NCBI GenBank assembly: GCA_022574295.1
Contig: JACZSJ010000004.1
Span: forward strand, 1-58,142
Direction of reading: 5' to 3'
DNA length: 58,142 nucleotides
Origin: Pseudomonadota bacterium
GTDB lineage: Bacteria; Pseudomonadota; Gammaproteobacteria; Eutrophobiales; Eutrophobiaceae
Made by a program: the position numbers and the translations under genes. Shown in pieces: positions 1-58,142 of the stretch. Every line of letters starts with the position of its first letter. The stretch's first letter is position 1. The notes beneath the pieces were generated by a model that saw only the letters and a program-made list of their open reading frames with translations, made no database searches and was not told the DNA's origin.

Positions 1-58
1 ACTAGGGAATTGTTCATTACTCACTAACTGACGATCGAGGTCGCCGCCCACCGTGCTC

Positions 59-493
59 TTAAAGGCAATCAGAGAATTCTTTTCCGTCTTTCTCACAGTA
101 CCCTTTAGAGACATTTTTATTTAAACAATCCGCAGCATTGGCAAGTTTAGATTGAGTTGCCTTTTTCAGAGCAGATGTAATGTCGTTTGTTTTCAGTCTG
201 TTTTTACCTTTGGATTCACACCAAACTGCTGTGGCTAAAAATTTATCAATTTGTGCTGTTGTAGCGTTCTTTGATTTCAAAAATGTCGCAAGGGGCTGAC
301 TTGAAATTGAAGTGGCATTACTAAAATCAGCCTCTTGATGTGCTGGATCTGAATTCTCTGCCGGTGATGCTAATGCCACAAGCTCTTTTGCATTTTCTAA
401 TATCTTATCTAATTGTTCAGATAGCCAGTTTTTATCGCCTTCACCAGAAAATTTAACTGCACCTATTTGTATTTCAATTTTTGCTTCACTCAT
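59..493 (-). CDS. Small hypothetical protein, possible winged-helix type
   Basis: A 144-residue soluble protein with no signal peptide. The ATG at 493 is preceded by a good ribosome-binding site (AAGGAG), so I prefer it to the TTG one codon upstream. Residues 1-45 (KIEIQIGAVKFSGEGDKNWL and on) look like a short conserved beta/alpha module; after a Ser/Pro/Asp-rich linker, residues about 68-135 form a compact helical region (FLATAVW, then LTN/DITSALKKA-like helices, then KGYCEKDGKEF). This resembles a family of small uncharacterised proteins that I cannot name securely. The tail SDCL seems abrupt for that family, and the -1 frame stays open from there to the window edge, so a frameshift or a tightly overlapping downstream gene is possible. 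Function unknown. Confidence 0.6.
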   Translation of the reverse strand: MSEAKIEIQIGAVKFSGEGDKNWLSEQLDKILENAKELVALASPAENSDPAHQEADFSNATSISSQPLATFLKSKNATTAQIDKFLATAVWCESKGKNRLKTNDITSALKKATQSKLANAADCLNKNVSKGYCEKDGKEFSDCL

Positions 494-517
494 CAATTTC
501 TCCTTACGCGTGAATTT

Positions 518-625
518 AGTGGGAACCTAACTATAAGTAGACACCCTAAAAGCTCTATGGGCGCTCGGCTTTTCGGGTGTATAATCATCTGGGTTTAAAT
601 AAAAACAACAACTTAGGTTCCTATT
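518..625. repeat. Nested inverted repeat, about 105 bp, MITE-like
   Basis: An outer inverted repeat (GGAACCTAA at 522-530, TTAGGTTCC at 613-621) encloses an inner one (ACACCCTAAAAGC at 541-553, GCTTTTCGGGTGT at 568-580, 12 of 13 pairs). The whole can fold as one long interrupted hairpin immediately upstream of the small hypothetical gene. No coding potential is evident. It may be a miniature inverted-repeat element or a leader structure; the sequence alone does not decide. Confidence 0.45.
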
Positions 626-796
626 AGGGAGCCTAATTGGAATTTCTAACAACGCAAGGAAGCGACTATAAATTTTAATCAATCCGGCCCCTTTTTCTAT
701 AAGCAACACCTCAGGATAGCTCGATTTTTGTCGTTATTCCACCACTCTCAATATGTGCTGTTTTTTAAACCCGTTATGTCTTGCCGGGCTGATTGC

Positions 797-1004
797 CATC
801 GATAGTGCAAAAATCACAGGGATGTGATTTTTAGTTCAACTGAGCAGGGATGCGAATTTGAACGGCACGTTGGCGATGGTGATCAGTCCGGGAAGCCCCA
901 AGGTATTATCTGGGGCCAAGGCATCCGGGCGGACTTTCTTTTCGTGCCTTTTCTTTGGCCGCGCAAAGAAAAGGTACTCGCCAGCTGGCGAAACAGACAC
1001 TCAA
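797..1004. repeat. Composite intergenic hairpin repeat downstream of nadA
   Basis: Three palindromic units in a row: a 9-bp stem AAAAATCAC/GTGATTTTT with loop AGGGAT (809-832); an 11-bp stem CCTTTTCTTTG/CAAAGAAAAGG (947-974); and a perfect 14-bp palindrome TCGCCAGCTGGCGA (978-991). A smaller GC-AGGGAT-GC motif lies near 843. Chains of GGATG-loop hairpins ending in a TTTCTTTG...CAAAGAAA stem are, as I remember them, a common non-coding repeat type of gammaproteobacterial chromosomes. Open frames across it are probably artefacts. It lies just past the nadA stop and could also limit read-through. Confidence 0.5.
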
Positions 1005-2081
1005 CTAAGCATCACTACTCATAAGCACCTGCTGATTGTGCACCTTAGCAAAATCAAGCAACCGTTGAATAGGAACCCTGGCTCGTTTACCAAGTTCCGG
1101 ATCGATGTGAATCTCACCACTACCTGTTTCCAAACACTCGACCACTTTCCTGAGGCTATTCATGGCCATCCACGGACAGTGACCACAACTGATACAGGTT
1201 GCACCTTTGCCGCTGGTGGGTGCTTCGATGAATATTTTATCCGGTGCGGCTTCCTGCATTTTGTGGAAGATGCCTTTGTCGGTGGCGACGATGAATTCTT
1301 TGGCATCCAGTTCTTTGGCAGCCTTGATAATGCCTGTGGTTGAACTGACAACATCGGCAAGTTCGATGACGGAGGCAGGGGACTCCGGATGCACCAGGAC
1401 TTTGGCATCGGGATGTTGCTTCTTTAATTCTGCAAGTTCGATGCCTTTGAATTCTTCATGCACAATACAGGCGCCTTGCCACAGCAACATATCTGCACCG
1501 GTTTGTTTCTGAATATAATCGCCCAGGTATTTGTCGGGTGCCCAGATAAATTTCTGACCTTTTGCCTGCAGGTGATTGATGATATCCAGCGCACTGCCGG
1601 AGGTCACTACCCAATCAGAACGTGCTTTCACTGCAGCACTGGTGTTGGCATAGACAACGACTGTTCTATCTGGGTGTTGATCACAAAATTCACTGAATGC
1701 ATCAATCGGGCAACCTATGTCCAGTGAACAGTCGGCATTTAAGTCAGGCATCAATATACGTTTTTCGGGATTGAGTATCTTGGCGGTTTCGCCCATGAAT
1801 TTAACGCCACAAACGACCAGGGTATCGGCTTCTGATTCACTGCCGAAGCGCGCCATGTCCAGTGAATCAGAAACATAACCGACAGTGGCGTCAGCGATGA
1901 GTTGTAGATCAGGATCGGTGTAGTAATGCGCCACCATCACGGCGTTTTGTTCTTTTAATAATTGTTTGATACGTGATTTGAGCTCGTCACGTTCGGCATC
2001 ACTGTATTCTTCAGTGACTGTCTCGGGAATGTCTTCGCGCTTAACGGTGCAGATTTCTGCTAAAGAAGTGTCTGTTGTCAT
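1005..2081 (-). CDS. nadA: Quinolinate synthase A
   Basis: Condenses iminoaspartate with dihydroxyacetone phosphate to quinolinate in de novo NAD synthesis, using an oxygen-sensitive [4Fe-4S] cluster. With the ATG at 2081 the protein has 358 residues, close to the usual proteobacterial length. The three cluster ligands are visible as Cys118 (NADCSLD), Cys205 (QGACIVHE) and Cys302, the last in a CxxCxxC context ([14 protein letters not shown]). The AHYYTDPD stretch near residue 52 and the KFMGET motif near 95 are typical of the family. A GTG one codon upstream is an alternative start. It lies downstream of aspS on the same strand, with a 44-bp gap, and nadB is not in the window. Confidence 0.97.
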
Positions 2082-2125
2082 CACTCAATCTATCAAACCA
2101 GTGCTATCTGACTGAAGTATAGTAT

Positions 2126-3931
2126 CTATTCTGATTCTAATTCAGGTTTTGCTGCTTCTTTTTTGGCGGGTTTTGCCAGCTTGATACCCAGCTCTTTTAG
2201 CTGTTCTGGTGATGCAGGTGTGGGTGCTTCGGTCAGTAGACAAGCTGCTGTTTGTGTCTTTGGAAAGGCAATCACGTCACGTATTGAATCAGCACCGACC
2301 ATTAACATGATCAAACGATCCAGTCCGAAGGCGATGCCGCCATGTGGTGGGCAGCCGTAATCCAGTGCATTTATCAGGAACCCGAATTTGTCATCAGCTT
2401 CCTGATCATCAATACCAAGAAGTTTCAATACGCTCCTTTGCATTTCAGGTTTATGGATACGAATCGAACCACCACCGAGCTCAGTACCATTCAAGACCAG
2501 GTCGTATGCTCGTGACAGGGCTTTGCCTGGATCGGCTTCAAGCTCGCTTGCTTCCGTAACACAAGGCGCGGTAAAGGGATGATGCAGTGCATCCCAGCGC
2601 TTTTCATCCTCGTTGTATTCGAACATGGGGAAATCAACTATCCAGACCGGTTGCCACTCACTTTCAAACAAACCTCTGTCTTGTGCCAGTTTGTCGCGGA
2701 GTGCGCCCAGTGCGTCATTGACGATCCTGGTCTTGTCTGCACCGAAGAAGATCAGATCGCCATTTTCTGCGTGGGTGCGTTCGATAATGGTTGCGATCAC
2801 ATCATCGGGCAGGAATTTCAATATTGGAGATTGTAGACCCTCTGCTCCAGCGGCCACATCGTTGACCTTGATATAGGCAAGGCCTTTGGCACCGTAATTG
2901 GCGACAAAGTTTGTATATCCATCTATGTCTTTGCGGGATAGTTCACTGCCTGCGGGTAATCTCAGTGCAGCCACACGACCATTATCCATTTTTGCCGGGC
3001 CTGAAAAGACCTTGAATTCGACCTCGGCCATCACATCAGAGATATCCACCAGTTCTAATGGATTACGCAAGTCAGGGCGATCAGTACCGAAACGATGCAT
3101 GGCATCGGCATAAGTGATGCGTGGGAAAGGTGAAGGCAGGTCAATATCCAGTGCGTCTTTGAATAAAGTAATCATCATTTCTTCCATGATGGCCATGATG
3201 GCTTCTTCATCCATAAATGAGGTTTCGATATCAAGTTGGGTAAATTCCGGCTGTCGGTCTGCACGCAAATCTTCGTCACGGAAACAACGCACGATCTGAT
3301 AATAACGATCCATGCCGGACATCATTAACAACTGTTTAAATAATTGTGGTGATTGTGGCAGGGCAAAGAATTCACCTGGATGTGTGCGGCTGGGAACCAG
3401 ATAATCACGCGCACCTTCTGGAGTCGCGCGAGTCAACATCGGTGTTTCGATTTCCAGGAAGCCGTTATCGTCCAAAAAACTTCGCATGGCTTTTGTGATC
3501 GCTGCACGCAATTTCATGTTTCTTTGCATCTCGTCACGTCGCAGATCAATGTAGCGATATTTTAATTTCACATCATCGTGAACGTTTTCATCGTCCAGTT
3601 GAAATGGCGGTGTCTTGGCACTATTCAGTATTTCAATTTCATATCCAAGCATTTCGACTTCGCCGGTAGGTAAGTCAGGGTTGGTGGTGCCCTCAGGGCG
3701 GTGTCGGACTTTCCCTGTGATCTTTAATACATATTCATTGCGCACAGCATCAGCAACGGCAAACGATTCGGGGCGATCCGGATCAAAAACAATCTGGGCA
3801 AGCCCTTCACGATCACGCAGGTCAATGAAGATAACACCACCATGATCGCGACGACGATGCACCCAGCCACACAGGGTGATCTCCTGATCAAGTAGAGAAG
3901 TGTTTAATTGCCCACAATAATGACTACGCAT
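2126..3931 (-). CDS. aspS: Aspartyl-tRNA synthetase, bacterial type, likely non-discriminating
   Basis: Class IIb synthetase of 601 residues: N-terminal OB-fold anticodon domain (about 1-105), catalytic core with motif 2 ([19 protein letters not shown], about 216-234) and motif 3 ([10 protein letters not shown], 531-540), and the bacterial GAD insertion between them. A Lys/Ala/Glu-rich tail ends the protein. Residues that distinguish tRNA-Asp-only from relaxed enzymes read His30 (RRRDHGG) and Gly81 (RPEGTTNP), the same pair I recall from the Pseudomonas aeruginosa non-discriminating enzyme. If so, it also charges tRNA-Asn and the cell needs GatCAB transamidation; this is inference from signature residues. 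A 121-bp gap separates it from the upstream DUF502 gene. Confidence 0.97.
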
Positions 3932-4052
3932 ACGGATAATTTTCCTGGTTTTTTACTTTGTAAAAATGCTTTCGAAGCAAGGCCTCGCGCACAGAGCGTG
4001 GCATCTTACGGATCGACGTGATTTTTCGCAAGTTTGGCGCCTGTTATAGTGT

Positions 4053-4682
4053 CTATACCGTTTCCTGAGAGAAATCCGTGGCCGGTCCTTCGGGGACAAT
4101 GACACCCATAGAGATAATAAATTTGAAACCATCTTCGACAGAAATATCCAGCTGTGTAATGTCTTCTGCAGGTAACATGAGGATGAAGCCTGAAGTGGGG
4201 TTTGGGGTTGTCGGGATGAAGACTGAGACTAGATCGCTTCCAGAGGCTACTCTGGCTGCAGCAAGCGCTTCATTGGTTTGAAATCCCAGGCTCCATATAC
4301 CCTTGCGTGGGTATTCCACTAGTACCACGCGTCTAAAAGACTCGCTATTTGAGGTGAACAGGGTTTCGAGCACCTGTTTCACACTGGTATAAATCGTCCG
4401 AACCAGTGGAATACGGCCAAGCATAGCTTCCCAATAACCAACCAGCTTTCGCCCAAACAGGTTGGCGGCAAATGCACCCGTTAATATCAAAATCGAGACA
4501 CCGATGACAATGCCAAACCCCGGGATAGAAAAGCCAAACAGTACTTCAGGTTGCCATTCTGGCGGGAAAAGCAGGATAACCTTATCAAGCAGGTCAATCA
4601 GTAGTTTAATCACCACGACGGTTGCAGCCAGCGGCAACCAGACCAGTAGCCCTGCGATAAAGTATTTGCGTAATAGGCGCAC
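4053..4682 (-). CDS. DUF502 family inner-membrane protein
   Basis: From a GTG at 4682 the protein has 209 residues and begins directly at the family's first membrane segment (YFIAGLLVWLPLAATVVVIKLL), with a second near residues 55-80 (GFGIVIGVSILILTGAFAANLFG). The later LGRIPLVRTIYTSVKQ and FIPTTPNPTSGF stretches are typical of DUF502. The frame stays open back to an ATG at 4904, but that extra 74 residues is basic low-complexity sequence lying entirely over the fmdB tail in another frame, so I take the shorter start. The gene follows fmdB by 16 bp and precedes aspS, an arrangement I recall from many proteobacteria. Function is unknown; the start is the least certain point. Confidence 0.85.
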   Translation of the reverse strand: MRLLRKYFIAGLLVWLPLAATVVVIKLLIDLLDKVILLFPPEWQPEVLFGFSIPGFGIVIGVSILILTGAFAANLFGRKLVGYWEAMLGRIPLVRTIYTSVKQVLETLFTSNSESFRRVVLVEYPRKGIWSLGFQTNEALAAARVASGSDLVSVFIPTTPNPTSGFILMLPAEDITQLDISVEDGFKFIISMGVIVPEGPATDFSQETV

Positions 4683-4698
4683 TAAATCTGCCGTCCGT

Positions 4699-5055
4699 TT
4701 AATCTGAATTGCTTGCTGTTGATGCTTTCTTTTTAGTAGTAGCTGTTTTTGACTCGGATTTCTTACTTGATTTATCCGGCCCACCAGTTTTGTCACTGCC
4801 TTTATCTCTGGAGGGTTGACTACCTTCTTTTCCCCCACCGTCTTTTCCCCGGGCATCTTCTTTCTGGGGCTTCTTGTCCTTGAAGTCTGTCTCGTACCAG
4901 CCATTGCCTTTTAATTTGAAGGCGGCAGCAGAAACAAGTTTGCGTAGTGTCCCCTGATTACATTCAGGGCACTCCTTCAGAGGATCATCACTGAACTTTT
5001 GAATAGCTTCCATTTTGTGTTCACAGTGTTCACATTGATATTCGTAAATTGGCAC
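4699..5055 (-). CDS. FmdB-type zinc ribbon regulatory protein
   Basis: A 118-residue protein with the FmdB start MPIYEYQCEHCEHK and two CxxC knuckles (Cys8/Cys11 and CPEC near 34-37) expected to bind one zinc. After residue 60 the chain is a long Lys/Asp/Gly/Ser low-complexity tail that is probably disordered. FmdB homologues commonly precede aspS in proteobacteria; here the DUF502 gene lies between. Named for a putative regulator of formamidase in Methylophilus; the actual role in this organism is unknown. The nucleotide sequence of the tail reads openly in a second frame, which creates a misleading upstream extension for the next gene. Confidence 0.9.
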   Translation of the reverse strand: MPIYEYQCEHCEHKMEAIQKFSDDPLKECPECNQGTLRKLVSAAAFKLKGNGWYETDFKDKKPQKEDARGKDGGGKEGSQPSRDKGSDKTGGPDKSSKKSESKTATTKKKASTASNSD

Positions 5056-5210
5056 AAATATTCCTCTTAGGTAGTCATATCATTGGTCAAATGGCGAGAA
5101 AATAGGGTGCAGACACAATAAAATCAAGCCCTAGCAAGCGATAAAATGGGGGAATTATACTATTTTCATTCTTTATATCGAGGTAAATGGCGAAAAACCC
5201 CAAGTCTATA

Positions 5211-5238
5211 TTGCCATCTACGAAATCTTCGGTATTAT
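5211..5238 (+). promoter_or_regulatory. Likely sigma-70 promoter for tRNA-Lys
   Basis: TTGCCA (5211-5216), a 16-bp spacer and TATTAT (5233-5238), followed by a GC-rich GCCGC discriminator and, 40 bp on, the tRNA. The discriminator is of the kind seen at stringently controlled stable-RNA promoters. No transcript evidence. Confidence 0.5.
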
Positions 5239-5277
5239 GCCGCTTCGATCTTGACCGGGATCATGGTTCAAGACAAT

Positions 5278-5353
5278 GGGTCGTTAGCTCAGTTGGTAGA
5301 GCACCGCACTTTTAATGCGATGGTCGCGCGTTCGAATCGCGCACGACCCACCA
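5278..5353 (+). tRNA. tRNA-Lys (anticodon UUU)
   Basis: 76 nt including an encoded CCA. The acceptor stem pairs GGGTCGT with ACGACCC, the D arm is TTAGCTCAGTTGGTAGAGC, the anticodon loop is CTTTTAA with anticodon TTT, and the T arm contains GGTTCGAATC-like sequence (CGTTCGAATCG). It closely resembles E. coli tRNA-Lys. Its 3' end is only 5 bp from the stop codon of the convergent CPBP protease gene. Confidence 0.97.
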
Positions 5354-5358
5354 TTCAA

Positions 5359-6246
5359 TTATTGCCCAGATAAAGATTTTCCGGCTAGAAATTTCCGCCA
5401 ATAAACAATGGCTAAAACAAGAAGCCAGGCGAGAGATAAATACCCCAGCATATGATCATAACGACTTACCAAAAAATCGAACTGACTGCCAGGTATGTAA
5501 TCGCTGAGTCTGCCGGTTACTTTCATTGCCATGACGATGCCGGCATGAATACCGATACACATTGCAATATTTCTATTTCGGATCCGTACCATCGATAAGA
5601 GTACACCCAGGACAAGCAAAGTCAGGAAGTGATCGATAATGCTTGGATCTGAAAACCTGAATAATGCCTCCGGCAATATTTCCATGCCAGTGACCCAGGT
5701 AATTTCTGTTCCTTCTGGCAGTGCCCTGTATTTAAGGAAATGAACTGCCGCATACACAAGACTGGTGAGTGATACAGTAACAACAGCCCCAGTTTTTTTA
5801 GTCAGGCTACTGAACAGCGCACCACGAAAAATACTCTCTTCTATGAAACCAATCACAAGACCTGCCAATGTTGCTTTGATAAAAATCAGAAATAGATTTG
5901 ACCAAAAATAATCAAGATTCGGTTTTATTTGATGAATGCCAAGCAGCAATAAAAATAATTCAAGGAGTGCCAGGATTAATATCCCCGCGAGCATACCCTG
6001 CAACAGATTTTCCATAAAAACTTTTTTTGAACCATCAAAACCAAAAGATTGCCTGGAATACATCTGGTGATATTTTAAATAGAAGCCGCTGAATATCAGG
6101 CCACATACCAGCGTCACGTGGCTGATCAGTTTATGAAAAGGATAATCTACAAAGTTTTCCAAAATCAAATGGACGGGATAAGCCAGCAATGGACTCAACG
6201 TGATTACCAGTGAAATGAGGATTAAAAAACTGACAACGGTGCGCAT
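5359..6246 (-). CDS. CPBP family intramembrane metalloprotease
   Basis: A 295-residue multi-pass membrane protein with about eight hydrophobic segments. The three signature motifs of the CAAX-protease/bacteriocin-processing (CPBP, Abi) family are present: EExxxR (Glu136-Glu137...Arg141, FIEESIFRG), a histidine in AAVHFLKYR (His169), and the last histidine in CIGIHAG (His234). The family includes eukaryotic Rce1 and bacterial proteins for bacteriocin self-immunity and surface-protein processing; the substrate here cannot be told. It starts 43 bp beyond the soxZ stop on the same strand and ends against tRNA-Lys. It may be co-transcribed with soxYZ, but no functional link is obvious. Confidence 0.88.
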   Translation of the reverse strand: MRTVVSFLILISLVITLSPLLAYPVHLILENFVDYPFHKLISHVTLVCGLIFSGFYLKYHQMYSRQSFGFDGSKKVFMENLLQGMLAGILILALLELFLLLLGIHQIKPNLDYFWSNLFLIFIKATLAGLVIGFIEESIFRGALFSSLTKKTGAVVTVSLTSLVYAAVHFLKYRALPEGTEITWVTGMEILPEALFRFSDPSIIDHFLTLLVLGVLLSMVRIRNRNIAMCIGIHAGIVMAMKVTGRLSDYIPGSQFDFLVSRYDHMLGYLSLAWLLVLAIVYWRKFLAGKSLSGQ

Positions 6247-6290
6247 GAGAGTGAGCTGATTCTGAAATTACATTAGCAAATAGTATATTG

Positions 6291-6605
6291 CTATTGTATC
6301 ACGGCTTCTTTTGATTCAGTGTTTCCTTGACTGTCTTGCCAGCTAATACGAAGGGTGTCCCCCGGGTTTGCACCTGAAAAAGTAAATGACAAATACGGGT
6401 TTTTTGAAATCGCACGACTCCAGTCACATGTCATAATCACTTTGTCACCATGATGTATCGTCACGGTCGCTATAAAAAAAGCCGGGATGATGTCGCCGGT
6501 ATCGGGGTCACGGCTATAACCTGTATCCATGGGATGCTTGAGGATAGCCTGTACGGTTGTCAGGCCATCTTTCCTTGAGGTTCTTATTCTGATCCTGGAA
6601 GCCAT
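6291..6605 (-). CDS. soxZ: Thiosulfate oxidation carrier subunit SoxZ
   Basis: A 104-residue immunoglobulin-like protein starting MASRIRIRTSRKDG. It pairs with SoxY to form the periplasmic carrier on which the Sox system handles sulfur. The stretches HPMDTGYSRD and SKNPYLSFTFSGANPGD are characteristic. The ATG overlaps the soxY stop by one base (TAATG), so translation is probably coupled; an in-frame GTG three codons upstream is inside soxY and less likely. It lacks its own export signal, as expected for SoxZ, which leaves the cell with SoxY. No soxA, soxX, soxB or soxCD gene is in the window. Confidence 0.95.
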   Translation of the reverse strand: MASRIRIRTSRKDGLTTVQAILKHPMDTGYSRDPDTGDIIPAFFIATVTIHHGDKVIMTCDWSRAISKNPYLSFTFSGANPGDTLRISWQDSQGNTESKEAVIQ

Positions 6606-7072
6606 TAACCGCACCCTCCTTCTATTACTTCCACGAATTTTTTTGTGCTAAACAATTTGCCGTCTGATTTAACAATGACGGTAATTGTTGAAGGTTCTCC
6701 CACCTTAATTCTTGTCGCGACAAACCCCGCGCACTCAGGAGACATATTAAAATTCGCAATCAATGGGTTTGGATTTTTTTCAACCAGTATGGTGATCGAT
6801 TCAACATTTGGCAGATCGGTTTTAATCTTGACCGGCACAACAGCGCCATTTTCAACCAGGTCATGTACGCCGATAGTGATAGCATCGCTGGGCGTAACTT
6901 CAAGTCCAGGGAAAAATTCTGCTAGAGCATTTACTTCTGTTTCTGCTGAAAACGCATCAAGATTCCAGTTAGCAAAAGCAATCAACGGCTTCAGCAAGCC
7001 GCCTATACTGGCAAGGATGATAGTGGAACCTGAAAGCAGTCGTGAAATAAAATTTCTGCGTGTAATTTTCAT
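6605..7072 (-). CDS. soxY: Thiosulfate oxidation sulfur-carrier subunit SoxY
   Basis: A 155-residue protein with a twin-arginine signal (TRRNFISRLL with Arg5-Arg6, then a hydrophobic run to about residue 33) and the mobile C-terminal arm ending VIEGGCG, whose Cys154 carries the sulfur intermediate. The motif matches the SoxY GGCGG arm but is one glycine short. The central beta-sandwich region (VHDLVENGAVVPV, NPNPLIANFNMSP) is typical. It is followed by soxZ with a one-base overlap. The presence of a carrier without other sox genes nearby matches organisms such as Allochromatium, where soxYZ is separate from soxXA/B; some SoxYZ pairs also act with other sulfur pathways. Confidence 0.96.
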   Translation of the reverse strand: MKITRRNFISRLLSGSTIILASIGGLLKPLIAFANWNLDAFSAETEVNALAEFFPGLEVTPSDAITIGVHDLVENGAVVPVKIKTDLPNVESITILVEKNPNPLIANFNMSPECAGFVATRIKVGEPSTITVIVKSDGKLFSTKKFVEVIEGGCG

Positions 7073-7107
7073 TTTCTTTAAATAAAAAATAATATTATGC
7101 CGCTCAC

Positions 7108-8553
7108 CTAAATTTGGAGCTGTTCTTCCAGTTCAAGTTCATATTCCAGTTGGCTAATTCTTGCAATAATTTTTTCCCTTTGATAGTAATCAAGCTTACC
7201 TTCTCGTTGTGTATAAATTAATCGATCAATGGCCAGTTTGGTATCGCCAGTCAAGTAAAAATATTCTGCTTTGGCAATAGCCGAATTAGCCATCGATCCA
7301 TTTTGTGCCTCTGCCTGGGCGAGCAAATCATAATAGGCAGGATCAGGTTCTTGTTGACGACGATAGTGATGTAACAAATCACGCGCCTGTGAGGGCTGTC
7401 CACTATCCAGTAATGTTTTGGCATAGGCAAGAACAAGGGGTCTGTAATCGGGATAAAGTTGATAGGCTTTCTGGAATATTCCAAGAGCTGCAGTATAATT
7501 TCTTTGTTCCGATTCAATGTTCGCTGCGGCCAGCATATAGGTAATGTTTTCCTTGTCCCCGGATAATAAAGCCTTTAATTGTTCGCGTGCCAAATAATAA
7601 TTTCCGGCCTTTGTTAATGCCAGTACATAGCCATAACGAACCGGGTCCTTTTTTTCTACGGGTGTATTTGCTAAACGCTGTTTGAAAGTCTTTACGGCAT
7701 CCTTGGCGTTTTTATAACTATTGACTTCAAGTTTTGATCGTACTAATTCATAACTGGCTGTGTTCACATAGTCGACATGTTTATATCTTGAAGCCCTGGC
7801 TTTTGAATCAGCGATGCGCGAGCTTGTCAGGGGGTGGGTCCTGAGAAACTCCGGGGCATTTCCCTGATAAAATTCTGATTTTTGTTGCAGGCGTTCAAAA
7901 AACGATGGCATACCTTGCGGATCATAACCAGAGCGAGCGAGAAGTTGTATGCCGACACTATCCGCTTCTACTTCGTTTGCCCGGGTAAAATTAATCTGGG
8001 ATTGAACATTGGCCCCAGTCACAACAGCTAGCGCAGCCATCCCTGCCTGAGGATTTGCGATGGCGAGCAATATTGCGCCAAGCATTGCAGCCGTTGCCGG
8101 GATACTAACCTGACCAGCCCTTTCGAATTGTCTGGCCATATGCCTCTGGGTGACATGGGCAATTTCATGCGCAATAACACCTGCCAGTTCACTTTCACTT
8201 TGTACGTTGAGAATCGTGCCACTATTGATGCCGATGACGCCCCCGGGTGCAGCAAAGGCATTGATGTCCGGATTATCAACAACAAAGAAAATAAAAGCCA
8301 GGGTATTGTCATCACTATTGGCGGCTAATTTATAACCGATTGATTCGATATAACTTTCTACTTCAGGATCGTCAATAATCGTTGCGTATTGTCTCACGCT
8401 ACGCATAAAGGCCAACCCAAGGCGCCGTTCAAATTCTGGTGATATCGCACTGCCTGATGAATCACCGATATCTGGCAAATCGAGTTCGTTGAAAGCTTGC
8501 GCACTGTTGCTTATTAGCAGCAACAATATCAGCATGTAGTAATTAAATTTCAC
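7108..8553 (-). CDS. bepA: BepA-like periplasmic M48 metalloprotease with TPR domain
   Basis: A 481-residue secreted protein. Residues 1-20 are a signal peptide ending SAQA. The M48 protease domain has zinc ligands His129 and His133 with catalytic Glu130 (HEIAH), a third ligand in NEVEAD (Glu194) and a regulatory-type His240 (THPLTSSR). The C-terminal 220 residues are tetratricopeptide repeats. Architecture and length match E. coli BepA (YfgC), which promotes LptD maturation and degrades stalled outer-membrane proteins together with the BAM complex. It lies 35 bp upstream of soxY on the same strand, but a link to sulfur metabolism is not expected. Divergent from pfp. Confidence 0.92.
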   Translation of the reverse strand: MKFNYYMLILLLLISNSAQAFNELDLPDIGDSSGSAISPEFERRLGLAFMRSVRQYATIIDDPEVESYIESIGYKLAANSDDNTLAFIFFVVDNPDINAFAAPGGVIGINSGTILNVQSESELAGVIAHEIAHVTQRHMARQFERAGQVSIPATAAMLGAILLAIANPQAGMAALAVVTGANVQSQINFTRANEVEADSVGIQLLARSGYDPQGMPSFFERLQQKSEFYQGNAPEFLRTHPLTSSRIADSKARASRYKHVDYVNTASYELVRSKLEVNSYKNAKDAVKTFKQRLANTPVEKKDPVRYGYVLALTKAGNYYLAREQLKALLSGDKENITYMLAAANIESEQRNYTAALGIFQKAYQLYPDYRPLVLAYAKTLLDSGQPSQARDLLHHYRRQQEPDPAYYDLLAQAEAQNGSMANSAIAKAEYFYLTGDTKLAIDRLIYTQREGKLDYYQREKIIARISQLEYELELEEQLQI

Positions 8554-8738
8554 AGTAACGTTGGGCGACTATTAGCTTTACAAGTTCCCTTGCTGTAGAC
8601 CCTGCTTTCGAGAAATTTTTTCCAGGGACAGGCTTTTACGTATGGACTTTTGAGCATAAATTTGTCATTAGAGTCTATCACAAGAATAATACGCGTATAT
8701 TTCCATAAGTTAGAGAATGATCAGGAGTCAACAGTTTA

Positions 8739-10019
8739 ATGAGCCAAAGGGAAAAAAGTCAGCGGAAAAATGCATTTTATGCACAATCAGGTGGCGTCAC
8801 CTCTGTGATCAATGCCACTGCCTGTGGCGTGATTGAGACAGCACGCAATCACTCGAACAAGATTGCGAATGTCTATGCGGGTCGCAATGGTATTATCGGT
8901 GCGCTTACCGAGGATCTCATTGACACGGGCAAAGAATCCGACGAGGCAATTGCGGCATTACGTCATACACCATCTGGTGCCTTTGGTTCCTGTCGTTACA
9001 AGCTGAAAAGTCTTGAAGAAAACAGGGCTGAATACGAACGATTGATCGAGGTCTTCAAGGCACATGATATTGGCTATTTTTTTTATAATGGCGGTGGTGA
9101 TTCCGCTGATACCTGCCACAAAATTTCCCAACTTTCAGAAAAGATGGGTTTCCCCATGCAGGCGATACATATTCCGAAGACAGTCGATAATGATTTGCCT
9201 ATTACTGATAACTGCCCGGGTTTTGGTTCTGTTGCCAAATATATTGCTATCTCAACTCGCGAGGCTTCCTACGATGTGTTGTCAATGGCCAGGACTTCAA
9301 CCAAGGTTTTTGTCATTGAGGTGATGGGTCGACATGCGGGATGGATTGCGGCTGCTGGTGGACTGGCGGCTGACGAAGAAAATGATATTCCTGTTGTTAT
9401 TTTATTTCCAGAAATTGAGTTTAATCAGGAACGTTTTCTGGCGAAAGTGAAGGATTGTGTTGAAAGTTACGGTTACTGCACCGTCGTTGTGTCTGAAGGT
9501 GCGAAGTGGCCCGACGGAAAGTTTCTTGCAGAGCAGGACACGCGAGACTCTTTTGGTCATGCTCAATTAGGCGGTGCCGCACCTGTCGTCGCGAACATAA
9601 TCAAGGATGCCCATGGTTATAAATATCATTGGGCGGTGGCAGATTATCTACAACGTTCTGCCAGACACATCGCTTCAAAGACCGATGTCGAACAGGCTTA
9701 CGCCCTCGGCAAGGCAGCGGTTGAAATGGCGCTTGCCGGAGACAATGCCATTATGCTTACAATAGTACGACTCTCAGATGATCCCTATGCCTGGGAGATT
9801 GGCAAAACAGATCTGGTTGATGTTGCCAATGTCGAGAAGATGATGCCTGCTGAATATATTAGTGAAGATGGTTTTGGGATTACGGATGCGTGTCGACGTT
9901 ATTTGATTCCGTTGATTGAGGGGGAGGATTATCCGCCGTATGAGAGGGGGATGCCGAAGTATGTGAGGTTGAAGAATATTGGTGTTGTTAAGAAGTTGAA
10001 GACTGAATTTAAAATTTAA
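8739..10019 (+). CDS. pfp: Pyrophosphate-dependent 6-phosphofructokinase
   Basis: A 426-residue PFK. It reads GGGDS at 118-122 and PKTVDND at 146-152; the lysine in PKT and the aspartate replacing the ATP-binding glycine are the hallmarks of PPi-using rather than ATP-using enzymes. MGRHAGW near 200 completes the substrate site. The enzyme reversibly interconverts fructose 6-phosphate and fructose 1,6-bisphosphate with PPi/Pi. In methanotrophs and sulfur-oxidising endosymbionts related enzymes have been proposed to replace the bisphosphatases of the Calvin cycle, which suits the soxYZ neighbourhood, but RuBisCO is not in this window. The AGGAGT upstream of the ATG supports the start. It stands alone, followed by a repeat cluster. 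Confidence 0.94.
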   Translation: MSQREKSQRKNAFYAQSGGVTSVINATACGVIETARNHSNKIANVYAGRNGIIGALTEDLIDTGKESDEAIAALRHTPSGAFGSCRYKLKSLEENRAEYERLIEVFKAHDIGYFFYNGGGDSADTCHKISQLSEKMGFPMQAIHIPKTVDNDLPITDNCPGFGSVAKYIAISTREASYDVLSMARTSTKVFVIEVMGRHAGWIAAAGGLAADEENDIPVVILFPEIEFNQERFLAKVKDCVESYGYCTVVVSEGAKWPDGKFLAEQDTRDSFGHAQLGGAAPVVANIIKDAHGYKYHWAVADYLQRSARHIASKTDVEQAYALGKAAVEMALAGDNAIMLTIVRLSDDPYAWEIGKTDLVDVANVEKMMPAEYISEDGFGITDACRRYLIPLIEGEDYPPYERGMPKYVRLKNIGVVKKLKTEFKI

Positions 10020-10342
10020 TGACGTGCATGGATGCACTAATGTCGCGGGGATATGGATATCAAAGAGCGACCCGTTTCGTAATTCTCGTACCCGTCATAC
10101 CGGTTTTTAGCCGGTACCCGCCACAACACAATCAATACTCGTCATACCCGCGAAAGCGGGTAGCTAGTCAATAATAGATATTTCTATTCTCCGCCCGTCA
10201 TTCTCGCGAATGCGGGAATCCAGTAACAACTTGTCGTCATACCCGCGAAAGCGGGTATCCAGTCACACCTTCTCGTCATGCTGGCGAAAGCATTACTAAA
10301 AAATCAGTAAGGCTAGAGTCGATTGATATGTAAATTACAGTG
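10020..10342. repeat. Cluster of REP-like palindromic repeats
   Basis: This 323-bp gap between convergent pfp and mutM holds a run of related units of the form CGTCAT-ACCCGCGAAAGCGGG-TATCCAGT: at 10140-10170, 10196-10224, 10235-10263, plus a truncated and diverged copy at 10274-10292 and a related hairpin TACCGG...CCGGTA at 10098-10116. A separate palindrome GTGCATGGATGCAC is at 10024-10037. Units differ in length and spacing, and each is a palindrome, so this is a REP/dRS3-type extragenic repeat rather than a CRISPR. A stretch at 10165-10211 is closely similar to 46030-46076. The stem-loops may act as a bidirectional terminator. Confidence 0.75.
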
Positions 10343-11158
10343 TTACCTTTGGCAAACAGCACAATAAAAAGAAGAGCGTTGGCCGAGTTTAATTTTTTTG
10401 ATTGTTGAACTGCATTGTTTGCACGTTTGGCCTGCTCTTCCATAAACATTAAGTTGTTGCTGAAAGTATCCGGGTTTGCCATCACTGTTTAAAAAATCTC
10501 TTAATGTTGTTCCACCCTGCTTGATTGATTGTTTCAATATTTTTTTGATTGCCTTTGTCAAACGTTCATAACGTTCTAGTGATATATTGCCGGCTTTACG
10601 TTTCGGATTGATACCGGCGAGGAATAAAGACTCACTGGCATAAATGTTGCCGATGCCGACGACATGATGGCTGTCCATAATAAAACTTTTGATTGCCTGT
10701 TTTCGTTTTTTTGATCTTGAATAAAGCCACTGCCCATTGAAATCATCGCTTAATGGTTCCGGGCCAAGATGCTGGATCAGTTTGTGTTGGAGAGGATCTT
10801 TCTTTGTCCAGATGACAGATCCAAATCGACGTGGATCGTGAAAGCGCAAGATGTTGCCCGATGCAAACAGGATATCAAGGTGATCATGTTTCCCCGGTGT
10901 AATATCCGAGCTTACGATGCGAAGGCTACCGGACATGCCCAAATGCAACATCATGCATCCGTTATTGGTATAACAAAGTATATATTTTCCGCGACGATCT
11001 ATTTTTTGAAATTGTCGAGTCAACAAACTTTGCTTGAGCGTTGCAGGGATCGGCCAGCGTAAATTTTTATTGCGTATCACGACATCCGTAATTACTTGCC
11101 CTGTGATGTGAGGGGAGATACCTAATCGGGTTGTTTCGACCTCAGGCAATTCTGGCAT
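10343..11158 (-). CDS. mutM: Formamidopyrimidine-DNA glycosylase
   Basis: A 271-residue base-excision repair glycosylase/AP lyase for 8-oxoguanine and formamidopyrimidines. After Met removal the N-terminal Pro is the nucleophile and Glu3 (PELPEVET) the acid; Lys58 (RRGKYIL) contacts the backbone. The helix-two-turn-helix lies around GIGNIYASESLFLAGI. The C-terminal zinc finger is CKQC...CAVC with 16 residues between the pairs, so the protein is complete. Immediately upstream, by 3 bp, is the DUF4340 gene, which suggests shared transcription with the Gld-like ABC cluster. Confidence 0.97.
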   Translation of the reverse strand: MPELPEVETTRLGISPHITGQVITDVVIRNKNLRWPIPATLKQSLLTRQFQKIDRRGKYILCYTNNGCMMLHLGMSGSLRIVSSDITPGKHDHLDILFASGNILRFHDPRRFGSVIWTKKDPLQHKLIQHLGPEPLSDDFNGQWLYSRSKKRKQAIKSFIMDSHHVVGIGNIYASESLFLAGINPKRKAGNISLERYERLTKAIKKILKQSIKQGGTTLRDFLNSDGKPGYFQQQLNVYGRAGQTCKQCSSTIKKIKLGQRSSFYCAVCQR

Positions 11159-11161
11159 ACG

Positions 11162-11995
11162 CTACTCTGGGACTGATTCAGTTTTCGGTTTTGTTGGAAA
11201 CAGGCTGTCTGAATCCAAGTTACCAATATGATATTTAATGCCCGTATCCGGTCTGGCCAGGATCAGATTTGGTCTGGCCGAAAGAATGATGAATTCTATG
11301 ATTTCGCCTGATGTGAGCTCCAGTTTGATGGTATCAATAGGCTCAATTTCTTCATACTTGCCCACATAAACTGATTCCACATGCATCCATGCTTTAATGA
11401 TCTGCTGGTGTGCTCCGGATATCTTGCCGTTCCCAGTGTTGTTAATCGTGAGTTCAGGCAAATGAATCGCTTTTATCGTGGCACCAGGTGGTATTAACTT
11501 CTGGTTAAGAAAAAAAGTTGCAGATGTTTGTAACTGATGAAACAGGCTGTCGTTAATAATATGCACTGTGTCTTTGACCAACACATAACGTAATTTTTTG
11601 TTGAGAGGGTTGGTGTCTCCAAAGGCAATACGCGTATCATTCAATACAATAGAAACGGCAGGCACTGCCAGCATATAAGGTGTGAGATCATTGTCTGGTG
11701 CACTGAAGTGGTCATAGCTGTGAGCCTGTAACAGCTTTAACATCACCTTGATTCGTGAAGGGTTTGCGGGCAGATTAAACGGGCTTTGCATATGCCAGTG
11801 ATCATTCTGCTTTTGAAAAATAATATCATCCAGATCCCGTCTTTCGATATGAATTCTATGAATGCTGTCCGGATATATATCCGTCAGAGTCACGTCTGGT
11901 TCAATGATTTCCTGCTCTTTATTTGTGCCTAGAAAAACTGCCAGGCCAATGACGCAAAAAAGTAGCACCAGGTTGATTAACAAACGGCGGGGCAT
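11162..11995 (-). CDS. DUF4340 domain protein of the Gld-like ABC cluster
   Basis: A 277-residue protein with one N-terminal membrane anchor (LLINLVLLFCVIGLAVFLG) and an extracytoplasmic beta-rich region that matches the DUF4340 pattern (IHRIHIERRDLDDIIFQKQNDHWHM, and FGDTNPLNKKLRYVLV). I chose the ATG at 11995, five bases past the preceding gldG-like stop; a GTG at 12022 would overlap that gene and add nine residues. DUF4340 genes typically follow a GldG-like gene in gammaproteobacteria, so it is probably a periplasmic accessory of the ABC complex. Substrate unknown. Confidence 0.85.
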   Translation of the reverse strand: MPRRLLINLVLLFCVIGLAVFLGTNKEQEIIEPDVTLTDIYPDSIHRIHIERRDLDDIIFQKQNDHWHMQSPFNLPANPSRIKVMLKLLQAHSYDHFSAPDNDLTPYMLAVPAVSIVLNDTRIAFGDTNPLNKKLRYVLVKDTVHIINDSLFHQLQTSATFFLNQKLIPPGATIKAIHLPELTINNTGNGKISGAHQQIIKAWMHVESVYVGKYEEIEPIDTIKLELTSGEIIEFIILSARPNLILARPDTGIKYHIGNLDSDSLFPTKPKTESVPE

Positions 11996-12000
11996 GATGA

Positions 12001-13386
12001 CTATTGTTTTTTCCTGCGCCACCAGATGGTCAAACCGGTTCCAAGGAAGAGTAACGGCAAAACCAGAATAAACCCAAAAGCGATAATAACAGAGGCAAGT
12101 AGCGATAGTTCAAGATGCGCATCGTTGACGGTTTTAATCGGGATACTGATAAAGTCATCATCATTGCTTAACCAGTTTATTAAACGAATTCCCAAATCAA
12201 GATTTCCGCTGTTGCCAACATAGGTATTTGACAGAAAATCTCCATCACCAATGACAATAATTCTCTGCTGTATGGTTTCGGAAGGTTCGTCCAGATCATT
12301 TCCCAGGTCATTTTCGATGGTTTTTTCCAGGGTAATACCAATATCCAGGGGACCAATCAGATCGCTGTCTTCATTGTATTCAATTTCACCTTCTAGTACG
12401 CCAGTTTCTAACCAGGTGTGGTCTCCGCTGATCAACAGGCTGGATGTGTTCCATTGTTCATTATCCCTTACATTGATTGATGCTGTTGTCGGGAAAAAAG
12501 TTGTTAAATTGAATGTCTTTGTGATGGCGTGTTCAGGATACATACTTGAAGTGTTGAGGACGATAGTTGGATCTTCTATGCCGATGAGACTGCCAGCGAA
12601 ATCAATCACCACACCCGAGGGTATTTCAATACTTAATTGATCAGCTAATGATTCCAGACCATGTAGACTGCCCGGATCAAAAAGCCAAAGAATATTGCCG
12701 CCGCGTAACAGGTATTCAATGATCAACGCGATCTCTCCCGGAAGAAGACCAACAGTGGGTGAAGCAATCACCAGAACCTTTGTATTACCTGGTATTGCCT
12801 GCACATCGGCCAGGTTAAGGTATTGAATTTTGAAACCGCGTGAAACGAGTTGTGTCGTCCACAGGCTTAAATCATGGTTTGCTTTGCCAAAGGGATCTCG
12901 TTCACCGTGGCCTTCGAGAAAGACCAACAAATGTTCAGAACCGCGTGCCAATCGTTCAAGTGCATTGGTAAATTCTTCCTCGGTGCCAGTTTTGACGTGC
13001 TCTTTGCGTCCCTGATAACGAAGCAGCATTTCTCCATTGACACTAATCCCTGCGCTTCGTACTTTGTCAGGCACGGTGTCTGGATTGACAAAGTGAAGTT
13101 TTATATCTGGTTTGAGTCGCTTATAACGCCCAACGATTTTTTCAACTGTCTGTCGCAAGACAGCATCTTCTCGAGCATAAGCAGTGATCTCGACAGGGCC
13201 CTCCAGGCGAACCAGAACTTCCTGGCTGGCATGTGACAAGGTGTGGCGTCCACTTTGTGTCCAGTCCATTTGTGTTTGATAACGCACACTTAGCCAGGCT
13301 AGCAGACCTGTCAGAGACAATATCAGCAGGAGCATGACGATGCTATTGATGCGGGACTGTCTACGTGATTTAGCTGTGATCTTCAT
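12001..13386 (-). CDS. GldG-like ABC transporter auxiliary protein
   Basis: A 461-residue protein of the ABC-type uncharacterised transport system family: N-terminal membrane segment (about 15-35), a large periplasmic region with the typical YQTQMDWTQSGRHTLS start and a GATase-like fold (FLEGHGERDPFG near 160; LWLFDPGS near 240), and a C-terminal membrane segment (LLASVIIAFGFILVLPLLFLGTGL) followed by WWRRKKQ. It resembles GldG of Bacteroidetes gliding motility, but gammaproteobacterial members are not known to support gliding. It lies between the permease and the DUF4340 gene on one strand, so it is part of the same complex by inference. Confidence 0.9.
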   Translation of the reverse strand: MKITAKSRRQSRINSIVMLLLILSLTGLLAWLSVRYQTQMDWTQSGRHTLSHASQEVLVRLEGPVEITAYAREDAVLRQTVEKIVGRYKRLKPDIKLHFVNPDTVPDKVRSAGISVNGEMLLRYQGRKEHVKTGTEEEFTNALERLARGSEHLLVFLEGHGERDPFGKANHDLSLWTTQLVSRGFKIQYLNLADVQAIPGNTKVLVIASPTVGLLPGEIALIIEYLLRGGNILWLFDPGSLHGLESLADQLSIEIPSGVVIDFAGSLIGIEDPTIVLNTSSMYPEHAITKTFNLTTFFPTTASINVRDNEQWNTSSLLISGDHTWLETGVLEGEIEYNEDSDLIGPLDIGITLEKTIENDLGNDLDEPSETIQQRIIVIGDGDFLSNTYVGNSGNLDLGIRLINWLSNDDDFISIPIKTVNDAHLELSLLASVIIAFGFILVLPLLFLGTGLTIWWRRKKQ

Positions 13387-13404
13387 GGTGTGATTTTCGT
13401 GACG

Positions 13405-14157
13405 TCAGTAGGATCGCTCATTATCCAGTCGCCAGATGCTCAGCACGATAAATACAGCGCTTACCAACAGGTAATAAATTACATCTGCAGAATTAAAGAT
13501 ACCGTCCAGAAGGTTATGATAATGATTTAACAATGATGTATAGGTTAGAATTTCTCTTAATAATTCCGAGCCTGTATTCCCTGCTATGTTCATGATCATG
13601 AGTACGAACAGGATGCCAAAGGTACTGATGGCTGCAACTGCAGACTGATTTGTCAGGGAAGACATAAACAATCCGATCGCAGCAAATGAACTCGTTAGTA
13701 GCACTAAGCCTAACATTGCCGAGAGCAGTTGCAACAAATCAAGCTCGGTGCCCATGAGCAGGGATAACGGCATTAAAGCAATCAGCGACAACAATAAGAA
13801 CAAGTAACAAATGACCCCCAGATATTTACCCAATACCAGTTCGGTCATTGAAATGGGTGAAGATAATAATAATTTTATGCATCCTGACTGTCGTTCTTCA
13901 CTGAAGGTATGCATGGTTATGAACGGTGTAATCAGCAAGAGAATGATGCCGGCGATTTGTAACAGTCCAACCACAACAATTTCGGTGACGCCATAATTAG
14001 CAAATAATGAAGCTGCCGCCGGATCGATGAATTGACCGAGGAACCACAGGAAGAAGATTGCCAGCAGGAACTGTACGACCGCGAAGAGTATCCAGGCCAT
14101 CGGCGAATTAAATAGTCGTCTTAATTCGTGTGTTGCGATATGGAAAATGGACTTCAT
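13405..14157 (-). CDS. ABC-2 type permease, GldF-like
   Basis: A 250-residue integral membrane protein with six hydrophobic segments. The opening IATHELRRLFNSPMAWILFAVVQFLLAIFF and the HTFSEERQSGCIKLLLSSPISMTELVLGKYLG loop are typical of ABC-2 permeases of the GldF/NosY type. Its ATG overlaps the stop of the upstream ATPase gene by four bases (ATGA), indicating translational coupling. It would provide the membrane channel for the ATPase. The transported substrate cannot be read from sequence. Confidence 0.92.
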   Translation of the reverse strand: MKSIFHIATHELRRLFNSPMAWILFAVVQFLLAIFFLWFLGQFIDPAAASLFANYGVTEIVVVGLLQIAGIILLLITPFITMHTFSEERQSGCIKLLLSSPISMTELVLGKYLGVICYLFLLLSLIALMPLSLLMGTELDLLQLLSAMLGLVLLTSSFAAIGLFMSSLTNQSAVAAISTFGILFVLMIMNIAGNTGSELLREILTYTSLLNHYHNLLDGIFNSADVIYYLLVSAVFIVLSIWRLDNERSY

Positions 14158-15143
14158 TCTGAATCTTCTCCGGCTTCATCAGGATTTTCATCAGGTTTCT
14201 CATCGGACAGGGACTGGCTTTCTCCGCGGGTGAGTTGAACAAAGGTTTCCTCAAGGGAATCACGTTCGGGGATCATTTCATAGAGTTCCCACTCAGATTC
14301 GACTGACATTTTTGTGATCCGATTGATTGTTTCAATGTCGGACTGACAATAAATCTTGAAATGGTGATTGCCGATTTGTTCTATACTCGTGATGCCTTCT
14401 ATCTCACCTAAAACTTCTGGCGGCGGGGGTTGCCGTAAAGCGATCTTGATCGGACGAATATGATCATCTTGTTGCAGCTTATCCAGGGACTCATCTAACA
14501 CGAGTTTTCCCTGGTGGATGATCAAGACACGATCACAGACACTTTGTACTTCCGGAAGAATATGCGTAGATAAAATAACACTATGGTCATTACCCAGTTC
14601 GCTAATTAATTCCCTGATTTCCAGGATCTGATTTGGATCCAGTCCTGACGTAGGTTCATCAAGTATCAAGACAGCAGGCGAATGAATAATTGCCTGTGCA
14701 ATACCAATACGTTGTTGAAAGCCCTTTGACAGATTTTTAATCAAGCGCTTGCCGGTATCAGATAGTCCGCAACGCTGTTTACTAGTTTCCACTGCTTTTT
14801 TTATCTCTGCTTTTATGATGCCACGCAAGCGCGCTGCATAGCGGAGGTACTCATCTACATTCAGATCCTGATACAAGGGGGGGTGTTCAGGCAGGAAGCC
14901 AAGGTTTTTTTTCGCGGCTTTGGGTGACTCAAACATGTCGTGACCAGCCACGGTAATTTGGCCTGCACTGGCTGATAAAACACCACATATCATTTGCATG
15001 GTGGTACTTTTACCTGCGCCATTTGGGCCTAGAAAACCAAGTACCTCTCCTCGATGGACCGAAAAACTGACATCGTCAACCGCGCAGTGGTTTCCGTAAT
15101 AGTGGGAGATGTGATCGACAGAGATAAGAATTTCCTTGTTCAT
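14154..15143 (-). CDS. ABC transporter ATP-binding protein, GldA-like
   Basis: A 329-residue ATPase from the ATG at 15143 (MNKEILISVDHISHYYG). Walker A is GPNGAGKST (39-47), the signature LSKGFQQRIG follows near 135, and Walker B with its glutamate is VLILDEPTSGLD near 157; the switch histidine is in ILSTHIL. The C-terminal third is an accessory domain ending in an acidic, Asp/Glu-rich tail. The frame is open 30 codons further upstream, but that part is hydrophobic, unlike the family, and reaches across the divergent gene's promoter region. First gene of a coupled ATPase-permease-GldG-DUF4340 set. Confidence 0.93.
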   Translation of the reverse strand: MNKEILISVDHISHYYGNHCAVDDVSFSVHRGEVLGFLGPNGAGKSTTMQMICGVLSASAGQITVAGHDMFESPKAAKKNLGFLPEHPPLYQDLNVDEYLRYAARLRGIIKAEIKKAVETSKQRCGLSDTGKRLIKNLSKGFQQRIGIAQAIIHSPAVLILDEPTSGLDPNQILEIRELISELGNDHSVILSTHILPEVQSVCDRVLIIHQGKLVLDESLDKLQQDDHIRPIKIALRQPPPPEVLGEIEGITSIEQIGNHHFKIYCQSDIETINRITKMSVESEWELYEMIPERDSLEETFVQLTRGESQSLSDEKPDENPDEAGEDSE

Positions 15144-15195
15144 TGCGGAGGTATTATTCTGATTAACAGCAAAGTTGCAAGGTAAAATAAATATT

Positions 15196-17154
15196 ATGAA
15201 ATTACTGGGTATCGACACGGGCGGCACCTTCACAGATTTTGTTTTTTATGACGGCAAAAGCTTGAAGATTCATAAGGTGTTGTCGACACCTGAGGCACCT
15301 GAAAAAGCCATCCTGAAAGGTATCAGTGAAATGGGGCTGACAATGCAGGCATTGCGCATCATTCATGGATCTACGGTTGCGACCAACGCGGTGCTGGAAG
15401 GAAAAGGTGCCCGCACAGTCTATGTCGCCAATCGTGGTTTACAGGATGTTCTGACCATAGGCAGGCAGGCGAGAAGAGAGCTATATAATTTGCAGCCTGA
15501 AGCTATTGCGCCGCCGGTGGAAGAAAAATTTTGTCTGCAAACGGGCGGACGAATCGGTGCCAGGGGTGAAATCATCGAACCTTTAACAAAGCAGGATATC
15601 GACACATTACTGGCTGAGATTGAGCAATTAAAACCGGAGTCTGTTGCGGTGAATTTATTGTTTTCTTTCATCGATGATCAATTTGAGCGGAAAATTGCCA
15701 GGGCCCTGCCAGACAATCTTTTTGTCTCTATTTCCTCTGAAATTCTTCCTGAATATCGTGAATATGAACGTGGTATTACCACCTGGCTGAACGCCTATGT
15801 CGGGCCATTGGTTCAGGGATATTTGTTAAATCTGAGTGAACAGGTCAAACCTGCCACGGTTTCAGTGATGCGTAGTTCGGGGCAGACTTGTGCTGCAAAA
15901 CAGGCGGGGAAGGAAGCCGTACATTTATTATTATCAGGCCCGGCAGGGGGGCTGAGCGGTGCCCGTTTCCTGGGAGAGAACTGCAATCAAGCTCGTTTGT
16001 TAACATTAGATATGGGAGGTACGTCGACGGATGTTGCCTTAATTGATGGTGATATCTCACTGACAAGTACGGGGCATATTGCCCATTATCCGGTAGGTGT
16101 TCCCATGGTAGATATGCACACCATTGGCGCCGGTGGTGGTTCCATTGCACGCGCCGATGCAGGCGGCCTGCTTCTGCTTGGTCCGGAGTCCGCCGGGGCA
16201 TCACCGGGGCCTGCTTGTTATGGTCGAGGGGGAATCAATCCTACCGTCACTGATGCTAATCTGGTGCTGGGTCATTTGCCCAAATTGGCTTTGCTGGGTG
16301 GTAATCTCAGGCTGGATGTCGAGGCAGCAAGAAATTCGATTGGAGGTTTAGTGAAACCACTGGGCCTTGATTCGGTTGAGCAAGCTGCTGAAGGGATCAT
16401 CAAGGTTGTCAATGAGCATATGGCGCAAGCCTTACGACTGATTTCTGTACAGCGGGGTATTGACCCACGTGATTTTGTATTGCTTGCCTTTGGTGGTGCC
16501 GGAGGGCTTCATGTCTGCGCATTGGCCGATGCCCTTGGCCTCAAAAAGGCGATGGCGCCTGTGCAAGCGGGCGTATTGTCTGCGCTAGGTATGTTAACGG
16601 CACCAGCCGGCCGGCAATTGTCCAGAACGATTGGTAATTTGCTCCATGATAACGCTGAGGTAGCGGTTGACAGTGCCCTCGCCGAACTTGCAGATCGAGG
16701 CAAGCAGGTGTTGGCCGAAGAAGGGTTCGACAGTGAAGAATTGGCATTCGTTCCCAGTCTTGATCTTTGTTACCGGGGGCAATCATTCACTTTAAATATT
16801 CCATGGAAGGACATCGCGGCTGCAGAAGCAGAATTTCATCAGCGACATGAATCACAATTTGGTCATCGCCTGGATGCGCCTGTAGAACTGGTGAATGTAC
16901 GACTGGGTATCAGTGCACAACCATTTGAGTTGACCTTGCCAGAGTGCAAGGGGGAGGAAAACCCAAAGTGTATTTACGGAGAAATTTTTCCCGAGAAACA
17001 ATCGGTTGAAATATGGCGGAGAGATTCTTTGTCTGAAGCTCAAGTAATATCAGGACCAGCAATTATCCTTGACGATGTGTCGACAACATTGATTGAAGCC
17101 GGTTGGCGAGGGCAGGTGGACGTTTACGGGAATATTTTGCTAGATAAAAAATAA
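15196..17154 (+). CDS. Hydantoinase/oxoprolinase family protein (HyuA-type)
   Basis: A 652-residue protein from the ATG at 15196 (MKLLGIDTGGTFTDFVFYDG). It carries the actin-like ATPase fold of the HyuA subunit: phosphate 1 motif at the N terminus, IHGSTVATNAVLEGKGA near 60, LTLDMGGTSTDVALID near 280, TIGAGGGSIA near 320 and LAFGGAGGLHVC near 440. HyuA proteins hydrolyse 5-oxoproline or N-methylhydantoin-like amides with ATP, normally together with a HyuB subunit. No hyuB is adjacent; the gene is followed directly by a terminator. The specific substrate is therefore undetermined. It diverges from the ABC ATPase gene with only 52 bp between them. Confidence 0.9.
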   Translation: MKLLGIDTGGTFTDFVFYDGKSLKIHKVLSTPEAPEKAILKGISEMGLTMQALRIIHGSTVATNAVLEGKGARTVYVANRGLQDVLTIGRQARRELYNLQPEAIAPPVEEKFCLQTGGRIGARGEIIEPLTKQDIDTLLAEIEQLKPESVAVNLLFSFIDDQFERKIARALPDNLFVSISSEILPEYREYERGITTWLNAYVGPLVQGYLLNLSEQVKPATVSVMRSSGQTCAAKQAGKEAVHLLLSGPAGGLSGARFLGENCNQARLLTLDMGGTSTDVALIDGDISLTSTGHIAHYPVGVPMVDMHTIGAGGGSIARADAGGLLLLGPESAGASPGPACYGRGGINPTVTDANLVLGHLPKLALLGGNLRLDVEAARNSIGGLVKPLGLDSVEQAAEGIIKVVNEHMAQALRLISVQRGIDPRDFVLLAFGGAGGLHVCALADALGLKKAMAPVQAGVLSALGMLTAPAGRQLSRTIGNLLHDNAEVAVDSALAELADRGKQVLAEEGFDSEELAFVPSLDLCYRGQSFTLNIPWKDIAAAEAEFHQRHESQFGHRLDAPVELVNVRLGISAQPFELTLPECKGEENPKCIYGEIFPEKQSVEIWRRDSLSEAQVISGPAIILDDVSTTLIEAGWRGQVDVYGNILLDKK

Positions 17155-17176
17155 AACCCGCATGATGCGGGTTTTA
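17153..17176. terminator. Intrinsic terminator, probably bidirectional
   Basis: AAAACCCGCATGATGCGGGTTTT: a perfect CCCGCAT/ATGCGGG stem with A-run before and T-run after, positioned at the end of the hyuA-type gene (it overlaps the last base pairs of its stop region) and 53 bp beyond the stop of convergent rpmG. Confidence 0.9.
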
Positions 17177-17229
17177 TGCAGATTTAATTCCGGTTAATAA
17201 TTATTTGCTGAGAACTAATTGCCCTGGAG

Positions 17230-17385
17230 CTATTTAATCTTGGCTTCTTTGTACATCACATGCTTGCGAACGACGGGATCAAATTTCTTGAGCTCCATCT
17301 TTTCAGGCTTCGTGCGTTTGTTTTTCGTTGTTGTGTAGTAGTGGCCGGTGCCAGCTGAAGAAACGAGTTTGATTTTGTCAGCCAT
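17230..17385 (-). CDS. rpmG: 50S ribosomal protein L33
   Basis: A 51-residue basic protein beginning [20 protein letters not shown] and containing [17 protein letters not shown] and [13 protein letters not shown]. This is a complete L33 of the cysteine-free (zinc-independent) type, since it has no CxxC pairs. It follows rpmB by 10 bp on the same strand, the standard rpmBG order. Confidence 0.97.
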
Positions 17386-17395
17386 GGTTATTTAC

Positions 17396-17632
17396 CTATA
17401 CCTTTTCGCCGCGAGCACGGATTTCTTTCAGAACAGTCTCGATGCCTTTTTTGTCGATGATACGCAGGCCTTTGCCGCTCACACGTAATTTCACCCAGCG
17501 ACTTTCGCTTTCAATCCAGAAACGACGGCGGTGCAAATTAGGCAAAAAACGGCGACGCGTTCTATTGTTGGCATGGGACACGTTGTTCCCTGACATTGGG
17601 CGTTTCCCCGTTACCTGACATACTCGTGACAT
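17396..17632 (-). CDS. rpmB: 50S ribosomal protein L28
   Basis: A 78-residue protein starting [20 protein letters not shown], with [20 protein letters not shown] and a C-terminal [24 protein letters not shown]; length and sequence match proteobacterial L28. It leads the rpmBG pair and has a recognisable promoter about 40-65 bp upstream. In E. coli the pair is also next to radC and coaBC, as here. Confidence 0.97.
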
Positions 17633-17668
17633 TGCTCTAAATCTTTAGTCTGTTGAAAAAGAGCGCGG

Positions 17669-17697
17669 ATTGTACATGGATTGAATGGTCGATCCAA
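17669..17697 (-). promoter_or_regulatory. Likely sigma-70 promoter of rpmBG
   Basis: Read on the minus strand: TTGGAT (17697-17692), a 17-bp spacer and TACAAT (17674-17669), about 36 bp before the rpmB ATG. Five of six -10 bases match consensus and spacing is ideal. Confidence 0.6.
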
Positions 17698-17753
17698 GTA
17701 TTTGGCCGAAGTTTTTGGTTCATGTCCGAGAGTATTAAATCCCCAATTTCCCT

Positions 17754-18428
17754 CTATAACAACCCCAGTTCGGCAAAAGAGATAACAGTATTGTCGCCAA
17801 TAACGAAATGATCAAGAACACGAATATCGACCAGTTTCAGGGCTTCCTGTAAACGGCGAGTAATATTTTTATCGGCGATACTAGGTTCCGCTACGCCAGA
17901 AGGATGATTGTGCGCAAAAATCACGGCAGCGGCATTCCTGCTCAGGGCCTTTTTGACCACCTCGCGGGGATAAACGTTGGCGCCATCTATGGTGCCGTTA
18001 AACATCTTGTCGAAACTGATAATATGGTGCCGATTGTCAAGGAAAAGACAGGCAAACACTTCGTACGGGTACGCGCGCAACTGGGCAAGCAGGAAGTTTT
18101 TTGTGTCCTTGGGGCTGTTTAATACACCCCTTTTTTCAAGATTCGCCGCAAGATAACGTTTGCCAAGTTCTATGGCTGCCTGTATTTGACTATATTTTGC
18201 CAGACCCAGGCCCTTAATTTGACAAAATGTTCTGGGATCAGCCTCTAGCAGGCCCCTCAGGCCATCAAAATCCGTTAATAAGTCGCGGGATAAGTCGATA
18301 GCTGTTTTCCCTCGCCGGCCTGTACGAAGGAATATGGCAAGTAATTCTGCATCAGAAAGGGCGGCTGCCCCTCTGGATAAAAGTTTTTCCCGGGGTCTTT
18401 CCTGTTCTGGCCAGTCGGATATGGGCAT
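17754..18428 (-). CDS. radC: RadC family JAMM-domain protein
   Basis: A 224-residue protein from the ATG at 18428, chosen because GGGAGG lies just upstream and the family begins [18 protein letters not shown] helix-hairpin-helix region (about 56-80, [12 protein letters not shown]) precedes the JAMM metalloprotease-like domain, whose zinc site is His173, His175 and Asp186 (HNHPSG...PSIAD). Despite the name, a DNA-repair role for RadC is not established. It diverges from coaBC, the usual arrangement. The frame continues 35 codons upstream, but this part is unlike the family and reaches the coaBC promoter region. Confidence 0.95.
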
Positions 18429-18545
18429 GATTACAACCTCCCTGTCATATGAATATTCATCAAGTAATTCCCTTGATTGAGATGATTGTAGCAAAAATGC
18501 GGATTTAGGTACGATAAGGTAAAATTCGACCACTTTAGTAATACA

Positions 18546-19829
18546 ATGATGCTGATGAAAAACTTATCAAACAAAAGAATACTCCTGGGTGTCACTGGCG
18601 GCATTGCCGCGTACAAGAGCGCCGAACTGGTCAGACGTTTGCGAGATCAAGGCGCAGAAGTGCGTGTAGTCATGACGCGAGGTGCCTGTGAGTTTATTAC
18701 TCCGCTGACCATGCAGGCGTTGTCAGGCAGAGCGGTTCACACAGAATTACTGGATCATGCATCTGAATCCGGGATGGGTCATATTGAATTAGCGCGTTGG
18801 AGCGATATTGTCCTGGTCGCGCCTGCCAGTGCTAATTTCATTGCTCGTCTAGCACACGGACTGGCGGATGATTTGTTGAGCACCCTGTGTTTGGCAACAA
18901 CTGCGCCTGTGGTGATTGCGCCTGCCATGAATCAACAAATGTGGACAAATTCAGCGACGCAGGAAAATATAGAGACACTGGGCAGACGATCAATAAAAAT
19001 AATCGGGCCGGCAGAGGGTGCTCAGGCGTGTGGAGAAATTGGCCCGGGCAGGATGCTGGAACCAGAACAATTATTACAAGAGACAGCCCAAATATTTTCC
19101 ACTGGTTTACTGACTGATTTGAAATTGACCGTGACTGCAGGACCAACACGTGAAGCGATTGACCCGGTACGCTATATCACAAACCATAGCTCAGGACGAA
19201 TGGGCTATGCGGTTGCCAGAGCGGCAGTTGAGGCAGGGGCTAGTGTGACTTTGATTTCTGGACCGGTAGCAATCGATCCGCCGCATCGGGTTCGTCACAT
19301 CAGTGTAGACACTGCCGATCAAATGCGTGATGCCGTGATGTTAGACATTGCTGATTCTGATATTTTTATCGCCGCCGCAGCGGTAGCGGATTACAGATGT
19401 GCTGACGTTGCCGAGCAAAAGATTAAAAAGAACTCAGACGATCTCAATTTGGTCTTGCAAAAAACACCGGACATACTGGCTGAGGTTGCGAGATTGTCCC
19501 GAGCGCCATTTACCGTGGGGTTTGCAGCTGAGACTGAAAATCTACTGGTCAATGCCCAGCTAAAACTTAAAAATAAGAATCTGGACATGATCGCCGCGAA
19601 TCTGGTTGGAGAGGGCCTTGGCTTTAATGTGGATGAAAATGCGTTACAGATTTTCTGGGTGGTGGGAAATCAGACCCAGGGAAATCAGATCTTGGGAAAT
19701 CAGACCCTGGAAAAGGCCCCCAAAGAAAGACTTGCACGTCAACTAATACAGATAATTGCAAATTGCTACTATGAAAAAAAATCAGCCCAAGAAAATACAA
19801 TTCAAGAAAATACAACTCAGGTGCATTGA
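18546..19829 (+). CDS. coaBC: Bifunctional phosphopantothenoylcysteine decarboxylase / phosphopantothenate-cysteine ligase
   Basis: A 427-residue enzyme of coenzyme A synthesis that couples cysteine to 4'-phosphopantothenate and then decarboxylates it. The N-terminal FMN decarboxylase has active-site His79, Asn129 (APAMNQ) and Cys162 ([10 protein letters not shown]); the CTP-dependent ligase follows ([24 protein letters not shown]). Starts at codons 1, 2 or 4 are possible. Unusually, the C-terminal part carries three in-frame copies of a 15-bp repeat ([15 protein letters not shown], 19665-19709) and the last 20 codons overlap dut. The canonical tail with an alpha helix ([12 protein letters not shown]) remains, so function is probably intact. 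Confidence 0.96.
19665..19709 (+). repeat. 15-bp tandem repeat, three copies, inside coaBC
   Basis: Three consecutive units of GGAAATCAGA plus five variable bases (19665-19679, 19680-19694, 19695-19709). The unit length is a multiple of three, so the array adds GNQxx pentapeptides without shifting the frame. It lies in a variable surface region before the last helix of CoaBC. Confidence 0.85.
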
Positions 19830-20259
19830 TAAAAGACTTGGTAATGAATTCCCGTTGCCAAATTATGCAACACCAGGCTCGGCAGGCATGGATATCAGTG
19901 CCTGTCTTGATGAGCCACTGGAAATTAATCCTGGAGAAACATCTTTGATCCCCACAGGCTTCGCTATTCATGTTGAAGATACAGGTTTGGCAGCTGTCTT
20001 GTTGCCTCGTTCCGGTTTGGGCCACAAAAAGGGCATTGTTTTAGGCAATCTGGTAGGTTTGATCGACTCTGATTATCAAGGTCAGGTGTATATCTCCTGT
20101 TGGAACCGTGGACATGAGTCTTATACGATTAATCCTGGCGATCGGATTGCACAGATGGTTTTTATGCCCGTGGTTCAGGCAACGTTTGATATTGTCGATG
20201 AATTTGATGAGAGTCATCGTGGTGAAGGTGGGTTTGGTCACACAGGTGTTCAAGCATAG
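19771..20259 (+). CDS. dut: Deoxyuridine 5'-triphosphate nucleotidohydrolase
   Basis: A 163-residue trimeric dUTPase. All five motifs are present: [36 protein letters not shown] and the C-terminal [10 protein letters not shown] arm that closes over the active site. It removes dUTP and supplies dUMP for thymidylate synthesis. Its ATG at 19771 lies 59 bp inside coaBC; an earlier in-frame start at 19756 is also possible. The first 15 residues ([15 protein letters not shown]) are lysine-rich and longer than usual, because a 15-bp tandem duplication falls in this overlap and is translated in both frames. Confidence 0.96.
19788..19817 (+). repeat. 15-bp tandem duplication in the coaBC/dut overlap
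   Basis: CAAGAAAATACAATT followed by CAAGAAAATACAACT, one mismatch. It is read as [10 protein letters not shown] at the CoaBC tail and as [10 protein letters not shown] at the Dut start, so a multiple-of-three expansion has been tolerated in two frames at once. Confidence 0.85.
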
Positions 20260-20318
20260 GTGTTTGGACATAGGGTTTTCCGGAGATTTAAAAATAATAA
20301 GTTTAGAGGAGTAAGCCA

Positions 20319-22937
20319 ATGGGTGAATGGCCAGTAACGGGCAGGGAATCCAGACGAAGTACAATGTGTAACGCGTTGGTCATTGGCGGTAACGTCGCGG
20401 TTTTGTTGCTGCTTGTGTTTGCAGGAGAATTTACCGTCCAAAATGCCTCAGCAAATGACGAACAGAAAACGCAGGCGGCCGATAAGATTGCTGCCCCCAT
20501 TGCGGCGATTAAAAAGCAACTGGAGGCACTGGCCCAGGATGAGGCCATCGTCAAACTATTTGCAGAGGCAGACAGTGTTGCCTTTGAGAATGAGGGTGAG
20601 GAAAAGCGTTCATTATTTGAGTCAGCGTTGAAACTGAGGCTGCTTCTCCCCGGGAAATATGAGACGGACAGGGAGGCAATGCCGCCGATGAGTTTTGCCT
20701 CAGTCGATCTGCTTAGAAGGGCAGAAAAGTCTGCAACATCTGTGGACGCAGAAGTGCACGGTGTGGGTGGGGATGGAGTCCATATTGCACTTGTGAACCG
20801 TGTCACAGACGTAGACGACAACCTTATTGGTTTGTTGCATTTAAGTATGCCCCTGAGCCTGATCGAGTCTATAACATCAACATTTGATGTTGCTGGAACC
20901 TATATTGAAATACAGCAAGGCAAGGGCGCAAAGGCGTTTACTCTGGCCATGACTGGTGATGCAAAATTACGTATTGGGAAACCCATTGTTGTGGGCATCA
21001 AAGGTACGAAATGGAATGTAGTCAGTTGGAGTAAGAGTAGATCGTCAGTAGCGTCCGTCGCTGAAGCTGTCGAGTCAGTAGGAGGAGATTCCAGCATAGC
21101 GCTGATAGTTCTTGTGTTGCTCGTTCTGGCGGCAGGTGCGGCAGGTTTTGTTTTTTACCGTCGCAAACAGTCGGGAACAAAAACGGACACCGGTAAAGCT
21201 AAAAGTGAAGACACAGAACCGAAAGAGGAAGAGGCTGAGAAAGGAGTTGTCTACCAGGGTGCCGTGAAGGCAATCATGGAGGGAGGACACCCAGGATTGG
21301 CAAAATTGATTCCGGGCTTGCCACAATCCGGTGAAGAAACCGTCCCTGGTGCAATCTCAGAAGGACTGATAGGTGATGACGTCACTTACATAGCTACGCC
21401 TTCAGATATATCGCAAGAGAATTCAGGACAGAAAGGTGGTGGCAATGGAGAAGGGGCAGGCAGTGAAGCCGCAGAGCAAAAAAGTGCTGACCGAGAAAGC
21501 CCGGAAACAACACTGGCAGAAACTGCGGACTCGCCAGATGTAGAAGTGCCGGAACAAGTTGAAATTTCGCCGGATATTTTTCGTGCCTACGATATTCGAG
21601 GTGTCGTGGGGGAAACGTTATCTGCGACCATCGTCCGCGAGATCGGTCGCGCAATAGGAAGTGAGGCTAATGAACGTGGGCAGCAGGGTATCGTCGTTGC
21701 ACGAGATGGCCGAACAAGCAGCCCTGAATTAGGCGATGCATTAATTGAAGGCTTACGTGCCTCCGGTCGTGATGTCACCGATATCGGTGTTGTCCCGACA
21801 CCTGTCCTGTATTTTGCGACACATCATCTGGAAACGAATAGCGGTGTGATGCTTACCGGGAGTCATAATGGTCCTGAATATAATGGCTTAAAGATCGTGC
21901 TTGATGGTGAAACATTATCTGGCGAAGCAATCACGGCAATTCGAAATCGAATTACCAATAAGGAGATCTCTGAAGGGCAGGGGAGTTTACAGGCTGCAGA
22001 TATTAGTGCTGATTACTTAAGGAGGATCACGGATGATATCCCTGTTGCATTAGGAGGGGCATTCAGGATCATTGTTGATTGTGGTAATGGTGTCGCGGGC
22101 CAGTTGGCACCTCAGCTTTACAGAGCATTGGGGCATGATGTCGTGGAATTGTATTGTGATATTGATGGCACCTTCCCAAACCATCAGCCTGATCCCAGTC
22201 AGCCGGAGAATTTGCAGTCACTGATAGAAATAGTGAAAGAGGAAGGCGCAGATCTGGGTTTCGCATTTGATGGTGATGGAGATCGACTGGGTATTGTCGA
22301 TGGACAAGGTAAGATTATCTGGCCCGACAGGCAGATGATGTTATTTGCCAGGGATGTCCTGTCCCGAAATCAGGGTGCTTCGATTATTTTTGATGTCAAA
22401 TGCAGTCGGCATCTCAAAGCGGTCATTGAAGAGAGTGGCGGTAAGCCACTGATGTGGAAGACGGGTCATTCCCTGATCAAGTCGAAGATGAAAGAGATCG
22501 ATGCGCCACTTGCGGGCGAATTTAGCGGGCATATCTTTTTCAAGGAACGCTGGTATGGTTTTGATGATGCCCTGTATGCGGGCGCAAGAGTGCTGGAGAT
22601 TCTAACAAAGAGTAAAAGTAGCCCGACCGAGACCTTTGCCGAGTTGCCTGACGACATATCAACACCTGAGCTTCGTATTCCTTTGGCAGAGAAACATCAC
22701 GCCAAGGTGATGGAGATAATGAAAAAGAAAATGGCATTCGAGGATGCAGAGGTGACAGATATAGATGGTTTGCGCGTTGATTTTTCGGATGGTTGGGGCC
22801 TTGTCAGGCCATCAAACACGAGTCCATTTTTAGTCGCCAGATTTGAAGCGGAAAGTGACGAGGCCATGGAGAGGATCCAAAAAGGATTTCGCGATCTTTT
22901 GCATTCTGTTTCAGCGGACTTAAAGCTCCCATTTTGA
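20319..22937 (+). CDS. algC: Phosphomannomutase/phosphoglucomutase with membrane-anchored N-terminal extension (AlgC)
   Basis: An 872-residue fusion. Residues about 20-40 and 259-280 are membrane segments that enclose a periplasmic domain of about 215 residues; residues 281-415 are an acidic, Gly/Ser/Glu-rich linker; from about 416 comes a complete alpha-D-phosphohexomutase: phosphoserine loop TGSHN (Ser515), metal loop DGDGDR (651-656), sugar loop GEFSG (733-737) and phosphate loop RPSNTSP (830-836). The enzyme makes mannose 1-phosphate and glucose 1-phosphate for polysaccharide and LPS. Pseudomonas AlgC also has a long form with such an N-terminal part. AGAGGAG precedes the ATG. Position between dut and argB is the Pseudomonas order. 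Confidence 0.95.
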   Translation: MGEWPVTGRESRRSTMCNALVIGGNVAVLLLLVFAGEFTVQNASANDEQKTQAADKIAAPIAAIKKQLEALAQDEAIVKLFAEADSVAFENEGEEKRSLFESALKLRLLLPGKYETDREAMPPMSFASVDLLRRAEKSATSVDAEVHGVGGDGVHIALVNRVTDVDDNLIGLLHLSMPLSLIESITSTFDVAGTYIEIQQGKGAKAFTLAMTGDAKLRIGKPIVVGIKGTKWNVVSWSKSRSSVASVAEAVESVGGDSSIALIVLVLLVLAAGAAGFVFYRRKQSGTKTDTGKAKSEDTEPKEEEAEKGVVYQGAVKAIMEGGHPGLAKLIPGLPQSGEETVPGAISEGLIGDDVTYIATPSDISQENSGQKGGGNGEGAGSEAAEQKSADRESPETTLAETADSPDVEVPEQVEISPDIFRAYDIRGVVGETLSATIVREIGRAIGSEANERGQQGIVVARDGRTSSPELGDALIEGLRASGRDVTDIGVVPTPVLYFATHHLETNSGVMLTGSHNGPEYNGLKIVLDGETLSGEAITAIRNRITNKEISEGQGSLQAADISADYLRRITDDIPVALGGAFRIIVDCGNGVAGQLAPQLYRALGHDVVELYCDIDGTFPNHQPDPSQPENLQSLIEIVKEEGADLGFAFDGDGDRLGIVDGQGKIIWPDRQMMLFARDVLSRNQGASIIFDVKCSRHLKAVIEESGGKPLMWKTGHSLIKSKMKEIDAPLAGEFSGHIFFKERWYGFDDALYAGARVLEILTKSKSSPTETFAELPDDISTPELRIPLAEKHHAKVMEIMKKKMAFEDAEVTDIDGLRVDFSDGWGLVRPSNTSPFLVARFEAESDEAMERIQKGFRDLLHSVSADLKLPF

Positions 22938-23029
22938 TAAGCTGCATCGCTAGTACTCCGTCCAGCTGGGAAGCCAGAATTACACTTTCCCACAAAATTG
23001 GGTCATCACAAAAAGGTTTGCCGAGATAG

Positions 23030-23944
<915 letters not shown>

Positions 23945-23948
23945 AGAA

Positions 23949-24539
23949 ATGAACGAAACCAGGAAGTCCAACAGGAAACAACAAATACTGGAAATACTCG
24001 CTTTGCAGTTAGAGGAAAATCCTGGAACGCGTATTACAACTGCGGGTTTAGCTAGGGCCGTAGGTGTTTCAGAGGCCGCGCTTTACAGACATTTTGCCAG
24101 CAAGGCCAAGATGTTTGAAGCTTTGATAGATTTCTCAGAGGATTCAGTTTTCGGCTTGATTAACAGCATTCTTGCACAGGAAAAGGACGCCATTGTACGT
24201 TGTGAAAAAATCGTGCATGTATTGCTGGGTTTCTCCGAACGTAACCCTGGTATTACACGTGTTCTTGCCGGAGATGCCCTGGTGGGTGAAAATGAACGCT
24301 TACGAGTTCGGGCACATCATTTTTTTGAGCGTTTGGAAACCCAGCTTAAGCAAATATTGAGGGAAGCCAATCTAGATGATAGTGCACGGCTTGTTGGGTC
24401 AATTGACTCGGGGGCCAATCAGATGTTGGCGCTTGTTGAAGGGAAGATGAGCCAGTTTATTCGTACATCATTTGACAAGAAACCCACCGAGCATTTTCAG
24501 GAACAATGGCAGGCATTGAAACGAGGACTGTTTAGGTAA
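23949..24539 (+). CDS. slmA: Nucleoid occlusion factor SlmA (TetR family)
   Basis: A 196-residue TetR-fold protein starting MNETRKSNRKQQILEILALQLEENPGTRITTAGLARAVGVSEAALYRHF; the helix-turn-helix is residues about 31-50. SlmA binds chromosomal sites and blocks FtsZ assembly over the nucleoid. The length matches E. coli SlmA and the setting coaBC-dut-...-slmA next to pyrE is the one in enterobacteria. The frame extends back into argB, but the ATG at 23949, four bases past the argB stop, agrees with the family. Confidence 0.95.
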   Translation: MNETRKSNRKQQILEILALQLEENPGTRITTAGLARAVGVSEAALYRHFASKAKMFEALIDFSEDSVFGLINSILAQEKDAIVRCEKIVHVLLGFSERNPGITRVLAGDALVGENERLRVRAHHFFERLETQLKQILREANLDDSARLVGSIDSGANQMLALVEGKMSQFIRTSFDKKPTEHFQEQWQALKRGLFR

Positions 24540-24556
24540 TTTTCTAAAGATTGCTG

Positions 24557-25213
24557 CTATTTTTTCTTACCTGTCAGTTCCTCAAAACGAACTATTTTAT
24601 CCGCATATTCTTTCTTGATAGCTTCCTGTTCCTTACGTTTATCGACAATGAATTTATCATTGTTCTTGATTTGCCTTTGTAGTGACTCTATATCCTTGAG
24701 CAGGTCTTCTGCTGGTTGTTTGCCCGCAAGTTCTGCAGCGGCTGCTTCGGCGGTACGTTTATCCAGATTAGCCTGAATCTTTTCATTGCGTTTTTTCGCC
24801 AGTTTGATTGTGGAGTCAAGTGCAGCAATTTTCCCATCACTTGTCATCTGAATATCATCTGTATTGCTGTACGTATCCAGCAGGATTTTGTCCTGTTTTT
24901 CTATCTCGGCTTTTTTCCGGTCTTCTTCCTCCTGAATGGCAGCCAGGCGCCGATCTTCTACCAGTTCTTCTTTGGTTTTGGCTCTCGCTGATTCCTCTAC
25001 GGTAATGCCCTGACTACTGATTTCTTTGTGACTCTTTTGTGCGTATTCAGGTGGTACCTTGTCCCCGCACTCCCTGACACCATCACTGTTTTCCCAGCAT
25101 TTAATACGCGCCTGGGCAGGTAAGGACAAAACCATTAGACTCAGAGTTATCAAACACAGAACTATCAAACCTGGGGTCATCACAGCCAATAAAGATTCTT
25201 TTGAAATATTCAT
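24557..25213 (-). CDS. Secreted coiled-coil protein with DUF4124-like start
   Basis: About 218 residues from the ATG at 25213 (MNISKESLLAVM); an alternative start 11 codons upstream is possible. A signal peptide runs to about residue 36 (SLPAQA). Then comes a short Cys pair motif (IKCWENSDGVRECGDKVPPEY) similar to the DUF4124 domain, which is found in many periplasmic proteins of gammaproteobacteria, and a long Glu/Lys-rich region predicted to be coiled coil (about 60-215). It lies convergent to slmA and downstream of pyrE. Function unknown. Confidence 0.8.
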   Translation of the reverse strand: MNISKESLLAVMTPGLIVLCLITLSLMVLSLPAQARIKCWENSDGVRECGDKVPPEYAQKSHKEISSQGITVEESARAKTKEELVEDRRLAAIQEEEDRKKAEIEKQDKILLDTYSNTDDIQMTSDGKIAALDSTIKLAKKRNEKIQANLDKRTAEAAAAELAGKQPAEDLLKDIESLQRQIKNNDKFIVDKRKEQEAIKKEYADKIVRFEELTGKKK

Positions 25214-25281
25214 ATCTATACCTGTCGCTCTTGTATTTACTCCCAATTTGACTAGCTAATTTCTTTTCGGTTTCAATTAAT

Positions 25282-25320
25282 TGTCCCGGTTAGATGTCCC
25301 GGTTAGATGTCCCAGTTAGA
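25282..25320. repeat. 13-bp tandem repeat, three copies, at the pyrE stop
   Basis: Three adjoining units TGTCCCGGTTAGA (25282-25294, 25295-25307, and 25308-25320 with one mismatch). The third unit contains the pyrE stop codon (25316-25318), so expansion occurred at the gene's 3' end without changing the protein. Confidence 0.85.
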
Positions 25321-25966
25321 GATCTACGGCACCATATGATTCCTGATATTGCCTGATTTTACCAAGATTTTCAGACATACTCGGCGTTTTTTCCAGATAT
25401 TCAATCATATTTTCCAGCGTAATGATGCTTATGACACTTATCTGATGCCGTTGTTCAACCTCCTGTACTGCTGATAATTTACCCTCCCCTCTTTCTTGCC
25501 TGTCCAGGGCAATGACGACACCTGCCGTTGTCGCGCCTGACCGTTTTATAATTTCAACCGAGAGATTAACAGAGATGCCAGCGGAGATAACATCATCAAT
25601 TATCAGTGTTTTACCATGCAGTGGTGCGCCAAAAGTTGTGCCTCCTTCACCATGATTTTTTGCCTCTTTTCGATTAAAACAATAAGGCACATTGATATCA
25701 TGATCCTCTGCAAGCGTCATTGCTACGGCTGACGCCAGGGGAATGCCCTTGTACGCCGGACCGAATAACATGTCATACTCAATGTTAGCTGCCTGAATGG
25801 CGCTCGCATAAAAACGACCTAAACGAAAAAGGCTCTTGCCATCATTGAATAAACCACTATTGAAAAAATAAGGGCTTTGCCTTCCCGATTTAAGTGTGAA
25901 GTCACCAAAGCACAGGACTTTGTGCGCAATGGCAAACTCAATAAACTCTAGTTGATATTTCTGCAT
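25316..25966 (-). CDS. pyrE: Orotate phosphoribosyltransferase
   Basis: A 216-residue enzyme converting orotate and PRPP to OMP, fifth step of pyrimidine synthesis. The PRPP-binding loop is TLIIDDVISAGISVN (about 116-130); the catalytic flexible loop includes NRKEAKNHGEGG (about 97-108); GDFTLKSGRQSPYFFN at the N terminus is typical. It is divergent from the exonuclease III homologue, the same pair as pyrE-crc in Pseudomonas, while the other pyr genes of the window are 9 kb away. Confidence 0.97.
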   Translation of the reverse strand: MQKYQLEFIEFAIAHKVLCFGDFTLKSGRQSPYFFNSGLFNDGKSLFRLGRFYASAIQAANIEYDMLFGPAYKGIPLASAVAMTLAEDHDINVPYCFNRKEAKNHGEGGTTFGAPLHGKTLIIDDVISAGISVNLSVEIIKRSGATTAGVVIALDRQERGEGKLSAVQEVEQRHQISVISIITLENMIEYLEKTPSMSENLGKIRQYQESYGAVDL

Positions 25967-26070
25967 TAATAACCTTAACTTTACGAAACATGGTCATGAA
26001 TAATTGATTATCATACATTGACTGTGGATTTTAAAACAAATCTGGGAAAACAAATCAAGGCCTAAAATAG

Positions 26071-26838
26071 ATGAAAGTAATGACATTGAATGTCAATGGG
26101 ATACGTGCAGGGCATAGAAAGGGGTTCTTTAAGTGGATGCTGGAGCAGAATATTGATGTGGTTTGTATCCAGGAAACGAAGGCGCAGGTGCATCAATTAT
26201 CAGAAGAGATACTCTCACCAAATGGCTATTACGGTTTTTTCAATGATGCCGAAAAAAAAGGCTATAGTGGCGTAGCCATTTATACCAGACAACAACCTGA
26301 TAAGATTAAAACAAACCTGGGTTGGCACCATGCAGATTCTGAAGGCAGATATATTCAGGCTGATTTTGGATCGTTGAGTATTATCTCTCTCTATCTCCCC
26401 TCAGGCTCTTCCAGCGAGGAACGGCAGACAATCAAATATGATTTTATGGATCGATTTATGCCTGTCCTGAAGAAATACAGAAGGCAGAAAAGAAACTATA
26501 TTATTTGTGGCGACTGGAACATTGCGCATAAGGAAATCGATTTGAAAAACTGGCGGGGTAACTTAAAAAATTCAGGTTTTCTGCCCGAGGAACGAGCCTG
26601 GATGGACAGGTTATTCGATTCCGTTGGAATGGTTGATGCTTTTCGTGAAATCAATCAGCTGGAGGATCAATTTACATGGTGGTCGAATAGAGGACAGGCA
26701 TGGGCAAAGAATGTGGGCTGGCGAATTGATTATCAGATAGTTTCGCCCAGTTTATCAGGTAAGGCTACCAGTGCAGAAATCTACAAGGAAGAACGTTTTT
26801 CAGACCACGCCCCGTTAATTATGGAATACGATATTTAA
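26071..26838 (+). CDS. xthA: Exodeoxyribonuclease III family nuclease (Crc-position homologue)
   Basis: A 255-residue endonuclease/exonuclease/phosphatase-fold protein starting MKVMTLNVNGIRAG. The active-site set is complete: Asn near 7, Glu35 (IQETKAQ), the Asp/Asn pair in CGDWNIAH (about 152-156), and the final Asp-His in SDHAPL (His248). It should act as an apurinic/apyrimidinic endonuclease and 3' repair exonuclease. Its position beside pyrE matches the Pseudomonas catabolite-repression gene crc, a paralogue that has lost nuclease residues; here they are retained, so a repair enzyme is the better call. Confidence 0.9.
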   Translation: MKVMTLNVNGIRAGHRKGFFKWMLEQNIDVVCIQETKAQVHQLSEEILSPNGYYGFFNDAEKKGYSGVAIYTRQQPDKIKTNLGWHHADSEGRYIQADFGSLSIISLYLPSGSSSEERQTIKYDFMDRFMPVLKKYRRQKRNYIICGDWNIAHKEIDLKNWRGNLKNSGFLPEERAWMDRLFDSVGMVDAFREINQLEDQFTWWSNRGQAWAKNVGWRIDYQIVSPSLSGKATSAEIYKEERFSDHAPLIMEYDI

Positions 26839-26861
26839 GGCTAAATGAATATGTCAGTCGC

Positions 26862-27347
26862 TTATTCGGTGTAAAATTGTTCCTGAAATGAAAATTTGTA
26901 CGTTATCGTTTCACCTTCTGGAGTGATCTCAAGATTGTATTTCAGGGTTTCAGCATTATCCACAGGCGTCTCGGCGATATAATAGATGGCCCCTTTTTCT
27001 GAAATTTCACGAAGGCTTAATTCTCTAAGTTGTTGACTCAGGTTCGTTGTTGTTCCCTTAATGCGTGCTCTGCTTGGCTTACTTGGACCATCGGTTGTTT
27101 TTTTGAGTACAGATATGTTTAATAAAGCACGGTTTTTGCTACGTGGGATATTGTATGCCCTGGCGACGGAAGATGTTAAATTGTCTGTTGTGAAGGCGCT
27201 GTAATGAACGGTGTAATCACCAAATTTCTTTGATTGCTCCGCCTGCACCATTAGCGGCATGGCGAGCAAAAACAGGGCTGTAGAAAGTACTCTAATGGTT
27301 ATCCCGGTTGATATCCTGGGTAAGTTCTGATCAGTCTTCATTGCCAT
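26862..27347 (-). CDS. DUF4426 periplasmic protein
   Basis: A 161-residue protein with an N-terminal signal segment (VLSTALFLLAMPLMVQA, cut about residue 36) and the DUF4426 pattern (KKFGDYTVHYSAFTTDNLTSSVARAYNI, ...RALLNISVLKK). It appears secreted. Genes of this family commonly follow yggT/yggU in the yggS-proC-yggT neighbourhood of Pseudomonas, as here. Its function is not known to me. Confidence 0.85.
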   Translation of the reverse strand: MAMKTDQNLPRISTGITIRVLSTALFLLAMPLMVQAEQSKKFGDYTVHYSAFTTDNLTSSVARAYNIPRSKNRALLNISVLKKTTDGPSKPSRARIKGTTTNLSQQLRELSLREISEKGAIYYIAETPVDNAETLKYNLEITPEGETITYKFSFQEQFYTE

Positions 27348-27400
27348 ATTCCACCTTTTTTAGCTTACATTATCTACACTAATAGCAGACAAGAGTTGTG

Positions 27401-27721
27401 TCAAAAGTTCCCCTGGTTTTTCAGGCGTTTTCCGGCCAGTTCCAGGAACCAGTCTGGTAATATTGTCGGTGAATGTATGGCGACACATTTGTTTCTATTC
27501 TGTACCCCTTTGACCAACTTCATTCGGGATTTGCTTACTTTAAATTCCTTTGCTATTAACGCGAGCAGGTACTGGTTGGCTCTACCCTCCACCGGAAGAG
27601 CCCTGATTTGCAGGCACAGCCTGTTGTCCAATAACCCTTTAAATTTATCATGACGCGTGCGTGTTTGTACATGCAAATCCAGAAGTAACTTGTCGTCACG
27701 GTAACGATAGTATGTCGACAC
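27401..27721 (-). CDS. yggU: YggU family protein (DUF167/UPF0235)
   Basis: A 106-residue alpha/beta protein with a GTG start, eight bases past the yggT stop. The family pattern LLLDLHVQTRTRHDKFKG...CLQIRALPVEGRANQYLLALIAKEFKVSKSRMKLVKG is clear. It is encoded with yggT and proC in many gammaproteobacteria. No biochemical role is established. Confidence 0.92.
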   Translation of the reverse strand: MSTYYRYRDDKLLLDLHVQTRTRHDKFKGLLDNRLCLQIRALPVEGRANQYLLALIAKEFKVSKSRMKLVKGVQNRNKCVAIHSPTILPDWFLELAGKRLKNQGNF

Positions 27722-27729
27722 AGATCTAT

Positions 27730-28305
27730 TTATCGGTTGAGACTATTGCCAAAATCCATAAGCGGGGCGACGACCAGAGAAAGGAATAGGTAAATTCCAA
27801 GCAATACTATCATTGGTGACCAGTCAAGACCGGCAGTTGTAGGTACGCGTCGCCTTACCTGGCGCATTAAAGGATCGGTAAGTTGATATATGAGCACAGT
27901 CATGGGGTTATAGGCGCCGGGGTTAATCCAGCTGACAACGACAATGATAATGATACAAAACATATAGACAAAGGCGGTGAGTTGTAGCAAATGCGCAATA
28001 CACAACAAAATCAATGCTGTCGCCGAGGGCATGTTCCCAGTTACCAGCAATGCGGTCAGACTGATCTCTAGGGCCTGCACAGAGAGCAAGAGGATAATTG
28101 ATGGCCAGTCAATACCGGCAAAACCCGGCACGATCTTTCTCAAAATACGTAACGGCGGGTTAGTAACTGTGACAATTGCCTGCGATATTGGGTTATGAAA
28201 GTCCGCTCGCACCAGTTGAAACAAAAAGCGTAACAGAACCAGTATTAAATAAATGCCGATCACAAATTGCACCAGAGTAACAAGGGCTTGTAGAAGGTAA
28301 GCCAT
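27730..28305 (-). CDS. yggT: YggT family integral membrane protein
   Basis: A 191-residue protein of two similar YggT halves, each with two membrane segments around a motif (FLFQLVRADFHNPISQAIVTVTNPPLRILRKIVPGFAGIDW in the first half; WINPGAYNPMTVLIYQLTDPLMRQVRRRVPTTAGLDW in the second). Starting ATG at 28305 gives the family's usual beginning; a TTG at 28314 overlaps proC but its ribosome-binding site is too close. YggT proteins have been linked to ion or osmotic homeostasis in E. coli, with little mechanism. Second gene of proC-yggT-yggU. Confidence 0.92.
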   Translation of the reverse strand: MAYLLQALVTLVQFVIGIYLILVLLRFLFQLVRADFHNPISQAIVTVTNPPLRILRKIVPGFAGIDWPSIILLLSVQALEISLTALLVTGNMPSATALILLCIAHLLQLTAFVYMFCIIIIVVVSWINPGAYNPMTVLIYQLTDPLMRQVRRRVPTTAGLDWSPMIVLLGIYLFLSLVVAPLMDFGNSLNR

Positions 28306-28310
28306 GCTAA

Positions 28311-29138
28311 TCAACTATTTCCAAATTCTTCAGCCAATTCAGCTGATCTTTTTTGAGCTGCCTTGAGCGCATCACGAAATAAATCTTCTATGCCGCCGTC
28401 TATTAATACTTTCAGGGCCTGTTCTGTTGTGCCACCGGGAGAGGTCACCTGTTTGCGAAGTGATTCTGCATCGTGTGAACTTTCCAGGGCCATCTTGGCC
28501 GCACCAAATGCTGTTTGCAGGGTGAGTATGCGTGCCTGCTCCTGTGGTAATCCAAGTTGTAATGCGGCTTTTTCCATGACTTCCATGATAAGGAAGTAAT
28601 AGGCGGGGCCACTCCCTGACAATGCGGTCACGGTGTCCATTAATGTTTCATCATCCAGCCATAAGGCCAGGCCAACAGATCGCATGATCGTTTCCGCCAG
28701 ATCACACTGTGCACTACTGGTGTTTTTATTGGCGTAGAGTGCTGTTGCACCTGCCTGGATTAATGCCGGTGTATTCGGCATGACGCGTACAATCGCAAGG
28801 TCTTCGCCTGCCCATCTCCCAAGATCTGATAGTTTAATTCCTGCAGCGACCGATATGAGTAATGGTTTTTTCTGAGACAGGGTTTCCTTGATTGGTTTCA
28901 GGGTATCTTCCATTGATTGCGGTTTGACGGCGAGAACAACAACGTCTACATCCTTGATGGCTTGCTGATTATCTTCCAGCATTTCAATGTTATATTGTGA
29001 TGCTGTTGTTTGGCGTTGTTCAGCGTTAATGTCCGTTCCTGTAATGGAATTTTCAGGCAAGCCGTTGGCAATCAAGCCGCCAATAAGACTTCGACCCATG
29101 TTGCCACAGCCAATGAAGGTAATTCTGGAATTTTTCAT
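28311..29138 (-). CDS. proC: Pyrroline-5-carboxylate reductase
   Basis: A 275-residue NAD(P)H enzyme that makes proline from P5C. The Rossmann loop is FIGCGNMGRSLIGG (about 8-21), and the C-terminal dimer domain has VTALSGSGPAYYFLIMEVMEKAALQLGL and the GGTTEQALKVL motif. It lies in the yggS-proC-yggT-yggU group, 123 bp after yggS; a weak hairpin sits in that gap. Confidence 0.97.
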   Translation of the reverse strand: MKNSRITFIGCGNMGRSLIGGLIANGLPENSITGTDINAEQRQTTASQYNIEMLEDNQQAIKDVDVVVLAVKPQSMEDTLKPIKETLSQKKPLLISVAAGIKLSDLGRWAGEDLAIVRVMPNTPALIQAGATALYANKNTSSAQCDLAETIMRSVGLALWLDDETLMDTVTALSGSGPAYYFLIMEVMEKAALQLGLPQEQARILTLQTAFGAAKMALESSHDAESLRKQVTSPGGTTEQALKVLIDGGIEDLFRDALKAAQKRSAELAEEFGNS

Positions 29139-29166
29139 TCAAAAATCTCTATTGCTTTGTTTTAAA

Positions 29167-29204
29167 TTGAGTGTATCAACTTAAGTGTAACAATTTATAC
29201 TCAA
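29167..29204. other. Imperfect hairpin between yggS and proC
   Basis: TTGAGTGTA and TATACTCAA form a 9-bp stem with one wobble pair around a loop of about 20 bases. It precedes proC on the minus strand and could be a leader structure; no further support. Confidence 0.25.
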
Positions 29205-29261
29205 CTTGAAAGATGCCAGAACTCTGAATCCTGTATTTCCAGGTAGTTTGTGTATAGGCAG

Positions 29262-29987
29262 TTATTGGTAATTACGTGCCCCAAAAATTGCGGTACCAAC
29301 GCGAACCATTGTTGCACCTTCGGCGATGGCTGCTTCCAGATCGTTCGTCGTGCCCATGGATAAGGTATCCAGTCTGGGGTATTCATTTTGAAGTTCTGAC
29401 AGCAATCGTCTCATTTGCCCGAAAGGGACGCGTTGCCTTTCGAAGTCTGAAACTTGTGCCGGCATGGCCATCAGTCCTCTCAATCGGATATTTGGCAAAG
29501 ACACGCAGTCATCAGCAAGCTGTTTTAATTCGTGGGGTTCTATGCCAGATTTACTTTTTTCGCCACTGATATTAATTTGGAGACACACATTTAAAGGGGG
29601 CAGATGCTCAGGGCGCAGTTCACTTAATCTACGGGCCACTTTAACCCTGTCTATGGTATGTGCCCAATGAAAGTATTGTGCAATATCACGGGTTTTATTT
29701 GACTGTATTGAACCAATGAAATGCCAGTCGACTTGAGCATTATTTAGATTAATTATTTTTCCTATTGCTTCCTGCAGATAATTTTCGGCAAAACAGGATT
29801 GTCCGGCGTTAATGGCCGCTCGTATGTCGGACACGGGCCTGGTTTTGCTGACTGCCAGCAATTGAACTGAGCCAGTGTCGCGATTAAAACGATGTTCAGC
29901 ATCAGCAATCCTTTGTCTAATTTGTGCAAGTGCAGCAGTAATGTTTCCCTGAGTGTTTTTCTTGCTATTTTTCTCGGTGTTTTTCAT
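29262..29987 (-). CDS. yggS: PLP homeostasis protein YggS/PLPBP
   Basis: A 241-residue pyridoxal phosphate-binding TIM-barrel protein (alanine-racemase N-terminal fold). Lys48 (LLAVSKTRP) holds the cofactor; the C-terminal LSMGTTNDLEAAIAEGATMVRVGTAIFG loop binds the phosphate. It controls intracellular PLP and affects amino-acid and vitamin B6 pools rather than catalysing a reaction. It is divergent from pilT over 224 bp, the order known from Pseudomonas. Confidence 0.96.
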   Translation of the reverse strand: MKNTEKNSKKNTQGNITAALAQIRQRIADAEHRFNRDTGSVQLLAVSKTRPVSDIRAAINAGQSCFAENYLQEAIGKIINLNNAQVDWHFIGSIQSNKTRDIAQYFHWAHTIDRVKVARRLSELRPEHLPPLNVCLQINISGEKSKSGIEPHELKQLADDCVSLPNIRLRGLMAMPAQVSDFERQRVPFGQMRRLLSELQNEYPRLDTLSMGTTNDLEAAIAEGATMVRVGTAIFGARNYQ

Positions 29988-30211
29988 AGGGGAACATTTC
30001 TGAGGATAGCAGTGGTCTAACCTTCAAAAAGCAAGTAACATCGTGTTGAAACCTCATAATAATACAATTTATTACCTGCCAGGGAAGTGACAAAGGCAGC
30101 AATTATTTTGAATGCCATTTTTACTGGTTTTAAGCATAAAATATATCATGTTGTATTCAAGAGCAGATATTTTAACATTGCAACTATTTTCCTACGTACA
30201 GGAGGATTTTG

Positions 30212-31249
30212 ATGGATATTGGTGAACTTCTCGCATTCGGTGCAAAAAACGGCTCATCCGACCTGCATTTATCCGCTGGTGTGCCCCCCATGATTCGTGT
30301 TGATGGTGACATGAGAAAAATCAATGTCCCCGTCCTTACTCACACGGAAGTCCACGACATGGTCTATGACATCATGAACGATAAACAGCGCAAGGATTTT
30401 GAAGAATTTTGGGAGTGTGATTTCTCTTTTGAAATTCCTGGTCTGGCACGATTTCGCGTCAATGCCTTTAATCAAAATCGTGGTGCTGGGGCCGTGTTCC
30501 GGACAATTCCGTCCGAGATCCTGTCGTTGGAAGATCTAAAGTGCCCAAAGATTTTCGAAGAGTTGGCTGATATCCCTCGTGGCGTGGTGCTGGTAACAGG
30601 GCCTACAGGATCTGGTAAATCCACTACCCTGGCTGCCATGGTGAACCACAAAAACGAAAATGAATATGGTCATATCCTTACGGTTGAAGATCCTATTGAA
30701 TTCGTACATGTCTCAAAGAAATGCCTCATCAACCAGCGTGAGGTCCATCGAGATACCCTGGGCTTTAATGAGGCCCTGCGCTCCGCTTTGCGTGAAGACC
30801 CGGATGTTATTCTCGTCGGTGAAATGCGTGATCTGGAAACTATCCGCCTGGCGCTGACTGCTGCTGAAACCGGTCACCTGGTATTTGGGACCTTGCATAC
30901 CAGTTCAGCTGCCAAGACCATTGATCGTATTATTGATGTGTTCCCGGCGGCAGAGAAAGATATGATACGTGCCATGTTGTCCGAGTCACTGAAGGCTGTT
31001 ATCGCACAGACCTTGCTTAAGAAAATTGGTGGTGGCCGTGTCGCTGCACATGAAATTATGGTTGGCACACCTGCTATTCGTAACCTGATTCGAGAGAACA
31101 AGATTGCACAGATGTATTCAGCAATACAGACCGGGCAACAATTTGGTATGAAAACGCTGGATCAGGATCTGGCCGAGTTGGTCAAAAAGAATGTGGTCAG
31201 TCGGCAAGAGGCCTTATCCAAATGCGCTAACAAAGACACTTTCCCGTAA
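30212..31249 (+). CDS. pilT: Type IV pilus retraction ATPase PilT
   Basis: A 345-residue secretion-superfamily ATPase that depolymerises type IV pili. Walker A is GPTGSGKST (130-138); the Asp box and Walker B follow (TVEDPIEFVH, DPDVILVGEMRD), and the AIRNLIRE motif near 285, diagnostic for PilT, is present. I start at the ATG at 30212, seven bases after a strong AGGAGG; the TTG one codon upstream is less likely. It heads a set of three homologous retraction-type ATPase genes. Confidence 0.97.
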   Translation: MDIGELLAFGAKNGSSDLHLSAGVPPMIRVDGDMRKINVPVLTHTEVHDMVYDIMNDKQRKDFEEFWECDFSFEIPGLARFRVNAFNQNRGAGAVFRTIPSEILSLEDLKCPKIFEELADIPRGVVLVTGPTGSGKSTTLAAMVNHKNENEYGHILTVEDPIEFVHVSKKCLINQREVHRDTLGFNEALRSALREDPDVILVGEMRDLETIRLALTAAETGHLVFGTLHTSSAAKTIDRIIDVFPAAEKDMIRAMLSESLKAVIAQTLLKKIGGGRVAAHEIMVGTPAIRNLIRENKIAQMYSAIQTGQQFGMKTLDQDLAELVKKNVVSRQEALSKCANKDTFP

Positions 31250-31288
31250 ATAGAGACTTGCATGACACATAATTAACAGGAGGAACTC

Positions 31289-32452
31289 GTGGAAAGAGAA
31301 CAAGCGATAAAATTCATGCGTGATCTTCTCAAACTGATGATTGAGAAGGAAGGTTCCGATTTGTTTATTACAGTAGGGTTTCCTCCTGCAATCAAGGTAC
31401 ACGGCAAGATTACACCCGTGTCGAAAACTGAGTTGACAGCAGACAACACCAAAGCCCTGGTATACGCTGTCATGAATGACAAGCAGTTAAAGGAGTACGA
31501 AGCGACAAAGGAATGTAATTTCGCTGTTAATCCTGTGGGTGTGGGTCGGTTTAGAGCAAATGCGTTTATTCAGCAGGGATATTGCGGTCTGGTGATGCGT
31601 ACCATTGAAACTGAAATACCCAATCTTGACAAACTCAAGCTACCAGAAATTTTGAAAGAGATTGTCATGACCAAACGCGGGTTGGTTATCATGGTGGGTG
31701 GAACAGGTTCAGGTAAGTCAACCTCGTTGGCGGCCATGATAGATTACAGAAACGAGAATTCATTCGGCCATATCATTACCATTGAAGATCCGATCGAATA
31801 TGTTCATCCCCACAAGAGTTGTATCATTATGCAGCGTGAAGTGGGGATGGATACGGATGACTGGGAAATCGCACTGAAAAACACTTTGCGACAGGCTCCT
31901 GATGTTATTTTGCTGGGTGAGATTCGTGATCGTATGACGATGGAGTTTGGTATCGCCTTTGCCGAAACGGGGCATTTGGCGATGGCCACATTGCATGCCA
32001 ACAGTGCTAACCAGGCACTGGATCGAATTATTAACTTTTTCCCGGAAGAACGCCGTCAACAATTATTAATGGATTTATCATTAAACTTGAAGGCTGTAAT
32101 TGCCCAGAGGCTTCTCAAGACGCGCGATGGCAAGGGTCGTGCTGCCGCGATTGAGATTATGTTGAACTCTCCACTCATTTCTGATCTGATATTAAAAGGT
32201 GAGGTTCACGAGATTAAGACTATTATGTCCAAGTCCAATGAATTGGGCATGAAGACTTTTGATCAGGCATTGTTCGATCTCCATCAAGCAGACCTGGTAA
32301 CACTGGAAGATGCACTGCGCAACGCAGATTCAATGAATGAATTACGTTTAAGAATCAAACTGGAAGGTAAGGATGCCAAAAATGTCGAAGAAGATGACCT
32401 GGATCATTTAAAGTTGCATGAAGAGGAAAAAGATTCAGGCGGAATGTATTAG
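31289..32452 (+). CDS. pilU: Type IV pilus accessory retraction ATPase PilU
   Basis: A 387-residue ATPase starting with GTG behind AGGAGGA. Walker A (GGTGSGKST, about 134-142), Asp box (TIEDPIEYVH) and Walker B (DVILLGEIRD) are intact. The PilT motif AIRNLIRE is replaced by SPLISDLILKG, and the C terminus has an acidic extension (KNVEEDDLDHLKLHEEEKDSGGMY), both typical of PilU. PilU boosts PilT-dependent retraction force in several species. It follows pilT by 39 bp. Confidence 0.96.
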   Translation: MEREQAIKFMRDLLKLMIEKEGSDLFITVGFPPAIKVHGKITPVSKTELTADNTKALVYAVMNDKQLKEYEATKECNFAVNPVGVGRFRANAFIQQGYCGLVMRTIETEIPNLDKLKLPEILKEIVMTKRGLVIMVGGTGSGKSTSLAAMIDYRNENSFGHIITIEDPIEYVHPHKSCIIMQREVGMDTDDWEIALKNTLRQAPDVILLGEIRDRMTMEFGIAFAETGHLAMATLHANSANQALDRIINFFPEERRQQLLMDLSLNLKAVIAQRLLKTRDGKGRAAAIEIMLNSPLISDLILKGEVHEIKTIMSKSNELGMKTFDQALFDLHQADLVTLEDALRNADSMNELRLRIKLEGKDAKNVEEDDLDHLKLHEEEKDSGGMY

Positions 32453-32518
32453 GTGGGGTGGCATAGGTAATTGTTGGTTATAGAAAATAATGTTTAGCTT
32501 CGGGGGTAGTCAATCAGT

Positions 32519-33577
32519 ATGGATATCACACCTTATCTTAAATTAATGGTTGAGAAGAATGCCTCGGATTTGTTTATTACTACAAACTCTGAAGTTAAGA
32601 TCAAACTGGAAGGCAAGATAACAGCCGTCGGCAAGACAATTCTGACAGGAGATATCTGCAAGGCAGCCGCCCTTAACATCATGAATGATGTTCAGACAAG
32701 TCATTTCGAAGAAACAATGGAATGTGACTTTGCGATTGCACTTGAAGATGGCTCAGCAAGATTTCGTGTCAATATTTTTCGTCAAAGGGGTCAAGTGGGA
32801 ATGGTGCTTCGACTTATTCCATCGGAAATTCCAACGATCGAACAACTGGGGCTACCCGCAATATTGCAGGAGATGATACTGCAGAAAAGGGGCTTGATCC
32901 TGATGGTCGGTGCAACTGGTTCAGGTAAATCAACAACACTCGCGGCGATGATTAATCATCGAAATAAAAACATGACAGGGCATATATTGTCGATTGAAGA
33001 CCCAGTCGAGTTTAGTCATCCTAATATCAAATCGATTATAAACCAACGTGAGGTCGGGGTTGATACGCTATCTTATCGAAATGCCCTGAAGGCCTGCTTG
33101 CGTGAAGCCCCCGATGTCATTTTGATTGGTGAAATTCGCGATCGTGAAACAATGGAAGCAGTGATGGAGTTATCTAATACAGGCCACCTGGCGCTGTCAA
33201 CACTACACGCTAATAATGCTAATCAGGCAATGGAACGGGTTATCAATCTGTTTCCTCATGATGCACATAAACAGTTGTATATGGATTTGTCTCTAAACTT
33301 ACGAGCAGTTATTTCACAGAGGCTTGTTACAGGCATTGATGGCAAGCGTTGCGCCGCAATTGAAATACTGGTGAATACGCCACATATTGCCGATCTGATC
33401 CTGAAGGGTGATTTAGATGCGATGAAAGAAGCAATGGAAGAAAGCGGACAGAAAGGAATGCAAACATTTGATAAAGCGCTTTTCGATCTATATAAGGAAG
33501 GTCGTATTGACCTTGAAGAAGCTTTGAACAATGCTGATTCGCGAACAAACCTCGAGGCCAAGATTAATTTCGGTTAA
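32519..33577 (+). CDS. Third PilT/PilU-family ATPase, PilU-like
   Basis: A 352-residue protein starting MDITPYLKLMVEKNASDLFIT, with Walker A (GATGSGKST, about 131-139), SIEDPVEFSH, DVILIGEIRD and STLHANNANQAMERVI all intact, so it should be an active ATPase. Its family motif is TPHIADLILKG, like PilU rather than PilT. The acidic PilU tail is absent. It follows pilU by 66 bp, and all three are probably one operon. Such paralogues exist in some species, but their role is unclear. No clear ribosome-binding site is visible immediately upstream of the ATG at 32519. Confidence 0.93.
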   Translation: MDITPYLKLMVEKNASDLFITTNSEVKIKLEGKITAVGKTILTGDICKAAALNIMNDVQTSHFEETMECDFAIALEDGSARFRVNIFRQRGQVGMVLRLIPSEIPTIEQLGLPAILQEMILQKRGLILMVGATGSGKSTTLAAMINHRNKNMTGHILSIEDPVEFSHPNIKSIINQREVGVDTLSYRNALKACLREAPDVILIGEIRDRETMEAVMELSNTGHLALSTLHANNANQAMERVINLFPHDAHKQLYMDLSLNLRAVISQRLVTGIDGKRCAAIEILVNTPHIADLILKGDLDAMKEAMEESGQKGMQTFDKALFDLYKEGRIDLEEALNNADSRTNLEAKINFG

Positions 33578-33610
33578 AATACCTGTCACAAGATATCTCT
33601 GTTTAGGGTA

Positions 33611-33625
33611 TCGTCTGTCAGACGA
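33611..33625. repeat. 15-bp palindrome after the third ATPase gene
   Basis: TCGTCTGTCAGACGA is a perfect 7-bp inverted repeat about T. It lies 34 bp past the stop of the third ATPase gene and ahead of the MEKHLA pseudogene; it could be an operator half-site or a weak stem. Confidence 0.3.
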
Positions 33626-33657
33626 CATTATAGTTATCGGGCTTAAAGATAGCGCTT

Positions 33658-34135
33658 ATGATGGAGGACAAGTCCAAACCTTCAGATAATAATCATTTCC
33701 ATTTAGTTCATATTAAGGTTGCTTGTTAGCAGTTTTAAATTGCTCACCGGCAAAAATGTCCTGGCGTCCGGTTGTGATATTGATAATATTTCCCGAGAGA
33801 TATTTTTCGCACTATTTGCTGTTATGTCACATGGCCTGGAAGTTGATCCCGTCTTTAATTATGCTAACCAATGTGCATTGGATTTATTTGAAATGACATG
33901 GGAAGATTTTATTAAACTACCTTCACGATTATCAGCAGAGGCAGATTCATAAGAAGAACGCGACCGAATTTTGAAAAAGATTACAGATCAAGGTTATGTT
34001 GATGATTATACTTGTGTAAGAATTTCAAATCAGGGCAAGCGGTTTCAGATTAAAAATGCAACTATCTGGAATGTGATTGATCAAGATCGTCATTATGGTC
34101 AGGCAGCACTCATCAGGGAATGGGCATATCTATAA
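33658..34135 (+). pseudogene. MEKHLA-domain protein, broken by a frameshift and a stop codon
   Basis: The stretch from ATG at 33658 to TAA at 34133 encodes a MEKHLA domain (a PAS-like domain seen in bacteria and plant HD-ZIP III proteins): FFALFAVMSHGLEVDPVFNYANQCALDLFEM, then EERDRILKKITDQGYVDDYTCVRISNQGKRFQIKNATIWNVI. Two lesions are visible. The start reads HNHFHLVHIK in one frame, and a single extra base near 33717 moves the rest to another frame (LLVSSFKLLTG). A TAA at 33950-33952 then interrupts the continuing frame. Removing these gives an uninterrupted product of about 158 residues. It precedes the PilZ gene on the same strand. Confidence 0.85.
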
Positions 34136-34166
34136 ACATTAGGCCTGTGATCAACTAGTATTAATT

Positions 34167-34574
34167 ATGCGAAATTTCATCAGGCACCCTGCCGATATAC
34201 CGATAAAAATCATTAAAAATGAAAGTGGAGATTGCTATCGTCAACCATTGCAGGATATTAGTATTGGCGGTCTTCGCTGCCGGTTTAATGAACCCCTGGC
34301 AATAGGGGACGAGATAAAAATAATTATCGATCTGGTTGAACCGATATTGGAAATCTCTGGCAGAGTTATCTGGTGCCGGGCTGTTGATGCAGCATACGAA
34401 CTTGGTATTGAGTATCGGGGAGAAGAGGACGTCTACAGATTACGCATGGTTGAGCAGATCTGTCACATTGAGCATTACCGAAAAGAGACACAAATCAGGG
34501 AAGGCAGAAATATCAGTAGCGAACAGGCGGCCAGGGAGTGGATTGTCAAATTCGCTGGCGGATTCCCGAAGTAA
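34167..34574 (+). CDS. PilZ domain protein
   Basis: A 135-residue protein with the c-di-GMP-binding signature: RNFIRHP (RxxxR, residues 2-6) followed by the D-x-S-x-x-G motif in DISIGGL (about 30-36). After the beta barrel the C-terminal 40 residues are helical and charged. It probably senses c-di-GMP. Its position next to three pilus retraction ATPases suggests a role in pilus-based motility, but this is inference; it is in the same direction as the pseudogene before it and has only weak ribosome-binding sequence. Confidence 0.9.
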   Translation: MRNFIRHPADIPIKIIKNESGDCYRQPLQDISIGGLRCRFNEPLAIGDEIKIIIDLVEPILEISGRVIWCRAVDAAYELGIEYRGEEDVYRLRMVEQICHIEHYRKETQIREGRNISSEQAAREWIVKFAGGFPK

Positions 34575-34656
34575 AAATTTCTCTGGATAATTTGTTGGTT
34601 TGCCTGTTTATTTGGAACTGGAAACGGCGCGTAGTATAGCCTGCATGATTGTCCCT

Positions 34657-35541
34657 TCAGGCAGGCGGGAATACGGACGCAGCCTCGAAGACAGGTCCAT
34701 CGACACAGACACGTTTCATGCTGGGTCCCTGTTCCATTTCGACAAGCACCGTGCAACCAGCACAGCCACCAACGGCACAAACCATATATTCTTCAAGTGA
34801 TACCTGACAGGCCAGGCCATAATCATGGGCCATTTGGCTTACTGCTTTGAGCATTGGTGTTGGGCCACAGCTAAAGATTTCAACTTTCTTGATTGTTTCC
34901 ACATCAAGAGAATCAAGCCAGTGGCTAGCAAGATCCGTGACATAGCCATCATAACAACCAGTATAAGCCTGTAAACTAGTCAACCGACTTGGGATACCCC
35001 AATCTTCCAGTAATGGCATTGATGCAATCACCCCTTCAGGAATACCATCAAGCATGATCTGTGATGGTTTTACGCTAAAAGGAAATGGTATCTCAGAACC
35101 CATGATGACAAATGGTTTAATATCTTTGGCAGTATTCTTAATATGTTCGGCAAGAAAAATCATAGGGGGAATGCCAATACCGCCACCAATCAATAACGGG
35201 TATTTTTTATACTGATCAATTTTGAATGGCACGCCAATAGGACCAATCAGATCGATCAACTCACCGACAACACGTTTGGCCAATCGGTCAGTACCATAGC
35301 CGTGGGTCTTATAAAGTAAGTCTATCCATCCTGCATTTTTATCGGCACGCATGATGGACATGGGTCGTCGCATTGGTAGTTCACTATCGCATTGCATATG
35401 AATAAAACTACCGGGTTGTGCCAGCGATGCAGTGAGTGGTGCATGTAAACGCATGTAATACTGATTACCATCAAAAGTAACATGCTCAAGAAGCTCGGCT
35501 TGTTCGAGATGAAGAGTATTGCGTGATTCAGGGTGCTTCAT
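34657..35541 (-). CDS. Dihydroorotate dehydrogenase electron-transfer subunit, PyrK-like
   Basis: A 294-residue ferredoxin-reductase-type protein with an FAD-binding N-terminal barrel (FIHMQCDSELPMRRPMSI, about 49-65), NAD-binding region (GGGIGIPPMIFLAEH near 120, and CGPTPMLKAV) and a C-terminal [2Fe-2S] site with Cys255, Cys260, Cys263 and Cys279 in the PyrK spacing C-x4-C-x2-C-x15-C. PyrK normally links a class 1B PyrD to NAD, while most gammaproteobacteria have the quinone-dependent class 2 enzyme. It is the last gene of pyrR-pyrB-pyrC'-pyrK, 29 bp after pyrC'. No pyrD is in the window. Confidence 0.87.
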   Translation of the reverse strand: MKHPESRNTLHLEQAELLEHVTFDGNQYYMRLHAPLTASLAQPGSFIHMQCDSELPMRRPMSIMRADKNAGWIDLLYKTHGYGTDRLAKRVVGELIDLIGPIGVPFKIDQYKKYPLLIGGGIGIPPMIFLAEHIKNTAKDIKPFVIMGSEIPFPFSVKPSQIMLDGIPEGVIASMPLLEDWGIPSRLTSLQAYTGCYDGYVTDLASHWLDSLDVETIKKVEIFSCGPTPMLKAVSQMAHDYGLACQVSLEEYMVCAVGGCAGCTVLVEMEQGPSMKRVCVDGPVFEAASVFPPA

Positions 35542-35570
35542 TCTTGACAGTAATCTTTCGGGAGGAAGCG

Positions 35571-36845
35571 TTAATTTTTATAAACAATATTTCCGCCAAG
35601 AATTGTCTGTGTGACTTTACCTATCATTTCCCATGAGGCAAAAGGTGTATTTTTACCAGCGCTCAGGAGTGAGTCTCTTTCCACTGTCCATGAGGCCTCA
35701 GGATCGAATATACAGACGTCGGCGGGAGAGCCAATGGACAGGGAGCCAGCATTGATCCCTGCAATCCTGGCCGGTGCTGATGTTAAGGCTGCTATCGCTT
35801 GTTGAAGTGTCAGGGTTTTATCCCTGACCAGTTGCAAGGTCAGCGGTAAAAGCATTTCTATTGTTGACGCACCGGGTTCGGTCATACTAAAGGGTGCGGA
35901 TTTGGCATCCGCATCATGTGGTTGATGATCCGAACAAATGCTTGAGATAGTTCCACTCGCCAGACCTGCACGGAGTCCTTCTTTATCCCGTTGGCTTCTG
36001 AAGGGGGGTAGAACAAAACAATCCGTATTAAATGTACCTATATCCAACTCTGTCAGGTGCAGGTAAGCGATGCCGACATCTGCAGTGATATCAAGGCCTC
36101 GTAATTTGGCATCTGCAAGCAATTCGATACTTCGAACTGTAGAGATTCTACAGAAATGTACGCGTGCACCTGTTTGCTCAACCAGTAACAGGGCGCGGCT
36201 GACTGCGACAGTTTCGGCTGTTTCTGGGATAGGTGGCAATCCTAGTCGGGTACTGATTGGTCCTTCATGTACGACACCATTATTCCTCAGGGAGCTATCT
36301 TCACAATAGAGATGCACTGTTATCTCACAGGTCACTGCATATTCAAGTGCCCGTCTTAATACTTCAGCATCATCGATTGGCGCGTACGCATTACTCACGC
36401 CGACACAGCCAGCTGTTTTTAAAGCATCCATTTCTGCCAGTGTTTTACCTTGCAAACCAAAAGTAAGCGCACCTAAGGGAAAGACCCGGGACAGACGACT
36501 ATTCGACGAATGTTGAAAGATTAATTCGACCACGGCGGGTGAATCAATCACTGGAATCGTATCGGGCGGGCAACAGATCGAAGTGACTCCGGATGCAATG
36601 GCAGCGGCAGTTTCTGTTGCGATGGTTGCCTTATATTCCTGGCCGGGTTCACGAAGACGAGCGCAAAGATCGACCAGACCAGGACAAACAATTTGATCGC
36701 TTGCATCTATTTCCTGCTCGGCCTTGAAACCTTTTGGGGCCTTATTGATCCCGACAATACGTCCTTCCTCGATAAACAGATTGCCTGTTTGGTCGATATT
36801 ATTTTCCGGGTCAATGATGCGACCATTCTTTATTTTTAGTCGCAC
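35571..36845 (-). CDS. pyrC': Dihydroorotase homologue, catalytically dead (PyrC'/PyrX type)
   Basis: A 424-residue amidohydrolase-fold protein with a GTG start overlapping the pyrB stop by one base. The HxH metal motif of active dihydroorotases (DLHVHLREPG) reads DLCARLREPG, so both histidines are lost (Cys61 and Arg63); a further metal histidine near 181 is replaced (HLYCED). His231 and the Asp307 of SDHQPH remain. Pseudomonas has such an inactive homologue next to pyrB, needed to build the dodecameric aspartate transcarbamoylase. The same structural role is likely here, so the cell should carry an active dihydroorotase elsewhere. Confidence 0.93.
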   Translation of the reverse strand: MRLKIKNGRIIDPENNIDQTGNLFIEEGRIVGINKAPKGFKAEQEIDASDQIVCPGLVDLCARLREPGQEYKATIATETAAAIASGVTSICCPPDTIPVIDSPAVVELIFQHSSNSRLSRVFPLGALTFGLQGKTLAEMDALKTAGCVGVSNAYAPIDDAEVLRRALEYAVTCEITVHLYCEDSSLRNNGVVHEGPISTRLGLPPIPETAETVAVSRALLLVEQTGARVHFCRISTVRSIELLADAKLRGLDITADVGIAYLHLTELDIGTFNTDCFVLPPFRSQRDKEGLRAGLASGTISSICSDHQPHDADAKSAPFSMTEPGASTIEMLLPLTLQLVRDKTLTLQQAIAALTSAPARIAGINAGSLSIGSPADVCIFDPEASWTVERDSLLSAGKNTPFASWEMIGKVTQTILGGNIVYKN

Positions 36846-37816
36846 TATTGGGTCTCCCCTGATCGATTGCCCATGGTCATGGCCATGACAGCCATGCGTA
36901 CGGCAATACCATGACTCACCTGCTGCAAAATGACCGAGCGTTCACTATCTGCAATTTTTGAATCAATTTCGATGCCTCTGTTAATTGGGCCAGGGTGCAT
37001 GACGATTGCATCTGGTTTTGCAAGAGCGAGTTTCTCCTCATTCAGTCCATAGCGTTTGAAGTATTCATATTCACTGGGGAGTAGTGCGCTACGCATGCGC
37101 TCTCTTTGTAAGCGCAACATCATGACAACATCAACATCTTTCAGACCATCATTCATATCATAATATGGGTGGGCACCAAGACTCTCAATATCGTTGGGGA
37201 TTAACGTCCTGGGGCCTATCACCCTGATCTCCGGTACACCAAGGACACTCAGTGCATGAATCTCCGAACGAGCGACGCGCGAATGTGATACATCACCAAT
37301 AATGGCAACCTTGAGTGTTGTGAAATCAGGTTTATGTTTACGGATGGTAAACATATCCAGCAGCGCTTGAGTGGGATGTGCATGGCGACCATCACCTCCG
37401 TTGATCACCCGAATATGCGGCGCAACTTTTGAAGCAATAAAATGTGCTGCACCACTATTAGGATGGCGAATAATAAACATATCACAATGCATGGCTTCCA
37501 GTGTCTGCAGTGTATCCAGAAGGGTCTCACCCTTTTTGGTTGCAGAGCTGAGAATATTCAGATTAAGCACATCGGCGGAAAGTCTTTTTGCGGCCAGTTC
37601 GAAGGTTGTACGTGTGCGTGTGCTGGGTTCGAAGAACAGGTTGGCGATTGTTTTGCCGCGTAGTAGAGGAACTTTTTTTACGGCACGCTCTCCGACGGCA
37701 GCGAACGATTCAGCGTAATCCAGAATTTCAATAAACAGGGAACGGTCAATACCTTCGATGGTAAGAAAATGTTTGAGTCGACCTTTAGTGTCGAGCTGGA
37801 TATTGTTTCCTGTCAT
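36845..37816 (-). CDS. pyrB: Aspartate carbamoyltransferase catalytic subunit
   Basis: A 323-residue enzyme forming carbamoyl aspartate. Carbamoyl phosphate sites [19 protein letters not shown] (about 57-75) and [18 protein letters not shown] and [10 protein letters not shown] are present, with an aspartate-binding loop near LRLQRERM. Its ATG overlaps the pyrR stop by four bases, and its stop overlaps the pyrC' GTG. No regulatory pyrI is present; the partner is probably the dead dihydroorotase encoded next to it. Confidence 0.97.
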
Positions 37817-38322
37817 TCCGTCCCGGTTATTTCCAGAGCCAGATCCTCTGGGCCGGAAAGTTTAGCATGTTCTCCCTGTTTTAGTGAGATCCTTTTACCC
37901 ACAAAATCAGCCTGTATGGGAAGTTCATGTTCTCCACGATCGATCAAAACGGCCAGCTGCACACTGGCTGGCCGGCCGTAATCAAAAATTTCGTTCAATG
38001 CTGCACGTATTGTTCTGCCAGTGTATAGTACGTCATCCACCAATAAAAGATGTTTATCTTCAATATCAAAGGGCAGTTTTGATGGCGTGACCTGTGGATG
38101 TGTGCCGATGCGACTGAAGTCGTCGCGGTAAAAAGCAATATTGAGTTTGCCAAGCGGTGCTTCGATCTTGAGTTTCTGATGTAATCTTTCAGCAATCCAC
38201 ACGCCACCTGTATGAATACCGATCATCAACAATTCTGACAGATCGCTATCTGTTATTTCAGCGCGTATTTGTGTGATCATATCATCGATACTTTGCTTGA
38301 TATCTGTCGTTGCAATATTCAT
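37813..38322 (-). CDS. pyrR: Bifunctional PyrR regulator / uracil phosphoribosyltransferase
   Basis: A 169-residue protein with a type I phosphoribosyltransferase fold; the PRPP loop is [18 protein letters not shown] (about 93-110). In Bacillus PyrR binds pyr mRNA; in Pseudomonas the pyrR gene also heads pyrBC'. The gene starts a tightly coupled set pyrR-pyrB-pyrC'-pyrK, overlapping pyrB by four bases. I did not identify an attenuator or anti-terminator in the 46 bp between ruvX and pyrR. Confidence 0.94.
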
Positions 38323-38368
38323 TTTAAATTTTTGGCTTTATTTAGACTTGTATTGGAGAGCCACTTTA

Positions 38369-38791
38369 TCATGATCCACGCTTATTATGATCCTCGGCAA
38401 ACCAGGTTTCCAGTATTGCTTGTGCAGCGATCGGATCCAGATCAGTTGTTTTGCCTGTGCGTTGGGCCGCTTCGAATGATGACAAACGTTCATCAACACC
38501 ATAGACTCGCAGATGAAAGCGTCCATGTAATTGACGCATAAATTTTTCAGATGCAATAGTCATCTCCTGAATTTCACCCATCATGTTTAATGGCACGCCG
38601 ACGATTAAAGCATCGGGTTTCCATTCATCGATTAGTTGTTTGATATGATCCCAGTCAGGCCGGTTGTTTTTATTTTTAACTGTTTGTAGTGGGGCAGCAG
38701 TTTGGGTAATGGACTGTCCAACAGCAACGCCGATACGCTTTGTACCAAAATCAAAACACAATAGCGTATTAATTTCACGCGTGTCCGACAT
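38369..38791 (-). CDS. ruvX: Holliday junction resolvase-like protein RuvX
   Basis: A 140-residue RNase H-like protein (YqgF). LLCFDFGTKRIGVAVG carries the first catalytic aspartate (Asp14), VYGVDERLSSFEA the glutamate, and DPIAAQAILETW the last aspartate. It acts on 16S rRNA 5' end processing in E. coli and was first noted as a possible resolvase. It overlaps the end of yqgE by 17 bp, so the two are coupled. Confidence 0.95.
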   Translation of the reverse strand: MSDTREINTLLCFDFGTKRIGVAVGQSITQTAAPLQTVKNKNNRPDWDHIKQLIDEWKPDALIVGVPLNMMGEIQEMTIASEKFMRQLHGRFHLRVYGVDERLSSFEAAQRTGKTTDLDPIAAQAILETWFAEDHNKRGS

Positions 38792-39335
38792 CAGGTGAGA
38801 GTTGATCCATATCTATACCCAAAAGACTAGCAGCAGAATTCCAACGTTGTTCTACTGGAGTGTTAAAGATGACGTGTGAATCTGCTGGGCCACTTAACCA
38901 AATATTTTCCTGCATTTCTTTCTCGAGTTGGCCTGCTGACCAACCCGCGTAGCCTAGTGCAATGAAGGCACTTTCCGGGCCCTTACCATTTGCGATTGCA
39001 TTGAGAATATCCAGCGATGTGGCAATGCCTATTTGCTCATTTATTTTCATTGATGAATTCCAGTCCTTATCGTATTGGTGTAAAACAAAACCACGATCAG
39101 ACTGCACTGGACCACCATCATAAATAGGTGTGTCCATTGCGATTTTGCCTTCAAATTTAATATCCATCTGTCCAAGGACTTCTCCGAGCACCAAATCTAA
39201 TGGCCTGTTGATAACGATTCCCATTGCACCTTCTTTATTATGTGAACAGATGTAGGTCACTGTGTGGTAAAAATTGGGATCATTTAACCCAGGCATGGCT
39301 ATCAGGAAATGATGTGTCAGATTCATGGAATCCAT
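38775..39335 (-). CDS. yqgE: YqgE/AlgH family protein (UPF0301)
   Basis: A 186-residue protein with the YqgE pattern (LTHHFLIAMPGLNDPNFYHTVTYICSHNKEGAMGIVINRP, then YDGGPVQSDRGFVLH and FIALGYAGWSAGQLEKE). Three near starts exist; the MNLTHHF start at 39326 is an alternative. Called AlgH in Pseudomonas; function not settled. It follows the tonB3-like gene by 58 bp and overlaps ruvX by 17 bp. Confidence 0.95.
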   Translation of the reverse strand: MDSMNLTHHFLIAMPGLNDPNFYHTVTYICSHNKEGAMGIVINRPLDLVLGEVLGQMDIKFEGKIAMDTPIYDGGPVQSDRGFVLHQYDKDWNSSMKINEQIGIATSLDILNAIANGKGPESAFIALGYAGWSAGQLEKEMQENIWLSGPADSHVIFNTPVEQRWNSAASLLGIDMDQLSPDVGHA

Positions 39336-39393
39336 ATCGGCTAGTATCTTTAACTCCGGGGGAAACTACAAGTACGAATTTTATCTGTGATAG

Positions 39394-40386
39394 TCATCTG
39401 AACTTATTGCTATTGAGGAATTGCCAGGTGCGAGTGATGTGCAGAATGTCCGTTTCTTCGCGAATTTTGGTCGGAAATGGAGAATAGGGCGAGGCAAGTT
39501 TAACAATACGTATGGCGGCATCATCCAGTATTTTATGACCAGACGACCTTCGTACAGTGATCTGATTGATTGAACCGTCTTTGTTCAGTGCAACATCAAG
39601 AATCAAACTACCCGATAATTTCCGTTTTCGAGCTGCATCGGGGTAATTTAAATTACCCACACGTTCTACCTTTATACGCCAGGCTTCCATATAGGCAGCA
39701 TATTTATACTCTTTGGTGCTGGCTGAAATAAATTTTCTTCTTGGACGCTCTGCCTTTGCCTGGAGTTTGCGTCGTATTTCAGCACTCAGCGAAGCTATCT
39801 TAAAGCTATTCGTTAGCAGGGTCATTGCACTAGGGGTCGGGGGCATTTCCGGTTTTTCAGGAATTTTTTTGTCGCTGACGTTTTCTTCCGGTTTTTGTTG
39901 CTCGGCAATTTCTTCAACTGGTTTTGCTTCTTCTGATTTCAGTTCAACCTTTTCTGCTAACCGCTCATCTGCCTCTGTTGATTCAACAGCGAGTTGTTCA
40001 ACAACTTCCGCAGGTTCGGGTTCTGATTCTGTGACAAGCTCTGGTGCATTTGCTGCAGATTCAGCAGGGGGCTGTGATTCTACGGGGGCTGGCGCGGCGA
40101 TTTCCGGTTTTTCCTGAGGGAACGGCGCGGGCAATAATGTTGTTGGATTCATATGCTCTGAGACATTTCCCCCACCTTGAAGGTTGACCTGTGCAAGGAT
40201 CTTCGCATCTTCGGGAGCGTCGCTTTGTTGCTGGACGAGAATGATTTCCATCGTCTCGTAACGGGGTGGCGGTATATCTTCGGGGGCAAATGTGACGCCC
40301 AATACAAGAATGCCATGTGCCATGACGGCGAGACAAAATGTCAGGCCGAAACGATCCGTCGGCGTTATTAGTGGTTTAGCCTGCAT
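39394..40386 (-). CDS. TonB-family energy transducer (TonB3-like)
   Basis: A 330-residue protein: one N-terminal membrane segment (LTFCLAVMAHGILVLGVTF), a long Pro/Glu/Ala-rich periplasmic linker (about 60-195), and a C-terminal TonB domain (NLNYPDAARKRKLSGSLILDVALNKDGSI, ...ILDDAAIRIVKLASPYSPFP). Position between gshB and yqgE is that of Pseudomonas tonB3 (PA0406), which is needed for type IV pilus function rather than iron uptake; the pil genes 5 kb away fit this. No exbB or exbD is in the window. Confidence 0.88.
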   Translation of the reverse strand: MQAKPLITPTDRFGLTFCLAVMAHGILVLGVTFAPEDIPPPRYETMEIILVQQQSDAPEDAKILAQVNLQGGGNVSEHMNPTTLLPAPFPQEKPEIAAPAPVESQPPAESAANAPELVTESEPEPAEVVEQLAVESTEADERLAEKVELKSEEAKPVEEIAEQQKPEENVSDKKIPEKPEMPPTPSAMTLLTNSFKIASLSAEIRRKLQAKAERPRRKFISASTKEYKYAAYMEAWRIKVERVGNLNYPDAARKRKLSGSLILDVALNKDGSINQITVRRSSGHKILDDAAIRIVKLASPYSPFPTKIREETDILHITRTWQFLNSNKFR

Positions 40387-40746
40387 ATTGCACGAGTACG
40401 CTATAAATCAGGATGAATTGGTTACGGAATAACAATTTTAACATTTCTAGAAAATGTACAGTTTGTCATCATAAATTCCGTTGGGTAAGCCCCCTCACTG
40501 GTTCTAATGGATTTTACGTGTACATGCTCTCTTTACCAGCGCTACGGCTATGGTTATGGTGCGCGAGCACACGCAACACATCAGCTCTGCGTGATTGTGT
40601 GCAAGGATGCACTAATGCCGCAAAGACAGGAGTCGAGAGCGGTCATCTCATCAACTCGTGCAAAATGCGGCCTCGTCGCGCCTTGCCCTAAATAAAAACG
40701 GACGCACTCTGAACACTGCATTTCAAGTATAATGGCTGGTTTCAGA
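40387..40746. other. 360-bp gap with a short palindromic motif, otherwise no gene seen
   Basis: Between tonB3-like and gshB. It has open frames only of shadow quality. It contains the palindrome GTGCAAGGATGCAC at 40599-40612, part of a 22-base motif that occurs again near 10024-10045 (see findings). On the minus strand the sequence leading into the tonB3-like gene presumably holds its promoter, but no convincing match was found. Confidence 0.5.
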
Positions 40747-41688
40747 CTATGGTATCCGCGCTTCAATAGCATCCATTAAATCGCCTGCAATATTGAGATC
40801 GTATATTGTATCAAGTTCCCTGATGCAGGTCGGGCTGGTGACATTGATTTCTGTTAAATAATCACCAATGACATCAATACCAACAAATAACAGGCCTTTC
40901 TCCTTTAAAGTGGGTGCGAGTTGTTCACATATCCATCGGTCTCTGCTAGTCAATTCAACGCCTTTTGCAGAGCCTCCAGCGGCCAGATTACCGCGAATCT
41001 CGCCTTCTTTAGGGATGCGCGCCAACGCATAGGGGACGGGCTCTCCATCGATCATGAGAATGCGCTTATCTCCATGGACAATCTCAGGAATGAAACGCTG
41101 AGCCATGGCATGTCTATTACCATTCTCAGTTAATGTTTCGATAATCACATTGGTATTTTGATCAGAATGTTGAATTCTGAAGATTGAAGCCCCACCCATT
41201 CCATCCAGAGGTTTCAGGATAATGTCCCGGTGTTCATCAAGAAATGCATGTATATGTTCTGACTTCCGGGCAACAAGTGTCGGTGTCGTGCACTGAGGAA
41301 ACCAGCTGACGAACAATTTTTCGTTGGCGTCACGTAGGGATGCAGGATCATTGACGACCAAAGTGCCCTGACGATGAGCCAATTCCAGCAGGTAGGTTGC
41401 GTAAATATATTCCATATTAAATGGAGGATCTTTCCGCATCAGGATCACATCGAGATCAAAGAGTGATAGTGTCGTCGCCTGATGAAACTGGTACCAGCGA
41501 GAGGTTTCATCTTCCACGGTCATCTTACGCGTTGTCGCACTTGGAATGTCGTTAACCAGAAACAGATCATCCATTTCCATGTAATAAATATCCCAAGCCC
41601 TTGATTGCGCCTCAAGCAGCATCGCAAAAGAGCTGTCTTTTTTAATGTTAATCCCGTCGATAGGATCCATAATAATACCGAGTTTCAT
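40747..41688 (-). CDS. gshB: Glutathione synthetase
   Basis: A 313-residue ATP-grasp enzyme joining gamma-glutamylcysteine and glycine. N-terminal MKLGIIMDPIDGINIKKDSSFAMLLEAQSRAWD, the ATP-binding KPLDGMGGASIFR (about 157-169) and the C-terminal metal/glycine region YLTEINVTSPTC are all present. The length is the usual one. It diverges from hemC over 69 bp. Confidence 0.96.
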   Translation of the reverse strand: MKLGIIMDPIDGINIKKDSSFAMLLEAQSRAWDIYYMEMDDLFLVNDIPSATTRKMTVEDETSRWYQFHQATTLSLFDLDVILMRKDPPFNMEYIYATYLLELAHRQGTLVVNDPASLRDANEKLFVSWFPQCTTPTLVARKSEHIHAFLDEHRDIILKPLDGMGGASIFRIQHSDQNTNVIIETLTENGNRHAMAQRFIPEIVHGDKRILMIDGEPVPYALARIPKEGEIRGNLAAGGSAKGVELTSRDRWICEQLAPTLKEKGLLFVGIDVIGDYLTEINVTSPTCIRELDTIYDLNIAGDLMDAIEARIP

Positions 41689-41757
41689 AATTCTATTTTT
41701 ATCATCTATTATTCATCTGTCATAATAACATTCTAACCATTGTTGAGCCTGGTAAAT

Positions 41758-42687
41758 ATGTCGTTAAAAAAGATAAGGATAGCTACCCGGGAAAGTCCGT
41801 TGGCACTGTGGCAAGCTGAGCATGTGAAGGCACGTCTTATGCAAAATCATCCTGGGCTTGAAGTTGAATTAGTCACGATGCAGACGCAGGGGGATAAACT
41901 ACTAGAAACCCCTTTGTCTGTGGTCGGTGGTAAAGGTTTGTTCATTAAAGAGCTTGAGCAGGCCTTGTATGATCATAGGGCCGATATCGCCGTCCACTCA
42001 ATGAAGGACGTGACGATTGATATGTCGGATGGACTGATTTTACCCGTGATCCTGAAACGGGAAGCCCCGCATGATGTATTTATTTCAACAAAATACAAAA
42101 ATATAAATGATTTACCAGATGGTGCAGTTATCGGCACGTCAAGTTTCCGCAGACAATGCCAGTTAAAGGCATGGCGGGGGGATCTGAATATCAAAGCTCT
42201 TCGCGGTAATGTTGGCACACGTTTGAAGAAACTTGATGATGGAAAATATGATGCCGTTATTCTTGCTGCAGCAGGTATTATCAGACTGGGGCTAGAAGAT
42301 CGTATCGGTGAAATGATTTCAATGGATATTATTTTGCCCGCCATTGGCCAGGGTGCCATTGGCGTACAGCTCAGGGCAGATGATCATGACGTTCTAGAAA
42401 AGATCTGTTCACTCAATGATGACACAACACAACAACAAGTAGAAACAGAGCGAATTGTCAGCAGACGTTTGTTTGGTGGTTGCCAGTTGCCCATTGCAGC
42501 ATATGCTGAGATTGATCAGGATTGTATTACTGTGCGTGGCATGGTCGGACGTATAGATGGCAGCGAGATAATTCGGGATACTGTGAGTGGAAGTTTGCAG
42601 GAAAGAGACGCCTTAGGATTACAGCTTGCTGAAAATTTACTGGAAAAAGGTGCAGATAAGATACTCGATGAATTATTGCAGGATTGA
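41758..42687 (+). CDS. hemC: Porphobilinogen deaminase
   Basis: A 309-residue enzyme from the ATG at 41758 (MSLKKIRIATRESPLALWQAEHVK). Asp85-region residues (AVHSMKDVTI), the RRQCQLKAWRGDL substrate loop and the dipyrromethane cofactor cysteine Cys242 (GGCQLPIAAYA), at the same position as in E. coli, are present. It assembles hydroxymethylbilane from four porphobilinogens. A TTG-type start six codons upstream is less likely. First gene of hemC-hemD-hemX-hemY. Confidence 0.97.
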   Translation: MSLKKIRIATRESPLALWQAEHVKARLMQNHPGLEVELVTMQTQGDKLLETPLSVVGGKGLFIKELEQALYDHRADIAVHSMKDVTIDMSDGLILPVILKREAPHDVFISTKYKNINDLPDGAVIGTSSFRRQCQLKAWRGDLNIKALRGNVGTRLKKLDDGKYDAVILAAAGIIRLGLEDRIGEMISMDIILPAIGQGAIGVQLRADDHDVLEKICSLNDDTTQQQVETERIVSRRLFGGCQLPIAAYAEIDQDCITVRGMVGRIDGSEIIRDTVSGSLQERDALGLQLAENLLEKGADKILDELLQD

Positions 42688-42746
42688 TTTTCCCCGTATC
42701 AAGCTGACGTCGACCTATAACAATCCGGGTTATTCAACAATGGAAC

Positions 42747-43553
42747 ATGCAGGGTATGGATAAAACACTTGAGGGTCTAAAGATTCTTGTTACCAGGCCA
42801 GAACATCAGGCGGCATCACTCTGCAAATTAATCGAAGATCATGGTGGTACGGCAATTCGTTTTCCGGTGATCGAAATAAATAAGAGTGACAATCAACAGG
42901 CTGCAGAAAAATTACTCAATAATATCAGCCAATATGATATTGGAATATTTCTCAGCAGGAATGCTGTTGACTGGACCATGAAATTGCCAGGCGATAAACA
43001 TCCGGCGTTAGAGGGCCTGACTCTAATTGCAATTGGTGCAACGACGGCAGAAGTGCTTGAACAATCTTTATCAAGGCATGTGATCGTTAATAATGGAATA
43101 AACAGCGAATCTTTGCTGGAAATTGATGCCTTGAGTGCTGATGAGGTTGGCGGTAAGAGAATTATTATTTTTCGTGGCCAGGGTGGGCGTGAACACTTGG
43201 CGACAACACTAAGGAAAAGAGGCGCAAAGGTTGATTACGCAGAAGTCTACCGTCGTGACTGTCCGGTGCATGATAAGGATATTATTAGTCAGCTCTGGAT
43301 AAGGGACACTCCTGATGCAGTGATCGTGACCAGTAATAATGGATTACAGAATTTGTTTGTTTTATTGAATGATGAACAGAGGAGTATTTTATTAAGCAAA
43401 CAGTTGATTGTGATGGGGAAACGAATGTTGGGTTTTTCAATTGGTTTTGGCTTTGTCAATCCACCGGTTTTTGCTGAAGAAAGTAGTGATGAAGGTATAC
43501 TCAAGGCTATTGTGAAATGGGCGGCATTAGAAAAAAATCGGAGAGTTAATTGA
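42747..43553 (+). CDS. hemD: Uroporphyrinogen-III synthase
   Basis: A 268-residue two-domain enzyme closing hydroxymethylbilane to uroporphyrinogen III. The family is poorly conserved, but KILVTRPEHQAASLCKLIEDHGG at the N terminus and RIIIFRGQGGREHLATTLRKRGAKVDYAEVYRRDCP in the middle are clear. ATG at 42747 or 42756 may be used. The stop codon directly abuts the hemX ATG, so the two are probably translated in coupling. Confidence 0.92.
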   Translation: MQGMDKTLEGLKILVTRPEHQAASLCKLIEDHGGTAIRFPVIEINKSDNQQAAEKLLNNISQYDIGIFLSRNAVDWTMKLPGDKHPALEGLTLIAIGATTAEVLEQSLSRHVIVNNGINSESLLEIDALSADEVGGKRIIIFRGQGGREHLATTLRKRGAKVDYAEVYRRDCPVHDKDIISQLWIRDTPDAVIVTSNNGLQNLFVLLNDEQRSILLSKQLIVMGKRMLGFSIGFGFVNPPVFAEESSDEGILKAIVKWAALEKNRRVN

Positions 43554-44750
43554 ATGAGTAATGAAGACAATCAACTGGCATCTGAAAATCAGGCCGAAGA
43601 TAAAAAAATGAGCATGGAAGAAGGCAAGTCAGAAAACAAGGTTGAAAATCAGAGGGACAATGCGAATGATGAGAAGGCTGATGATAAGGATCCTGGTGAT
43701 AAGAACCTTGGGCAGATTGCGTCAGACAAAAGAAAAAATAAATCAACTTACTGTCGTCTGTTCGGTTTCATTGGTTTGGTTTTAACCTGTGCCTTGATTG
43801 GCAGTGGCTATTATCTTTGGGGTGAGTTACAGCAAACAAAATTTGATCTGGCCGAAGTTACCAATAATGGACAGGCGCAAACTGGTTTGATGGCTGGGAA
43901 TATTGCGGCGTTGGAAGACGCCATCGGGCAACTGAAACAAAAACAAATCGAACAGTCAGAAGCACTGGCATCCCTTTATAAGGACAAGCGGGGGAACAAT
44001 GAAGACTGGGCGCTTGCGGAGGTTGAGTATTTGTTAATTATCGCCATGCATCGCTTATTACTGGAGGGGGATGTCATGACTGCATTGGCAGCAATGGAGG
44101 CCGCTGATCTCCGGCTCAAAGATCTGGGTAATCCTGGTTTATTACCAGTACGACAACAATTAGCGTCAGACATGAATCAATTACGATCTGTCAATTTAGC
44201 AGACATTGCCGGCCTTGCAATCTATCTGGCAGGTCTGGTTGATCTCTCTGCTGATCTCCTATTAAAGTCGAATGTGTTATTAGTAGAATCAAAACACACA
44301 TCCTCTTCGGAGGTAAATTACGCTGATGTCGAGGGTCCACTCTGGAAAAAACTGCCCAGATTACTTTGGCAGGAAATAAAGAGTCTGGTTGTCATCAAAA
44401 GGTCAGGAGAAGCTAAACAGGCCTTGCTGTTACCAGGAGAAGAATATTTTATTTATCAGAATCTCAGACTGGAACTGGAGAGTGCAAGACAATCCGTGCT
44501 ACGTTCAGACTCAGAAAATCTACGCGTTTCTATCGATCTCATACAGTCATGGATGCGCCAGTATTTTGACACCAATGATTCGGCTGTTGTCAATGTGATG
44601 GAAACGCTGGATCAAATGCGCATAGTCGAACTGAACCCTGCCCTGCCCGATATCAGTTCATCTCTGGAAAGTTTGCGGGCGTATGTGCGTGAAGCGACGT
44701 TTGAACCGACAATTGGGCCAGCCGATGTCGATGAGATCCCATCCCAATGA
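43554..44750 (+). CDS. hemX: HemX, uroporphyrinogen-III C-methyltransferase-like membrane protein
   Basis: A 398-residue protein: a charged cytosolic N terminus (1-60, Lys/Asp/Glu-rich), one membrane segment (RLFGFIGLVLTCALIGSGYYLWGEL, about 65-88) and a periplasmic helical domain that carries the HemX pattern (EVEYLLIIAMHRLLLEGDVMTALAAMEAAD). Despite older names, no methyltransferase motif is visible. Located between hemD and hemY, as usual. Confidence 0.9.
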   Translation: MSNEDNQLASENQAEDKKMSMEEGKSENKVENQRDNANDEKADDKDPGDKNLGQIASDKRKNKSTYCRLFGFIGLVLTCALIGSGYYLWGELQQTKFDLAEVTNNGQAQTGLMAGNIAALEDAIGQLKQKQIEQSEALASLYKDKRGNNEDWALAEVEYLLIIAMHRLLLEGDVMTALAAMEAADLRLKDLGNPGLLPVRQQLASDMNQLRSVNLADIAGLAIYLAGLVDLSADLLLKSNVLLVESKHTSSSEVNYADVEGPLWKKLPRLLWQEIKSLVVIKRSGEAKQALLLPGEEYFIYQNLRLELESARQSVLRSDSENLRVSIDLIQSWMRQYFDTNDSAVVNVMETLDQMRIVELNPALPDISSSLESLRAYVREATFEPTIGPADVDEIPSQ

Positions 44751-44763
44751 AAATACCGGCTCA

Positions 44764-46002
44764 ATGAAACTACTGGCCTTAATTATATTCTCGTTACTGC
44801 TGGCCGTTGGTATTGGCACAGTTGCTGAGTATGATGCAGGTCAGCTGATTGTCACAATTTCTGGGTGGACTATCCAAACAAGTTTCAGTTTTTTCATTAT
44901 CTCAATGTTGGTTTTATTCCTGTTTTTACACTTTACACTACGTTTGATAAGCAGACTTTGGAGAATGCCCAGAGAACTTGGTCGTTGGCAGGAAAACAGA
45001 CATCAGCGATTATCAGAAAAATATTTGTCACGTGGTTTAATGGCACTGGTTGAAGGTGACTGGAATAAAGCTGAAGTTTCTTTAATTAAAGGGGCTCCAC
45101 ATAGCCAGTCATCATTGGTCAATTATCTGGGTGCTGCGCGGGCGGCCCAACAATTGGGTGCAACGGAGAGGCGAGATGATTATTTACTTAAGGCTTATAG
45201 GGATGATCCGGATGCCAAAGTCGCAATTGGTCTGGTCCAGGCAGAATTACAAATTAAGCAGCAGCAAACGGAACAGGCCATGGCGACGCTGATACGTTTA
45301 CATGATCAAAAACCAAAACAGGCTCAGGTTAAAAAGATGTTACTGCATGTCTATGCTGATCTCAAAGATTGGCATGCGATGCTGGAGCTATTACCAAAGA
45401 TAGAACGTGCGGGAATTTTACCGCGTGAACAAATTCAGGCCAAACAACTGGAAGCCTATGGTGGATTATTAAAAAGCATATGTTCTAAACAAACGGATCT
45501 GGACAGCGATAAAGAAAGATTAAACAATACCTGGTTAGATATCCCCAGGAAATTACGTACCGAATTTCACCTGATTGAAATGTACACAGAAGAAAAACTG
45601 AAGCTTTCTGATTCCTCAGATTGTGAGCCGTTGATACATAAGGCATTAAAAAAACAGTGGGATCTTGCGCTGGTCGGTTTATATGGTCTGGTAGAAGGGA
45701 AAGACAAGGTAAAACAGTTAAAATTTGCTGAAAGTTTTTTGTCCAGCCATGCAAGAGATCCAGTTTTATTGCTGACACTGGGCAGGCTGAGTGCCAGAAA
45801 CAAGCTATGGGGAAAGGCAAGAACTTACTTGGAGGAGAGTATTGAAATTAACCCGCTTCCTGAAACCTTTCGGACACTCGCTTCTGTTCTGGATGAACTT
45901 GGTGAGCATGAAGCCGCGGCGGTTTATTATCAGAAGGGGTTGGAGTTGGCGATAGTGGGGGTTGTTGATGGTGGGGTTAAGTTGCTTGGGCAAGCTAATT
46001 AA
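44764..46002 (+). CDS. hemY: HemY, membrane TPR protein of the heme operon
   Basis: A 412-residue protein from the ATG at 44764 (MKLLALIIFSLLLAVGIGTVAEYDAGQLIVTISGWTIQTS), 13 bp after the hemX stop; upstream starts would lie inside hemX. Two membrane segments fill the first 70 residues, followed by tetratricopeptide repeats. This is the enteric-type HemY, not protoporphyrinogen oxidase. The role in heme synthesis is not well defined. The last residues near 46000 run into REP-like sequence. Confidence 0.9.
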   Translation: MKLLALIIFSLLLAVGIGTVAEYDAGQLIVTISGWTIQTSFSFFIISMLVLFLFLHFTLRLISRLWRMPRELGRWQENRHQRLSEKYLSRGLMALVEGDWNKAEVSLIKGAPHSQSSLVNYLGAARAAQQLGATERRDDYLLKAYRDDPDAKVAIGLVQAELQIKQQQTEQAMATLIRLHDQKPKQAQVKKMLLHVYADLKDWHAMLELLPKIERAGILPREQIQAKQLEAYGGLLKSICSKQTDLDSDKERLNNTWLDIPRKLRTEFHLIEMYTEEKLKLSDSSDCEPLIHKALKKQWDLALVGLYGLVEGKDKVKQLKFAESFLSSHARDPVLLLTLGRLSARNKLWGKARTYLEESIEINPLPETFRTLASVLDELGEHEAAAVYYQKGLELAIVGVVDGGVKLLGQAN

Positions 46003-46008
46003 CCGTCA

Positions 46009-46076
46009 TATTCGCGACTAAGAGCGACCCAGTCAATACCAGGTATTTCTATCCTTCGCCCGTCATTCTCGCGAAT
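46009..46076. repeat. REP-like repeat fragment matching the 10-kb cluster
   Basis: Begins GTCATATTCGCGAC and ends CGTCATTCTCGCGAAT; the stretch 46030-46076 is closely similar to 10165-10211 (AGTCAATA...ATTTCTAT...CGCCCGTCATTCTCGCGAAT). It is cut off at 46077 by the small inverted-repeat element, and REP-like sequence (GCATGCCAGTATCCAGTC) resumes at 46235. Confidence 0.75.
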
Positions 46077-46234
46077 CAGACTGTGTGAAAACTCGAAATT
46101 CAAACCATAAAATAAAAAGTTTCCCCACTTCCATTGGTATATGATCACATTATAGGGATGAGTATCATTAAAATGAACATTAAATGAAACATGCCCCCAC
46201 ATTTTAAAATCGAAAATAGTTTTCACACAGCCTG
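46077..46234. mobile_element. MITE-like element, 158 bp, CAGRCTGTGTGAAAACT ends
   Basis: Left end CAGACTGTGTGAAAACT and right end AGTTTTCACACAGCCTG are inverted repeats matching at 16 of 17 positions. The interior is AT-rich and encodes no transposase. The element interrupts a REP-like unit, as the flanking 46009-46076 and 46235-46255 show. It is therefore a non-autonomous insertion. I could not see a convincing target-site duplication, and I do not know the parent transposon. Confidence 0.75.
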
Positions 46235-46255
46235 GCATGCCAGTATCCAGTCAGA
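46235..46255. repeat. REP-like unit remainder right of the MITE-like element
   Basis: GCATGCCAGTATCCAGTCA matches the end of the REP-like unit (...TATCCAGT). With the base pairs of the element's edge it makes the palindrome CTGGCATGCCAG. Confidence 0.5.
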
Positions 46256-46289
46256 CAAAGCCCACTTTCAGTGGTACATTATTACCGGA

Positions 46290-46366
46290 TGGTGGGCGAT
46301 GCTGGACTCGAACCAGCGACTTCTGCCATGTGAAGACAGCGCTCTAACCAGCTGAGCTAATCACCC
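46290..46366 (-). tRNA. tRNA-Val (anticodon CAC)
   Basis: 77 nt including CCA on the minus strand. Acceptor GGGTGAT pairs with ATCGCCC (one G-U), D arm TTAGCTCAGCTGGTTAGAGC, anticodon stem CTGTC/GGCAG with loop TTCACAT and anticodon CAC, and T arm GCTGG-TTCGAGT-CCAGC. Reads GUG codons. It lies alone in the repeat-rich gap between hemY and pheS. Confidence 0.95.
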
Positions 46367-46464
46367 TTTAGAGAATCAAAGTCTAAAGTAAAAATGGAGG
46401 CCTGACGAGCAACAAATTAATACCTCCGGTAATATTTGTGATTAGTAATTAGTAACTGGTGATT

Positions 46465-46737
46465 ATTCGAGGATCAATTGGTATTGTTTCTCAAATGAGG
46501 AGGGCGGCAGTATCAATTGGAGCAAATATAGCTGAGGGTGCTGCCAGGTAATCAAGAAAAGAATTTATGTATTTTTTGTCTATTTCACAAGGCTCTGCTA
46601 GTGAACTTGATACATTGATTGAAATTTCAAAAGAGGTGGATATTATCAATATTATGAACCTTGAAAAACTTCAGGAAGATATCTCAAAAATATCAAAAAT
46701 GCTGAGTGGATTACTCAGAAGTCTTAAACAAAAATAA
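46465..46737 (+). pseudogene. Four-helix-bundle (23S rRNA intervening-sequence type) protein, decayed
   Basis: One frame reads RGSIGIVSQMRRAAVSIGANIAEGAAR, then a TAA at 46549-46551, then SRKEFMYFLSISQGSASELDTLIEISKEV...LEKLQEDISKISKMLSGLLRSLKQK and a stop at 46735. This matches the conserved core and C terminus of the small four-helix-bundle proteins often coded inside 23S rRNA intervening sequences or lying alone. The N-terminal part is absent and a stop codon interrupts the core, so it is a remnant. No rRNA gene is nearby. Confidence 0.85.
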
Positions 46738-46742
46738 ATTAT

Positions 46743-46908
46743 TTAAGGAAACTCTGATTAAGTATCTTAATCGTCATGCTGGTGAATACCAGCATCCAGT
46801 AAACAATTGTTTTGACTGGATTCTGGCCGGAGCCTGTGCTGGTATGTCGTAAGCCAGTACCAGAATGACGACTAAATGAATTTTGCAACTTGTTCAGACC
46901 TTCCTTAA
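46743..46908. mobile_element. MITE-like element, 166 bp, with TTAAGGAA...TCTGA ends, containing a REP pair
   Basis: Left end TTAAGGAAACTCTGATTAAG (46743) and right end ACTTGTTCAGACCTTCCTTA (46888) are inverted repeats, 17 of 21 positions identical. Between them is an inverted pair of REP-like arms (CGTCATGCTGG...CCAGCATCCAGT at 46772-46800; TGGATTCTGG and CCAGTACCAGAATGACG at 46816-46870). No coding sequence. The left end is nearly identical to the sequence at 58044, which marks a third copy of these ends. Parent transposon not identified. Confidence 0.75.
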
Positions 46909-46949
46909 TATTTTTTTACAGCTTTTACGCGGTGTTAAAGATATTCTGA

Positions 46950-47936
<987 letters not shown>

Positions 47937-47947
47937 CAGACTACACC

Positions 47948-50347
47948 ATGAAGATAAGCGAACAATGGTTACGTGAATGGGTAAATCCTGATATTGATAC
48001 TCAGCAGTTAGCCGAACAGTTGACCATGGCTGGTTTGGAGGTTGAAGAGATTGTCTCTGCATCTCCTGGCTTTTCAGGTGTCGTCACGGCCAGAGTAGAT
48101 GCCGTTGAAAAGCACCCTGATGTAGACAAATTAAAGGTATGCCATGTGAATACAGGATCGGGACAAAACCTGGTCATTGTTTGTGGTGCGGACAATGTGC
48201 GTGTTGGACTTTATGTTGCCCTGGCAGCAGTTGGTGCTGTATTACCGGGGAATATCACGATAAAAGCCAGTGACCTAAAAGGCATTACCTCTGAAGGCAT
48301 GCTGTGTTCCGCACGGGAATTGGGTCTGGCAGAAGAATCTGAGGGCTTGATGGAGTTACCCAACGATCTGGGTCTGGGCGAAGATCTGCAGGAAATTCTT
48401 TCATTAGATGACCAGATCATTGATCTATCAATAACACCGAACCGTGGCGATTGCTTGAGTATCTCCGGTGTTGCACGTGAATTGTCCGTTATCAATGATT
48501 GTGAAATTAAGGCAAATCTCACAGAGGCTGTGGGACAAAAGAATCAACAAACGAGCAAACAGGTAAACAATCAGACCAGGGACGTGGTTGTAGATGAACC
48601 TGTTGCTTGTCCAAGGTATGTTGGGCAAGTTATCGAAGAGGTAGATGTTTCTGGCTTATCCCCGCTCTGGTTAACTGAAAAATTGCGTCGTTGTGGGTTG
48701 CGAAATATTAACCCTGTTGTCGATATTATCAATTTTGTCATGCTTGAACTTGGTCAGCCTATGCATGCATTTGATAATGATAAATTACAGGGTGCCATTT
48801 GCATTAGATATGCAAAACCTGGTGAAAAACTCAAATTACTGGATGGTCAGGAATGTACCCTGTCCACGGAAACATTGACCATAGCAGATGACAGGGGTGT
48901 ATTGGCAATGGCGGGCATTATGGGTGGCCAACAGACTGCTGTCACTGAAGAGTCAGCAAATATTTTTCTGGAAAGTGCCTTCTTTTCACCCCGTACAATC
49001 CTAGGTAAGGCAAGACAATATGGTCTGCATACAGATTCCTCTCATCGATTCGAGCGTGGCGTTGATTTTGAAATTCAGAAAAAGGCCATCGAAAGGGCAG
49101 GACAGTTAATCGTTGATATTTGTGGAGGCAAGCCCGGTCCGATCGTCGAGAAGGTATCAGAGGATGATTTACCAGAATTGAAGCAAGTCAAATTACGACG
49201 TGGTCAGGTTGAGCGATTGCTGGGGATTACTTTTGCAGACGAAGATATTGAGAGGATTCTGTCCAGTTTGGGGCTGCAGCTCGAATCAGATGAAGATGGA
49301 TGGTTAGTCACGGCACCTTCGTTTCGGTTTGATATTGAAATTGAAGCGGATTTAATTGAAGAAATAGCCCGCATATATGGCTATAACAACATCAAAACAC
49401 AATTACCATTGACTCATCTACAGCTCAACAAAGACAATGAATTGCATAGTCACACAAAGAAAATGCGTCAATTATTGGTCAATCGGGGCTTTCAGGAGGT
49501 CATTACCTACAGTTTTGTGGATGCCGAAATGCAGGAACTCTTGAACCCAGGTGTCAGTGCATTGCCGCTGGCGAACCCCATTGCATCTGAATTATCCGTG
49601 ATGAGAACCAATTTGTTGCCCGGATTGCTGGGTGCATTACGCTTTAACCAGAAGAGACAACAGCAAAGAATTCGATTGTTTGAAACTGGCTTAATATTCC
49701 AAAATGATAATAATCTAAGTCAAATACCAGCATTTGCAGGGGTGATTACTGGAAATATCAATAAAAATCATTGGGATATAAAAGATAGGTCATGTGATTT
49801 ATTTGATTTAAAGAAGGATGTTGAAGCACTTTTTGAGCTGAATGGTGATGAAATCGGTGTGAGTTTTAGCCAGGTTGAGCACTCCGCTCTGCATCCAGGC
49901 CAGTCAGCAAAAATAATCTATGAAAATCAACAGGTTGGTTTCATTGGTGCCTTGCATCCCTCGATTCAAAAGGGATTGGGGCTAAGGAAAGAAGTATTTG
50001 TCTTTGAATTAGAACTTAGAAGCATTTCGAGGCAGATAGCGGCAAAATATAAGAAGATATCGAAATATCCATGGATACGTCGTGATCTTTCAATCACCGT
50101 TGCTGAAGAGATTACTATCGCTGAAATTATGACTTTAATCGGCAAAACAGCGTCTGATGTGCTATATAACCTAGAGTTGTTTGATGTATATCGCGGGGAA
50201 GCTATTGATTTAGGGAAAAAAAGTCTCGCTTTAGGCTTGACCTTTCAGCGAACTTCTAGCACTCTTACCGACGATGAGGTAGAGTCAGCGGTGGGGAGAA
50301 TTCTGGAAAACCTCCGTAAGGAATTTGGAGCATTACTGAGAGAATAA
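47948..50347 (+). CDS. pheT: Phenylalanyl-tRNA synthetase beta subunit
   Basis: A 799-residue subunit of the (alpha-beta)2 enzyme: an N-terminal tRNA-binding OB domain (about 40-150, [24 protein letters not shown]), B3/B4 editing domain (about 210-390, with [15 protein letters not shown]), B5 domain and class II-like core ([23 protein letters not shown]-like), and the C-terminal FDX-ACB anticodon-binding domain ([13 protein letters not shown]). The usual length. It is 5 bp before ihfA. Confidence 0.97.
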
Positions 50348-50352
50348 AAAGA

Positions 50353-50655
50353 ATGGCACTGACGAAAGCGGATATGGCAGAGCGTCTTTATGACGAGCTG
50401 GGCCTGAACAAGCGGGAAGCGAAGGAACTGGTCGAAATGTTTTTCGAAGAGGTTCGGGGTGCGCTTGAATCGGGAAACCAGGTCAAACTTTCAGGCTTTG
50501 GAAATTTCGATTTACGACAAAAAAATCAACGTCCGGGACGAAATCCAAAAACGGGAGAAGAAATCCCTATTAGTGCACGTCGAGTCGTTACCTTTCGTCC
50601 AGGACAAAAACTTAAATCACGGGTAGAGGCATATGCTGGAAGCGTCCAACAATAG
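50353..50655 (+). CDS. ihfA: Integration host factor alpha subunit
   Basis: A 100-residue HU-family DNA-bending protein starting [31 protein letters not shown], with the beta-arm [34 protein letters not shown]. It pairs with IhfB and would serve, among others, sigma-54-dependent promoters such as those used by the GlrR-type regulator encoded 3 kb downstream. Position after pheT is standard. Confidence 0.97.
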
Positions 50656-50989
50656 AGAATTACCTGTAATTCCGGGAAAACGCTATTTCACCATCGGTGA
50701 AGTGAGCGAATTATGTATAGTAAAACCACATGTATTGAGGTATTGGGAGCAGGAATTTCCTCAGTTGAAGCCTCTGAAAAGACGTGGAAACAGACGTTAT
50801 TACCAAAGACATGATGTCATTCTCATCAGGCAAATCAGAAGTTTGTTGTATGAGCAAGGTTTTACCATTGGCGGTGCACGTCGGAGGTTGTCAGGTGATG
50901 ATGCCAAAGATGATTCTAATCAAAGCCAGCAAATTGTAAGACAGCTTCGCATAGAGCTGGAAGAAGTGTTGGATCTGCTTAGAAGATAG
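50633..50989 (+). CDS. Short MerR family regulator
   Basis: A 118-residue protein with the MerR DNA-binding region ([69 protein letters not shown]) and a short helical C terminus; no effector-binding cysteine pattern. Its ATG lies 23 bp inside ihfA, so it is co-transcribed. MerR proteins of this short type sit next to ihfA in most gammaproteobacteria, with unknown target. Confidence 0.93.
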
Positions 50990-51102
50990 CTCTTTAAAAC
51001 TTTCTTTTTGAATAGATAATAAACTACCAGTCTTTCAACTTCACACCATTCTGATCCATACTATTCCAGTTCTACATTTTGGTTTACAGGTGATTTTTAC
51101 AT

Positions 51103-51179
<77 letters not shown>

Positions 51180-51380
51180 GATCGACCAGATAATTGTCAA
51201 TTGCTTTTGTCACCCGTTAATTCCAATCAACACCGAAAGATAATTCTTTGTTTGCTGGATAACTATACCCAAGGAGTTTGGATATTTGACGCACGGTCAT
51301 CCAGTATTCCGTTAGAAGATAATTACTCCTCACCCCGTCTTACATCAGTTAGAATGTACCCAAAAGACAAAGGATAATGA

Positions 51381-51869
51381 ATGAAGTACAAGGCAATATT
51401 TATATATTGTTCTCTCCTTGTTTTGTTTTCCTGTGCTGAGGAGGTTGATCCCAGGATCGCTTTTGAAAAGGGGGATTACGCAAAAGCGTTTCCAATCTGG
51501 AAGATCAGGGCTGAACAGGATGACCATGAAGCACAAAATTTTCTTGGTATACAGTATCTGCTTGGATTAGGCGTAAAACGGAATTATGGTTTGGCAAAGA
51601 AATGGTATGAAAAAGCTGCCAAAAACGGTCATCCTGATGCACAGAGAAATTTGGGAGTTATGTATGAATCAGGGCATGGTATGGCTAGAGACTTCGAGAA
51701 TGCGTATATATGGCTTTATGCTGCGCATAGACAGGGACATCCACGGGCAGCGGCCACATTACAATCATTGGTTACAAAGCTTTCCCCAAATAATAAAATC
51801 ATCCTGAGAAAAAAAGCGAGAGAATATATCGTGGAAGACGTACTAGGATCGGATGCAGGTGATTTTTGA
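51381..51869 (+). CDS. Sel1-repeat lipoprotein
   Basis: A 162-residue lipoprotein. The signal peptide ends in a lipobox (VLFSC, Cys18). Three Sel1-like repeats follow: AQNFLGIQYLLGLGVKRNYGLAKKWYEKAAKNGHP, DAQRNLGVMYESGHGMARDFENAYIWLYAAHRQGHP and a shorter one. Such proteins bind other proteins in the envelope; no partner can be named. The ATG at 51381 follows GGATAATGA, with AAGGA nearby. It ends 27 bp before glmS. Confidence 0.85.
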   Translation: MKYKAIFIYCSLLVLFSCAEEVDPRIAFEKGDYAKAFPIWKIRAEQDDHEAQNFLGIQYLLGLGVKRNYGLAKKWYEKAAKNGHPDAQRNLGVMYESGHGMARDFENAYIWLYAAHRQGHPRAAATLQSLVTKLSPNNKIILRKKAREYIVEDVLGSDAGDF

Positions 51870-51896
51870 ACTTATTGATCGACTTGAGGTAACAGT

Positions 51897-53729
51897 ATGT
51901 GTGGAATAGTTGGTGCAGTTGCGCAAAGGAACATAACACCCATTCTGCTTGAAGGATTAAAACGTCTGGAATACAGGGGTTATGATTCTGCTGGAATCGC
52001 AGTGCTGGATAAAAGTGCCAAACTCCAGAGAGTCAGGGTCGCAGGAAAGATTAAAGATCTTGAACAGGCAATCAATGCAACCCAATTATTGGGCCAGACA
52101 GGAATTGCCCACACACGTTGGGCAACGCATGGGAAACCAACAGTTGAGAATGCCCATCCTCATATTTGTCGTGATCAGATTGCATTAGTCCATAATGGCA
52201 TCATCGAAAACCACGCAAGACTTAGAGAGCAACAAAAGAATCTTGGATACGAATTCACCTCAGATACTGATAGTGAAGTCGTCGTCAATCAAATTCACCA
52301 TTATCTGGAACAAGGTGAAGACCTGCTTTCCGCAGTGGTGAAAACAACGACCATACTTGAAGGTGCCTATGCGCTGGGCGTAATTAATCGTGGTGATCCT
52401 GATCGTATCATTGCGACTCGAAGCGGCAGTCCTTTGGTGATAGGGGTTGGCATTGGGGAGCATTTCATTGCGTCCGATGTATTTGCCTTATTGCCTGTTA
52501 CGCAACAATTTATCTTCCTTGAGGAAGGGGACATTGCAGACATCAGGCGAGATAGTCTTACCATTTACGACAAGAACCAGAATGAGGTTCAGCGGCCGGT
52601 CAAACTGTCTGAATTAGGTCCAGACGTTGCTGATAAGGCAGGTTTTCGCCATTATATGCTGAAAGAAATATTTGAACAGCCAACAGCCATCATTGATACC
52701 CTGGAAGGGAGGTTGGATAAAGGCCTGATCGTTGAAGATGCGTTTGGTCATGCAGCGAGTAATATCTTCGACACAGTAGACGCCATTCAAATAGTTGCCT
52801 GTGGAACCAGTTATCATGCCGGTCTGGTTGCAAAATACTGGGCGGAAGATCTTGCAAATGTTCCATGCCAGGTAGAAGTCGCCAGTGAGTTTCGATACAG
52901 GGACATCTTCGTGCCGAAAAATACATTATTTGTGACAATTTCACAATCTGGAGAAACGGCCGATACATTAGCTGCCTTGAAAAAGGCGAAAGAATCTGGA
53001 TTCGTGAGCACTTTGACCATATGTAATGTCGCAGAAAGTTCGATGACGCGTGAATCAGAATTGGTCTTTTTGACAAGGGCCGGTGCAGAAATTGGAGTCG
53101 CTTCAACCAAAGCATTTACGACACAGTTAGTTTCCCTGCTTTTATTGATTCTGACTATCGCAAGACGGCACGGGTCGGATTCTGTCACTGAAAAAGAGAT
53201 TGTTTCACAACTTGAAAGTTTGCCTGGAAAAATAAACTCAGTACTTGAACTGAATGAACAGATCAGGGATTTGGCAAATCATTTCGCCAGTAAAAATCAT
53301 GCGCTTTATTTAGGAAGAGGTACGATGTTACCAGTCGCAATGGAAGGTGCACTTAAACTAAAAGAAATATCCTATATTCATGCGGAAGCATATCCTGCAG
53401 GTGAATTGAAACATGGTCCTTTGGCACTTGTGGATAATGAAATGCCAGTCATCGCTGTGGCACCCAACAACACGCTTTTGGAGAAACTGAAATCAAATTT
53501 GCACGAAGTCAGAGCCAGGGGCGGAAAACTTTATGTCGTTACTGATACAAGTGCTGAGATTGATTCAGATGTTGATATTGAGTTACTTAAAATATCTCCG
53601 GTTAGCGAGTATATGTCACCCATTGTCTACACGGTGCCCTTACAATTGCTGGCCTATCATATTGCAGTGTTGAAAGGGGCCGATGTCGATCAGCCCAGGA
53701 ACCTGGCTAAATCCGTTACAGTGGAGTAA
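51897..53729 (+). CDS. glmS: Glutamine-fructose-6-phosphate aminotransferase (isomerizing)
   Basis: A 610-residue enzyme producing glucosamine 6-phosphate, the entry to cell-wall and LPS amino sugars. The N-terminal glutaminase has its nucleophile Cys2 (MCGIVGAV, Cys1 after Met removal) with HTRWATHG and the SDTDSEV loop; the C-terminal half has two sugar isomerase (SIS) domains (CGTSYHAG, SQSGETADT, YPAGELKHGPLALVD) and ends LAKSVTVE. Length is the usual. glmU is not next to it. No glmS ribozyme was expected or seen in the short gap upstream. The next gene is a GlrR-type regulator. Confidence 0.97.
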   Translation: MCGIVGAVAQRNITPILLEGLKRLEYRGYDSAGIAVLDKSAKLQRVRVAGKIKDLEQAINATQLLGQTGIAHTRWATHGKPTVENAHPHICRDQIALVHNGIIENHARLREQQKNLGYEFTSDTDSEVVVNQIHHYLEQGEDLLSAVVKTTTILEGAYALGVINRGDPDRIIATRSGSPLVIGVGIGEHFIASDVFALLPVTQQFIFLEEGDIADIRRDSLTIYDKNQNEVQRPVKLSELGPDVADKAGFRHYMLKEIFEQPTAIIDTLEGRLDKGLIVEDAFGHAASNIFDTVDAIQIVACGTSYHAGLVAKYWAEDLANVPCQVEVASEFRYRDIFVPKNTLFVTISQSGETADTLAALKKAKESGFVSTLTICNVAESSMTRESELVFLTRAGAEIGVASTKAFTTQLVSLLLLILTIARRHGSDSVTEKEIVSQLESLPGKINSVLELNEQIRDLANHFASKNHALYLGRGTMLPVAMEGALKLKEISYIHAEAYPAGELKHGPLALVDNEMPVIAVAPNNTLLEKLKSNLHEVRARGGKLYVVTDTSAEIDSDVDIELLKISPVSEYMSPIVYTVPLQLLAYHIAVLKGADVDQPRNLAKSVTVE

Positions 53730-53779
53730 CAATAGTTATCATTTTTTATATGTCTAGAATTGCGTTCGGTGCGAACTAA

Positions 53780-55114
53780 ATGAACAAGCAATATCGTCTA
53801 TTGGTCGTTGATGATGAACAGGATGTTCTTTCCTTACTTGAAACCCTGTTAAAAAAAGATGGACATGAAGTGGAAACAGCAACGTCAGGTGAAGAAGCAC
53901 TCGCCAAAATGGAGGAGAATATTCCGGACCTGGTGATTACCGATTTGTATATGGATGGCATGAACGGGATGCAGCTCATGGAGAGTATACATAGTAAAAC
54001 ACCTTTGCTTCCGGTCATCATATTAAGTGGGCAAGCCCAAATCAGGGATGCAGTTAAAGCTACACACATGGGTAGTACCGCTTTTCTTACCAAGCCCATC
54101 GATAAAGATAAACTCTCTGAGCAAGTCAGGTATACATTGAATGTATCCGCTAATGGCAGAAAAGATAGTGAGTTTGCAGAAGGCATCATCTATAAAAGCA
54201 ATATCATGGCGGAGTTGGTTGATCTGTCTATGGCGGTTGCGGCAACCAATGTGACTGTGTTCATCAGTGGTGAAACAGGCACAGGTAAAGAAATATTTGC
54301 CAGGGCTATTCATAAAGGCAGTGAGCGTAGTGGGGCCCCATTTATTGGCATCAATTGCGGGGCCATTCCTGAGCAGTTACTCGAATCAGAATTGTTTGGA
54401 CATGAGAAAGGGGCTTTTACGGGTGCTGCAACAAGACACGAGGGGTTATTTCGAGCGGCTAACGGAGGAACATTATTTCTGGATGAAATCGGTGATATGC
54501 CATTATCCTTGCAAGTAAAGTTATTAAGAGTACTACAGGACATGGAAGTACGTCCTGTCGGTTCAACAAAAACTTATTCTATCGATGTACGAATTATTTC
54601 AGCATCACACAGAGATTTGGATGAAATGGTCAACTCGGGTGAATTTAGATCAGACCTTTACTACCGTTTGAAGGTTGTTCCATTGGAAATGCCAAAACTC
54701 TCAGAACGATGCGAGGATATTCCATTATTGGCTGATCACTTTTTAGAGGAACACGCCCAGGCAAATAATAAAAAAAAGAAACACCTATCACCTGAATCTC
54801 TGGATTATTTAATGGCAGCTAAGTGGCCCGGTAACATCAGACAATTAAATAATGTCATTGAATTATGCGCAACCTTGAGTAAGACAAAGACAATCGCCTT
54901 AAGCCTGATTAGAATGGGATGTCAGGACAGGTCAAAGCAGATGAAAACTCTGAAACAGGCCAAACTGGAGTTTGAAAAAAATTATTTGATTGGTATATTG
55001 AAAATATCTAGTGGCCATGTTGCTAATGCTGCAAAAATTGCAGGAAGGAATCGTACCGAATTCTATAAATTATTAAATCTACACAATATTGAGCCGGCCA
55101 AATTTCGTAGTTAA
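53780..55114 (+). CDS. glrR: Sigma-54-dependent response regulator, GlrR-type
   Basis: A 444-residue NtrC-family activator: receiver domain with phosphoacceptor Asp55 (LVITDLYMDGMNGMQLM), AAA+ domain with Walker A GETGTGKE (164-171), GAFTGA loop (211-216), Walker B TLFLDE (231-236), and a Fis-type helix-turn-helix near the C terminus (AAKIAGRNRTEFYKLLNLHNI). Wording and length resemble E. coli GlrR closely (GRNRTEFYKLL, TKPIDKDKL, ELFGHEKGAFTGA). GlrR drives sigma-54 transcription of GlmY, the small RNA raising GlmS synthesis. Here the gene lies 50 bp after glmS. GlrK is not next to it; HPt and hybrid kinase genes follow. Confidence 0.9.
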   Translation: MNKQYRLLVVDDEQDVLSLLETLLKKDGHEVETATSGEEALAKMEENIPDLVITDLYMDGMNGMQLMESIHSKTPLLPVIILSGQAQIRDAVKATHMGSTAFLTKPIDKDKLSEQVRYTLNVSANGRKDSEFAEGIIYKSNIMAELVDLSMAVAATNVTVFISGETGTGKEIFARAIHKGSERSGAPFIGINCGAIPEQLLESELFGHEKGAFTGAATRHEGLFRAANGGTLFLDEIGDMPLSLQVKLLRVLQDMEVRPVGSTKTYSIDVRIISASHRDLDEMVNSGEFRSDLYYRLKVVPLEMPKLSERCEDIPLLADHFLEEHAQANNKKKKHLSPESLDYLMAAKWPGNIRQLNNVIELCATLSKTKTIALSLIRMGCQDRSKQMKTLKQAKLEFEKNYLIGILKISSGHVANAAKIAGRNRTEFYKLLNLHNIEPAKFRS

Positions 55115-55160
55115 GAGTAAAACATAAAATTTCATATTGACATATTAAGGGTATTCTGAA

Positions 55161-55472
55161 ATGAGTGGAGAAAAAATAGTTGTTCATGTAGATATTGATC
55201 TTGAAGATCTTATCCCCGGATTTCTGGACAATCGTCAGAAAGATATACAAAAACTTGAGAGTGCATTACAAGAAAATGATTTTGAGACTTTAAGGTCAAT
55301 CGGTCACAACCTCAAAGGCGTGGGTGGTGGTTATGGGTTCTCTGATATTACTGAGATGGGTGCAGAAATTGAGGTGGGTGCCAGGGCAAATGACCTGGAG
55401 AGCATTAGCGAGAATATCAAAAAATTGTCACATTACCTTTCTAAACTAGAAATTATATATGAAGAAGGGTAG
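55161..55472 (+). CDS. HPt phosphotransfer domain protein
   Basis: A 103-residue helical protein with the HPt signature around His49 (SIGHNLKGVGGGYGF), expected to carry phosphate between a hybrid kinase and a response regulator. The N terminus (KIVVHVDIDLEDLIPGFLDNRQKDIQKL) is longer than usual for a free HPt. It lies 46 bp after glrR and 10 bp before the hybrid kinase gene, so the three form a probable phosphorelay operon. Confidence 0.92.
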   Translation: MSGEKIVVHVDIDLEDLIPGFLDNRQKDIQKLESALQENDFETLRSIGHNLKGVGGGYGFSDITEMGAEIEVGARANDLESISENIKKLSHYLSKLEIIYEEG

Positions 55473-55482
55473 GCATTAAACA

Positions 55483-58047
55483 ATGTATAAAAACCTGAAC
55501 AAGCAGACATCAAGATGGTTGATCTATGCTGTTGCTTTACTTTCGGGCCTTACACTCGGTATAACACTGGTTTTTATCGCATGGAATAGCGCGTTAGAAG
55601 AGAACAAAAGAAGTTTTACCTTTGAGTCTTCCAAGATAAGAGAATCTGTTGCCCATAACGTCCAGGTAAGTAATGACATCATTAACAGCTTTGCAACATT
55701 CATTGATGCAAATAAGGTGCTCAACGATCAAGTATTTCAACCGATGGCGAAGGGGATACTGGAGCAACAACCTTTTATAGAAGGTATACAGTATTACCCC
55801 TTACTTAAGATCACAGATCAATTAAATTCTAATTTTTCTCTAGAGAGTAAATATTACAGATTTCGTGATTCAAAAAAAGCTACTTCAAGCCATGAGATAA
55901 AGGATATTGAGAATTATGAGACTATTCTAAAGTCATTATTTTTAAACGAAGGAACAGAACCTGTTGTCTCTGTTGTGAATCTGGGGTCAAGTAAATATTA
56001 CGTCTTGTTCAAAGCGATGCTCAACGAAGGATATTCCGCAGCAATTGATGGAAAACCGGAAGATTCAATTCGAGGAATTATTCTTTTGCTGGTGAGCCCG
56101 GAGAAATTAATCGAGTACTCCGGAATTCCTGATACATTGAAGGTCGATTTGTATAGTGAATCATCCAATCTAAGTGGTAGAAAATTAATTTATAGTGTTT
56201 CACCGGCCAACATACGAAGTGGTATTTTGGTGTCCAGTTTTAGTCATGACGTATCAATTCAGCTTCCGTCTTATTCTGTCAGATTATCCATATCGAAAAA
56301 TGTCTATTGGCCTGATGTTAATCAGGATCTGATATATATCGCTCTACTTATTGGAATGGGTATAACGCTTTTGCTAATGTCTTTGGTCAGGGCAAAAGAT
56401 CTTCGTGAAAAAGAATTGAGTGAACGAAATGTTGTGATTGAGTCAAGAGTAGAACTCCAAACAAGGGAATTGGCATGGGCCAGAGACAAAGCGCTGGATG
56501 CCGCTCGGGCGAAATCAGATTTTCTGGCGAGCATGAGTCACGAAATACGTACACCACTTACAGCAATTATTGGAATGGCTGAATTACTTTCTGATACAAA
56601 ACTGGATAACGATCAGAAAAAATATGTCAAAGTTTTCAGGAAAGCAGGTGATACATTACTGAGTCTGGTTAACGATATTCTGGATCTTTCGAAAATTGAA
56701 GCAGAGCAATTGGTCTTAGAAAATATTCCATTTGATTTATTTGATGTAATTGAAGAGTCGGTTGAAATATATGCAATCAAGGCAGCGGAACGTAATGTTG
56801 AGTTAATTAGCAGAATTGATCCAAAGTTAGACACTAAACGAATGGGTGATCCGGTACGCCTTAAACAAATTATTCTCAATCTGATTAGTAATGCGATTAA
56901 GTTTACAGAAAAGGGCCATATTGTTGTGTGGGCGCATGAATCTGACTCGAACGAACTATTAATCTCGGTCACTGATACAGGTGTTGGTATTCCGAAAGAG
57001 AAGCAAGAAGCAATATTTGCAAGCTTTACCCAAGCTGACTCTTCTACAACACGTAAATATGGTGGGACAGGACTGGGCCTGACGATCTCCAGGCAACTGG
57101 TCGGGATGATGGGTGGACGTATATGGGTTGAAAGTGAAGAAGGAGAAGGAAGTACCTTTTCGTTTACTGTCAATTTAGCGTGGAACAAATCAGCAACAAG
57201 AGATGAACTCTACCCAGCAGAATATCTAAAGGATAAGAAAGTGCTTGTGCTCGATAGAAATCAGCATAATAGAGTCAAGATAATTAATATTCTCGACGCA
57301 TGTGGCGCTGAATGTACTGAATTTGAAGAATTATTATCATGGGATCAATTATCTAATAGCAGTGGCGGTAAACCGAAATTTCAGTATATATTTCTGGACA
57401 ATAAAACATTACGAAAATCTAGTGCTGCAGAAATCAAAGCATTCAGGCAGTCAAGTCAATCAGATTCTGGCCCAGTGATTATCGCAATGCTAGGTCCGGT
57501 TTCTCTACATCAAAAAATAAACAATGTAAATGAATTAGAACTTGATGGTTATTTAGTCAAACCAATCAAACGGTCCGAATTGCTACATGTTTTTTCAAGT
57601 AAGGATGAGCAAGTAGGAGAACGTGTCACAAATATTGAACAGATTGAAACTGAAGAAGATGAAACACCTGTTGAAAAGAAACGGATATTGCTGGTTGAGG
57701 ACAATGAAGATAATCGCCTGTTAGTTAAAACTTACCTGAAAAAATTGCCGTATATTATCGATGAAGCAGAGAATGGTGAGATCGCAGTAGATCTGTATCG
57801 TCTGAATACCTACAACTTGATTTTAATGGACGTCCAGATGCCTGTTATGGATGGACATGAAGCAACCAGAGCAATGCGTGTATTAGAAGCTGAAGATGGC
57901 CGCCCGACGACACCGATAATCGCTCTAACAGCCCACGCCATCAAAGAAGAGATTGACAAGTGTTTGGCCGCCGGTTGCGATATGCATGTTGGCAAGCCAA
58001 TCAAGAAATCTACCCTGCTGAGTGTGATTGAGGATTATATAACTTAA
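55483..58047 (+). CDS. Hybrid sensor histidine kinase
   Basis: An 854-residue membrane kinase. Membrane segments near 13-34 and 282-303 enclose a periplasmic sensor region of about 245 residues, of no domain I can name. HisKA has the phospho-site His353 (SMSHEIRTPL), followed by the HATPase (N box LNLISNAIKF; TGVGIP; TGLGL). A first receiver-like domain (about 577-703) lacks one of the paired acidic residues (LDRN where DDN is usual). The second receiver (about 730-854) is intact with Asp783 (LILMDVQMPVMDG). Its stop codon lies within the first bases of a transposon-type end at 58044. Confidence 0.93.
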   Translation: MYKNLNKQTSRWLIYAVALLSGLTLGITLVFIAWNSALEENKRSFTFESSKIRESVAHNVQVSNDIINSFATFIDANKVLNDQVFQPMAKGILEQQPFIEGIQYYPLLKITDQLNSNFSLESKYYRFRDSKKATSSHEIKDIENYETILKSLFLNEGTEPVVSVVNLGSSKYYVLFKAMLNEGYSAAIDGKPEDSIRGIILLLVSPEKLIEYSGIPDTLKVDLYSESSNLSGRKLIYSVSPANIRSGILVSSFSHDVSIQLPSYSVRLSISKNVYWPDVNQDLIYIALLIGMGITLLLMSLVRAKDLREKELSERNVVIESRVELQTRELAWARDKALDAARAKSDFLASMSHEIRTPLTAIIGMAELLSDTKLDNDQKKYVKVFRKAGDTLLSLVNDILDLSKIEAEQLVLENIPFDLFDVIEESVEIYAIKAAERNVELISRIDPKLDTKRMGDPVRLKQIILNLISNAIKFTEKGHIVVWAHESDSNELLISVTDTGVGIPKEKQEAIFASFTQADSSTTRKYGGTGLGLTISRQLVGMMGGRIWVESEEGEGSTFSFTVNLAWNKSATRDELYPAEYLKDKKVLVLDRNQHNRVKIINILDACGAECTEFEELLSWDQLSNSSGGKPKFQYIFLDNKTLRKSSAAEIKAFRQSSQSDSGPVIIAMLGPVSLHQKINNVNELELDGYLVKPIKRSELLHVFSSKDEQVGERVTNIEQIETEEDETPVEKKRILLVEDNEDNRLLVKTYLKKLPYIIDEAENGEIAVDLYRLNTYNLILMDVQMPVMDGHEATRAMRVLEAEDGRPTTPIIALTAHAIKEEIDKCLAAGCDMHVGKPIKKSTLLSVIEDYIT

Positions 58048-58142
58048 GGAACCTCTGATTAAGTCATGAATCGACATCTTGCGACTAAAACATCCTGTTT
58101 CTGCGTTGTAAAATTTCGCAATAGCCTTGCTATTACGCGCGT
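58044..58142. mobile_element. Left end of an insertion element (partial, cut by the window edge)
   Basis: The sequence TTAAGGAACCTCTGATTAAG at 58044 differs in one base over 21 positions from the left end of the element at 46743. The next bases to the window end (ATCTTGCGACTAAAACATCC, then TTTCGCAATAGCC) have no gene in the visible part. Whether it is a full insertion sequence or another miniature element cannot be told here. Confidence 0.6.

Follow-up and report, generated by a model that had tools for sequence, protein, structure and literature searches.

A review (PMC4496561) describes the MEKHLA domain as PAS-like and as most homologous to sensor kinases of bacteria, FixL being an example. 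In an excerpt of PMC10425158, a MEKHLA-domain gene is counted among the unique genes of a bacterial plasmid, with no tested function reported there. The MEKHLA-domain literature that we have found concerned mostly plants, and a narrow literature search retrieved no tested function for stand-alone bacterial MEKHLA proteins.

We have compared these systems with a locus in a 58,142-nucleotide stretch of DNA, which was analysed as a whole and is called the window here. Like the bacterial stand-alone members of the MEKHLA family (PF08670), both pieces of the window gene and the intact protein of a sister species matched the family model; the window copy differed from them by two interruptions and by the change of an otherwise invariant glycine. 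The sister protein also gave a weak match to PAS domains (PAS_9, PF13426; E 8e-4, below the curated cut-off) and, unlike PAS proteins with effectors, it carried no fused effector domain. When six MEKHLA proteins were scanned, two listed PAS_9 (E up to 10) and four listed MEKHLA alone. The structure predicted for the intact sister protein, together with two planctomycete relatives, was poor (mean pLDDT 47.7), and a sequence search of solved structures gave no match at E up to 1. Judged from its sequence, the intact MEKHLA protein would probably be a small PAS-like module or regulator, either sensory (ligand-sensing) or protein-binding.

An earlier note on this DNA had described an interrupted MEKHLA gene next to pil and PilZ genes, with the domain readable across a frame change near 33717 and a nonsense TAA at 33950. 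The positions of the open reading frames and the PF08670 matches bore out the gene and its limits (Table 1). The ATG frame ran into a stop at codon 24, and the TAA was found between the two MEKHLA pieces, all three being in one frame. The domain could indeed be read on either side of this TAA, with the pieces scoring 82.6 and 69.9 bits (curated cut-off 23.7), far beyond chance, and jointly spanning most of the domain model. Read through the stop, the locus scored 165.5 bits with one internal TAA. Hence, the single unbroken reading frame expected of a functional MEKHLA protein was absent from the window copy, which was also the sole MEKHLA match in its own genome (175 contigs). We consider it probable that a one-base frame change, together with a nonsense codon, has recently put this gene out of action, in a case of ordinary gene decay.

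Table 1. Features of the interrupted MEKHLA gene and its pil/PilZ surroundings (positions are those of the window)
Feature	Position	Strand	Evidence
PilT/PilU-family ATPase (called PilT)	30209..31249	+	TIGR01420, 503.4 bits
PilT/PilU-family ATPase (called PilU1)	31289..32452	+	TIGR01420, 451.9 bits
PilT/PilU-family ATPase (called PilU2), directly upstream of MEKHLA	32519..33577	+	TIGR01420, 424.6 bits
MEKHLA-domain pseudogene, full extent	33658..34135	+	ATG at 33658, final TAA at 34133-34135
N-terminal part, ATG frame, upstream of the frame change	33658..33712	+	98% nucleotide identity to the G002 gene over 54 nt
Frame change, +1 base relative to the same-genus relative, exact base ambiguous	33713..33717	+	Alignment with G002
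MEKHLA domain, in-frame piece 1	33719..33949	+	PF08670 6-81, E 3.2e-23
Premature in-frame TAA	33950..33952	+	Sense codon there in G002
MEKHLA domain, in-frame piece 2	33953..34132	+	PF08670 84-142, E 2.8e-19
PilZ-domain gene, intact	34167..34574	+	PF07238, E 2.9e-12; 90% identity to G002

A promoter and terminator scan gave counts near the shuffled means, and the Rfam and tRNA searches returned three tRNAs, none of them in or near the MEKHLA gene. Elsewhere in the window, adjoining SoxY (PF13501, E 7.2e-28) and SoxZ (PF08770, E 7.7e-33) genes were found on the minus strand at 6294-7072, which suggests sulphur oxidation in the organism. A short intergenic stretch at 10020-10342, whose translations, judged by eye, share look-alike strings (e.g. 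SYPRKRVSS, RHSRECGNP), is perhaps a dispersed repeat.

A PF08670 match (E <= 0.001) was obtained in 12 of the 58 genomes searched, own included. One of these, the same-genus metagenome-assembled genome (MAG) G002, provided the intact orthologue beside PilZ that the earlier note had proposed to look for in relatives. Its 157-aa MEKHLA protein covers positions 3-143 of the 143 in PF08670 (E 2.1e-52), and its gene likewise has pilU2 on one side and pilZ on the other. The G002 contig and SMWN01000092.1 (Gammaproteobacteria bacterium isolate CR02bin7) proved identical, and the gene order on it was that of the window: PilT (truncated where the contig ends), PilU1, PilU2, MEKHLA, PilZ and PyrK, with pyrimidine genes following PilZ. 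Alignment of the two loci over ~6 kb placed an additional window base near 33713, close enough to the position first proposed since the placement is ambiguous, and showed a G002 sense codon opposite the TAA. The remaining gaps were intergenic, save 15 bases at the MEKHLA 3' end, around which the two copies aligned poorly; the N-terminal part was compared by nucleotide identity only. Thus, the window gene carries disabling lesions and a relative retains an intact orthologue, as is the case for a pseudogene. Because the sister species keeps this gene unbroken at the corresponding location, the window gene is most likely recently dead. The third same-genus genome (G001) was unusable as evidence of loss, its contigs ending on both sides of the interval. 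Both same-genus MEKHLA genes (33658-34135 and L014:2791-3261) had one residue fewer before the GQAA motif, a residue present in all other MEKHLA rows readable there.

A MEKHLA match was obtained in 14 of the 53 genomes of the family sample, the window's own genome counted, and among the 13 matches better than 1e-40 the window copy alone contained a stop; the match of one additional family member (G013) was cut by unread bases. Of the 369 genomes in the class sample, again with the own genome counted, 33 had a match at E <= 0.001, and the stop was again confined to the window copy among the 20 matches better than 1e-40.

We have examined the divergence between the window and G002 copies for the age of the loss. 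The dN/dS values were 0.22 and 0.18 for the two MEKHLA pieces vs 0.10-0.17 for five neighbours, the dN/dS and dS of the pieces being rough because they are short (~85 synonymous sites). About 22 of the 45 changes in the pieces were nonsynonymous, compared with a share of 0.79 expected without constraint (p 9e-6), and this nonsynonymous share was weakly above that of the neighbours (Fisher p 0.07). The dS of piece 2 (33953-34126) was 0.57, compared with 0.22 for piece 1 and 0.22-0.36 for the five neighbours, with few sites available. A MEKHLA protein tree of 29 rows supported the same-genus pair at 100/100 but did not place it, the fork above it having 23/16, so that the tree speaks neither for nor against acquisition of the gene by transfer. 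The end branch of the window protein was no longer than that of G002 (0.081 vs 0.095), which fits a very recent loss and also no loss at all. Conserved sites were counted in 26 other MEKHLA proteins, excluding one row with unread residues (L010). The window copy has a C where 26 of 26 have glycine, and an L at a position occupied by P in 20 of the 26. At the 22 residues differing between the window and G002, the commoner residue was found in G002 at 11 and in the window at 9, with two ties; this split points to little general decay beyond the two lesions. Taken together, such figures are consistent with a loss that is recent relative to the split of the window species and G002. The claim of an inactivation, and of a recent one, was supported by the unbroken G002 orthologue at the corresponding location, the constraint-like divergence and a protein branch that does not exceed the G002 branch in length.

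The same divergence figures would also be expected if both lesions were sequencing or assembly errors in a MAG, or came from a mixed-strain consensus, and the gene were intact in the cell. The largely constraint-like divergence, the unlengthened protein branch and the fragmentation of the genome into 175 contigs are all compatible with this explanation, which we nevertheless regard as unlikely. Two lesions of different types would have to fall within one 478-bp gene, whereas PilU1, PilU2, PilZ, PyrK and PyrC aligned with their G002 counterparts free of gaps and stops. Moreover, the frame change was located outside any long single-base run, and the window copy carries the additional substitutions at conserved MEKHLA sites.

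Continued synthesis of a truncated or two-part product, such as the 77 aa that run from the TTG at 33719 up to the TAA, or of one rescued through recoding at both lesions, is very improbable. That 77-aa open frame with its TTG is present, and both pieces showed constraint-like substitution ratios, but either piece matches just about half of one domain, the sister species encodes a single unbroken protein, and the window copy has lost the glycine kept in all the others. Programmed frameshifting or stop read-through was rejected: the sister gene, whose protein is unbroken, has neither feature, so the frame change and the TAA are not shared recoding signals.

Recent inactivation thus being the preferred reading, pilU2 and pilZ would have flanked a stand-alone PAS-like MEKHLA gene in the common ancestor of the window species and G002. 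In the window species, this gene would have been inactivated lately through the one-base frame change and the TAA, with the surrounding pil and pilZ genes left intact. Translation from the MEKHLA ATG would stop after 23 residues, and no full MEKHLA domain would therefore be made. We infer that the MEKHLA product is truly lost in living cells.

PilZ receptors of c-di-GMP carry motifs of the RxxxR and DxSxxG type. The PilZ gene adjacent to the pseudogene was intact, as had been claimed, and its translation combined the PilZ domain with RNFIR and DISIGG; a role as c-di-GMP receptor is predicted. The genome also encodes the remaining c-di-GMP machinery, with 4 PilZ and 14 GGDEF matches; a single protein accounts for two of the GGDEF matches. 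Matches to the third PilT/PilU-family ATPase of the tandem (30209-33577), at 68-83% identity and with one being partial, were obtained in 38 of the 50 family genomes that lie outside the genus; the triple PilT/PilU tandem is therefore not special to the window genome.

The pseudogene is surrounded by the same gene order as that of the PilT-PilU-PilU-PilZ cluster of the family. The PilU2 search gave a match at E <= 1e-100 in 41 of the 53 family genomes, a threshold that admits the paralogue PilU1 (e.g. in G001). We have compared the best 30 PilU2 loci of the family (>= 77% identity) and set aside one with 96 bases downstream, each of the remaining 29 having at least 1,500 bases downstream. MEKHLA followed pilU2 at two of these 29 loci, those of the window and G002 only, whereas pilZ was present downstream of pilU2 without MEKHLA at 16; both were absent at 11, as judged by tblastn at 1e-4, which divergent copies could escape. 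The reverse comparison, made from the MEKHLA side, covered 12 family genomes outside the genus (~1.5 kb on each flank, and 12 kb in all for six), and none of their MEKHLA loci had a match to the window's pil genes nearby. Likewise, the flanks of 17 MEKHLA loci of the class sample gave no match to these genes. The counts at the pilU2 and MEKHLA loci thus indicate that the pilU2-MEKHLA-pilZ order is, among the loci examined, a genus-level arrangement.

The suggestion that a PAS-like sensor worked with PilZ consequently found no support beyond co-location in one genus, and none of the papers searched named both MEKHLA and PilZ. A conserved partnership as a family-wide rule was rejected on the 16 of 29 loci with pilZ and no MEKHLA and on the 12 MEKHLA loci without a pil match in the stretches compared. 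We regard a MEKHLA-PilZ partnership as a guess, and a weak one, confined to one genus. It is a tentative and rather unlikely idea that the genus recruited a stand-alone PAS-like MEKHLA protein into its pilus-retraction/PilZ cluster, where it would have fed a signal into twitching motility, and that the window species has just lost this input while keeping the c-di-GMP receptor.

Beyond annotation the finding has little consequence: it records that an uncultured gammaproteobacterium has recently lost one gene. At the loci examined, the vicinity of MEKHLA and PilZ is restricted to one genus and does not amount to a conserved link. Were the recruitment in this genus functional, the sister species with the intact and the broken gene would offer a natural comparison for the role of stand-alone MEKHLA proteins.
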